A stretch of 39,330 nt of DNA from a virus, in IMG/VR virus record IMGVR_UViG_3300009158_000094, positions 1-39,330 of that record; one strand, 5' to 3'. Both the position numbers and the translations under genes were made by a program. The notes beneath the pieces were generated by a model. The model was not told where the DNA came from and did no database searches. It saw only the letters and a list, made by a program, of their open reading frames with translations. Shown piece after piece: positions 1-39,330 of the stretch (its first letter is position 1; each line of letters begins with the position of its first letter).

Positions 1-1082
1 ATTCTCTCCAATGCCAGTAGCACCTGTTCAATCTCTCTCCATGCCGGGCAGAGGTCGCTTTGCGGAATCAGATCGCCAATCTCTTTCAGGTAGCAGGGTG
101 AGATAATCCAGTCACCTTCGGTAGCGCGGGGGAAATTGTGTTTCAGCATCGCATCAAAGCACTGATCCACACCCTTGTCTGTCAATGGGAACTCCCGTGC
201 GCCGCGATCCAGTTCCCTATCGCGTAGTTCGATGTACAGTTTCTCCAGTTCGTCGATCTTGGCTTGTAGTTCCTTCTTATCCTCAAGCTGCATTTCAATA
301 ATCTTGACGCGATCATAGAATGCTGCGGTAATAGAGTCGATCTTGGTTTGCAGTTTTTCAATATACCCTTCATGGTTCAGAACGAGAGCCATCGCATCTA
401 GTCGCCCTTCATGCTCAGAAGCACACTGTTCGTTCAGTCTCTCATTCTCTTGTTCCAGTTCCTTGATCCGCGCATCTTTCTCCGAACTCATCTTCATCCA
501 ATCAACAATCTGATCGGCCAGTTCCGCGCAGTTGGGGCATTCGGGTGCGGTGGTCTGCTGCTCGGCTTTGAGGATGGCTGCTTCTAACTCAGGGTAGCAA
601 CCTTTGGTAGTTCCAATAACCTCCTTTGCCGCCGCCAGTAGTTCCTCATTGACGGGCTGTGGTGCGGGGTAGTCGTCAACCTGCTTCCACCGATGCAACT
701 TCTCGCAAGCATCCTCGAATGCTTTCTGTAGCCCATGCTCTACGATGTAATGTCCGCCGTCACGATGGGTGATGCAAAGTAACTCTGTTGCCATGCCCTC
801 AAAGTTCGGCGCTGCGATCTTCTGCGGGTCTGGTGCTGCGGGGTGGATGAATAGCTTCGTGCCTACCTTTAGGCATCTAAACTCAACATTCCATGCTAAA
901 GAGTTGCCGTACTTTTCACTTTCACATACTGTTGCCACAGACTCCCCCTGCATCTTCTCCATGATGGCGGCTTCGATGCGGCGGGTATATTCAGAGAATA
1001 CAGCGGGGGTCACAGCGCCATTACATTTCTCCACAATACTCGCCCAAATAGCCCGTGCCTCTTGATCTGTTAGGTTAGTCAT
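1..1082 (-). CDS. Hypothetical coiled-coil phage protein (3' end outside window)
   Basis: An uninterrupted reading frame of about 360 codons runs from an ATG at 1082-1080 off the left edge, so the C-terminus is missing. It starts MTNLTDQEARAIW. Residues roughly 195-285 are rich in Glu, Lys and Leu with heptad-like spacing (EKDARIKELEQENERLNEQ and later QLEDKKELQAKIDELEKLY), which suggests a coiled coil. A CPNC pair precedes it. The start overlaps the stop of the upstream Lar-like gene by ATGA, which implies translational coupling in the leftward operon. No family is recognised. The end of the frame (about residue 320 on) is compact and contains the sequence DWIISPCYLKEIGDLIP. Function unknown. 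Confidence 0.75.
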   Translation of the reverse strand, partial: MTNLTDQEARAIWASIVEKCNGAVTPAVFSEYTRRIEAAIMEKMQGESVATVCESEKYGNSLAWNVEFRCLKVGTKLFIHPAAPDPQKIAAPNFEGMATELLCITHRDGGHYIVEHGLQKAFEDACEKLHRWKQVDDYPAPQPVNEELLAAAKEVIGTTKGCYPELEAAILKAEQQTTAPECPNCAELADQIVDWMKMSSEKDARIKELEQENERLNEQCASEHEGRLDAMALVLNHEGYIEKLQTKIDSITAAFYDRVKIIEMQLEDKKELQAKIDELEKLYIELRDRELDRGAREFPLTDKGVDQCFDAMLKHNFPRATEGDWIISPCYLKEIGDLIPQSDLCPAWREIEQVLLALER

Positions 1083-1342
1083 GTCGCTCTCCTGTTCCAG
1101 TTATAAGTTGCTCTTTCAGTAGCCTGTTTCTGAGCTTCTTCTTGTGTTTTGAAGGTAGTAGTAGTTCCTTTTCCGTATTCCCAATATCTGAAAGAGGCAG
1201 AACCGGAAGTATGTGGGGTGACATTACAACAACCTCCACACCGAATGAAAGTCCAAGCGTCATCTGCATCTTCCGAAACGCCACGCTCCTCTAGTTTGGC
1301 AGTGCCACCACAAAATGGGCAGGGTAGAAGTTCAGTGGTCAT
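1079..1342 (-). CDS. Lar-like restriction alleviation zinc-ribbon protein
   Basis: An 87-residue protein that starts MTTELLPCPFCGG and ends YNWNRRAT. The early CPFCGG pair, a later CGGCC cluster and the terminal WNRR are the pattern of the Lar family (restriction alleviation, modulation of type I restriction-modification). A longer frame upstream exists, but the ATG at 1342 has AAAGGAA in front of it and matches the family N-terminus. The stop overlaps the next start as ATGA. The antirestriction role is known for the Lac prophage Lar protein. For this copy it is inferred from the motif pattern only, and many phage Lar-like proteins are uncharacterised zinc ribbons. Confidence 0.75.
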   Translation of the reverse strand: MTTELLPCPFCGGTAKLEERGVSEDADDAWTFIRCGGCCNVTPHTSGSASFRYWEYGKGTTTTFKTQEEAQKQATERATYNWNRRAT

Positions 1343-1385
1343 GTGAGGTTCCTTTACAAAACATATTAGGCTGAGAGCATCGCCG

Positions 1386-1457
1386 TCATAGGTGAGTGGG
1401 CTCCAGAGCTTCGCGTAAGTTTGCAATTGCAGCGATTACTGCCTCTTTATTTTTCAC
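1386..1457 (-). CDS. Possible 23-residue small protein (GTG start)
   Basis: A GTG at 1457 directly follows the stop codon of the upstream gene and is preceded by GAAGGAG at 8-nt spacing, a good ribosome binding site. It encodes MKNKEAVIAAIANLREALEP plus three residues. It fills most of the gap between two otherwise contiguous operon genes. Short and unrecognised, so the call rests on spacing and the ribosome binding site. Confidence 0.4.
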   Translation of the reverse strand: MKNKEAVIAAIANLREALEPTHL

Positions 1458-1733
1458 CTAAATAGCTCCTTCGCGTTTAATCTCGCTTTCAAAAGGTACG
1501 TCCTTCCACTCATCTCCGAACCCCCGTATGGCATCGGCCAGATACAGCGCACGATACTTTTCAATTGGTGCAAGCGCATTACTTTTGGCATCTTCCTCGC
1601 ACACTTCCGCATCCAGACTTCGTTGCCGTTCAGCGATTGCTCGGGCGAAGGCGAGGACTTTATGTGCACCGATTTCCGGTACGGGATACCCCGATATGCT
1701 TTCTGCCAGCTTCATAATTTCCTCGTCACTCAT
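1458..1733 (-). CDS. Hypothetical protein, 91 aa
   Basis: Starts MSDEEIMKLAESISGYPVPE and is helical and acidic. The central stretch HKVLAFARAIAERQRSLDAE resembles a small-protein type common in phage early operons, but no domain can be named. The start overlaps the upstream stop by 4 bases (ATGA at 1730-1733) and the stop abuts the GTG of the next small frame. Function unknown. Confidence 0.7.
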   Translation of the reverse strand: MSDEEIMKLAESISGYPVPEIGAHKVLAFARAIAERQRSLDAEVCEEDAKSNALAPIEKYRALYLADAIRGFGDEWKDVPFESEIKREGAI

Positions 1734-1945
1734 CTCGGTACGCTCCTAAATTCCTTGCTGTAATCGAACACCAGTTTTTTAATCTTCCCGGCTTCGATGC
1801 AGTTCTGTTTCGGTGGGGCGATAAGCTGCACAGTCTCAACGTGATCCACGCCTACCATGTACCCCACACCAAACGCCGTGGAAATGAGGATGCAGATCAC
1901 TACCAACTTGTCTACGTCAATGATCAAGGGTGCGGGTTTCATCAT
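1730..1945 (-). CDS. Small membrane-anchored protein, 71 aa
   Basis: After the start MMKPAPLIIDVDK comes a single hydrophobic segment, about residues 14-33 (VVICILISTAFGVGYMVGV), then a polar C-terminal half ending EFRSVPR. This is the layout of a one-pass membrane protein with an exposed basic tail. Two adjacent Met codons make the exact start uncertain by one residue. It sits in the leftward operon directly after the tryptophan-rich gene. No family is recognised, and no lysis role can be claimed because the real lysis region is at the other end of the window. Confidence 0.7.
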   Translation of the reverse strand: MMKPAPLIIDVDKLVVICILISTAFGVGYMVGVDHVETVQLIAPPKQNCIEAGKIKKLVFDYSKEFRSVPR

Positions 1946-2155
1946 CTACCTCGCAACCCCACGCCACAGGAATGGGTTATATGCCGGCTTACCGTCTATC
2001 AACCATTCTTCACCGTCCCAATGCATCAAGGTGGCAATAGCTCCACCAGTGTAGTAAAGCCAAGTCCCCTCATACCACCCCGGCCTTGACCGCAACGGAT
2101 TCACCCCTGAAAACCAAGGTGTCTTTTTAAGGTTCTGCCTGTTTTGGCTTTTCAT
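1946..2155 (-). CDS. Trp-rich small protein, paralogue A
   Basis: The ATG at 2155 (MKSQNRQNLKK) overlaps the stop of the methyltransferase-like gene as ATGA, so this start is preferred over one four codons upstream. The 69-residue product contains SRPGWY, a central HWDGEEW and a C-terminal WRGVAR. The same skeleton (SRPGWY, YWDGVW, WRGVSR) occurs in the gene at 3218-3418, so the two are paralogues within one operon. Conserved Trp, Gly and Arg positions suggest a compact beta fold. Function unknown. Confidence 0.7.
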   Translation of the reverse strand: MKSQNRQNLKKTPWFSGVNPLRSRPGWYEGTWLYYTGGAIATLMHWDGEEWLIDGKPAYNPFLWRGVAR

Positions 2156-2712
2156 CGCACACCCCACTGTTCTGCCATTGCTGCAGCTATTCCTGCGTAA
2201 GTCCTTGACCTATCTTTCCAACGTGTTTTACTGGGGGGCATCTTATGCACCCTGGCTTCTCTACCCTCTACGATGTTAGTTGGTGTAAGTTTGGGTAGAT
2301 TCTTCAACCAAAGACAGGTTGCTTTTGTTTCCCCATGCCCGAACATCCAGGGTTGGATGATCTGGTCTGGTTTCCTGATCTTAGATGATATGACACTGAT
2401 TGGATTTTCAATGCAGATATGTTTAATATCGACATTCATCAACCTACGAACAAAATCAAGAGCTTCTTGTTGCTCGCCACTGGCAATCTTTCTTGCGAAG
2501 TGTTTAGCTCCGGATACAGCCAAGTGGGTGCAAGGAGGATGGGCAATCATCAAATCCCAGTATGAATAGGAGATGGCGGAAAATACATCAACCTTGAAAT
2601 GCCTCCCAATTCTTTCCGTATCGAGTAGATCACAACTCCATGCGTTATGACCTCTTGCTAAAAAAGCATCTCGAACAATCCCACTAAATTCACAAGCTAT
2701 TAGTACGTTCAT
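2152..2712 (-). CDS. C5-cytosine DNA methyltransferase-like protein, 186 aa
   Basis: The N-terminus MNVLIACEFSGIVRDAFLARG has the layout of the SAM-binding motif of Dcm-type enzymes (normally hydrophobic stretch, then F-x-G). DLMIAHPPCTHLA places Pro59-Pro60-Cys61 as the catalytic PPC motif, and Glu102-Asn103-Pro104 is the ENP form of the ENV motif. At 186 residues it is about half the length of a full C5-methyltransferase, and no target-recognition region or C-terminal motifs IX-X are evident. It may be a minimal phage enzyme that protects phage DNA, or a related enzyme on free nucleotides or modified bases. The start overlaps the upstream small gene by ATGA. The family call is good, but activity and target are inferred. 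Confidence 0.7.
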   Translation of the reverse strand: MNVLIACEFSGIVRDAFLARGHNAWSCDLLDTERIGRHFKVDVFSAISYSYWDLMIAHPPCTHLAVSGAKHFARKIASGEQQEALDFVRRLMNVDIKHICIENPISVISSKIRKPDQIIQPWMFGHGETKATCLWLKNLPKLTPTNIVEGREARVHKMPPSKTRWKDRSRTYAGIAAAMAEQWGVR

Positions 2713-2858
2713 CTCCCCACCCCCATCAATCTAAGTTTCCATTGGTGCAGCGTTGCCTCGTCGTGGGTGATGCACTCGCGGATATGTTCAAGGCGCTCTC
2801 GCTCGCAAGCGAGGTCGTACTCAAGACCCCAGATGATGAATCGTAGCCAGTATTTCAT
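2709..2858 (-). CDS. Hypothetical protein, 49 aa
   Basis: An ATG at 2858 (MKYWLRFIIWGLEYDLACER) continues through a charged helix (EREHIREC-like spacing) to a stop at 2709-2711. It overlaps both neighbours by exactly ATGA, as is the rule in this operon, which is the main support for it being real. The N-terminal 12 residues are aromatic and hydrophobic and could lie on a membrane. No family recognised. Confidence 0.65.
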   Translation of the reverse strand: MKYWLRFIIWGLEYDLACERERLEHIRECITHDEATLHQWKLRLMGVGR

Positions 2859-3061
2859 TTCCAGTCGTCCTTTCTACTCTGCATTTCCGCGTCGGCCATT
2901 TGCCGATACACTGCCGCGACGGTCGCATCGTCCATCGGCAGGATCGAGTGACTCAGGGTGACGATGATCTGCCTTGCTTCCTGCAGTGTCAGCGCCAGCT
3001 TCGCGCCGTGCACGTCCAGGGTGGTGATCATCGTCCTCATCAATGTAGAACTCGCCACCAA
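2855..3061 (-). CDS. Hypothetical small protein in alternative frame, up to 68 aa
   Basis: The frame contains LTLQEARQIIVTLSHSILPM and a charged C-terminus ending RKDDWK, and its stop overlaps the next start by ATGA, so the C-terminal part is very likely translated. The start is unclear: ATG codons exist at 3061, 3040 and 3031, and only the last has a GAGG nearby. It overlaps the downstream half of the gene that starts at 3218, which is in another frame. Either two genes overlap, or one protein is produced by a shift of +1 in this region. Confidence 0.55.
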   Translation of the reverse strand: MVASSTLMRTMITTLDVHGAKLALTLQEARQIIVTLSHSILPMDDATVAAVYRQMADAEMQSRKDDWK

Positions 3062-3218
3062 AAATCAAGGGAATTGGATCGTAATCATCCTTCTCTATTC
3101 CTCTAATCATGCTCTGTAGTTCGTTGCATTCTTCATACATCTCCAACAGCCTTGTGTACATCCTCTTACCTTCACGCTGTATGGCTGTGTGCTTGCGTTT
3201 CATGTCGTTTAGCTTCAT
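2874..3218 (-). CDS. Hypothetical coiled-coil protein with doubtful C-terminal half
   Basis: The start at 3218 (MKLNDMKRKHTAIQREGKR) overlaps the upstream stop as TAATG. Residues 1-65 look like a genuine charged helical protein (LLEMYEECNELQSMIRGIEKDD). From about residue 66 the composition turns into His-, Arg-, Asp- and Gly-rich low-similarity sequence (HHPGRARREAGADTAGSKAD), while the other frame over the same bases (2855-3061) looks normal. The true product probably either ends differently or moves into that other frame. Confidence 0.5.
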   Translation of the reverse strand: MKLNDMKRKHTAIQREGKRMYTRLLEMYEECNELQSMIRGIEKDDYDPIPLIFGGEFYIDEDDDHHPGRARREAGADTAGSKADHRHPESLDPADGRCDRRGSVSANGRRGNAE

Positions 3219-3418
3219 TACCGGCTCACCCCGCGCCAGTAACAGTCCTGATACCAGAACACATGACCACCGGGAGCGGTACTCCAAACGCCATCCCAAT
3301 AGATGCTGTAGGTGGATCCGTTGTAGTCAGCTTTGTACCAGCCGGGGCGTGATTTGAGTGGGCGGCTATCTTTCGGATACCAGCCAGTCAGTTTCAACTT
3401 ACGTTTCGAGCTTTTCAT
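3218..3418 (-). CDS. Trp-rich small protein, paralogue B
   Basis: A 66-residue protein, MKSSKRKLKLTGWYPKDSRP at the start, with SRPGWY, YWDGVW and a final YWRGVSR. It matches paralogue A at 1946-2155 in all these blocks and has a similar basic N-terminus (MKSQNRQNLKK). The start overlaps the upstream stop by ATGA. Two divergent copies in one operon suggest an old duplication. Function unknown. Confidence 0.7.
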   Translation of the reverse strand: MKSSKRKLKLTGWYPKDSRPLKSRPGWYKADYNGSTYSIYWDGVWSTAPGGHVFWYQDCYWRGVSR

Positions 3419-3642
3419 TTCTCACGCTCCTTCAACATGGCGTCTGCGAATTCATACCCGACACGAACAACGTCTTCAATCCTTGGCGTAGTGCCGTCAG
3501 TACACGGTAAAAATCCACGGATAACTGATGCAGCGAAGTAATCACGCAGGGTCATGCCGTGGGTGATGTACTCGTTACCGTCTTGCGGATCAACGTAGCT
3601 CGACGGGAAAGCCCGTTCGGGTAGTAGATAAACTTTCATCAT
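3415..3642 (-). CDS. Conserved small phage protein with GMTLRDYFAA motif
   Basis: A 75-residue protein with the central sequence GMTLRDYFAASVIRGFL and a C-terminal ADAMLKEREK. This combination (GMTLRDxFA followed by a Y/A-rich helix and ADAML-x-x-RE) is a widespread small phage or prophage protein of unknown function. The start overlaps the upstream stop by ATGA. There are two adjacent Met codons at the start. Confidence 0.7.
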   Translation of the reverse strand: MMKVYLLPERAFPSSYVDPQDGNEYITHGMTLRDYFAASVIRGFLPCTDGTTPRIEDVVRVGYEFADAMLKEREK

Positions 3643-3794
3643 TCATTCTCCAGACTAAGTAGCTCCATCTGCAACTCATGCAATCTTTTCTCATCATGGT
3701 CGATGAGCATCTTGCACTCCATCATGCGTTCTTTGGTCAGCGTAATGTCGTAGCGCATGAAGGCTATCAACATCTTCAGGAAGTAGTATCTCAT
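3639..3794 (-). CDS. Hypothetical helical protein, 51 aa
   Basis: Translation from the ATG at 3794 gives MRYYFLKMLIAFMRYDITLT followed by a charged helix ending LLSLENE. A longer frame exists upstream, but it is the shadow of the neighbouring gene, and the ATG at 3794 overlaps that neighbour's stop as ATGA. Looks like a short amphipathic or coiled-coil protein. Function unknown. Confidence 0.6.
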   Translation of the reverse strand: MRYYFLKMLIAFMRYDITLTKERMMECKMLIDHDEKRLHELQMELLSLENE

Positions 3795-3988
3795 TGTCTT
3801 CCCCGCTTGTCGTAGAGTTGGAATAGCTTCACAGGCTTCTGCTTGGGTATCGGGTTGTTGATGATATGCAGCATCTGGAGCGCAAGAGTCATCGCCTCTT
3901 GGTGAGTCACCCAGATGTCCTGCGATCCTCGGATCGTAACCCTGATGCGTCCGGGCCACTGCGAATCGTCCATCACTTGTATGCTCAT
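3791..3988 (-). CDS. Hypothetical protein, 65 aa
   Basis: Starts MSIQVMDDSQWPGRIRVTIR at 3988, inside an ATGA overlap with the zinc-knuckle gene. The N-terminal half looks like a small beta sheet (RIRVTIRGSQDIWVTHQEA), and the C-terminal half is a helix followed by a basic tail ending YDKRGRQ. The longer frame from 4117 is not used because its extra residues are an Arg/Leu-rich shadow of the zinc-knuckle gene. Function unknown. Confidence 0.6.
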   Translation of the reverse strand: MSIQVMDDSQWPGRIRVTIRGSQDIWVTHQEAMTLALQMLHIINNPIPKQKPVKLFQLYDKRGRQ

Positions 3989-4170
3989 TCTTCTATCCTC
4001 GCCATTCCAGAACCTTTGCAGGATGAGCAGCGCGTACCGTCGTACATTCCCTCTCCAGAGCCAGAGCAATGGGCGCAGTAGCCTGGGTCTGTGTCGCAGA
4101 CGCTGAAGCACTCGCACTCTACATCACGGCATTCGTCGGAATACTTCTCTTCAAGGGAGCAATAGATCAT
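3985..4170 (-). CDS. Small Cys-rich protein with two DnaJ-type zinc knuckles
   Basis: A 61-residue protein with eleven cysteines. CAHCSGSGEG (Cys32, Cys35) and CSSCKGSG (Cys48, Cys51) are CxxCxGxG repeats, the zinc-binding element of the DnaJ cysteine-rich domain. An N-terminal Cys/Asp/Glu-rich segment (CRDVECECFSVC) may bind another metal. No J-domain is present, so this is a free-standing zinc knuckle protein and not a co-chaperone homologue. Such proteins are common in phage early operons with unknown roles. It overlaps the downstream gene by ATGA and the upstream gene by 20 bases. Confidence 0.7.
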   Translation of the reverse strand: MIYCSLEEKYSDECRDVECECFSVCDTDPGYCAHCSGSGEGMYDGTRCSSCKGSGMARIEE

Positions 4171-4354
4171 GGATCATCTCCTTCCGCTCCCGTTTGACCC
4201 GCAGGGCGTTATACCGCTGATGCAGCCGCTCAAGGAAGCTGACCCGCTGCGCCCCCTGCTTCTCTATCTCAAGCAGCGACAGCACCTGATCCTCACGCAG
4301 CGTATGCAACTGGGAGGTCATCGAACGCCAATCTTTGAGTATTTCAGAATACAT
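4151..4354 (-). CDS. Hypothetical coiled-coil protein, 67 aa
   Basis: Starts MYSEILKDWRSMTSQLHTLR at 4354 with AAGGAAAAGCA immediately upstream as a plausible ribosome binding site. Almost entirely helical and charged, with a Leu-rich heptad pattern (LSLLEIEKQGAQRVSFLERL). It overlaps the small gene at 4318-4479 by 37 bases in another frame and the zinc-knuckle gene by 20 bases. Function unknown. Confidence 0.6.
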   Translation of the reverse strand: MYSEILKDWRSMTSQLHTLREDQVLSLLEIEKQGAQRVSFLERLHQRYNALRVKRERKEMIHDLLLP

Positions 4355-4479
4355 TGCTTTTCCTTTTCTGCTAGTTTAGAAAATTTAACGAACCGCTTGT
4401 ACGCTGCCCGCCCATCCCGCTTCGCGTCCTCGATCTGCAGCGCGTACAGACGCAGCGCGGCTTTGTGCTTCTTAATCAT
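4318..4479 (-). CDS. Small basic protein, 53 aa
   Basis: An ATG at 4479 lies inside the last codons of the helicase gene (8-base overlap) and gives MIKKHKAALRLYALQIEDAK followed by RDGRAAYKRFVKFSKLAEKE. It is strongly basic (Lys/Arg about one quarter) and helical, which would suit nucleic-acid binding. It fills the gap between the helicase and the next gene. Function unknown. Confidence 0.6.
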   Translation of the reverse strand: MIKKHKAALRLYALQIEDAKRDGRAAYKRFVKFSKLAEKEKQCILKYSKIGVR

Positions 4480-5764
4480 GCCCCAACTCCCATAAAATTT
4501 TCTTCTGTAAAGTGGATAAATCCGACTTCTCTTTCAATGCCCCCCACACCCGCTCGTCTATCGTGCCTTCTGTCAGCAGTACATAGCACCACACCGCTTG
4601 CTTCTGCCCGCCACGGTGCAGCCTGCCTACCGCCTGTTCAAATAGCTCCAGCGACCACGGCAGCGTCAGGAACACCATCTTGTTCTGCCCCTGAAGATTA
4701 ATCCCGTGGCCTGCCGAAGCGGGATGGGCCAGCAGTAGCTCTATCTTCCCCGCATTCCAGCGATCCACCGCCCCTACGCTGTCCAGCGTGTGTGCGTGAG
4801 GGTAACGGCGCTGGAGTTCGGCAAGCTCCTCTTGAAACCAGTACCAGACTAGCGTAGGCGACTTCTGGTTCTCTGTCAGCAGATCATCCAGCAGATCGAA
4901 CTTGTGCTGTGAGAACCACACCGGCACACCGTCCGCATAGACGAATCCGTTCGCCAACTGCTGCAGCTTGCCGGACACTACGCCCGCATTGACCGCCACC
5001 GCGCCCAGTGACATGAAATCCTTCTTCATGTCTTCATACGGCTTACGATCTTCCATCTTGCAGCGTAGCTCTACTGTGTTAAGCGGGGGCAGCGTATCAG
5101 CGTAGTCCTTGTTCTCCAGCATGAAGGTGGCGGGCTTAATCCGCTTCAGTACCTTCTCTAGTGACCCCGGCAGCGGCTCCCACAGCCCGTAGTCGGGATT
5201 GACCAGCCAGAAGTACTGCTGCATGAACGCACCCTTCGAGCGGCCTAGCAGTGACTGATCCACGATCTTGCACTGACCGAATACATCTTCCAGGCCGTTC
5301 GATGTAAAGCTCCCGGTCAGCCCCCAGCGCACAGGTAAGTCCAGCACCTTGTTCAGCGCCTTGAACCGCTTGCCGCTGGCGTTCTTCAGCCGCGTCAGTT
5401 CATCAAACACAATGCCGTCAAACGGCAGCAGTGGATACTGCTCAACTAGCCATTGCAGATTGTCATAGTTGATTACGGTGAAGTCTGACTTCTTATCTAT
5501 CGCGTTGCGCCGTTCTTGTGGGTTGCCTACCGCCACACGCATCTTCAGGCTAGACCATTTCGGGGTTTCCTGCGGCCATACATCAGTACAGACGCGCTTC
5601 GGCGCAACCACTAAAAACCTTTTGACAATTCCATCGCGCAGCATTTCCGACATGGCGGTTAGAGCTATCGCAGTCTTGCCCGCGCCGACAGGAGCGAGGA
5701 TCATCGCCCGGTCGTGTGCGTAGAGAAAATCTACTGCGTTTTCTTGATAGTCTCGGAGAGCCAT
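4472..5764 (-). CDS. SNF2-type DNA helicase/translocase
   Basis: A 430-residue superfamily 2 ATPase. DYQ at residues 5-7 is the Q-like adenine contact, APVGAGKT (24-31) is Walker A, FDEL (120-123) is the Walker B/DExx box, LTGSF is motif III, and QAVGRLHRGGQ (377-387) is motif VI with its arginine fingers, close to the QAxGRxxRxGQ form of SNF2 proteins. It drives ATP-dependent movement on DNA, probably in replication or recombination. The VRR-NUC gene lies directly upstream and overlaps it by 34 bases. The SNF2 helicase plus VRR-NUC pair is a recurring replication module in phages and prophages. Complete, with no missing motif. Confidence 0.9.
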   Translation of the reverse strand: MALRDYQENAVDFLYAHDRAMILAPVGAGKTAIALTAMSEMLRDGIVKRFLVVAPKRVCTDVWPQETPKWSSLKMRVAVGNPQERRNAIDKKSDFTVINYDNLQWLVEQYPLLPFDGIVFDELTRLKNASGKRFKALNKVLDLPVRWGLTGSFTSNGLEDVFGQCKIVDQSLLGRSKGAFMQQYFWLVNPDYGLWEPLPGSLEKVLKRIKPATFMLENKDYADTLPPLNTVELRCKMEDRKPYEDMKKDFMSLGAVAVNAGVVSGKLQQLANGFVYADGVPVWFSQHKFDLLDDLLTENQKSPTLVWYWFQEELAELQRRYPHAHTLDSVGAVDRWNAGKIELLLAHPASAGHGINLQGQNKMVFLTLPWSLELFEQAVGRLHRGGQKQAVWCYVLLTEGTIDERVWGALKEKSDLSTLQKKILWELGHD

Positions 5765-6018
5765 TTATCTATTTCCTGTTTAGACCACAAACAAACATAC
5801 TTCTGCCCCAGTGCTTCCATATCCGCAGCGAACAGCTTCTGCAACGGCGACAGCGCCCCACCCGTACGCTTTAACTCTACAAAGATAGTCCGCCCCGGCA
5901 AGCACACTATTCTGTCAGATACGCCACGGTTAGACGGGGAGACAAACTTGTACGCCCGCCCGCCAGCGTCCTTGACCCGCTTCACCAGATACCGCTCGAG
6001 GTCTTTCTCAAGTTCCAT
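5731..6018 (-). CDS. VRR-NUC domain nuclease
   Basis: A 95-residue stand-alone VRR-NUC nuclease, the small PD-(D/E)XK fold often found next to SNF2-type helicases in phages. The active site reads GVSDRIVCL (Asp35), then FVELKR (Glu48, Lys50), with an N-terminal helix ELEKDLERYLVKRVKDAGG typical of the family. It probably cuts branched or single-stranded intermediates together with the helicase. The ATG at 6018 has no ribosome binding site, and the likely -10 element ends only 7 bases upstream, so the message may be leaderless. First gene of the leftward operon. Confidence 0.88.
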   Translation of the reverse strand: MELEKDLERYLVKRVKDAGGRAYKFVSPSNRGVSDRIVCLPGRTIFVELKRTGGALSPLQKLFAADMEALGQKYVCLWSKQEIDKWLSETIKKTQ

Positions 6019-6025
6019 GAAGATA

Positions 6026-6053
6026 AATATACACCAAAAAAAGTTACTTGCAA
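6026..6053 (-). promoter_or_regulatory. Leftward promoter for VRR-NUC/helicase operon
   Basis: On the minus strand: -35 TTGCAA (6053-6048), 16-base spacer, -10 TATATT (6031-6026). The predicted start of transcription falls at about 6019, at the A of the start codon or one base before it. The -35 hexamer is its own reverse complement and is shared with the rightward promoter. Confidence 0.55.
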
Positions 6054-6076
6054 ACTTTATTTTTACAGACTATACT
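6048..6076 (+). promoter_or_regulatory. Rightward promoter for replication module
   Basis: -35 TTGCAA (6048-6053), 17-base spacer, -10 TATACT (6071-6076), predicted start near 6083, then a short leader with AAAGGAAA before the ATG at 6109. It uses the same -35 hexamer as the leftward promoter, read on the other strand. Confidence 0.6.
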
Positions 6077-6108
6077 GCAAGCTCATCCACTAGAGTAAAG
6101 GAAAGTAA

Positions 6109-7218
6109 ATGAAACACTCCAGCATCGTCGGGGGCAGCACCGCCAAGCGAGTCATCAACTGCCCCGGATCAGTCAAGCTGTGTCAGCGTATGCCGCCGAA
6201 GCCCTCTAGCAAGGACGCCGACACGGGTACGCTGCTGCACAATGCGGTAGCGGAATACATGGACGGCCACAACGTCATGGCGCTTGAGTATGAGGGCATC
6301 AAGATGACGCCTGAGTTGTTCGAGGATAAGTTGATGGTAGCTATTGAACTGCTGGGCGATGTTGACCCAGATATGGCAATGGAGTTCGACCAGGAGGTCA
6401 CAGTCAGCTTCGGGTCGTATCTCCCCGGCGCTTTCGGCAGCACTGACCTGATCGGGCGGCTAGGCAACAAGGCTATCGTGCTGGACTGGAAGTTCGGTGA
6501 CGGTGTGATCGTCGAAGCTACCGAGAACGAGCAACTGATGTACTACACTGCCGCAGCGATGCGGACACCTGAGTTGGCATGGGTATTTGATGGGGCGGAT
6601 GAGATAGAACTGATTATCATTCAGCCGCCCGCCATCCGGCGCTGGACAACGACTACCGCTCGCATCAAGTCGTTCGAGCGCACACTGAAGAAAGCCGTTA
6701 AAGCCTCGGCTACGCCAGAGCCTAAACTGTTCGCTGGTGATCATTGCCGCTGGTGCGCCGCTCGACCGATCTGCCCTGTAATGACCGGCGCTGTTGATCG
6801 TGCGCTACGGACACAGATAGACGGATTAGACAAGGCTTATATTAGCAACTACTTAAAGAACGCCGTGCTGCTAGAGGGCTGGATCAACGATCTGCGTTCG
6901 CTCGCATTGCAAACGCTGGAGAATGGGGGTAGCATTCCTGACTTCAAGCTCGTTCAAAAACGTGGCACACGAAAATGGATTTCCGAGGATGACGCCCGAG
7001 TCGCTCTCTTGCAAATCCTCCCCGAATCTGAAGTGGTGGAGATGTCTATGGTATCGCCCGCGCAAGCCGAGAAGAAGTTGAAGAAGCGGAAGCTCGACTT
7101 GCCGGAAGGTATTGTGACCTCGGTCAGTTCAGGTAACACACTGGCGAGCGCAGACGATCCGCGCCCGGCAGTGCTTCAACTCGGTCAGCAACTCGCTGGC
7201 CTTTCTAAACTTCAATAG
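6109..7218 (+). CDS. PD-(D/E)XK nuclease, DUF2800/Cas4-like
   Basis: A 369-residue protein of the phage DUF2800 type. The start MKHSSIVGGSTAKRVINCPG carries the conserved early Cys (CPGS). GSTDLIG near residue 112 and VLDWKFG near 124-130 supply the Asp and the D-x-K catalytic residues. HCRWCAARPICP (about 212-223) is the C-terminal cysteine cluster that in Cas4/AddB-like nucleases holds an iron-sulfur cluster. It is probably a DNA exonuclease in replication or recombination. First gene of the rightward module, with the good ribosome binding site AAAGGAAA. The exact polarity of the nuclease cannot be read from sequence. Confidence 0.85.
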   Translation: MKHSSIVGGSTAKRVINCPGSVKLCQRMPPKPSSKDADTGTLLHNAVAEYMDGHNVMALEYEGIKMTPELFEDKLMVAIELLGDVDPDMAMEFDQEVTVSFGSYLPGAFGSTDLIGRLGNKAIVLDWKFGDGVIVEATENEQLMYYTAAAMRTPELAWVFDGADEIELIIIQPPAIRRWTTTTARIKSFERTLKKAVKASATPEPKLFAGDHCRWCAARPICPVMTGAVDRALRTQIDGLDKAYISNYLKNAVLLEGWINDLRSLALQTLENGGSIPDFKLVQKRGTRKWISEDDARVALLQILPESEVVEMSMVSPAQAEKKLKKRKLDLPEGIVTSVSSGNTLASADDPRPAVLQLGQQLAGLSKLQ

Positions 7219-7229
7219 GAAATAAAATT

Positions 7230-7904
7230 ATGTCCAATATAGTGACCTTTGCTGGTGCAGGACTCCCCGCTGTTGCCACCCTTGCTACTTCGCTGCGTAA
7301 CCTCGAGGCCGACGTTGGCCCCGGTGGGGTGGTGCTCATCAAGATGGACAAGACGGGCTGTTGGGTGTTTGGTGCAGATCAAACCGAAGTCGAAGAAGAC
7401 TCGACTTGGGCCGTCAATCCGTTCTCTTTCATCCATGGCTTTATCGCTTGGGGTGAAGGTGAAGTGCTGGGCGAGAAGATGACCGGCATCGCTAACCCGT
7501 TGCCGGAAGTTGATGCTGCTCCCCCTGGTGCCAAGCGCGGCTGGGAAGTGCAAGTCGGTATGTCGATGAAGTGCCTGACCGGAGAAGACGCCGGGGTGGA
7601 GTGCCGCTTTACCACCACCTCTGTCGGCGGCAAACGCGGTGTTCAGGGTCTGGCTGCGGAGCTTGCTACTCAGGTTGAAAAGGATCAGATCAAGGTTGTG
7701 CCGGTGGTCAAGCTGGATTCAGCCCACTACCCGCACAAGCTGTACGGGAAGATTTTTACGCCCGTATTCAAATTGGTCGAGTTCGTTTCGATGACACCAG
7801 AGGCCAAGGAGGAGGCCAAGGAGGAGGCCAAGGAAGAACCGGCGGCAGAGGAACCGAAGGCAGAAGAAGCCCCGGCTCGCCGTCGCCGTAGGACTGCTGC
7901 GTAA
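7230..7904 (+). CDS. Possible ssDNA-binding-type replication protein, acidic/basic tail
   Basis: A 224-residue protein lying between the DUF2800 nuclease and DNA polymerase, the position usually held by a DUF2815 or ssDNA-binding protein in this module. The body (residues about 1-190) looks beta-rich (VVLIKMDKTGCWVFG, VVPVVKLDS). The tail is low complexity: EAKEEAKEEAKEEPAAEEPK, encoded by three tandem copies of a 12-base unit at about 7799-7834, followed by a basic RRRRR end. ssDNA-binding proteins commonly have an acidic tail, but the terminal arginines are unlike them. No clear family motif is seen. The role is inferred from position. Confidence 0.65.
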   Translation: MSNIVTFAGAGLPAVATLATSLRNLEADVGPGGVVLIKMDKTGCWVFGADQTEVEEDSTWAVNPFSFIHGFIAWGEGEVLGEKMTGIANPLPEVDAAPPGAKRGWEVQVGMSMKCLTGEDAGVECRFTTTSVGGKRGVQGLAAELATQVEKDQIKVVPVVKLDSAHYPHKLYGKIFTPVFKLVEFVSMTPEAKEEAKEEAKEEPAAEEPKAEEAPARRRRRTAA

Positions 7905-7909
7905 GAAGG

Positions 7910-7937
7910 TAGGGGGCTTCGGCCCCCTATTTCTATT
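7910..7937 (+). terminator. Rho-independent terminator with UUCG tetraloop
   Basis: An 8-bp stem, TAGGGGGC (7910-7917) paired with GCCCCCTA (7922-7929), closed by a C(UUCG)G tetraloop and followed by TTTCTATT. It ends directly before the polymerase start at 7938, so it probably lowers polymerase expression relative to the two upstream genes or requires antitermination. Confidence 0.8.
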
Positions 7938-9887
7938 ATGACGATAGCATGGGTTGATTTTGAAACGAGAAGCAGATGCAATCTGCTGACTAGGGGCGCG
8001 TACAATTACGCGATGGACAGCAGCACCGAGGTTATCTGCATGTGCTACGCCATTGACGATGGCCCAGTGCAAACATGGGTGCCGGGGGATGCGCTGCCTG
8101 ACTTCACTGGTATGCAGATCAGAGCGCACAACGCTGCATTTGAAAGACTGATTTTCACTTATGTTCTGGAGCAAGAGTACGCGCTGGAGCAGTATTACTG
8201 CACTGCAGCACAAGCCAGAGCCAACTCTATGCCGGGTTCGTTGGAGGATGTTGGCCGTGCTGCAGGAGCGTCGATGCGTAAGGACTATCGAGGCGCTGAG
8301 TTGATCCGCAAGCTATCCATCCCGCAGCCAGGGGGGGATTTCAATTACGACCCTTTGCTGCTAGAGGAAATGCGGGCGTACTGCCGTCAGGACGTTGAGG
8401 CTATGCGGGCGATATCAAAAGGTTTGCGTGGCCTGTCCGCCGAGGAGTTATCCGACTACCATATCAACGAGCGTATTAACGACCGTGGTGTGCTGGTTGA
8501 TGTTGAACTATGCCGTGCTGCTATCAAATATTCAGATGCTGAAGTGGCTGAGATACAGCAGATCGTTCAGCAGGTATCCGGGCTGACTTCGGTGCGCTCG
8601 CCCAAGATGCGTGAGTGGGTGCAGGCCAGAGTCGGCCCGGAAGCACTCAAGCTGATGACCGTCTATAAGGACGGCGAAAAGAAGATGTCCGTCGACAAGT
8701 CTGTACGGGCGTCGTTACTCATTCTTGCAGAGGAAAACCCTGATGAAGTACCGGAAGACGTTGCGGAAATACTCCAGTGTGCCGACGATGTTTGGGCCTC
8801 CTCGGTTGCGAAGTTCAGCCGCCTTGCAAATTTGGCTGACGAGGAGGATAGCCGAGTGCGTGGCGCGTTCGTATTCAACGGGGGGGCGGCAACCGGAAGA
8901 GCATCCAGTTACGGGGCGCAGGTTCATAATTTCACCCGCAAATGCTCTAAAGAGCCAGATGCACTAAGGCGGGCGATGGTGCGCGGGCATGAGATCGTGC
9001 CGAAGTATGGCAAGCGTATCACTGACTGCCTCAAGGGTATGCTGCGCCCGGCACTGATACCGCAGCCCGGTCATGTGTTCGTCGTAGCAGACTGGGCCGG
9101 TATCGAAGCGCGGTGCAACTCTTGGCTATCGAATCAGCCACAAGCAGAACAGGTGCTGGACGTATTCCGATCGGGTAAGGATATTTATATCCAAGAGGCG
9201 GCAGGCATATTCCACTGCACCGAAGAAGAAGTGAATACGGATCGTCGGCAGATCGGCAAGGTAGCTATTCTGTCTTGTGGGTACGCCGGGGGAAAAAACG
9301 CCTTTGCATCAATGGGCCAAAATTACGGCGTAGTGCTGCCAGAGTCGGATGCTGTCCGCACAGTAGAGGCGTGGCGGCGGTCGAACCAGTGGGCGGTGCG
9401 CTACTGGCAGGAGATTGAGATAGCCTATACCAAGGCGATGCGCCATGTCGGGCATGAGTTTAACGCTGGGCGGGTGGTGTATATGTTTGATGGTGAGCAT
9501 CTATGGTACGCGCTGCCCTCTGGTCGTGTGCTGCGCTACCCCTACGCCAAGCTGGAAGGCGATGAACTGACCTACCTCAAGTCCGCATGGAAACCCGCCG
9601 CCGACGCTAAAGAGTGGCCCCGCGCGCGGCTATGGAAAGGGCTGGCTTGCGAGAACATCTGTCAGGCAACCGCCAACGACATATTGAGGGGCGCACTGCG
9701 GGAATGCGATAGACAAGATTTACAAGTAGAACTTCACATCCACGATGAAATCGTTATTTCTTGCAAGCCGGAAGAAATAGAGTTTTCAAAAGCAACTTTA
9801 AGGGCTATAATGTGTATGCCGCCAGAATGGGCCGTTGGGCTTCCGTTGGCGGTAGACATAAAGGACATGGCCCGTTATGGAAAATAA
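7938..9887 (+). CDS. Family A DNA polymerase with 3'-5' exonuclease domain
   Basis: A 649-residue replicative phage polymerase. The exonuclease domain has WVDFET (Asp7, Glu9; Exo I), HNAAFE (64-69; Exo II) and YCRQDVEAM near 148-155 (Exo III). The polymerase domain has motif A VVADWAGIEAR near residue 385, motif B as RRQIGKVAILSCGYAGG near 435, and motif C LHIHDEI with His-Asp-Glu at 602-604. All catalytic acids are present. The frame ends MARYGK and stops at 9885-9887, overlapping the HNH gene by 11 bases. The last codons are duplicated downstream of that gene, which shows that polymerase and primase were once directly overlapping. No ribosome binding site is obvious within the terminator region upstream. 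Confidence 0.93.
   Translation: MTIAWVDFETRSRCNLLTRGAYNYAMDSSTEVICMCYAIDDGPVQTWVPGDALPDFTGMQIRAHNAAFERLIFTYVLEQEYALEQYYCTAAQARANSMPGSLEDVGRAAGASMRKDYRGAELIRKLSIPQPGGDFNYDPLLLEEMRAYCRQDVEAMRAISKGLRGLSAEELSDYHINERINDRGVLVDVELCRAAIKYSDAEVAEIQQIVQQVSGLTSVRSPKMREWVQARVGPEALKLMTVYKDGEKKMSVDKSVRASLLILAEENPDEVPEDVAEILQCADDVWASSVAKFSRLANLADEEDSRVRGAFVFNGGAATGRASSYGAQVHNFTRKCSKEPDALRRAMVRGHEIVPKYGKRITDCLKGMLRPALIPQPGHVFVVADWAGIEARCNSWLSNQPQAEQVLDVFRSGKDIYIQEAAGIFHCTEEEVNTDRRQIGKVAILSCGYAGGKNAFASMGQNYGVVLPESDAVRTVEAWRRSNQWAVRYWQEIEIAYTKAMRHVGHEFNAGRVVYMFDGEHLWYALPSGRVLRYPYAKLEGDELTYLKSAWKPAADAKEWPRARLWKGLACENICQATANDILRGALRECDRQDLQVELHIHDEIVISCKPEEIEFSKATLRAIMCMPPEWAVGLPLAVDIKDMARYGK
9860..9887. repeat. 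Left copy of 28-nt duplication flanking HNH gene
   Basis: Covers the last codons of the polymerase gene and the HNH start codon. It matches 10383-10410 at 23 of 28 positions, including the unbroken 10-base core CCCGTTATGG. Confidence 0.75.
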
Positions 9888-10383
9888 AATTACGCAGGAG
9901 AAATTGAAAGAGCTATTTATATACAATAAGAAAACTGGTTTGTTTACTCGGAGGGTTTCTACTGGTAGGCATGATTGCCACAAAGCTGGAGAGATAGCCG
10001 GAACTAAATTAACCCATAGGTACGTGGTGATATCTATAGGAACGCAAAGATATATGGCCCACCGTTTAGCTTGGCTGTATGTGTATGGCATATGGCCCGC
10101 CGGAGATTTAGACCACATAAACCAGGATAAATATGACAATAGAATAACTAACTTAAGAGAAGCCACAAGAAAACAAAACATGCAGAATGTAACTAGGCAC
10201 AAACACAACACCAGTGGCTTTAAGGGTGTCGCGTGGCACAAGCAACGTAACAGATGGAGAGCGTATATTTTTATTGACTACAAGCAAAAGCACTTAGGGC
10301 TATTCGAAACAAAAGAAAAAGCAAACGAAGCTAGACTAGACGCAGAAAAAATATACCACAGTCATTCTACGCAAACGAAATGA
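9877..10383 (+). CDS. HNH homing-type endonuclease with AP2 domain
   Basis: A 168-residue free-standing endonuclease. The HNH part reads AHRLAWLYVYG, then DLDHINQDKYDNRITNLREA (the catalytic DH followed by the N-L metal/structure residues). The C-terminal AP2-type DNA-binding part reads FKGVAWHKQRNRWRAYIFI, then KHLGLFETKEKANEARLDA. Base composition is clearly richer in A and T than the polymerase and primase on either side, which suggests recent acquisition. It lies exactly between the polymerase and the primase and is flanked by a 28-nt imperfect repeat. It starts inside the polymerase gene (11-base overlap) with no ribosome binding site of its own. Probably a mobile gene that spreads by cutting endonuclease-free relatives. 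Confidence 0.9.
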   Translation: MENKITQEKLKELFIYNKKTGLFTRRVSTGRHDCHKAGEIAGTKLTHRYVVISIGTQRYMAHRLAWLYVYGIWPAGDLDHINQDKYDNRITNLREATRKQNMQNVTRHKHNTSGFKGVAWHKQRNRWRAYIFIDYKQKHLGLFETKEKANEARLDAEKIYHSHSTQTK

Positions 10384-10410
10384 AAGGTGATGACCCGTTA
10401 TGGCAAATGA
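10383..10410. repeat. Right copy of 28-nt duplication flanking HNH gene
   Basis: Runs from the last base of the HNH stop codon into the primase start. In this copy CGT TAT GGC AAA TGA still spells the polymerase ending RYGK-stop, while ATG GCA AAT GAC in the overlapping frame starts the primase. This preserves the ancestral junction. Confidence 0.75.
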
Positions 10411-12667
10411 CTTCCTAGACTTCCTAGACTTCCTTTGCGGCTTACCCGCAGAGGGTGAAACGCTGCTGCTGACAAAGAAGGTGAAAAGTGGGGCTTTTCC
10501 TGCTTTTCTGCCTGCCAAATACCGCAAGGGGGGCGCGTGGTACGGTAATACTGGGTGTTTTATCATTGACCGCTTCAATGGGCAGATCAGTGCAGCGGGT
10601 AAGAACATCGAGCATGTGCTGGTGCTGGTCTGCGATGATGTCGGCACGAAGTCCAAGCTGCCGCCCATACAGCCCACCTGGGTCATGGAAACGAGCAAGG
10701 GTAACTACCAGTGGGGCTATGCCTTCCATGTGGATCATCAGCCCACCAAGGCCCGCTATACGGCCCTATATAACGCTATTGCCGCTGCGGGCTACTCTGA
10801 TCCGGGCGCTAACAACCCGGTACGCAACTTCCGCCTGCCGGGATCGCTGAACGATAAGAAGGAAGGCTTCGAGGCGGTGCTGGTAGAGTTCAACCCGGAA
10901 CGCTTTTTTACAGTAGAGCAACTGCTGGACGCCTTCGCGGTCAAGCTGGGTGAGGTAGTCGAAAGCACGTTCAAGCGTATCGAGTTGGCTGACGATGGCA
11001 ACGACGAGGTACTGGCGTGGCTGTCCAAGTCCGGGCTAGTCTTGGACGGCGGCAATCCAGCGGGCTGGTATGGGGTAGTCTGCCCCAACGCAGCAGAGCA
11101 TACGGACGGTAGCCCAGAGTCACGCTATACGCCCGCCACCCGCTCATGGGTGTGTATGCACGGTCACTGTCAGCACCTGAACTCGAAGAGCTTTCTTGAG
11201 TGGGTATATGAGCAGGGCGGGCCGGACAAGACCACCGGCTTGCGGGAGGAGCTTCTTGCTTCTGTCATGCGGGGAGTCTATGACAAGATCGGCCCCGCTA
11301 TTGCCGCCGAGGAAGTAGCAGAGCAGATCAACGAAGCCGCTCGCTTGCGTGAGCTTGCCCGTGCTGTGCAGGATGAATGGCACGGCATATACGCCTATAT
11401 CGAAACCGATGATTCTTACTTCGATATGGTAGGCACTTCGGAAATACGGCGATCGACTTTTAACGCCCTGTACCGCGCCATTGACTGCCGTACTATGCAC
11501 GGCACGGGGACGAAGAAGATAGAAGCCTCGGTGTGGTTTGACGAAAACCGCAACAAGAAGGGCGGATATACCCTCAGAGGCTTGACCTATGCCGCCGGGG
11601 AGTCGCCGCTGTGCCACCGCGACGGGGCGGTCTATGGCAACCTATGGCGCAACTACCGCCCCGCTGTGGGCGACGGGGATGTGGGCCTGTGGCTTGACCA
11701 TTGCCGCTCGATTGTGCCGGACGAGGCCGAACTGTCGCATATATGGGATGTGATGGCATACAAGCTACAGCACCCAGCGGTCAAGATCAACCACGCTATT
11801 CTGCACGCTGGCCGTCCGGGGTGTGGCAAGGATACTATGTGGCATCCGTTTTTATGGTCTATTGGTGGCCCTTACAAGCATAACGTCGCTCTTGTGTCCA
11901 ATGAAACGCTTGGATCAACCTGGGGGTATGATCTTGAATCCGAGGTGATGGTTGTCAATGAGCTTCGTCAGTCCGAGGCCCGTGACCGCCGGGCGATGGA
12001 AAACACGCTAAAACCTATCATCGCCGCCCCACCTGAGTTCCTGCCCGTTAACCGGAAAGGGCTGCACCCGTACATGATGGTCAACCGTACCTTCGTTCTT
12101 GCCTTCTCCAATGACTCCGCCGCCATAGCTTTGCCCTCCGATGACAGGCGCTGGTTTGTTATATGGTCAGAAGCCTCCAGGATGGCCCCAGACGCTGCGC
12201 GGCGCATCTGGGCATGGTATGGTGCGGGCGGGTGCGCTGCTGTGGCTGGATGGCTAAGGCGACGGGATGTTAGCGCGTTTAATCCCGGTGCCGCGCCCGC
12301 GATGACCGAGGCTAAAACAAATTTGATAGAGGGTGGTCGGTCGATGTCCGAATCCTACCTGATAGAACAGATGGAAGGACAGCTAGGCGACTTCAAGTCA
12401 GGCGTTATCATGTCGCCGTTTCACGGCCTATGCGACCGCCTGAGCGGTAGTGTAGCGGGCGGGTACAGGATAGGACAGGCGGTGCTGTTTCACGCGCTGC
12501 AAGAGGCTGGCTGGCTTGACCGTGGCAGGGTACATACGTCCGATTTGCGTACCCATAAGCGGATATTCTGCCACCCTAGCCTTGCCGGCATATCCAAATC
12601 CGATTTGAGGCGCATGGGGGAGGCTATAGCCGCTCCGCCGGAGAGCAGGTTATCGGTAGTCAAGTAG
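10400..12667 (+). CDS. Primase-helicase (RepB-like primase fused to D5/DUF5906-type ATPase)
   Basis: A 755-residue replication protein. The N-terminal third resembles the RepB-like archaeo-eukaryotic primase group (WVMETSKGNYQWGYAFHVDH, later NPVRNFRLPGSLNDK). The C-terminal half is a helicase of the DUF5906/virulence-associated E type: Walker A GRPGCGKDT near 471-479, then VMVVNELRQSEARDRRAMEN, and the characteristic stretch FVLAFSNDSAAIALPSDDRR ending in RWFVIW. It provides priming and unwinding for the adjacent polymerase. The start has a three-fold repeat of the codons for DFL. It ends 7 bases before the bidirectional terminator. The helicase part is firmly recognised; the primase assignment is moderate. 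Confidence 0.88.
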   Translation: MANDFLDFLDFLCGLPAEGETLLLTKKVKSGAFPAFLPAKYRKGGAWYGNTGCFIIDRFNGQISAAGKNIEHVLVLVCDDVGTKSKLPPIQPTWVMETSKGNYQWGYAFHVDHQPTKARYTALYNAIAAAGYSDPGANNPVRNFRLPGSLNDKKEGFEAVLVEFNPERFFTVEQLLDAFAVKLGEVVESTFKRIELADDGNDEVLAWLSKSGLVLDGGNPAGWYGVVCPNAAEHTDGSPESRYTPATRSWVCMHGHCQHLNSKSFLEWVYEQGGPDKTTGLREELLASVMRGVYDKIGPAIAAEEVAEQINEAARLRELARAVQDEWHGIYAYIETDDSYFDMVGTSEIRRSTFNALYRAIDCRTMHGTGTKKIEASVWFDENRNKKGGYTLRGLTYAAGESPLCHRDGAVYGNLWRNYRPAVGDGDVGLWLDHCRSIVPDEAELSHIWDVMAYKLQHPAVKINHAILHAGRPGCGKDTMWHPFLWSIGGPYKHNVALVSNETLGSTWGYDLESEVMVVNELRQSEARDRRAMENTLKPIIAAPPEFLPVNRKGLHPYMMVNRTFVLAFSNDSAAIALPSDDRRWFVIWSEASRMAPDAARRIWAWYGAGGCAAVAGWLRRRDVSAFNPGAAPAMTEAKTNLIEGGRSMSESYLIEQMEGQLGDFKSGVIMSPFHGLCDRLSGSVAGGYRIGQAVLFHALQEAGWLDRGRVHTSDLRTHKRIFCHPSLAGISKSDLRRMGEAIAAPPESRLSVVK

Positions 12668-12674
12668 CAAAAGA

Positions 12675-12700
12675 AAACGGCCCCTAGGGGCCGTTTGTCT
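12675..12700. terminator. Bidirectional terminator between convergent operons
   Basis: A perfect 22-base palindrome (12675-12696; arms AAACGGCCCCT and AGGGGCCGTTT). Rightward it is followed by GTCTATTT; leftward by TTCTTTTGC, so with the stem's own terminal T-run it has a good U-tract on the minus strand. It separates the primase gene from the leftward small-gene operon. Confidence 0.8.
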
Positions 12701-12755
12701 ATTTGCGGAGGATGATTAGGACTAAGGCGATCAGAGCCGCTACGATAGTGTGCAT
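12699..12755 (-). CDS. Possible 18-residue hydrophobic membrane peptide
   Basis: The ATG at 12755 gives MHTIVAALIALVLIILRK and stops directly beside the terminator. AAGGGC lies 5 bases upstream. The product is one membrane span with a basic end, like known phage membrane micropeptides. It overlaps the end of the upstream gene in another frame. It is supported only by composition, the ribosome binding site and position as last gene of the operon. Confidence 0.35.
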   Translation of the reverse strand: MHTIVAALIALVLIILRK

Positions 12756-12892
12756 AGACTGCCCTTCGCAAGCCTGATGACCTGTATGCGGTTCAAGGTG
12801 GGCCATGCTGCCATGAGTGAATCGGCAAGGCGTAAGATGGCGGTAGTGTGGAAGTCGGTTAGCCGATAGGCTAGGGCTTGTTGGTTAGTCAT
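12740..12892 (-). CDS. Hypothetical small protein, 50 aa
   Basis: Starts MTNQQALAYRLTDFHTTAIL at 12892 and overlaps the end of the upstream gene (its TAA lies within the first codons). Helical, no recognised motif. Compact spacing in the operon is the main support. Confidence 0.5.
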   Translation of the reverse strand: MTNQQALAYRLTDFHTTAILRLADSLMAAWPTLNRIQVIRLAKGSLCTLS

Positions 12893-13055
12893 GTTGCACC
12901 CCATTTGCTGCTTCCAAGGTACGGGCCAGAAAATATAACCGCATCTCTTGAGGCGACAGGCGCTTCATAGCGTACAAAAGCGCCGCTTGGCGACCGCATT
13001 GCCGGTAGAGCTTGGCAGCACGGATAGCGATCTCTGCTGATTTGGTTATGGTCAT
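12885..13055 (-). CDS. Hypothetical small helical protein, 56 aa
   Basis: The ATG at 13055 is preceded by AAGGAGGTG, the best ribosome binding site in this operon, and overlaps the upstream stop as TAATG. The product begins MTITKSAEIAIRAAKLYRQC and is Ala/Arg/Leu-rich and helical. The longer frame from 13115 is a shadow of the upstream gene. Function unknown. Confidence 0.65.
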   Translation of the reverse strand: MTITKSAEIAIRAAKLYRQCGRQAALLYAMKRLSPQEMRLYFLARTLEAANGVQHD

Positions 13056-13210
13056 TATCTTCCACCTCCTTTTCGTTCGCTGTAATCTCTGGCAGCGGTT
13101 AGAGCTTCCCGGCATGTTGCACCCGTGCGGCGAGCATCAAGATACACTTGGGCAGCGCCGCCGATGTAACGGTGGTATATGGCATTAAAAACACGATTTG
13201 ATGATGGCAT
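13055..13210 (-). CDS. Hypothetical small basic protein, 51 aa
   Basis: The ATG at 13210, with AGAGGAG upstream, encodes MPSSNRVFNAIYHRYIGGAA and a basic end ERKGGGR, whose codons double as the ribosome binding site of the next gene. Stop and next start share TAATG. No family recognised. Confidence 0.6.
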   Translation of the reverse strand: MPSSNRVFNAIYHRYIGGAAQVYLDARRTGATCREALTAARDYSERKGGGR

Positions 13211-13241
13211 GGTTACTACTCCTCTAGTTTGGCATGTCGGG

Positions 13242-13270
13242 GCAACATTGCCACATTAGCCGATACCTGC
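13242..13270. repeat. Partial duplicate of sequence at 13512-13543
   Basis: GCAACxTTGCCACxxTAGCC followed by GATACxTGC occurs here and at 13512-13543, where three extra bases are inserted. In the second place it is coding sequence of the first gene of this operon. Here it lies in the 65-base gap before the 13055-13210 gene, in an 18-codon open frame (13216-13272) that may be a remnant of a duplicated gene. Confidence 0.45.
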
Positions 13271-13275
13271 ATCAA

Positions 13276-13593
13276 TCAATAAATCACCCCATGCCGAAGC
13301 GTATCGCGCCGAAGGTTGCTGGCGTATACTTGCGCTTGGTGCATCGTATATCCGGCTCCGGCCCCGTAAAATATTTCCCGTTCCGGTGTAGGATCGTCGG
13401 TAATATACCGGGCGCGGATTCGCCATTCATTTCCTACCTGTACCGGCACAATCGATTTGATTTTAATTGTCATGGTCTCATCCTTATAGTGATTACGAAA
13501 TAGGCAATTTTGCAACCTTGCCACACTAGCCGACGATACATGCTTGCGCGCCAGTCTGATAGCCGTGGTTGCCTGATTTGCGGTCACATACAT
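13276..13593 (-). CDS. Hypothetical protein, first gene of leftward operon, 105 aa
   Basis: The ATG at 13593 (MYVTANQATTAIRLARKHVS) has AAAAGGGGGG six bases upstream. A second possible start inside it, MTIKIKSIVPVQVGNEWRIR at 13473, also has AAGGATGAG before it and begins a beta-rich segment (WRIRARYITDD). The frame may therefore produce two proteins or be a fusion of two small genes. The C-terminal part contains a Tyr/Gly-rich turn (IFYGAGAGYTMHQAQVYASN). Function unknown. It is driven by the promoter at 13650-13658. Confidence 0.65.
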   Translation of the reverse strand: MYVTANQATTAIRLARKHVSSASVARLQNCLFRNHYKDETMTIKIKSIVPVQVGNEWRIRARYITDDPTPEREIFYGAGAGYTMHQAQVYASNLRRDTLRHGVIY

Positions 13594-13649
13594 GTTATAC
13601 CCCCCTTTTCTGTTTCGGTTAAATAACAAAACAATCTGTTGCAGGTATC

Positions 13650-13658
13650 AATATAGCA
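13650..13658 (-). promoter_or_regulatory. Extended -10 promoter of leftward operon
   Basis: Minus strand TGC-TATATT: the TG extension at 13658-13657 and the -10 hexamer at 13655-13650. No good -35 is present at 16-18 bases, which is typical of activator-dependent promoters. Predicted start near 13643, with a leader of about 50 bases before the ATG at 13593. Confidence 0.5.
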
Positions 13659-13676
13659 CTAAAAACAGGAAAAGTA

Positions 13677-13690
13677 TTGATCTAGATCAA
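13677..13690. promoter_or_regulatory. FNR/CRP-family-like operator
   Basis: A perfect 14-bp palindrome TTGAT-CTAG-ATCAA, identical at all fixed positions to the FNR consensus TTGAT-N4-ATCAA. Its centre lies about 40-41 bases upstream of the predicted start of the leftward operon, the usual site for class II activation. Confidence 0.45.
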
Positions 13691-13911
13691 ATTGCAACAA
13701 AATTATTTAAGGGGGGCTACACATAGGCATAATACCCCTTGACCTCACTAAACTATTGCCGATGTGGGCCAGATTTTATGTGTGAGATGTGTGGGGGGAT
13801 GTGTGGTTTGGGAAGGACGGTTGTGCATCGGGTGCGCCAGTGTGGGAGAGGAAAAAGGGCTTTATGTGTAATATGTGTTGTGTGATATTAAATGAAAAAA
13901 AAAAGGTATAC

Positions 13912-13932
13912 AGATGAGAATGGTTCTCATCT
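13912..13932. promoter_or_regulatory. 21-bp dyad, Fur-box-like
   Basis: AGATGAGAA-TGG-TTCTCATCT, 9-bp perfect arms. Its core TGAGAAT-G-GTTCTCA has the 7-1-7 form of Fur operators. A TATACA hexamer abuts it at 13907-13912. No clear promoter is assigned here, so an operator or simple hairpin is equally possible. Confidence 0.35.
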
Positions 13933-14096
13933 ACAGAAGTTTGCAGCAATTTTAACCGGCCACGCAAATGACACACATTGCACATCGGCGCCAAAAACCG
14001 ATGTATAACATGTGCAATATGTGTAACGTCACAAATAATGGTGCGAGCCTTTCCGCCTGCCAGGTAGATGTCGATTTTCCTTCGTATATCTAAATC

Positions 14097-14149
14097 CTCT
14101 AATATTCTTGAGAATATATCGGTTCTCTAATATTGGTGAGCATATTAGA
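14097..14149. repeat. AT-rich direct and inverted repeats
   Basis: A 16-base sequence CTCTAATATTSKTGAG occurs at 14097-14112 and 14125-14140. Within and after them are dyads: ATATTCT-TG-AGAATAT (14102-14117) and TCTAATAT/ATATTAGA with an 8-base spacer (14126-14149). Possible operators or a DNA-unwinding element next to the 26-bp repeats. Confidence 0.5.
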
Positions 14150-14219
14150 AAAAGGTGATGGATGGAACCTTAAAGCCGACAGGCCGGGCGGGTGGAACTG
14201 AGATGGTATCGCCACTATC

Positions 14220-14323
14220 ACCCGCATTCCTAAGCAGTAAAAATTACCCGCATTCCTAAGCAGTAAAAATTACCCGCATCCCTAAGCAGTAAAAGTTACC
14301 CGCATCCCTAAGCAGTAAAAATT
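14220..14323. repeat. Four tandem 26-bp iteron-like repeats
   Basis: Exact period 26: 14220-14245, 14246-14271, 14272-14297 and 14298-14323. Each unit reads ACCCGCATYCCTAAGCAG followed by TAAAARTT. Copies 1-2 have ATTCC, copies 3-4 ATCCC, and only copy 3 has a G in the A-run. There are no spacers, so this is not a CRISPR. Equal phase and location beside AT-rich dyads suggest iterons for an initiator or a regulator array. Confidence 0.8.
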
Positions 14324-14343
14324 AGGTTATGAAACTACACATA

Positions 14344-14372
14344 TTGCACATCGGATAACTTTGTGCTATACA
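14344..14372 (+). promoter_or_regulatory. Promoter for terminase/structural genes
   Basis: -35-like TTGCAC (14344-14349), 17-base spacer, extended -10 TGC-TATACA (14367-14372). The predicted start falls at the A of the ATG at 14379, six bases beyond the -10. A copy of the 15-bp motif (14337-14351) covers the -35. Confidence 0.5.
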
Positions 14373-14378
14373 TCGACC

Positions 14379-14948
14379 ATGTTCAAATCACTACCATTCT
14401 CGCCCCGGCAGATCCGGGCGTCTGAGGCGCGGCTAGAGAAGATATACACCGCCGCAAGTCTAGGGCTTAAAGGTGACAGTCTGGCTGTTGCCTCTGGGAT
14501 GCTGCCATCTGAGTTCAACCAGCTAAAGCAGCTTGATCCTGTGGTTGAGCTTGCCATATTGAAGGGAAGGGCGGATTCAGAGTTGGAGCACTCTGGGCAT
14601 CTGGCGCAGCGGTCTAGGGAAGGTGATGGCAAGGCGTCTTTGGCGATCTTGCAGCATCAGCATGGCTGGACGGCCAAGCAGGACATAAACCTCGGCGGAA
14701 GCGCGTTAGCCAACCTGCAAGTAACTTTTGTAAAACCTGGAGAGGTGTATGATCAAGTTCCCGGACAAGTTAGCGCCGATATTCCAGCCAGCCCGATACA
14801 AGGTTCTTTACGGGGGGCGTGGGGGCGCGAAATCTTGGGGGGTTGCGAGGGCGTTGCTGCTGATGGCAGCGCAGAATCCGATACGGTGGCTATGCGCCCG
14901 AGAGTTCCAGACATCCATCAAGGATTCGGTGCATCGACTGCTGAGTGA
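14379..14948 (+). CDS. terS: Terminase small subunit
   Basis: A 189-residue protein directly upstream of the large terminase. MFKSLPFSPRQIRASEARLE begins a helical domain with a likely DNA-binding part (YTAASLGLKGDSLAVASGML), then SREGDGKASLAILQHQHGW, the pattern of many phage small terminase subunits that recognise and load viral DNA. The ATG at 14379 is chosen over one 18 bases upstream because the promoter -10 lies between them. The ATG has no ribosome binding site. The final 66 codons overlap the start of the large subunit in another frame and read as low-similarity Gly/Ser/Val-rich sequence, which is unusual. Confidence 0.75.
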   Translation: MFKSLPFSPRQIRASEARLEKIYTAASLGLKGDSLAVASGMLPSEFNQLKQLDPVVELAILKGRADSELEHSGHLAQRSREGDGKASLAILQHQHGWTAKQDINLGGSALANLQVTFVKPGEVYDQVPGQVSADIPASPIQGSLRGAWGREILGGCEGVAADGSAESDTVAMRPRVPDIHQGFGASTAE

Positions 14949-16146
14949 CCAGATCGAAGATTTGGGTTTGAGCGACTTCTACCACATCCAAAAGGACGGG
15001 ATTTTCGGTAAGAACGGCTCAGAATTCGGTTTCCAGGGATTGCACCACAACATTACTAACCTGAAAAGTTGGGAAGGTGCAGACGGATGTTGGGTTGAGG
15101 AGGCTCATACCGTTAGTGACTCTAGTTGGAACATTCTGATTCCTACGATCAGAAAAAAGAACTCAGAAATATGGATGACGATGAATCCAGAATTTGAGGA
15201 TGATGCGACGTACAAAAGGTTCGTTGCAAACCCACCAAAGAGTGCGGTGCTGATCAATATCAACTGGCGGGATAATCCTTGGTTCCCGGAGGTACTGGAT
15301 CAGGAGCGGCAAGACCTTCAGGAAAGAGACCCGGATGCTTATGACCACGTTTGGGAAGGGAAATGCAGGCAATGGTTAGAAGGCGCTATCTACTCAACGG
15401 AGTTAAGAAAACTCTTCCAAGATGGGCGCGTATGCAGCGTAATACACGATCCAAACGCACCGGTCTATACAAGTTGGGACTTGGGAAGTACGGACGATAC
15501 GGCTATATGGTGGTATCAAGTTATCGGTGGAGAAATACACGTTCTGGAAAGCTACGCTTCCAATCATGGGAGTCTCAGTGAGTACGCCACACAAATCTTG
15601 GGTAGAGAAGTCACTATAGACTTGGTTGGCGACGAAGTGAAGGCAAGAATAGGCCCGATCAAGCCTGACCTGCAGTACAGGACGCAGTATAACTACGCGA
15701 AGCACTGGCTACCTCACGATGCCCGGGCGAAGACGCTGGCAGCGAAGGGGAAAAGTATCATAGAGCAGCTTGCGAGTGCGCTGGACTTCAATATGTTGGG
15801 GATTGTGCCTAACATCGGGATAGAAGATGGTATCCAGGCGACAAGGACGATGTTCCATCGGGTGTGGTTCGATAAGGAAGGCTGTGATGACGGCGTTAAG
15901 GCTCTCAGAAGGTATCAGAGAAAGTACGACGAGGATAACCGTGTTTTTTCTAGACAACCTCTACATAACTTCGCTTCGCATTATGCTGATGCTTTTCGGA
16001 TGATGGCTGTAGCATGGCAGCACTCGGTGAAGGTAGAACCGAAGATTACGGAAAAAGAGGTTTTTGAGCAGATAAATCGCGGAAATCAGGCTACTTTAGA
16101 TCAAATGTGGGCGGAAAACAGGCCAAATCGTCGAATTAGGATTTGA
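14749..16146 (+). CDS. terL: Terminase large subunit
   Basis: A 465-residue packaging motor and nuclease. The ATPase domain has YGGRGGAKSWG (Walker A-like, 21-31) and CWVEEAH (Walker B with Glu117-Glu118, 114-120), followed by IWMTMNPEFEDD (coupling motif). The C-terminal nuclease has SWDLGSTDDTAIWW near 243 (first metal-binding Asp), DLVGDEVKAR, and SHYADAFRMM near 411 (last metal-binding Asp). All key motifs are present and no intron or intein interrupts it. GGAGAGG precedes the ATG. It cuts and pumps DNA into the portal. It overlaps the small subunit by 200 bases. Confidence 0.95.
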   Translation: MIKFPDKLAPIFQPARYKVLYGGRGGAKSWGVARALLLMAAQNPIRWLCAREFQTSIKDSVHRLLSDQIEDLGLSDFYHIQKDGIFGKNGSEFGFQGLHHNITNLKSWEGADGCWVEEAHTVSDSSWNILIPTIRKKNSEIWMTMNPEFEDDATYKRFVANPPKSAVLININWRDNPWFPEVLDQERQDLQERDPDAYDHVWEGKCRQWLEGAIYSTELRKLFQDGRVCSVIHDPNAPVYTSWDLGSTDDTAIWWYQVIGGEIHVLESYASNHGSLSEYATQILGREVTIDLVGDEVKARIGPIKPDLQYRTQYNYAKHWLPHDARAKTLAAKGKSIIEQLASALDFNMLGIVPNIGIEDGIQATRTMFHRVWFDKEGCDDGVKALRRYQRKYDEDNRVFSRQPLHNFASHYADAFRMMAVAWQHSVKVEPKITEKEVFEQINRGNQATLDQMWAENRPNRRIRI

Positions 16147-16170
16147 CACACAAAGAAAAAAGAGTATGCT
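16143..16170 (+). promoter_or_regulatory. Promoter before head genes
   Basis: Perfect -35 TTGACA (16143-16148) inside the end of the terminase gene, 16-base spacer, -10 TATGCT (16165-16170), predicted start near 16177, then AGGAGG before the ATG at 16195. Confidence 0.55.
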
Positions 16171-16194
16171 ACGAGCAACTTTCAGGAGGCTACT

Positions 16195-16506
16195 ATGAGC
16201 ATTGCATCTTACCCCTACGCTTTCCCTTACGAAACAGTCGCGGCGAGTCAAACGGCTCAAGTTCTAGGAGGTACTGGGGCTATTGGGGACTACCTCCATC
16301 GAATCATTATCTCGGTGAATACTGTTGCTACTGGAACAGTAACCTTGCTTGACGGGGCAACGTCGATTCCAATTACGACAGGCGCGGCGACCCTTGTGGC
16401 GGGAATTTTCTCAATCGACATAGGCGCAATAAGCGCAAGCGGCCCGTGGAAGGTGACTACCGGAGCCGGAGCAACTGTGATAGCGGTTGGAATCTTCTCC
16501 GCATAA
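16195..16506 (+). CDS. Small beta-rich virion-associated protein, 103 aa
   Basis: Starts MSIASYPYAFPYETVAASQT after a full AGGAGG ribosome binding site. The rest is Gly/Ala/Thr/Ile/Val-rich with alternating strands (LHRIIISVNTVATGTVTLLD, then GIFSIDIGAISASGPWKVTT). This is a common small phage structural protein of the terminase-portal interval, with a fold like a decoration or fibre-base domain. The gene at 20693 has a similar style. Exact role unknown. Its stop overlaps the portal start as TAATG. Confidence 0.65.
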   Translation: MSIASYPYAFPYETVAASQTAQVLGGTGAIGDYLHRIIISVNTVATGTVTLLDGATSIPITTGAATLVAGIFSIDIGAISASGPWKVTTGAGATVIAVGIFSA

Positions 16507-18797
16507 TGGAAAAGCCTGACGACGATGTTCAAGAGTGGCTAACAGCAATAGCCGCTTATGAGACTACCTTCAAGAAGTGGGAAATGAGGGTAGAGAAGAT
16601 TCTCAAAAAGTACAAAGATGAAGGCAGATCAGTAAGAGATACAGGGTCAAAATACAACATCCTGTGGTCGAACGTCCAGACAGTCGTTCCTGCGTGTTTC
16701 TCAAGACTTCCAAAACCATCAGTTTCAAGACGCTATAAAGACACCGATCCTGTCGGTCGAGTAGCTTCAGTCCTCTTGGAGAGGGCGCTTGAATACGAAG
16801 TTGAATACTATCCTGACTACCGTAACACCATGAAAAATGTGGTGAATGACCGCTTTTTGGGTGGTAGAGGAATAGCATGGGCGAGGTATGAGCCTCATTT
16901 CCAGAAGACTCCTGATATGCCTGAAGACGGCATTCAGATCACTGAAGATCGGGACGAATCAGAGGTTGAGGAAGACGAATCAGGAGTTCAAGAAGAAATC
17001 GCTTATGAGTGCGCTCCGGTAGATTACGTCAATTGGAAGGACTTCGGCCACAAGGTAGCGAGAACGTGGGAAGAGGTCGAAGCAGTATGGCGTAAAGTCT
17101 ATATGACTGAAGATATGCTAGAGGAAAGGTTCGGCGAAGAACTAGCTGCTGAAATCCCTCTGGATACCCGTGTAGATGAGCAAAGGAAAGCCGGAGTCGA
17201 CGCAGAGTATCAAGCGGTTATCTATGAAATCTGGGATAAGGCGCATAGTAAAGCCTTGTGGCTGTCGAAGAGTCTCGGAAAGTTCGTAGATGAGCGGGAT
17301 GATCCGCTTAAACTACAGGGATTCTTTCCCTGCCCAAAACCACTTTACGCCACCCTGACAAGTGACTCTCTGATTCCAGTACCTGACTACACGCTGTATC
17401 AGGATCAGGCACAGGCGTTGGACATCCTCAGTGACCGTATTGATGGACTGATCAAAGCTCTCCAGGTCAAGGGCGTCTATGACGCGAGTATCCCTGAACT
17501 GGCGAGACTTTTCACTGAAGGTGGCAATGGGGATATGATCCCCGTCAAGAACTGGCTGGCTTTCGTTGAAAAACAGGGTTTGAAGGGCGCGATTGATCTA
17601 GTCGACATCATGCCGATTGCTCAGGCTCTCGGAGAAGCCTATAAAGCCTTTGCACAGATCAAGCAGGAAATCTACGAGATTACTGGACTCTCCGATATTA
17701 TCCGAGGTTCTAGCGATCCAAGAGAGACTGCGACTGCCCAGAAAATGAAGGGTCAGTTTGGGTCGATGAGACTCAGGACAATGCAGAACGACGTTGGACA
17801 GTTTGCTCAAGACCTGCTTCAACTGAAAGCCCAGATTATCTGCCAGCAGTTCCAGCCAGAAACGATTCAGGCTATGTCAGGTGCGGCACAACTCAGTCCT
17901 GAAGACCAACAATTGATCCCACAGGCACTGGAACTACTGAAAAACAATCCTCTTAGGGGTTTCAGGATAGAAATTGAAGCGGATTCACTGATATTCGCTG
18001 ACGAACAGCAAGAAAAGGCCGATAGGATGGAGTTCTTGCGTTCTGCAGGACAGTTCGTCGAGCAAGTGATGAAACTGAGTCAGGAGTCCCCGATTATCGC
18101 TCCGGTTGCTCTGGACATGCTGAAGTTCTCGATTACGAGCTTCAAGGTGGGCAAAGAACTCGAAGGCGGGTTCGATGCGTTAGCGGATAAGCTGAAACAA
18201 GCTGCCGCACAACCGCAACCACCTAAACCTGACCCTGCCATGATGAAGGTTCAGGCTGACATGCAGATGCACCAGTCTGAAATGCAGATGAAGGCTCAAG
18301 CTGACCAACAGGCGGCTCAAACACAGATGCAACTAGCCCAACAGAAAGCCCAGTTGGAAATGCAGTCTGAGCAGCATAAACAGCAGGTTCAGGCACAGGA
18401 AGTCATGCAGCAGAACCAGTTGGAAGCACAACGGGCGCAGATGCAGATTCAGGCCGAGCAAGAAAAGTCACAGATGGAAGCCGAGATAAAGTGGAAGATT
18501 GCAAAGCTACAAGCTGAAAAGGACATTCTAGTTGCTCAAATCTCTGCTCAGTCAAAAATGGATGTCGCTCAAGAACAGGCAGATCAGATGCAAGTTGGCG
18601 AAGATGGTAGTATCACAAATTCAACAGCAAGTAAGAAATCAGATCAGCACATGGAGATGATGAATCACATGGGTAATATGATGGGCGTTATTCAATCAGC
18701 GATCACTGGATTTCAACAGGCTGTAGATCGTCTAGGCACTCCACAACCTAGATCGGTGATTAGAGGCGCTGATGGCAAGATTGTAGGTGTGCAATGA
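16506..18797 (+). CDS. Portal protein
   Basis: A 763-residue protein, close in length to P22-type portals. It starts MEKPDDDVQEWLTAIAAYET at 16506; a longer frame upstream overlaps the previous gene and is not used. YNILWSNVQTVVPACFSRLP followed by PSVSRRYKDTD is the typical N-terminal portal sequence of this phage group. The middle carries ITGLSDIIRGSSDPRETATA, another portal signature. Residues about 575-700 form a long Gln/Met/Ala-rich coiled coil (QMHQSEMQMKAQADQQAAQT), which may be the barrel helix inside the capsid. The dodecameric portal is the DNA channel and docking site for terminase and adaptor. It overlaps the next gene by ATGA. Confidence 0.88.
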   Translation: MEKPDDDVQEWLTAIAAYETTFKKWEMRVEKILKKYKDEGRSVRDTGSKYNILWSNVQTVVPACFSRLPKPSVSRRYKDTDPVGRVASVLLERALEYEVEYYPDYRNTMKNVVNDRFLGGRGIAWARYEPHFQKTPDMPEDGIQITEDRDESEVEEDESGVQEEIAYECAPVDYVNWKDFGHKVARTWEEVEAVWRKVYMTEDMLEERFGEELAAEIPLDTRVDEQRKAGVDAEYQAVIYEIWDKAHSKALWLSKSLGKFVDERDDPLKLQGFFPCPKPLYATLTSDSLIPVPDYTLYQDQAQALDILSDRIDGLIKALQVKGVYDASIPELARLFTEGGNGDMIPVKNWLAFVEKQGLKGAIDLVDIMPIAQALGEAYKAFAQIKQEIYEITGLSDIIRGSSDPRETATAQKMKGQFGSMRLRTMQNDVGQFAQDLLQLKAQIICQQFQPETIQAMSGAAQLSPEDQQLIPQALELLKNNPLRGFRIEIEADSLIFADEQQEKADRMEFLRSAGQFVEQVMKLSQESPIIAPVALDMLKFSITSFKVGKELEGGFDALADKLKQAAAQPQPPKPDPAMMKVQADMQMHQSEMQMKAQADQQAAQTQMQLAQQKAQLEMQSEQHKQQVQAQEVMQQNQLEAQRAQMQIQAEQEKSQMEAEIKWKIAKLQAEKDILVAQISAQSKMDVAQEQADQMQVGEDGSITNSTASKKSDQHMEMMNHMGNMMGVIQSAITGFQQAVDRLGTPQPRSVIRGADGKIVGVQ

Positions 18798-20077
18798 CTG
18801 CCGTAATTAGAGTACCAGAGTTAAACGCTGGACTGACTGTTGATAACGCAGTTCAGCCAGATGGTTCTTATCGTCAGAGAACAGAGTCCTATTTCGCCCC
18901 GGCATTCTTAGGGCCATTTGGTGACTTGATTGCACAACCCATGACTCCATTGATCCAGATGGATTTCGTCTATGGGATCAATACGCAAACGGGAACAACA
19001 ACGCTAGTCAGTACCGGTACAGCAGACACGAACCTGTCTCGATTGAGACTACAGACAAGCACCAGCACGACGGGAAGCGCAATCTTCCAATCACGGAAAC
19101 CCGCAAAGTATCGAGCAGGTCAAGGTGTAGTAGCGAGATTCACCGCAGCATTTACGACCGGAGTAGAGAATTCCACTCAGATTATCGGTGCTGGTACGGA
19201 TACTGATGGTTATTTCTTTGGCTACAACGGTTCTACATTCGGGATTCTCCATAGATTGTGGGGTGTGGATAACTGGATTCCACAGTCACAGTGGAATGGC
19301 GATTTATGTGATGGAATGTGTCCTTCCCAATTTAGTTGGGATGAGACTAAAGGTAATGTCTGCATGATCAAGTATCCGTACCTTGGATACGGTGATATTA
19401 CCTTTTGGGTTCTCGATGCTATCTCTGCCGGGTGGGTGTTGTGTCATACAATCCGCTACCCGAATACCACTACTACAGTACAGATAGGCAACCCAAATCT
19501 GTCATTCTATGCACAAGTCATTAACGCAGGGAACAGTACCAATCTCACTTTGTATTCTGCCTCTGTTGGAGTCTTCCTTGTCGGGGAGAGATCGTATGTC
19601 GGTAATCCCAAGTGGGCTGCTGACAACAACAAAGGCGCGATTACAGCGGAAACCAATCTACTAAGTATCCGCAACGCAACGACTTACAACGGCGTAACGA
19701 ACCGAAGTTTGATTCGTATCAACTCAATCTCATTTGCGAACGGATCAGGTACGCAGACAGTGATTGGGGTACTGCGTGTAAGAATCGGCGCTACGGTAGG
19801 CGGTTCTCCTTCATTCGCTACGGTCAATGGAACAACGGCCAATGCAGGTGTAACGATCACCTCGGGGAACAGCATAGCCAGTATCGACACAGCAGGAACC
19901 ACTGCAACGGGCGGGACGTATCTGTTTAACTGCTCGGTGTCTGCTACTGGAACGAACGTCCTTGATGTATCACCATTGAATCTTTATATCGCCCCCGGCG
20001 AAACGATGACTTTCTCGGGATTTGCGTCGGCTAGTTCTACGCAGGGCGTGTCGGTCAATTGGACTGAAGACATCTAA
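18794..20077 (+). CDS. Putative virion structural protein, beta-rich, 427 aa
   Basis: Ser/Thr/Gly/Asn-rich and beta-strand-rich. The N-terminus MTAVIRVPELNAGLTVDNAV is followed by LQTSTSTTGSAIFQSRKPAK and a middle segment with YFFGYNGSTFGILHR, resembling concanavalin-like or head-fibre folds. The C-terminal ~130 residues (ISFANGSGTQTVIGVLRVRI onward) resemble a jelly-roll. The place between portal and scaffold is unusual for a fibre and may indicate a head fibre or capsid decoration. It starts in an ATGA overlap with the portal. No named family can be assigned. Confidence 0.6.
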   Translation: MTAVIRVPELNAGLTVDNAVQPDGSYRQRTESYFAPAFLGPFGDLIAQPMTPLIQMDFVYGINTQTGTTTLVSTGTADTNLSRLRLQTSTSTTGSAIFQSRKPAKYRAGQGVVARFTAAFTTGVENSTQIIGAGTDTDGYFFGYNGSTFGILHRLWGVDNWIPQSQWNGDLCDGMCPSQFSWDETKGNVCMIKYPYLGYGDITFWVLDAISAGWVLCHTIRYPNTTTTVQIGNPNLSFYAQVINAGNSTNLTLYSASVGVFLVGERSYVGNPKWAADNNKGAITAETNLLSIRNATTYNGVTNRSLIRINSISFANGSGTQTVIGVLRVRIGATVGGSPSFATVNGTTANAGVTITSGNSIASIDTAGTTATGGTYLFNCSVSATGTNVLDVSPLNLYIAPGETMTFSGFASASSTQGVSVNWTEDI

Positions 20078-20409
20078 TGCTGCTAGACCTATTTTCTTTT
20101 TTCTTTCCTCAGCCACATGTTGGTGGCGACGATGCTGGTGGCTGGAAGAAGATCAAAGAGAAGCCAGTATTAGTGAAGCGGAACACAATACGCGAAGCAT
20201 TGAAGTTGGTTATAGATGGCCCTGAGAAAATAGAAGTTCCAGCCAGTATAACTGTAGAAGTTAAATCAGGCACAAAAGCGCCAAGCGTAGATTGGCAAGC
20301 ATTACAAAACGACTTCGCTAGGGTTCAAGAAATTCTAGTTATCGCAAATCAAATACTTCTTCAGCAGCAAGAAGAAGATGATGAAGAAGCTCTTATGGTG
20401 CTAATATGA
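20077..20409 (+). CDS. Hypothetical protein, 110 aa
   Basis: The ATG overlaps the previous stop as TAATG. The N-terminus MLLDLFSFFFPQPHVGGDDA is aromatic and hydrophobic, followed by a Lys/Pro-rich linker and an acidic C-terminus (LLQQQEEDDEEALMVLI). Located in the head cluster between the beta-rich structural gene and a conserved small protein. Function unknown. Confidence 0.6.
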   Translation: MLLDLFSFFFPQPHVGGDDAGGWKKIKEKPVLVKRNTIREALKLVIDGPEKIEVPASITVEVKSGTKAPSVDWQALQNDFARVQEILVIANQILLQQQEEDDEEALMVLI

Positions 20410-20690
20410 GACAACGCTGGCTGCAAATAAACCATGAATTGGTAGAAGTTACTGACGATTATGTTGCTCCGCAGCAACAAGGTGCCTATATCATGCCTGA
20501 TATTCAGCCATATCGCTCTCAGATTGACGGGAGTATGATTACGAGCAGATCACAACATCGCTTGCATTTGAAAGCAAATGGGTGTATAGAGATAGGCAAT
20601 GAAACGAAGTATCTCAAACCGAAGCCCATGACGCCACCGCCAGGGCTGAAGGAAACCCTAATTTCGGTGGTTAACAAACAAAGGAACTAA
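20406..20690 (+). CDS. Conserved small head-module protein, 94 aa
   Basis: MRQRWLQINHELVEVTDDYV at the start, then MPDIQPYRSQIDGSMITSRS, SQHRLHLKANGCIEIGNE and a Pro-rich C-terminal part. The block MPDIQPYxSxxDGSxIxSRS followed by the HLxxxGCxEIGN sequence is typical of a small protein seen next to portal and capsid genes in many phages. Its function is not known to me. It overlaps the upstream gene by ATGA. Confidence 0.7.
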   Translation: MRQRWLQINHELVEVTDDYVAPQQQGAYIMPDIQPYRSQIDGSMITSRSQHRLHLKANGCIEIGNETKYLKPKPMTPPPGLKETLISVVNKQRN

Positions 20691-20692
20691 TC

Positions 20693-21082
20693 ATGGCACT
20701 CGCAGAAGAACTTACCGCAGTTGGAATGTCGCCGATGGCGGCTATCGCAATCCCGAATGGCAATGTCGCGGCTGTTACGGCTACAGGTTCATCGGCTCTG
20801 GCTACGGCTGTTGAGTTGAAGGCTGGTGTTAATCGTATTACTGGTTCGGATGGTGTTCGCCTTCCTGCGGCTAACCCGGGTAGCTCGGTGATTTGCATTA
20901 ACGATACAGGTTCGACGATCAAAGTATGGCCGCCCACTGGTGGTGCGATTCAGATTCCCGGTACGAGCTTTGGTTCTGCCGTAGCGGGTACTGCCGGTTC
21001 TTTGACCACTTACTCTACGGCGATCTATACTTGCGTAGTGGGTGGTTCGGCAAGTTTGTGGGCAGTTGTTAAGTCGGCCTAA
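20693..21082 (+). CDS. Small beta-rich structural-module protein, 129 aa
   Basis: A 129-residue Ala/Gly/Thr/Val-rich protein, MALAEELTAVGMSPMAAIAI, with regular strands (NRITGSDGVRLPAANPGSSV, then ICINDTGSTIKVWPPTGGAI). This is a widespread small phage protein near scaffold and capsid genes. A trimeric decoration or head-stabilising role is plausible from its compact beta composition. The ribosome binding site AAAGGAAC is good. Confidence 0.65.
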   Translation: MALAEELTAVGMSPMAAIAIPNGNVAAVTATGSSALATAVELKAGVNRITGSDGVRLPAANPGSSVICINDTGSTIKVWPPTGGAIQIPGTSFGSAVAGTAGSLTTYSTAIYTCVVGGSASLWAVVKSA

Positions 21083-21094
21083 TAGGAGATACGA

Positions 21095-22111
21095 ATGTCT
21101 GATCCGGTCGAAACTGGGACTACTCTCAGGGACACTATCGAAGCAAGTTTTGATGCTGCCGAGAATGGCACATTAGAGCCTGTTGTTGAGACTTCTAGAC
21201 CTGTCGAAGACAGGATAAGGGAAGAGAATGGACGTTTCGCTCAAAAGGCAGAGACAGCAGAAGCTGTTATTCCAGAATCTCAACAAGAGAAAAACGACCT
21301 TCAACGACCTACGACTTGGAAAAAAGACTATCTCCCTATATGGGATAAACTGGCTACTGGTCAGCCTCTACTACCAGATGAGGCGCGGAAACTAGCCCAG
21401 TACAGTAATCAGCGTGAAAAAGAATACGCATCAGGCGTATCAACTTACAGAGCAGAGGCGGAAAATGCGCGTACTTTACAAGAAGCTATTGCGCCATTTA
21501 TACCGAATCTGCAGAAGGCTAACCTTGATCCAAAGACTTGGATCACGAACTTAGGCAGGGCGCACGAAGTATTAGCGTTGGGGTCAGCAGAGCAGAAACT
21601 GCAGGCGTTTCACAAACTCGCTCAAGACTACGGTATTCCGCTTGCTGCGGTAGCCGGTCAAGCTCAAGGGGGAGTTCCGCCGATAGTGACTCAACTCATG
21701 CAACAGATCAACGCTCTACAAGGGCAAGTATCTACTGTGTCTTCATGGCGTGAGCAGCAAGAAACGCAGAAGATTCAAGATACAATTACGCAGTTTAGTT
21801 CAGATACACAGAAGCATCCTCATTTTGAGGCGGTCAAAGCGACGATGGCTCAATTACTTGAGTCTGGTTTAGCCAAAGACCTTGAAGAAGCCTACACGAA
21901 AGCAATCAGGTTCAACGATGATATCTGGGATCAAGAGCGTCAAGCTCAGTCTTCGACCATCGCTAAATCTACTGCAGTCGCAAAGGCAAAAGCTGCTGCT
22001 GTTAGTGTTAAGTCCTCAAGTCCTACAGGACAGACTACCGGAAGTGGCACAAAGGATAGGCGGGCGATACTCAGCGAACAATTAGACGCTGCGTTCTCTG
22101 GCCGGGTTTAA
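21095..22111 (+). CDS. Capsid scaffolding protein
   Basis: A 338-residue acidic, helical protein directly before the capsid gene, the normal place for scaffold. It is rich in Glu/Gln/Ala with a disordered acidic N-terminus (MSDPVETGTTLRDTIEASFD) and coiled-coil stretches (QLMQQINALQGQVSTVSSWR). The block RPTTWKKDYLPIWDKLATGQ is typical of this phage scaffold group. The C-terminal tail is basic and Ser-rich (KAKAAAVSVKSSSPTGQTTG), as expected for coat binding. It has AGGAGA upstream. It directs procapsid assembly and leaves before or during packaging. Confidence 0.75.
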   Translation: MSDPVETGTTLRDTIEASFDAAENGTLEPVVETSRPVEDRIREENGRFAQKAETAEAVIPESQQEKNDLQRPTTWKKDYLPIWDKLATGQPLLPDEARKLAQYSNQREKEYASGVSTYRAEAENARTLQEAIAPFIPNLQKANLDPKTWITNLGRAHEVLALGSAEQKLQAFHKLAQDYGIPLAAVAGQAQGGVPPIVTQLMQQINALQGQVSTVSSWREQQETQKIQDTITQFSSDTQKHPHFEAVKATMAQLLESGLAKDLEEAYTKAIRFNDDIWDQERQAQSSTIAKSTAVAKAKAAAVSVKSSSPTGQTTGSGTKDRRAILSEQLDAAFSGRV

Positions 22112-22133
22112 TCAGACTCTAGGAGAAACAATC

Positions 22134-22172
22134 ATGGCATTTGCCAACTCTAGCATCACGGATATCATCGCT
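22134..22172 (+). CDS. Major capsid protein, exon 1
   Basis: Encodes MAFANSSITDIIA, the conserved start of this capsid family, after AGGAGAAAC. The next codon in the DNA is TGA (22173-22175), so without splicing only a 13-residue peptide would be made. The last base of the exon is T, as group I 5' splice sites require, and CATCGCT (22166-22172) pairs with GGCGATG at 22765-22771 to form P1. Joined to exon 2 it gives MAFANSSITDIIA-TTIQSR. Confidence 0.88.
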
Positions 22173-22740
22173 TGACTGAATATGCTGCTAAATATGTCTC
22201 TGTTATCCGGCAATGCTTTTTACGGTTCTCTTCAGCAGGAATACACTGAAGATTCCAAGGAACGTGTAACCCGGAAACCGGACGACCATCTATTAAGCCT
22301 TTCAGCGGAATAATGTGATCAACGTGAAACTCTTTCGGACAACTAGCGTAAATAGCAAGAATATCGTCGAGGTTAACCCACGGCGGAGTTCTTCCTTTAA
22401 CGTCTTTACGCCGATAGAACTTTCTAGCGGAACAGGATGGGTCGGTAGCCCAAACAAGCCGTCTAGTAGCGTTAAGTTCATCTTTCCGAAGATCGTACCG
22501 TTTCTTCTTAAGTTCTTGCCTTCTGGCAACGTAAGCAGGATTAGTAGCCTCTTGCTTTCTACGCCAAGCGTTTTGATACTCAGCGTACTTCCCAAAGTAT
22601 TTGGGCGCACGTTTAATCAAATCTGCTTTAGTACAGGTTTTGCACTTATGAGAAACAGTATTGCCCTTTTTGTAGTATTCGGAACGTGGGGTATCAATCC
22701 CGCAACCGGGGCAAATCTTAGTAATGAATGGTTGTCTCAT
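22165..22740 (-). CDS. Antisense HNH homing endonuclease in group I intron
   Basis: A 191-residue protein from the ATG at 22740 (MRQPFITKICPGCGIDTPRS). A zinc ribbon with Cys10, Cys13, Cys33 and Cys36 is followed by a long basic helical linker (ARRQELKKKRYDLRKDELNA) and an HNH motif: FHVDHIIPL with Asp141-His142, WNLQ with Asn163, and EENRKK with Asn172. It probably cuts intronless capsid genes and so spreads the intron. A longer frame to 22821 adds a Phe/Tyr-rich stretch that runs upstream of the promoter and is not used. The stop codon (22167-22165) and the last sense codon (22170-22168) lie in capsid exon 1, and the preceding AAG codon spans the 5' splice junction. Transcription opposes capsid expression. 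Confidence 0.88.
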   Translation of the reverse strand: MRQPFITKICPGCGIDTPRSEYYKKGNTVSHKCKTCTKADLIKRAPKYFGKYAEYQNAWRRKQEATNPAYVARRQELKKKRYDLRKDELNATRRLVWATDPSCSARKFYRRKDVKGRTPPWVNLDDILAIYASCPKEFHVDHIIPLKGLIDGRPVSGLHVPWNLQCIPAEENRKKHCRITETYLAAYSVKR

Positions 22741-22992
22741 AGAGATATTATAGCACAACAAATAGGCGATGTAAAACAGGATGAAAACGGTGAAACCCCA
22801 GAACGGGCAATACCGTGCCAAGCCTCAGCACCTAAAAGGGTTGAGGAAGGTGTAACGACTAGGTTCCGAGCGAAAGCGGTAATGAACCCACGAGCGTCCT
22901 GCCCTACTAATCTAGTAGGTGATGAGATAGTCTACTCTGTATGGGAACATACAGGAGCCTCGGATAAAGAGCCGGGGACGAAAATATATAGG
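22173..22992 (+). other. Group I self-splicing intron (820 nt) in capsid gene
   Basis: Begins after T22172 and ends with G22992 (omega-G). P1: exon CATCGCT (22166-22172) with guide GGCGATG (22765-22771), seven pairs including the required U-G at the splice site. Core downstream of the guide: a hairpin at 22823-22846 (CCTCA/TGAGG), P7 GACTA (22857-22861) with TAGTC (22928-22932), P8 CCTACTA/TAGTAGG (22903-22919), and a P9 hairpin CTGTATG-GGAA-CATACAG (22937-22954). The R- and S-like sequences GTAACGACTA and GATGAGATAGTC are typical of group I introns. The HNH gene lies on the opposite strand in the P1 loop. Removal restores a 331-residue capsid protein in frame. Confidence 0.88.
22747..22775 (-). 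promoter_or_regulatory. Promoter of antisense HNH gene, around the intron guide
   Basis: Minus strand: -35 TTTACA (22775-22770; 5 of 6 consensus), 17-base spacer, -10 TATAAT (22752-22747; perfect). The predicted start is at about 22740, the A of the ATG, and there is no ribosome binding site, so a leaderless message is likely. The spacer contains almost the entire P1 guide sequence (22765-22771) of the intron on the other strand. Confidence 0.65.
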
Positions 22993-23949
22993 ACAACGAT
23001 TCAATCACGGTCTGGCGAACTTGCAGACAACTTGACTAACAATAACGCGCTCTTGAAGAAGCTGAAATCCAAGGGCAACGTGCGTCCGTTCAGCGGTGGT
23101 AATGTGATTTTGGAAGAAATCATGTACAACGACACCGCTACGAACAACGCTAACAGCTATTCTGGCTACGAACTGATTAACATCAGCCCGGACAGCCCGA
23201 TCAGTGCTGCTCAGTTTTCGATCACCCAGTACGCCGATGCCGTTACCATGTCGGGTCTGGAAGGTCTGCAGAACAGCGGTAAAGAGCAAATCATCGACCT
23301 GCTTGATGGTCGTATGAAGGTTTCGGAAGCTCGCCTTCTGAACCGTATCGCTGGCGACATCTACCTTGACGGTACTGGCAACGGTGGCAAGAATATCACT
23401 GGTCTGGCTGCGGCTGTGCCTGATGTTCCGACAACGGGTACTTACGGTGGTATTGACCGCGCTACTTGGAGCTTCTGGCAGTCGAAGAAGTATTCTGGCG
23501 TGACGAACGGCGGCGCTGCTGTGTCTGCTGCGAACATTCAGCAGTACATGACCGCTCTGGCGATTCAACTGGTTCGCGGTACGGACAAGGCTGACCTCAT
23601 CGTTGCTGACAATACCTACTACGGTCTGTATGTCAACAGCCTTCAAGCTATTCAACGTATCTCCAGTGACTCCGAAGCGGCTGCTGGCTTCGCTTCGCTG
23701 AAGTTCTACGGTGGTGGTACGGCTGCTGATGTCGTTCTGGACGGTGGTGTCGGTTCTAACGCGACTGCTGCTCACATGTGGTTCTTGAACACGAACTACA
23801 TCTTCTTCCGCCCGCACAAAGATCGCAATTTCGTGCCGATTGGTGGTGAGCGTCAAGCCGTAAACCAAGACGCGATTGTCAAGCTGTACGGGTGGGCAGG
23901 TAATCTTACTACGTCCAATTCTTTCCTCCAGGGTGTGTTGATTGCCTAA
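22993..23949 (+). CDS. Major capsid protein, exon 2
   Basis: Encodes 318 residues starting TTIQSRSGELADNLTNNNAL, which continues the exon 1 sequence without a gap. Recognisable capsid blocks of this phage family are SGLEGLQNSGKEQIIDLLDG, IYLDGTGNGGKNITGLAAAV, YGGIDRATWSFWQSKKYSGV, DLIVADNTYY and the ending NSFLQGVLIA. The spliced protein has 331 residues, a normal length for an HK97-fold-type major coat protein. Codon use is G/C-richer than in the intron. An open frame runs from the intron (22315) into this exon, but its intron part is a mirror of the HNH gene and not capsid sequence. Confidence 0.9.
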   Translation, partial: TTIQSRSGELADNLTNNNALLKKLKSKGNVRPFSGGNVILEEIMYNDTATNNANSYSGYELINISPDSPISAAQFSITQYADAVTMSGLEGLQNSGKEQIIDLLDGRMKVSEARLLNRIAGDIYLDGTGNGGKNITGLAAAVPDVPTTGTYGGIDRATWSFWQSKKYSGVTNGGAAVSAANIQQYMTALAIQLVRGTDKADLIVADNTYYGLYVNSLQAIQRISSDSEAAAGFASLKFYGGGTAADVVLDGGVGSNATAAHMWFLNTNYIFFRPHKDRNFVPIGGERQAVNQDAIVKLYGWAGNLTTSNSFLQGVLIA

Positions 23950-23977
23950 TCACCCCAACTTATAAAGGACAAATATC

Positions 23978-24502
23978 ATGGCTTACACTATTAACGAACC
24001 GTTCACCGGCTTGATGCCTATTGCTGCTACGGACTCTGGTGTTACTTACCCTAATGCCTCTTCTGCTGCGCCTACTGCCCCGATGAAACTCGGCATGATT
24101 GTTACCGCTAATGACCCGACTTATGGTCAAGGCGAGTTCATTCTGCTGAAGGGCGTTGCTTCGACAGTGGTCGGTTCTGTCGTTACTTACACGACTACTT
24201 CGTTCCAAACTGCTCTTGCACCGGTTGGCACGAACAAACCGCAGCCTATCGCGGTTGCAATGGCAGCGACTACAGCATCGTTGTGGGGCTGGTATCAGAT
24301 CAGTGGTCTGGCAGTTGCTGCCAAGACTTCAGGTCTGGCTCTGGCTTCTGGCGCTGCTGTCGGCATTCTGACGGTTGGCAAGATCGCAGCGACGGGTACT
24401 GGCAAAGAAGTTGAAGGCGCTCTGACGAACGCTAAAGCGACTACGCCTACGACCGTGACGCTGATTATCAGCCGGCCCAAGATGCAGGGACGTATCACCT
24501 AA
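23978..24502 (+). CDS. Putative head decoration protein, 174 aa
   Basis: Immediately follows the capsid gene with AAAGGAC as ribosome binding site. Ala/Thr/Val/Gly-rich, MAYTINEPFTGLMPIAATDS, with a predicted small beta barrel (GEFILLKGVASTVVGSVVTY, then GWYQISGLAVAAKTSGLALA). Position after the coat gene and composition fit the capsid-cementing proteins of the DUF2190 or gpD-like type. No exact family match can be claimed. Confidence 0.65.
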   Translation: MAYTINEPFTGLMPIAATDSGVTYPNASSAAPTAPMKLGMIVTANDPTYGQGEFILLKGVASTVVGSVVTYTTTSFQTALAPVGTNKPQPIAVAMAATTASLWGWYQISGLAVAAKTSGLALASGAAVGILTVGKIAATGTGKEVEGALTNAKATTPTTVTLIISRPKMQGRIT

Positions 24503-24504
24503 GC

Positions 24505-25869
24505 ATGGATTTAATGGAAACTGAGTTAGTACATCAGAACGAGGGGGCTACTCAGCCCCTTCGTATTTCCATGTATGTCACCTGTAACACGCCGGACGAG
24601 AAGATTCTGGAGAATATCCAAATAAACTCTAAAGGGCGCAAAGGGTGGCAAAAGATAGAAGCAGCACATGATAGGATTGCTTTTATTTGCGGTTCTGGCC
24701 CTAGTCTGAAGGATACCCTCCCAGAAATACGGGACGCATATGACTTCAATGATAAAGTTGATATTTTTGGTTTAAATGGTGCGGCAAAGTTTTTAGGCGA
24801 AAATTGTGTGACACCTGAGTATCAAGTCATTCTTGATGCTAGACCTAAGAATGTCGACTTAATAGCCCACGCAAATAATTACCTGTTTGCTTCTCAGGTT
24901 GATCCTACGCTATTCCAAATAGTGCCTGATGCCAAACTGTGGCACTCGACTCATGGGGATATCGCACCTGAGTTTCCAGACTACGACGATGACTACTGTT
25001 TCGTAGGTGGATCAATCTCGGTAGGCAACGCTGCGATGGTCTTAGCCTATGTAATGGGCTATCGAACGATGCACTTGTATGGATATGACTCCTCGCACAG
25101 AGGCGATGCTGGACACGCTTTTAGACAGTCGATGAACGACGGTGATCCTTGTACCATTATAGACTTCAGGAACAAGGAATATCTGTGTAGTTTGACGATG
25201 AGACTACAAGCACAGTATTTCCCTGCTAAGGCTAAAGCTCTTGAACTGAACGGCTGTAATATTATTGTTCATGGCGATGGGTTGCTCCCAGACATGTGGA
25301 ATGCTCCGCCACTGCCAGAGCAAGAGAAGTATGAAGAAGTCTGGAAGAACAAGAAGTATGGTTTTGTCTCTCCCGGAGAGCGTCAAGTCAATAACTTCTT
25401 GGAGATCGTTAAACCGAAACCGCTTTCAAGGATTGCAGACTTTGGCTGTGGCTGCGGTAGAGGCGGGTTGGGAATCTACAAAAAGACGAAGCTACATACG
25501 ACTTTGATCGACTTTGTAGAGAATAGCCGCGATGAAGAAGCTAAACAGCTAGAGTTCATCAAGGCAAACCTTAGTGGTGATCATCTTCCGCTCTATGTTA
25601 CGCATGGCTTCTGCTGTGACGTGATGGAGCATATTCCGACAGACTTGGTAGGCAAGACAATCACCAACATCATGGGTGCTTGTGTCGACTGCTACTTCAA
25701 TATTTCGACTGTTGATGACTTTGTTTTTGGTAGTTTGATTGGCGAAACTCTCCATCTGACTGTTAGACCGGCAGAATGGTGGATCGAAGAGTTTCAAAAA
25801 CTTGGCTACATCGTCAAGTGGAGTAAAACTTGGGATGTTGCTGTTTCTTTGTATGTCGTTAAATCCTAA
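24505..25869 (+). CDS. DUF115/Maf-like domain fused to SAM-dependent methyltransferase
   Basis: A 454-residue two-domain enzyme. The N-terminal half (about 50-290) has AFICGSGPSLKDTLPEI near 60-75, DIFGLNGAAKFL and YQVILDARP, then FVGGSISVGNAAMVLAYVMG: the pattern of DUF115 proteins (Maf-type motility accessory factors, MptE-like), which act in sugar or nucleotide chemistry of surface structures. The C-terminal half has ADFGCGCGRGGLGIYK near 311-325, an SAM-binding glycine loop, and FCCDVMEHIPTDLVGKTI, the post-loop II sequence typical of class I methyltransferases. The gene lies within the head cluster. It may modify a virion protein or a host surface sugar. The ribosome binding site is weak, and a second ATG three codons on is possible. 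Confidence 0.75.
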   Translation: MDLMETELVHQNEGATQPLRISMYVTCNTPDEKILENIQINSKGRKGWQKIEAAHDRIAFICGSGPSLKDTLPEIRDAYDFNDKVDIFGLNGAAKFLGENCVTPEYQVILDARPKNVDLIAHANNYLFASQVDPTLFQIVPDAKLWHSTHGDIAPEFPDYDDDYCFVGGSISVGNAAMVLAYVMGYRTMHLYGYDSSHRGDAGHAFRQSMNDGDPCTIIDFRNKEYLCSLTMRLQAQYFPAKAKALELNGCNIIVHGDGLLPDMWNAPPLPEQEKYEEVWKNKKYGFVSPGERQVNNFLEIVKPKPLSRIADFGCGCGRGGLGIYKKTKLHTTLIDFVENSRDEEAKQLEFIKANLSGDHLPLYVTHGFCCDVMEHIPTDLVGKTITNIMGACVDCYFNISTVDDFVFGSLIGETLHLTVRPAEWWIEEFQKLGYIVKWSKTWDVAVSLYVVKS

Positions 25870-25887
25870 ACACTTGGGAGCAACAAA

Positions 25888-26523
25888 ATGGCTATTGAAT
25901 CAGATGAAAAAGGTGCAGACTCCAGACTAGCAGTGCAGTTCTATACTCGGCCTGTTCAGAACGAGTTCGAGACACAACGACAAGGGCGTCCAATCTTCTT
26001 GGACTGCGACTTCGTTAAAATCTTTGTTCCAGGCGATAGCCTCTCGGTTATTGACCAGCCTGTGAGAGAAGATCACAAAACCCGCTTCCCTATTCAGTGG
26101 GCGCACTACCAGAATAAACACGGCGGCGACTCGAAAGAGATTGGTACTCCCCTGAGCCAGTGGGCGCTGCTGACGCCTTCTCAGGTAGAGGAACTTCGTG
26201 CGTTGAAGTTCTATACTGTAGAAAATGTGGCAAACGCAGCAGATATCGCTCTCCAGCGGATAAATATGATCGCTGGCATGAGTCCGTATGCTTTTAGAGA
26301 CAGGGCAGTCAGGTTTTTGAAGTCTGCCACTGAAGAATCACTTGCAAATGCTGATAATGAGCGTATAAAGGCACTTGAGGCCGAAAACGCTAGTATGAAG
26401 GAGAAGTTGGACTCCATCCTAGCGAATATGCAAACTACTGAGCATAGTAAGCCTGGGCGTAAAAAACGGACTCGTATTGAGCCGGAAGCCCAGACCACTA
26501 ATGACTTAGCGGAAAGCATATAA
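25888..26523 (+). CDS. Conserved head-module protein with coiled-coil tail, 211 aa
   Basis: MAIESDEKGADSRLAVQFYT, then FLDCDFVKIFVPGDSLSVID and FPIQWAHYQNKHG, a block shared by many podovirus-like genomes in this position. LSQWALLTPSQVEELRALKF is a helical segment typical of that family. Residues about 150-190 form a short coiled coil (ERIKALEAENASMKEKLDSI), and the tail is basic (GRKKRTR). Role unknown; it lies between capsid and adaptor genes. Confidence 0.7.
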   Translation: MAIESDEKGADSRLAVQFYTRPVQNEFETQRQGRPIFLDCDFVKIFVPGDSLSVIDQPVREDHKTRFPIQWAHYQNKHGGDSKEIGTPLSQWALLTPSQVEELRALKFYTVENVANAADIALQRINMIAGMSPYAFRDRAVRFLKSATEESLANADNERIKALEAENASMKEKLDSILANMQTTEHSKPGRKKRTRIEPEAQTTNDLAESI

Positions 26524-27420
26524 ATGAGTCTACTCACAATCATTCAGCAAGCAACGGCGGAGATGGGGTTGGCAGTGCCAACCATCGTAGTTGGAAACTC
26601 AGATGCCGACACCATCCAACAACTCGCTTTACTGAATGCTTGTGGGTACGAACTTTACCGCCAGTACCCTTGGGAAGCACTCAATAAAGAGTATCGCTTC
26701 ACCGTCCAGTACATAACGACCACCGGAACGACAGTAGCAAACTCTGCCGTTGTTACGGCCATTGCGAATACTACGGGTTTAGATTCGACCTATAGCGTAG
26801 TCGGAACAGGTATCAATACCGATACCTATGTCTTGACGCTCGACTCACCTACGCAGGTGACGATGAGTCAAGCAGCTTCAGCAAGCGGTACGGTAACGCT
26901 GAACTTCTGTAAAACCAAGTATTCGATGCCGTCTGATTATGCCCAAATCACCGATAGGACGATGTGGGATAAGTCGAAGCATTGGGAGATGCTTGGTCCT
27001 GAGACTGCTCAACAATGGCAGTGGCTGAAGTCTGGATATATATCAACCGGCCCCCGAATCAGGTTCAGGATCATGGGTGGGTACTTCCAGATATGGCCCG
27101 CTATTACGACTGCCGAATACCTTGGTTTTGAGTATCTGAGCAACGCTTGGGCGTCATCTTTTAGTGGTACGCCACAGACTTCTTTCTTGGCAGATACTGA
27201 TACGACGATATTCCCTGATAGGCTTTTGGTTCTAGGGTTGAAGAAGAAATACTTCGAGATTAAAGGCTTCGACGCAACAGCATTTACTAGAGACTACCAA
27301 GGCGAACTCAGTATCTGTAAAGCCAACGATTCGGGAAGCAAGACGCTTAGTATGAATCCAAAGCTCTCTAGTGTTCTCATAACCTGGGACAACATCCCGG
27401 ACTCCGGATATGGCACATAA
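26524..27420 (+). CDS. Head-tail adaptor (tubular A / P22 gp4-like)
   Basis: A 298-residue protein whose start, MSLLTIIQQATAEMGLAVPT followed by LLNACGYELYRQYPWEALNK, is the conserved helical start of phage adaptor proteins of the gp4/tubular-A group. An immunoglobulin-like insertion follows (VVTAIANTTGLDSTYSVVGT, residues about 75-125), then YSMPSDYAQITDRTMWD, a classical adaptor segment. It binds the portal bottom and forms the upper tail tube. It starts directly after the upstream stop and overlaps the next gene as TAATG. Confidence 0.8.
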   Translation: MSLLTIIQQATAEMGLAVPTIVVGNSDADTIQQLALLNACGYELYRQYPWEALNKEYRFTVQYITTTGTTVANSAVVTAIANTTGLDSTYSVVGTGINTDTYVLTLDSPTQVTMSQAASASGTVTLNFCKTKYSMPSDYAQITDRTMWDKSKHWEMLGPETAQQWQWLKSGYISTGPRIRFRIMGGYFQIWPAITTAEYLGFEYLSNAWASSFSGTPQTSFLADTDTTIFPDRLLVLGLKKKYFEIKGFDATAFTRDYQGELSICKANDSGSKTLSMNPKLSSVLITWDNIPDSGYGT

Positions 27421-28973
27421 TGCTGGCCCAAGCTAGGCGCCCTGTTGTTCAGCGACCAAGAGCGACTTCTGCTTCGCTTCCTGCGCCTATCGGCGGCTGG
27501 AACGCAAGGGACGCACTAGGCGACATGGCAGCAACAGATGCAGTTTATCTGACCAACTGGTTTCATGGCACTACGGACGTAATGGTTCGCGGGGGGCATA
27601 CGCATTGGGCTACAGGACTTCCTGACCAAGTTGAATCTCTTCTCGTCTATGCTGGTGGAGCATCTAATAAGCTCTTTGCAGCATCAGGATCAGGAATCTA
27701 TGACGTAACCGCGGGTGGTGCAGTTGGAGCAGCAGCAGTCTCCTCGCTTACTAACGTCCGTATTCAGTACCAGAATGTCTCTACGGCTGGTGGAGACTTC
27801 ATGCTCTGTGTTAACGGAGCAAATAAACTCAGAGGGTACAACGGCTCGACTTGGTGGGTGGATGGTGACGGCGCTCACGACATCACTGGATTGGATACAG
27901 CAGGGGTTATTCAGATAAATCTGTTCAAGAACAGAATATGGTTCGTACAAAACAATTCCCTGACCCCGTATTACTTGGGAACATCCTCAATCGCAGGTGC
28001 TGCCGTAGCTTTTCCGCTTCAAGGTATCGCCCAGATGGGTGGTTACGTTGTAGCGATGGGTACATGGACGATTGACGCAGGATCTGGCGTAGATGACCTT
28101 GCGGTATTTGTCACGAACAAGGGCGAGATTATCGTCTATAAAGGCACAGACCCTGCCAGCGCCTCTACATGGGCCTTGGTGGGCGTTTGGAGGCTCGGCG
28201 CACCCGTAGGTAGGCGCTGCCTATTTAAATACGCTGGTGACCTTCTGGTGATCTCTCAGGACGGGTTACTTCCACTCTCCTCCGCTCTACAGTCTTCGCG
28301 GATCAATCCAAAGGTTGCTCTGACTGACAAGATTCAGTTTGCTGTGTCGACTGCGGTGACTTCTTACGGAGATAACTTTGGGTGGCAGACATTCTACTAC
28401 CCAAAGAATAACCAACTGTATTTGAATGTCCCCGTACTGGAAGGCTCGACTCAACAGCAGTATGTGATGAATACAATTACTAAGAACTGGTGTAACTTCG
28501 AAGGATGGAACGCTAATTGTTGGGAATTGTATGAAGACCAGCCATATTTCGGTGGCGATACGTTCGTAGGGCTAGCCTATAACGGTAACTCAGACAACGG
28601 GGATAACATCGACTTTGACGGGAAACAGGCGTTTAACTACTTCGGCTCTAGGGGCTTGTTGAAGCGTTGGACGATGATGCGGCCTATTATCCAGTCGTCA
28701 GGAATTCCCTCTCTTCTGGCTAACATCAATGTCGACTTCGAAGAGGCTTTCCCTACTTCGGCTATTTCTTATACCCCACAACAATATGGGGTTTGGGATG
28801 TAAGCACATGGGATACAGCTATCTGGACAGGTGGCTTGTCGATCAGTAAAAGCTGGAAAGGCGTCAACGGAGTCGGTTATTGCGCTGCAGTACGGCTTGT
28901 GGGTAGTTCTCAAGGAATTGATACGCACTGGGTTTCTACAGACCTAGTCATGGAAAAAGGCGGGATACTATAA
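27420..28973 (+). CDS. Tail hub / DNA-stabilisation protein (P22 gp10-like)
   Basis: A 517-residue beta-propeller-like protein. LPAPIGGWNARDALGDMAAT near residue 20 and AVYLTNWFHGTTDVMVRGGH are the standard N-terminal sequence of the gp10-like/tubular-B family. Repeating Gly/aromatic strand blocks follow (DLLVISQDGLLPLSSALQSS). It closes the DNA channel beneath the adaptor and supports the tail fibre or needle. It directly follows the adaptor gene, as in P22-like and related short-tailed phages. The N-terminal ~18 residues are Arg/Pro-rich. Confidence 0.78.
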   Translation: MLAQARRPVVQRPRATSASLPAPIGGWNARDALGDMAATDAVYLTNWFHGTTDVMVRGGHTHWATGLPDQVESLLVYAGGASNKLFAASGSGIYDVTAGGAVGAAAVSSLTNVRIQYQNVSTAGGDFMLCVNGANKLRGYNGSTWWVDGDGAHDITGLDTAGVIQINLFKNRIWFVQNNSLTPYYLGTSSIAGAAVAFPLQGIAQMGGYVVAMGTWTIDAGSGVDDLAVFVTNKGEIIVYKGTDPASASTWALVGVWRLGAPVGRRCLFKYAGDLLVISQDGLLPLSSALQSSRINPKVALTDKIQFAVSTAVTSYGDNFGWQTFYYPKNNQLYLNVPVLEGSTQQQYVMNTITKNWCNFEGWNANCWELYEDQPYFGGDTFVGLAYNGNSDNGDNIDFDGKQAFNYFGSRGLLKRWTMMRPIIQSSGIPSLLANINVDFEEAFPTSAISYTPQQYGVWDVSTWDTAIWTGGLSISKSWKGVNGVGYCAAVRLVGSSQGIDTHWVSTDLVMEKGGIL

Positions 28974-30493
28974 TGGCGATGACACAAGCACAAGTCCAGG
29001 CAGCGTATAACGCTATGGGCAATACAGGTGGGTTGGATAAATCAGCATTGGACTATTGGATGACAAATGGGTCTAGTCCAGCCGATATCTATAACAGCGC
29101 AGTGACATACATTAACGACCCAAAATATACTCAAATTGCACAGAAGGCGCAGCAACTATTGGCTAATCCTTCTGGGCAAAATACTAACTCTAATACGAAC
29201 ACTAACGCTAATACGAATACTCAGACTGCCCGTGGATTGACGCCAGATCAGGTTATTCAAGCCTACAAAGACATTGGCAACCCAAATGGCGCAAGTGATG
29301 CAAAGGCAATGGAGTATTGGACAAACCCTGCAAATGCGACTTCAGTGCAGGATATTTATAAATCTGCTGCTGATCCAAAATATATCAATGGCAGCGACCC
29401 AATTCTAAAAGCCGCAGCACAAAAAGCTTACGCACTTTTAGGACAAACTGCGCCAAATTCAAACGCAAATGTAAACGCAAACATCAATACTAGCCAATCT
29501 GCGCTAGATCAACCAATGACTAGGGATCAGGTGATAGCAGCGTATTCTGCTATTGGCCGGAATAATGTACCGGATAAAGACATTGACTATTGGGTTGGGC
29601 AAACACAAAAAGGGTTTTTAACCTCTGCAGCTAAAGTCACCAGCACAGACCCGGCAATTCAAGCAGCAGCAGATGCAGCCAAGACACAATTGGCGGCAGC
29701 GAATAATGGTACGTCGGTTGCAAGTCTCAACGACTATGTAGGCGCAGCGAAGCAGATGGCAACAGACTCTGCTCAGTTGAATAGGTATAACCAGAGTACT
29801 CCTACCGGTCAACAAACTTGGTCAAAGGATGCCTCTGGGAATTGGACGCTTACACAGAGTTTAAGTCCTGACCAGCAGAATCTGCTTAATTCCACTACTA
29901 AGCTAAACCAAGGTCTTGCAACAGGATTGCAGGATAACCTTAGTACCGCTGCTGATGCGTTAACACCAATTGATCAGAGCAAACTGACCGCCTCCCCGAC
30001 GAATGCCGGAACAAACACACAAGCAGCGTTAATGTCGCGGCTTGCTCCTGAGTATGACCGCCAGAAGAAGTCTCTGGACAATACCCTAGCTAACCAAGGT
30101 CTAGGAATTGGTTCAGAAGCGTGGAACAACGCACAGAATCAGTTTGGTCAGCAACAGAACGACCTCTTTACTCAAGCTGGACTGCAAGGCATTACCGCAG
30201 ATCAGAATGCTCGCTCCACACAAATTCAACAAGAAATCGCTCTCCAGAATCAACCTCTGAACGCTTTTAACTCTCTGAGGACAGGTTTGGCGGCGCAAAC
30301 TCCCGCTCTTAATAGTGTTTCCAGTATTGCCCCTGCGGACTATCTTGGAGCAGCCAGTTTGAGTAATCAGACCAACCAACAGAACGCACAGAACCAGATA
30401 GCAACGAACAACGCTAATATTGGGCAGAGTAATAGCCTGCAGAATGGTTTGTTTAGTCTTGGCGGTACGGCACTTTCACTGTTTGGAAAATAG
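28973..30493 (+). CDS. Putative ejection/internal protein with three tandem domains
   Basis: A 506-residue Asn/Gln/Ala-rich protein. Three related segments of about 60-68 residues occur at about 4-64, 89-156 and 182-242. Each has a T-x-x-QV-x-x-AY-x-x-x-G start, a D/YW centre and a helical end with A-x-x-A-x-x-LL or TQL. Low-complexity linkers join them (NTNSNTNTNANTNTQTA and NSNANVNANINTS), encoded by AAC/ACT codon repeats. The C-terminal half is Gln-rich helical (SEAWNNAQNQFGQQQNDLFT). Position after the adaptor genes and composition suggest a protein injected with the DNA. The repeats may bind peptidoglycan or another cell-wall feature, but this is only an idea. Confidence 0.65.
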   Translation: MAMTQAQVQAAYNAMGNTGGLDKSALDYWMTNGSSPADIYNSAVTYINDPKYTQIAQKAQQLLANPSGQNTNSNTNTNANTNTQTARGLTPDQVIQAYKDIGNPNGASDAKAMEYWTNPANATSVQDIYKSAADPKYINGSDPILKAAAQKAYALLGQTAPNSNANVNANINTSQSALDQPMTRDQVIAAYSAIGRNNVPDKDIDYWVGQTQKGFLTSAAKVTSTDPAIQAAADAAKTQLAAANNGTSVASLNDYVGAAKQMATDSAQLNRYNQSTPTGQQTWSKDASGNWTLTQSLSPDQQNLLNSTTKLNQGLATGLQDNLSTAADALTPIDQSKLTASPTNAGTNTQAALMSRLAPEYDRQKKSLDNTLANQGLGIGSEAWNNAQNQFGQQQNDLFTQAGLQGITADQNARSTQIQQEIALQNQPLNAFNSLRTGLAAQTPALNSVSSIAPADYLGAASLSNQTNQQNAQNQIATNNANIGQSNSLQNGLFSLGGTALSLFGK

Positions 30494-30496
30494 ATC

Positions 30497-31615
30497 ATGG
30501 CAGCTTATGACCAATTTCTAGAGCAATTGCCAGGATTAGGCTCATATTCCTCATTTGGGGATTTGGGTACATTCATGGCAAATCAACGTATGCCAGAAGG
30601 TGGTTGGCAGCAACCTTCTTTGGAGAACCTTGTTTCCATGTACAACAACATGGATACTGAAGGGTTATCAAAGGTTGACCCAAAGTTAATCGACAAGTTA
30701 GCGTATGGCTCGCGCTATTGGACAGGTGGTGAGTTTCTCCCTGGCGCTGCGACTGCAGATACCCTTAGAGGCGGTATGAGCCAGTGGGAACAAGATAACA
30801 AAGCGAGTGGATTAGACTCTGTATTATCAAAAGTTATGCCCCTCGCGGGTAAAGCGGCTGCAGTCTACATGGGCGCACAAGCACTTGGGCCGTTAATGGG
30901 CGGTGCAGGAACAGCAGGAACTGGCGCTGGCATGTCTGCTGCTGATGCTGCCGCACTTGGTATTCCTGAGAATGTGGCAGGTTTGGAGCTTGGCGGAGAT
31001 TGGGGTGTAGGTAGCCTAGTAAACGGGCCAATAGGTGGAATGAATGCGTTTCCCGGTACGGCAGAGCAGCAACTTGCGGAAACTGCGGCGAGAGAAGGCG
31101 CTATCGACAGTAATATGTTTTCAAATTACGATGGCCCGATTGGTGGGTATAACGCCGACCCGGGTACAGCAGCACAGCAAGCCAGCGAGACTTTAGCTAG
31201 AGAAGCTGCTGTTGATGCTGGTCTAGGTTCGGCAGTGCCATCAATCCTAGATACGCTTACCAGTAAAGCTGCTCTTACAAAACTTGGCCCTGCGCTTGCT
31301 GCTGCGCTTGCAGCGGCTACGAATACACCCGAAACGCCACTTACTAACGTACCTACAGCAAAGCTATCAGGAGCAGGAACTCTTGGTAGCACAGGTGCAG
31401 GTGGTTCTACGGGCGGGAGTGGCAGTGCTACAGCACAGCAGTTGGCCGCTTTGCTAGGTACTCCAGCTATTGCTCAGATAGCCGCACCGGTCATAACTAA
31501 AGATACATCGAATTCAGCGATTCCACAGGCTATTCCTGTAAGTAATATAGATACGTTTAATCAGGCAGGTTCGACTTGGAATCAAGCCTTGGCCGCACAG
31601 TTGAGGGGTAAATAA
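30497..31615 (+). CDS. Putative internal virion protein, 372 aa
   Basis: MAAYDQFLEQLPGLGSYSSF at the start, then an Ala/Gly-rich region with a hydrophobic stretch (AGKAAAVYMGAQALGPLMGG, about 116-135) that could insert into a membrane. Two imperfect internal repeats are present: GPIGGMNAFPGTAEQQLAET (from about 177) and GPIGGYNADPGTAAQQASET (from about 213). The Gly/Thr/Ser-rich C-terminal part is probably flexible. It lies in the run of ejection-type genes. Function inferred from position and composition. Confidence 0.6.
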   Translation: MAAYDQFLEQLPGLGSYSSFGDLGTFMANQRMPEGGWQQPSLENLVSMYNNMDTEGLSKVDPKLIDKLAYGSRYWTGGEFLPGAATADTLRGGMSQWEQDNKASGLDSVLSKVMPLAGKAAAVYMGAQALGPLMGGAGTAGTGAGMSAADAAALGIPENVAGLELGGDWGVGSLVNGPIGGMNAFPGTAEQQLAETAAREGAIDSNMFSNYDGPIGGYNADPGTAAQQASETLAREAAVDAGLGSAVPSILDTLTSKAALTKLGPALAAALAAATNTPETPLTNVPTAKLSGAGTLGSTGAGGSTGGSGSATAQQLAALLGTPAIAQIAAPVITKDTSNSAIPQAIPVSNIDTFNQAGSTWNQALAAQLRGK

Positions 31616-32949
31616 TGGCTACTACTGTAAGTCCCTACGATCCTGAATTGACTCAGGAAGAGATTGGCCTTAGTCGCCGACAAGCACTTGCGGCTGCGTT
31701 ACAACAGCAAGCCTCGACACCGCTTGGCCCTACTGAAATGGTATCTGGACGGGCGATTAAAAGAAGCCCAATGGAAGGTCTAGCCAAGATGTTTCAAGCC
31801 TATCAAGCAGCGAAGATAGGTGGCGAAAATGATAGAACCGCACAAGAGTTAGCGGTTAGAGATCAAGAGCTAACTAATAAGAAGATAGCCGAGATCATTA
31901 AACTCTATCAAGGTACTCCTGGTACGCCAGATACACCGGCTATTACGGAGGTATCGCAGACTAATCAGAGTCAGGATATGTTTGAGCCGAAAGCGGAAAT
32001 TAAAGGTGTGGCTGCTGTACCAGGAAACCCGCTTGTTGCCGCACTAAAGGCAGTAGCGGATAAACGTACTGCTGCTATCGGTGGCCCTATGCTGACTGCC
32101 GCCATGAAGATGGAAGAAGAAAAAAACAAACCTATGGTGGTTGGCCGCTCTTTAGTAACGCCAGCAGGTAAGCATCTTGCAAGTGATTCAACGTGGGTTG
32201 AAGAGCGCGAGCAAGAAAGGCAGAGAGAGATAGCAAAGCAAGCATCTGACCAAGCATTCAGAGATCAGCAGGCTAGACAGCACGCTGAAGAAATTAAGCA
32301 AAGGGATAAGCAGTCTGCACTCGAAAGGGAAAACCAGATTAGAGTAGCCGCATCAATGCGCCCTCCTGCTGCTGTCCAACCTTTGGTTGCTGTTATGACA
32401 CCTGACGGGGAAAGATTAGTAGAAAGAAAAGATGCTATTGGAGCAGTTCCTGGGGGAATAGGGTCTAAATCAGCCGCAAAAATGGAAGGACGAGATAACG
32501 TAGATAAGTCAGTTATCGCTCTTAAAGAGGCGATAAGTACGCTAAAAACTGGCGGAGGAATGGGCAGTACGGATAATAATCCGTTAAGCAATGCGGCAGC
32601 ATACATAAGCTCAAGTGGGCCAGGGCAAACGTATGGGTCAGTGTTTAGGACTAAAAACCAAAGCGCAAGAAACGAGATGCTTCAAGCTAGACCGTTGCTG
32701 CTGACTTCTATAATGAACGCGACAGGTATGTCAGCAAAGCAAATGGATAGTAACGTAGAACTTAAACTATGGTTAGCTACAGCAACTGACCCAGAAAAAG
32801 GGTACGAAGAAAACATGAAAGCTCTGAACAATATTGCTGAAAGGTTCGGAAGCGGGGCTATAGATAAAGGACGAGATACCGGGGTCAAGAAAATAGGCAC
32901 TGCAAAGTCAGTGATGGATAAGGCGGACGAAATTTTAGGCAGAAAATAG
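31615..32949 (+). CDS. Putative internal virion protein with coiled coil, 444 aa
   Basis: The start overlaps the previous stop as TAATG. The middle (about 190-250) is a highly charged coiled coil (EREQERQREIAKQASDQAFR, then AEEIKQRDKQSALEREN). The C-terminal third is helical with DKSVIALKEAISTLKTGGGM and ATDPEKGYEENMKALNNIAE, a pattern seen in proteins of phage ejection assemblies. Codon use and the frequency of A/T-rich codons match the next gene. Role inferred from location. Confidence 0.6.
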   Translation: MATTVSPYDPELTQEEIGLSRRQALAAALQQQASTPLGPTEMVSGRAIKRSPMEGLAKMFQAYQAAKIGGENDRTAQELAVRDQELTNKKIAEIIKLYQGTPGTPDTPAITEVSQTNQSQDMFEPKAEIKGVAAVPGNPLVAALKAVADKRTAAIGGPMLTAAMKMEEEKNKPMVVGRSLVTPAGKHLASDSTWVEEREQERQREIAKQASDQAFRDQQARQHAEEIKQRDKQSALERENQIRVAASMRPPAAVQPLVAVMTPDGERLVERKDAIGAVPGGIGSKSAAKMEGRDNVDKSVIALKEAISTLKTGGGMGSTDNNPLSNAAAYISSSGPGQTYGSVFRTKNQSARNEMLQARPLLLTSIMNATGMSAKQMDSNVELKLWLATATDPEKGYEENMKALNNIAERFGSGAIDKGRDTGVKKIGTAKSVMDKADEILGRK

Positions 32950-32951
32950 TC

Positions 32952-35306
32952 ATGGCTAGAACAGCGGAAGAGTACGCATCTTGGATTGTCGCAAATGCCG
33001 ACAAGAAGGGTACGCCTGACTTTGAAACGGTAGCGCAGGCGTATAAATTAGCCAAAAATACGTTAGAGCCACAAAAGCCGCTGGTAGAACAAATCCCTGG
33101 TGGTGAAGGTGTTAGCCCTGTAGCTGACCCTGCGGATACAGTATCAATATGGGATAAAGCAAAGGCTGTTGGCGACACCGCTCTTGGTACGGTATGGAAC
33201 ATGGGCGCGGCTATCCCTGCGGCTATAGCAGGCGCAGGAGCGCAAATCGCTAGTGGTCGTTTAGGTACTCAAGATACTAGAGCGCAAGACCAAGCGTTTA
33301 GCTCAGTAATGGACGCTATCAGGCATAAACCAGCAAGTGAACTTTCAGAGCAATACACAAATAAGACAGCGTCTACATTGAACGACCTTGGAATTAACGC
33401 TATACCTGGAGTTACAGGTATTACAGGTATAAGCAGGATAAAACCAAGTATTGCTCCTGCCGCAAGGCAAGTTATGAGTAAGGTAGGCTCTGCAGTACCA
33501 ACAACTGCAGCAATCACAACGCCTGCCAAGTACGCTGCTGCGATAATGTCGACCAAAAATCCGGCTAGTATAGAACGTGTTTATTCTGATGCAAGAAACG
33601 GTATCACATCTACCGCAGAAAACATGCGCGGTCAGATACCGGAGTCTCAGATGCTTGCAGATGCAAAGCAGGGAATCCGTAATGCCCAAGAATTGAACCA
33701 TGCTGAGTATGCCAACGCAAAAACGGGATGGGCTGCGGATAAAACAAAACTTAGCTTCCAACCTATAGATGACGCATTCAATAAACTTGAGTCCTCTCTA
33801 GAGGAAGGTGGGCATCTAAAAGTTGGAACACCAGAGATAAATAAGATAAATGAAGTAAAGGATGTTTTATCTGAGTGGCGTAACGACACGTCAGTTCATA
33901 CGACTGTTGGTCTTGATGCACTGAAGCAACGGTTAGACGCTATTTATCCTGATAGCCCGATGCAGAACCAAGCACAACGAGTTATTGCCGGAACAAGCAA
34001 AGCGGTAAGGGACGCGATTGTTGCCCAAGCACCAGACTATGCAGAAGCCATGCACGGGTATGCTTCTAGGCTTGAAACAATCAGAGATATAAACAAGGCG
34101 TTATCTCTTGGCGATAAGGTATCAAAAGACACGGCTATCAGTAGGTTAAAGACACTTGCTAAAGATGATAAACATTTTCGTCGGGCAATGGCAGAACAAC
34201 TAAAGCAAGAGGGCGGCGTTGACATCATGGGAGCAATAGCTGGACAGGATTTGTCCAGTTGGATGCCTAACAGAATTGGTAAAATGAATGCGTTTGGAGT
34301 CGGAAGTATCGCTTGGGCGTTAAGTCACCCTATTGCTGCTGCGCTTATGCTGCCTTTAACATCTCCTAGAGCTATAGGTGAAATTGCCACTGGTGCGGGT
34401 AAATTGGCAACAAAAATACTAGGTAAGCCAAAACAGCCTAGAGTATCAACTTTAAGTACTGGTGAAAGTCAGCCTAGTTTCTTTGCCCCTAAAGAAGGTG
34501 AAGTATTACCCCCTGCTCCTGATTGGATTCCAGGTAATAACGCTGAAGTTCCTTTTACTTCTTCGCCAAACAAAACACTGGCTAATCCGTTCCCTAATAA
34601 TGTAGCTGGGATACTTGGAACTCAAACTCCGCTCGAAAGAGCGATGAAAGGCGAGGCAGCATCTAACCACATAAGCGGATTAGTCTCTAAAAACCGAGAC
34701 TTGGCTCAAGCTCTCAGAGAACAGTCAGCAGAGCGCAAGCCTACCAGTGGTGGGCAGCTATATGACCTAGACCCAGTTACTGGCAAGTTAGTGCCTGTGG
34801 ATAAAGGGCTGAAGGGCGCTACTCCAGATACAGTGGTGAATACTGGTAATGATTTGGCAAGTGCTGCAGAGAAGGTTGCAAGTGGCAGACAGTTCGCTAT
34901 GACTGCTGACGAAAAGATAGCATGGAACAAAACCAAGGTTAATTTTCAACAAGCAGCCCCAGAGCTTAAAGGTCTGTCTGATGAAGCTATTGCTGCAAAA
35001 ATGGTCGATCGCCAGTGGGTATCCGATACCATTAAAACTGCAAGACAGGCTGTTGAAGATAAGGCCGCAGCAGAATACGCAAGTTTTGCAAAACAGGCGG
35101 CAGACAAGTATGCTTCTCGGCAGCAGCAAGCAAGGGCGATTGCAGACTACAAAGAGAGCAGTACGATACAGAGAATGCGAGACAGTCTAGCAAACCTAGA
35201 AGAACTTGAGCCACAAGCCAGACCTGAACCTAAGTCTGGTCAAGGCCCAAAGACTAGAGAATTTAACGCAGAACAGTTAGCAAAAGCATTAAGGAGAACA
35301 CAGTGA
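32952..35306 (+). CDS. Putative large ejection/internal virion protein, 784 aa
   Basis: The largest structural gene. MARTAEEYASWIVANADKKG, then TPDFETVAQAYKLAK, is a short N-terminal domain often found in internal virion proteins. Hydrophobic stretches at about 75-103 (GTVWNMGAAIPAAIAGAGAQ) and about 445-475 (AFGVGSIAWALSHPIAAALM) could cross the inner membrane during DNA ejection. The C-terminal quarter is an Ala/Lys/Gln-rich coiled coil (DKAAAEYASFAKQAADKYAS). No lysozyme or transglycosylase catalytic motif was found. It overlaps the fibre gene by GTGA. Confidence 0.6.
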   Translation: MARTAEEYASWIVANADKKGTPDFETVAQAYKLAKNTLEPQKPLVEQIPGGEGVSPVADPADTVSIWDKAKAVGDTALGTVWNMGAAIPAAIAGAGAQIASGRLGTQDTRAQDQAFSSVMDAIRHKPASELSEQYTNKTASTLNDLGINAIPGVTGITGISRIKPSIAPAARQVMSKVGSAVPTTAAITTPAKYAAAIMSTKNPASIERVYSDARNGITSTAENMRGQIPESQMLADAKQGIRNAQELNHAEYANAKTGWAADKTKLSFQPIDDAFNKLESSLEEGGHLKVGTPEINKINEVKDVLSEWRNDTSVHTTVGLDALKQRLDAIYPDSPMQNQAQRVIAGTSKAVRDAIVAQAPDYAEAMHGYASRLETIRDINKALSLGDKVSKDTAISRLKTLAKDDKHFRRAMAEQLKQEGGVDIMGAIAGQDLSSWMPNRIGKMNAFGVGSIAWALSHPIAAALMLPLTSPRAIGEIATGAGKLATKILGKPKQPRVSTLSTGESQPSFFAPKEGEVLPPAPDWIPGNNAEVPFTSSPNKTLANPFPNNVAGILGTQTPLERAMKGEAASNHISGLVSKNRDLAQALREQSAERKPTSGGQLYDLDPVTGKLVPVDKGLKGATPDTVVNTGNDLASAAEKVASGRQFAMTADEKIAWNKTKVNFQQAAPELKGLSDEAIAAKMVDRQWVSDTIKTARQAVEDKAAAEYASFAKQAADKYASRQQQARAIADYKESSTIQRMRDSLANLEELEPQARPEPKSGQGPKTREFNAEQLAKALRRTQ

Positions 35307-36865
35307 GTAGAAACGGCAGTGGTACATACACCCTTCCAGCAGGTCAGCCTGTAGTGACAGGCACAACCATATCATCGACTACGTTCAACACACTGACTAG
35401 CGACTTAGCCAGTGCGCTAACAACCTCAGTATCCAGTGACGGACAAACGCCGATTACTGGTGGCTTGAAAGCACTGGACGGTACGGCAGGGGCGTGTAGC
35501 TACACCTTCACCGCATCTGCTGGAACAGGTCTGTACAGCCCTGCGACGAATCAGGCAGCTATAGCTGCGGGTGGCGTACAGGTGATGAAGTGGGCTTCTG
35601 GTGCTACGACGATCACTGGAACTGCGTCGATTACTGGGCAGCTAACCTCTACCCTGGCGACTGGCACTGCGCCTTTCGTAGTGACCTCAACGACTCAGGT
35701 CGCTAATCTGAATGTTGCCACCGCAGGTGCTGCCCCACTCAGTGGGATTACCGGACTCGGCACAGGGGTCGGTACAGCCTTAGCGATCAATGTTGGTACA
35801 GCAGGGTCTCCTGTCGTGAATGCCGGCGCTTTGGGTAGCCCGTCAAGTGCAGGCACGATGCCAGCATATACCCTCGGCGGCACAGTCACTGCAACAGGAC
35901 AGGAAATTACCTCTCCCGTTCTGAATACCGCCGTCGCCAAAGGCACATGGACAGCAAGCGGAACATGGACACTCCCCGCGCATACCCTCGGCGGTGCGAT
36001 CACAGGCGCAGGGCAGAATGTGAGTGGGTTGGGTACGTTAGGCTGCGGGGCGATAACGAGCGGTATTATTACCAGTTCTGGCGCAACTAATGGCTTGACG
36101 ATCAAGGATACCAATGCTTATTCCGCAGGGTCGAATGGCGGGAGGATATACCTTGAAGGGTTGGATTCGACATCTGCTAACACTACGCTAGGTGAGTTTC
36201 ATGCGAGAGCATTAGCAAGCCAAGCATCCATACTCTACGGAAAAGTTAGGGATACTAGCGGAACGATAACGACAGCTTTTTCGCTCACCTCCACCGGCAT
36301 CAACTCCACCGCAATCGGCGCAACGACGCCGAGTACGGGGGCTTTTACGACGCTGACCACTTCAGGCACAGCAACCTACGCGACAACTATCTCCGTAGGC
36401 AATGCAACCCCCTCTGCCTCTGGCGCTGGCATCACCTTCCCCGCAACGCAGTCTCCAAGCACTGATGCGAATACGCTGGATGACTATGAGGAAGGGACGT
36501 GGACGCCGGGGCTAACACCTGGGACAAGTGGGTCTATCACCCTTACAACCCCAAGTATGACATATAGAAAAATTGGGAATACGGTTCGCCTTGGGGGTAG
36601 CGTGAATGTCGCATCTATCAGCAGTCCTGTGGGCATATTGAAAGTTACCTCACTACCATTTAATCCTTCAGTAGATACTGCGGTGGCTGCCGAAACTGCG
36701 TACTTTGACGCTGGAACTCCCGGCAATAGCGTGCAGGGTCATGTTGTTGGAGGCTCTTCTCAGGCTTACCTGTATTGGGTTACTGCCGGAACACCTTCTG
36801 CAACCCTAGCCAATAGCGCTAGGGCAGGGTCAGTTTTTACGTTTAGTGCGGTATATAACATTTAA
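35303..36865 (+). CDS. Tail fibre/spike protein
   Basis: A 520-residue Thr/Ser/Gly/Ala-rich protein starting with GTG (MSRNGSGTYTLPAGQPVVTG). The N-terminal region GTTISSTTFNTLTSDLASAL is the virion-attachment sequence of many phage tail fibres. The middle has repeated TLGG-containing units (YTLGGTVTATGQ, HTLGGAITGAGQ) and TxGIxSTxIGATTPSTGAFTT, a trimeric beta-helix-like stretch. The C-terminal 130 residues (YEEGTWTPGLTPGTSGSITL onward) look like a separate receptor-binding domain of the type YEEGTWTP, common in phage and prophage fibres. It determines host binding. No intramolecular chaperone was recognised. Confidence 0.8.
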   Translation: MSRNGSGTYTLPAGQPVVTGTTISSTTFNTLTSDLASALTTSVSSDGQTPITGGLKALDGTAGACSYTFTASAGTGLYSPATNQAAIAAGGVQVMKWASGATTITGTASITGQLTSTLATGTAPFVVTSTTQVANLNVATAGAAPLSGITGLGTGVGTALAINVGTAGSPVVNAGALGSPSSAGTMPAYTLGGTVTATGQEITSPVLNTAVAKGTWTASGTWTLPAHTLGGAITGAGQNVSGLGTLGCGAITSGIITSSGATNGLTIKDTNAYSAGSNGGRIYLEGLDSTSANTTLGEFHARALASQASILYGKVRDTSGTITTAFSLTSTGINSTAIGATTPSTGAFTTLTTSGTATYATTISVGNATPSASGAGITFPATQSPSTDANTLDDYEEGTWTPGLTPGTSGSITLTTPSMTYRKIGNTVRLGGSVNVASISSPVGILKVTSLPFNPSVDTAVAAETAYFDAGTPGNSVQGHVVGGSSQAYLYWVTAGTPSATLANSARAGSVFTFSAVYNI

Positions 36866-36875
36866 GGAACCCATC

Positions 36876-37121
36876 ATGCCCAAGCAAATCGTAGTAGATC
36901 AAATCGAAGTAACCAACAACGGCACTATCCAAATCCGTATGCACAAGTTGTCCAGCGATGGCGACCTGATCGGCAATCACAGGACAGCTATCGAACCGGG
37001 TGGGGATGTTGATGCTCAGATGGACGCTGTTAATCAACACATGGGGGGCGAAGGTTACTCACCCATTACCGCAGAAGATATTCAACGTGTCAAAACGATT
37101 GCCCAAGCTGCATGGGCTTAA
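36876..37121 (+). CDS. Small post-fibre protein, 81 aa
   Basis: The ATG at 36876 (MPKQIVVDQIEVTNNGTIQI) has AAGGAA eight bases upstream and comes after the fibre stop. An earlier ATG at 36846 lies inside the fibre gene. Beta-rich N-terminal half, helical C-terminus (AEDIQRVKTIAQAAWA). A similar small protein often follows phage fibre genes, possibly a fibre-associated or assembly factor. Function unknown. Confidence 0.65.
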   Translation: MPKQIVVDQIEVTNNGTIQIRMHKLSSDGDLIGNHRTAIEPGGDVDAQMDAVNQHMGGEGYSPITAEDIQRVKTIAQAAWA

Positions 37122-37134
37122 CTCAGGAGCAACA

Positions 37135-37296
37135 ATGAAAACCTTCAATCTTTTGCTGGACGAACAGGAAATCAATGTACTCGGTGCTGCACTCGCTGAA
37201 CTGCCTTTCAAGGTATCGGCTAACCTGATTCAGAAACTGCAGCAACAGGTGAATGAGCAGCAACCCAAGACCGGCGAAGTCTTGCCAGCAGCATGA
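37135..37296 (+). CDS. Small helical protein, 53 aa
   Basis: MKTFNLLLDEQEINVLGAAL then AELPFKVSANLIQKLQQQVN. The ATG at 37135 has AGGAGC in front; a longer frame from 37000 is out of frame within the previous gene. LNLLLDEQEINVLGAALAELP-like sequences are common in phages (small proteins with a conserved LP-x-K-x-SxxLIxKLQ pattern). Role unknown. Its stop overlaps the next start as ATGA. Confidence 0.7.
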   Translation: MKTFNLLLDEQEINVLGAALAELPFKVSANLIQKLQQQVNEQQPKTGEVLPAA

Positions 37297-37670
37297 ACCG
37301 CGCCATAGCATTCCTGCTCCTGCTGACGCTGATCAATTCAGCCAAGGCAGAACTATGCCCTGCGCCTGACTTCGACAACTGGGACAAGACGCTCTCAGCC
37401 ACCGCGACTGCAGCTTTCCTCGCAGATTGGCGACAGACGCAGGTGATTGCCAAGCATCCCTCTGAGTGGCACGAACTGAATCCGATCCTTGGTGAGCATC
37501 CCACCATTGGGCAGGTCAACAGACACTTCCTCTGGAACGGACTGTTGATCAGTGGCGTGGCGTATTGCTTACCATCAACGTGGAGAAAAGGGTATTTGAT
37601 TACAGTCACTGCTGTAGAAGTGTCGTTCGCAAGACACAACTACAACCTCGGAATACGGTTCGGCTTTTAA
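37293..37670 (+). CDS. Putative exported/membrane protein, 125 aa
   Basis: Begins with a clear signal sequence (MNRAIAFLLLLTLINSAKA, likely cleavage before ELC). HPSEWHELNPILGEHPTIGQ is a conserved-looking central segment seen in small phage proteins near lysis genes. A hydrophobic segment (LLISGVAYCLPS) and a basic C-terminus follow. It starts in an ATGA overlap. It may take part in lysis or host envelope change, but no specific family is identified. Confidence 0.6.
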   Translation: MNRAIAFLLLLTLINSAKAELCPAPDFDNWDKTLSATATAAFLADWRQTQVIAKHPSEWHELNPILGEHPTIGQVNRHFLWNGLLISGVAYCLPSTWRKGYLITVTAVEVSFARHNYNLGIRFGF

Positions 37671-37679
37671 GGATAAATT

Positions 37680-38018
37680 GTGGAAGATAAGCTGCTTGCG
37701 GTAGAGATTCTAAAAATGGTGCGCTCTATCGACGAGAAACTAGACGTTACCACAGCCACCCTTACAAACCACATGACCGTCGAGGAATCTGATTGGAAGA
37801 GTATGCACTCCAAGTTAGATGCTCTTAACCAAGGCTTTCCTAACGGAGATACGCGAGGTCACGCCGCCTATCACTCCAACATCATCGAAATTATGGAGGA
37901 TCGTAAGGCCTTCTGGAAAAAGATGCGTGATGCTGCGGCGCAGTGGGGGCTTATCGGTGTTTTGGGGTGGTTAGCTGTGATTGTGTGGCAAGCCTTTCTA
38001 CAGGGGCCGCACAAATGA
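37680..38018 (+). CDS. Small protein with C-terminal membrane anchor, holin/spanin candidate
   Basis: Starts with GTG (MEDKLLAVEILKMVRSIDEK) after AAGGAT. The first 85 residues are charged and helical, followed by one membrane span (WGLIGVLGWLAVIVWQAFL) near the end and a short basic tail. The topology fits tail-anchored phage proteins that accompany endolysins, but no holin family motif is visible. It overlaps the next gene by ATGA. Confidence 0.55.
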   Translation: MEDKLLAVEILKMVRSIDEKLDVTTATLTNHMTVEESDWKSMHSKLDALNQGFPNGDTRGHAAYHSNIIEIMEDRKAFWKKMRDAAAQWGLIGVLGWLAVIVWQAFLQGPHK

Positions 38019-38470
38019 ATACAACGATCAGGGTTCATGCACTGTTGGGGCTGATTGTTTTTGCAGTGGGGTTCGCGATGTATGGCGTATTCCTTGAGCC
38101 AGAGCCGAGTCGCGTTGGCGAGCAGATGCTTTCTACCGGCGCGTTATCTCCAGACAAAGTAGAGATGCGTTATCGTAGAACAGTGAACGTGTTCTATACC
38201 AATGCTGCTTCAATCGGCCATGTGGTTAAGTGCGAAGGGCATACGAGTGTCGACCTCGGCGCTCGGTTGCTGAACTGGATGCCGGGAATCTACGAGTTGG
38301 ATACAGTGATTGTTCTACCGAATACCCTGCGCGGGAAGAACTGCACCTTGACTGCTGTACTTGCGTGGAATGCCCGGTTCTCCTTGATTCAGCACGTTAC
38401 GCCTCGCCCTCCCATGCACTTCACCATTACCCCCAAGGGCGAGATTACTAACTTCAGAGTGGGGGACTAA
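38015..38470 (+). CDS. Membrane-anchored periplasmic-type protein, 151 aa
   Basis: MNTTIRVHALLGLIVFAVGF followed by AMYGVFLEP: one N-terminal span without a clear cleavage site, so a signal anchor with a ~120-residue exported domain. That domain is beta-rich (YRRTVNVFYTNAASIGHVVK, then ELDTVIVLPNTL) and ends with HFTITPKGEITNFRVGD. A spanin would normally be helical, so this is probably something else in the lysis region. The ATG at 38015 is chosen because it overlaps the previous stop by ATGA. Confidence 0.6.
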   Translation: MNTTIRVHALLGLIVFAVGFAMYGVFLEPEPSRVGEQMLSTGALSPDKVEMRYRRTVNVFYTNAASIGHVVKCEGHTSVDLGARLLNWMPGIYELDTVIVLPNTLRGKNCTLTAVLAWNARFSLIQHVTPRPPMHFTITPKGEITNFRVGD

Positions 38471-38472
38471 AC

Positions 38473-38880
38473 GTGATCACCATCGACCAATACTTCGGGA
38501 AGTGGCTTACCAACGAAGGCGTGACTGAGGGGGTTCTGGATAATGCTGAACGGCTACTGGATCATGTCTCTAAACTTATGGCACTGGCAGACGCTGATAA
38601 TGTGCGAATGCCTATCAACGTTATCACAGACTCTCAAGTATCCGGCGAGCAATACGGTGGATTCAGACCTAAGAACTGCCCCATCGGCGCGCCATCTTCG
38701 GCTCATAAGCTCGGCCTAGCAGTGGATATCTTCGATCCTCATGGCGATCTGGATCACTGGATCAACGACAGCATCCTTGAGGCTTGTGGGCTTTACCGTG
38801 AATCTCCTGTGCATACGGACGGTTGGTGCCACTTGTCAATTCGCGCTCCGCACTCTGGCAATAGGACATTCATCCCATGA
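38473..38880 (+). CDS. Endolysin-type M15 peptidase
   Basis: A 135-residue protein starting with GTG. Zinc ligands of the M15/D-Ala-D-Ala carboxypeptidase fold are visible: SSAHKLGLAVDIFDP gives His78 and Asp85 in the S-x-H-x-x-G-x-A-x-D motif, and HTDGWCHLSI gives His120 as third ligand and His114 nearby. It cleaves peptidoglycan cross-links at the end of infection. There is no signal peptide, so it would need a holin for access. Its stop overlaps the start of a small membrane protein. Family call strong; exact bond cleaved not known. Confidence 0.82.
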   Translation: MITIDQYFGKWLTNEGVTEGVLDNAERLLDHVSKLMALADADNVRMPINVITDSQVSGEQYGGFRPKNCPIGAPSSAHKLGLAVDIFDPHGDLDHWINDSILEACGLYRESPVHTDGWCHLSIRAPHSGNRTFIP

Positions 38881-38996
38881 TATTTCAAGATTGGCTACTT
38901 GCCGGGGCAGTCGCCTTGGTAGTTGGCATCCTCGGATGGGCTGGTTATTTGGCCTTCTATAAACTCGACGATGATGATTGGACAATCCCAAAATGA
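38877..38996 (+). CDS. Very small membrane protein, 39 aa
   Basis: The ATG at 38877 overlaps the endolysin stop by ATGA and the TGA at 38994-38996 overlaps the next start. It encodes MIFQDWLLAGAVALVVGILG then WAGYLAFYKL and an acidic tail DDDDWTIPK: one membrane span with a negative end. Lysis-associated (small holin or pinholin-like) by position, unproven. Confidence 0.6.
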   Translation: MIFQDWLLAGAVALVVGILGWAGYLAFYKLDDDDWTIPK

Positions 38997-39330
38997 GTAA
39001 ATTCACCGACTTCCTAGAAACTTCAGCGCCAACGATTGCTTCGGTCCTCCTTGGACCTGTCGCTGGGATGGCAGTATCTGGTCTTGGTAAGGTATTCGGG
39101 ATCGATAGCGCAACGATGAAAGATATCACCAAGATTGTCGAAGACGGTAAGGTAAGCCCCGATCAACTATCTGAGATCCGCAAGTTGGAATTGGAGTACC
39201 AAGACCATGAGAAAGAGCGAGGATTCAGATACGCCGATCTTGAGTTTCGTGACAGAGATTCTGCGCGAAAGGCGAATGTTGCCGGCGGTACGCAAGTCAT
39301 GCTGTTCTGGTTGTCCTTGGTGCTGCTTGG
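38993..39330 (+). CDS. Putative holin of multi-span type (3' end outside window)
   Basis: At least 112 residues, MSKFTDFLETSAPTIASVLL at the start. The first ~35 residues are weakly hydrophobic with Gly/Ala-rich sequence (GPVAGMAVSGLGKVFG), then a charged helical section (ELEYQDHEKERGFRYADLEF) followed by the beginning of a hydrophobic span (VMLFWLSLVLLG) at the window edge. This resembles phage holins with a charged cytosolic region and C-terminal spans (3TM holin group). The overlap with the preceding gene is ATGA. The C-terminus is missing, so the call is provisional. Confidence 0.6.
   Translation, partial: MSKFTDFLETSAPTIASVLLGPVAGMAVSGLGKVFGIDSATMKDITKIVEDGKVSPDQLSEIRKLELEYQDHEKERGFRYADLEFRDRDSARKANVAGGTQVMLFWLSLVLL

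Follow-up and report, generated by a model that had tools for sequence, protein, structure and literature searches.

How can a group I intron accommodate an antisense nuclease gene in the loop of its P1 hairpin, how might such a gene be transcribed, and how might the host capsid gene still be spliced? These questions are raised by the major capsid gene in the 39,330-nt IMG/VR virus record IMGVR_UViG_3300009158_000094, which was analysed at full length and is called the window here. According to the PHROG scan its proteins include a helicase, an exonuclease, a DNA polymerase, a primase, a large terminase, a portal and other virion proteins. Between DNA polymerase and primase, at 9877-10383 (+), there is a further HNH gene (PHROG 99), unrelated to the one in the capsid intron.

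Results

A group I intron interrupts the major capsid gene

An insert of 820 nt follows codon 13 of the major capsid gene, whose start is at 22134. The features of the interrupted gene are as follows.

22134..22172, + strand: capsid exon 1 (MAFANSSITDIIA), with U at the 5' splice site; contiguous with intronless relatives once joined
22173..22992, + strand: group I intron, 820 nt; Rfam RF00028 match, boundaries from the capsid reading frame, terminal G
22993..23949, + strand: capsid exon 2, joining exon 1 in the reading frame
22765..22771, + strand: guide (IGS) GGCGAUG, forming 7 bp with exon CAUCGCU (22166-22172), U.G at the splice site

The joined exons (MAFANSSITDIIA followed directly by TTIQSRSGELADN and the rest of exon 2) encode a capsid protein of 331 amino acids, which could be aligned without a break with 72 of 80 capsid relatives, the remaining ones being interrupted or truncated. 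The nearest isolates, with 48-54% identity to the window capsid, are Stenotrophomonas phage BUCT555, a Bradyrhizobium phage, Mx8 and Mx9. The Rfam scan of the window placed an Intron_gpI (RF00028) match at 22728-22954 on the + strand (66.7 bits, E 6.3e-15), and the conserved catalytic core (P3-P8, P7) was recognized, together with the U.G pair at the 5' splice site, a guide pairing with exon 1 and the terminal G. The intron is presumed to be self-splicing; exact joining restores the capsid frame.

The guide had been proposed at 22765-22771 in an earlier, sequence-only reading, and this position held: when the intron was searched for pairing with the exon, no better alternative was found near 22173, and the sole longer exon match within the intron, at 22918, lies inside the invariant P8/P7 region. 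Additionally, the pairing is compensated in one relative (L187), where exon AUCACU faces guide GGUGAU. An in-frame stop codon (UGA at 22173-22175 in the window, UGA or UAA in relatives) opens the intron at the 5' splice site in all members of the family described below but L182, and it ends translation of the unspliced capsid RNA.

An intact antisense HNH gene fills the P1 loop

22165..22740, - strand: HNH endonuclease gene, 191 amino acids; ATG at 22740, TGA at 22165, stop and last codon in exon 1

The HNH gene is intact and sits antisense between the 5' splice site (between 22172 and 22173) and the guide. Given the positions of these two elements it fills the P1 loop, as the sequence-only reading had claimed on the same grounds; the arrangement recurs in 12 further phage contigs. 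The span of 22165-22775 given for it does contain the gene, a promoter-like site, the guide and the exon 1 overlap, but the gene itself ends at 22740 and the rest is promoter and guide. The terminal codons of the window gene lie exactly where that reading had put them, with AAG (22171-22173) across the junction and CGA and TGA within exon 1. The position of the stop codon in exon 1, however, varies among relatives: counted from the first intron base it falls anywhere between -45 and +15; in L180 and L182 it is wholly intronic, and in the other 11 of the 13 members it spans the junction or lies within exon 1 or past it. A functional role for the exon 1 stop was rejected on account of these varying positions, and this stop was regarded as an accident of the boundary.

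In the HNH protein the VDHI..PL, N and N..K positions are invariant, as expected of an HNH/His-Me motif, and four N-terminal cysteines are conserved. PHROG 1035 (endonuclease VII/HNH) was matched by all 12 members scanned, with E down to 1.5e-17. No firm Pfam or PDB match was obtained for the protein: the Pfam HNH hit remained below the cut-off and the fold matches were weak. The 12 aligned HNH proteins are 56-75% identical to that of the window, dN is 0.17-0.37 with saturated dS, and the changes fall mostly at third codon positions. The low dN beside saturated dS indicates that the gene has been maintained by purifying selection.

The same layout is present in 13 phage contigs

A comparative search for the same arrangement in related capsid genes, suggested by the sequence-only reading, was carried out and yielded 12 more phages. 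The window and these relatives (L001, L018, L030, L038, L179, L180, L182, L183, L185, L187, L188 and L193) are 13 distinct contigs which share insertion site, orientation and location in the P1 loop. L001 is an IMG/VR contig with a 75%-identical HNH protein in the same layout; L018, L030 and L038 were recovered from among the capsid relatives. Searching for the guide together with the core, without regard to HNH or to the promoter and its TATAAT, recovered 11 of the 12 relatives and, in addition, L181. A scan that required the same -10 and the core but allowed any guide sequence gave one extra member at the same capsid site, L193. RF00028 scored above the gathering threshold in the window, L001, L030, L038, L181, L182, L185 and L187, and more weakly in L018, L180 and L188.

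L181 carries a group I intron at the same capsid site (approximately 3489-3740; Rfam 60.7 bits) that lacks HNH in P1: its P1 loop measures 12 nt versus 590-622 nt in the HNH-bearing members. This intron is the empty form of the element. The optional presence of the intron at one capsid site gives a distribution consistent with homing.

A conserved extended -10 element adjoins the guide

22747..22755, - strand: extended -10 element TGCTATAAT, 6 nt from the HNH ATG; TATAAT conserved
22770..22775, - strand: TTTACA, -35-like; mainly the complement of the intron-core UGUAAA beside the guide

It had been suggested that a -35/-10 promoter is wrapped around the guide. The window does contain the string TTTACA-17-TATAAT once, where shuffles predict 0.02 occurrences, and no other site nearby has 11 of 12 promoter matches. 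Comparison of the members confirmed one half of this proposal, a conserved -10 adjoining the guide, while the other half was not supported. The window TATAAT carries the TG extension of a sigma-70 promoter; the hexamer is exact in 11 of the 13 members (TATGAT in L188, TACAAT in L187), and so is the count for the TG extension, absent from L030 and L188. When the members were aligned on the -10, the TGnTATAATnTCT block (TGnTATAAT plus the next TCT) was about 70-100% identical except for the variable n, versus 20-47% in the flanks.

The -35-like hexamer behaves differently. A hexamer at 15-19 nt was found in the window (17 nt) but is not a feature of the family, in which TTTACA and the -10 are 12-17 nt apart, with seven members at 12-14 nt; the hexamer is TTTATA in L193, and UGUAAA stands beside the guide also in L181, where there is no HNH in P1. 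A general -35/-10 promoter around the guide was therefore rejected as a family feature. Since TTTACA is the complement of core sequence at a varying distance, an extended -10 promoter becomes the likelier form: judged from the alignments, the functional HNH promoter is most likely the extended -10 site, and the -35 would be at best a bonus where the spacing is 15-17 nt. L188 (4654-5270) has TATGAT and no TG extension, yet has TTTACA at 17 nt; its stem (see below) is changed to GGCGG/CCGCC.

In 8 of 13 members 6 nt separate the -10 from the HNH start codon; the gap is 7-9 nt in four others and 27 nt in L179. From these distances the transcripts of most members are predicted to start with the initiation codon or shortly ahead of it, which suggests a leaderless or near-leaderless HNH mRNA. 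No phage RNA polymerase was seen among the window ORFs given PHROG scans, so that the host polymerase is the likely transcribing enzyme.

The -10 box lies in an arm of a co-varying P1-extension stem

22186..22203, + strand: 5' arm of the P1 extension; minimum free energy pairing with 22739-22755, complement encoding part of the HNH C-terminal tail
22739..22755, + strand: 3' arm of the P1 extension; complement holding TGCTATAAT and the first HNH bases

In the sense RNA the 30 nt preceding the guide form a stem with intron nucleotides at about +10 to +31. This P1-extension stem, absent from the sequence-only reading, has the -10 box in its 3' arm; in the window an unconstrained fold pairs 22186-22190 with 22751-22755 and 22194-22203 with 22739-22748. 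The arms of the members fit each other: own arms gave -18.8 kcal/mol versus -14.6 kcal/mol on average for swapped arms, a difference reached by none of 100,000 permutations and retained at p 0.001 without the two strongest members (L030 and L188), these p values being inexact and indicative because the members are related. The same arm-swap test in eight control windows gave p 0.17-0.93. L038 is an exception, whose own arms pair worse than most swapped arms.

Folding of the exon with the whole intron produced P1 (at least 3.4 of 6 bp) together with the stem in 9 of 13 members; P1 was not clear in the folds of L001, L038, L185 and L188. When only the stem pairs were forbidden, P1 nearly vanished (close to 0) in eight of these nine and was lowered to 3.8 in the window. 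In the folding models, then, P1 depends on the P1-extension stem, although an energy model is no proof of folding in the cell. Such a stem could explain how an insert of about 600 nt is tolerated in P1.

The location of the box raises the alternative that TATAAT is conserved just as an arm of the RNA stem and is no promoter, HNH being expressed from read-through antisense transcription. The block indeed lies within the 3' arm of a co-varying stem, and TTTACA stands at a non-canonical distance in most members. Against this, TATAAT is kept in 11 of 13 3' arms while the opposite arm varies, and the two deviating hexamers still match the consensus at 5 of 6 positions. Furthermore, the TG extension accompanies it in 11 of 13 members, all but one of the 13 have the block at 6-9 nt from the HNH start, and there is no comparable promoter site nearby. 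We consider this alternative unlikely.

Related introns and the origin of the arrangement

Other phages have introns with a homologous core in the same capsid gene 14-16 codons downstream of the window-type site, following codon 27-29 (L019:4244-5000, L063:2629-3331, L076:4299-5000, L081:4298-5000; core match R1, 100-104 bits). They resemble the window intron in ribozyme core and host gene family but differ in having a sense GIY-YIG gene between two parts of the core and no P1 insert. In another capsid family, gene-less introns with a homologous core occupy two different sites (L086:17-520 and 1243-1478; L087:285-998 and 1285-1506), and in both contigs an HNH gene of the same family is free-standing directly after the capsid gene on the opposite strand. 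This arrangement suggests, without being proof, that a free-standing antisense HNH gene later moved into an intron. Among the distant HNH relatives no further antisense P1 case was seen; those near an intron of the same family are in sense orientation in L083 and L150 and free-standing in L086 and L087. In L150 (2595-4286) four same-strand model matches to the intron core occur within 1.7 kb with a sense HNH gene among them, and L189 (2330-2905, -) has two tandem group I introns of the same family within about 600 nt, whose neighbours are not capsid-like.

These relatives bear on whether HNH is a passenger, sheltered by the intron without making it mobile. Same-family HNH genes standing free beside other capsid genes (L086, L087) would agree with that, as would the L181 intron, which lives at the same site without HNH in P1. 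On the other side, all 13 contigs combine HNH and intron at precisely the same capsid position, as homing predicts, and the gene is under purifying selection. A mere passenger is in our opinion improbable.

Discussion

The locus is best read, with a probability of roughly 0.75, as a mobile group I intron that interrupts a phage major capsid gene and has an antisense HNH homing endonuclease gene in the loop of an extended P1. The intron and its guide, an intact HNH gene under purifying selection, the layout repeated in 13 phages, the insert-free intron, the conserved -10 and the co-varying stem all point to it at the level of sequence. We propose that the host sigma-70 RNA polymerase would transcribe HNH from the extended -10, independently of capsid transcription, and that the endonuclease would cut or nick intronless capsid alleles near the codon-13 site, repair then copying the whole cassette. 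The P1-extension stem would fold the HNH insert of about 600 nt away and hold the guide beside the 5' splice site, so that capsid mRNA could still be spliced. The arms of the stem might thus have multiple roles: as an RNA stem, as the coding tail of HNH (5' arm) and as its promoter (3' arm).

Stem and promoter could also act as a switch making HNH transcription and capsid splicing mutually exclusive on the same DNA. Through its complementarity to exon 1, the guide repeats CATCGC, a portion of the likely homing site, beside the HNH promoter, and HNH could then repress its own promoter, by analogy with T4 I-TevI; we regard this as a speculative and quite unlikely extension. Very unlikely, finally, is that the antisense HNH transcript prevents P1 from pairing or the intron from splicing and holds back capsid expression for as long as HNH is transcribed: a transcript from 22740 is predicted to run through the 5' splice site and exon 1, and a search of the minus strand from 22165 to 21441 gave nothing resembling a terminator, but capsid transcription against the HNH promoter could equally silence HNH, and the HNH relatives in L083, L086 and L087, in sense or free-standing, have no such overlap.

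Mobile introns of this kind are already known. Introns in nuclear rDNA of Porphyra spiralis have His-Cys box ORFs in a P1 extension (PMC2585584), where, as in the window, an optionally present nuclease ORF on the complementary strand separates, within P1, the two partners of the U.G pair, exon U and guide G. The Porphyra reading frames, however, are mostly broken, while the family described here resides in a phage protein gene, encodes HNH, is intact in 13 contigs and has a bacterial -10 box and a co-varying stem. Common descent with the algal His-Cys elements is not indicated: the gene matches HNH/endonuclease VII families and no His-Cys family. The capsid intron of mycobacteriophage LittleE has a nuclease gene on the bottom strand (PMC3706429; JF937101) and resembles the window in its phage major capsid gene, its likely group I intron of about 820 bp and its antisense nuclease, and its splicing has been demonstrated; that nuclease, related to LAGLIDADG (I-CreI) with an HNH-like C-terminus (PMC3706429), is encoded after the Rfam-matched core and not in P1 (core 1359-1562, gene 1565-2098 in L192). 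Antisense homing endonuclease genes are also known from the Didymium introns Dir.S956-2 and Dsq.L2066 (PMC9548176; PMC3679873), which, unlike the window intron, belong to eukaryotic rDNA and the His-Cys family, the Dsq.L2066 gene being in P9.2 with a proposed polymerase II transcript. T4 I-TevI and its relatives are intron endonucleases with a promoter of their own apart from that of the host gene (PMC2988022), a likeness to the window; I-TevI differs in its sense orientation, its middle/late promoters and the control of translation by RNA structure. No phage nuclease gene in P1 was found in the literature searched, which included few subscription papers. An antisense phage HNH gene in P1 with its start signal in the closing stem is an unusual layout.

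The insert-free intron of L181, the free-standing HNH genes by intron-bearing capsid genes and the 13 composite introns provide natural material on the assembly of mobile introns, and a single short DNA segment appears to be under RNA-stem, promoter and coding constraint together. The family suggests how an endonuclease gene may settle in P1, the group I intron hairpin under the tightest constraint, with splicing retained: the proposed solution is an antisense gene with its own promoter, closed off by a compensating stem.
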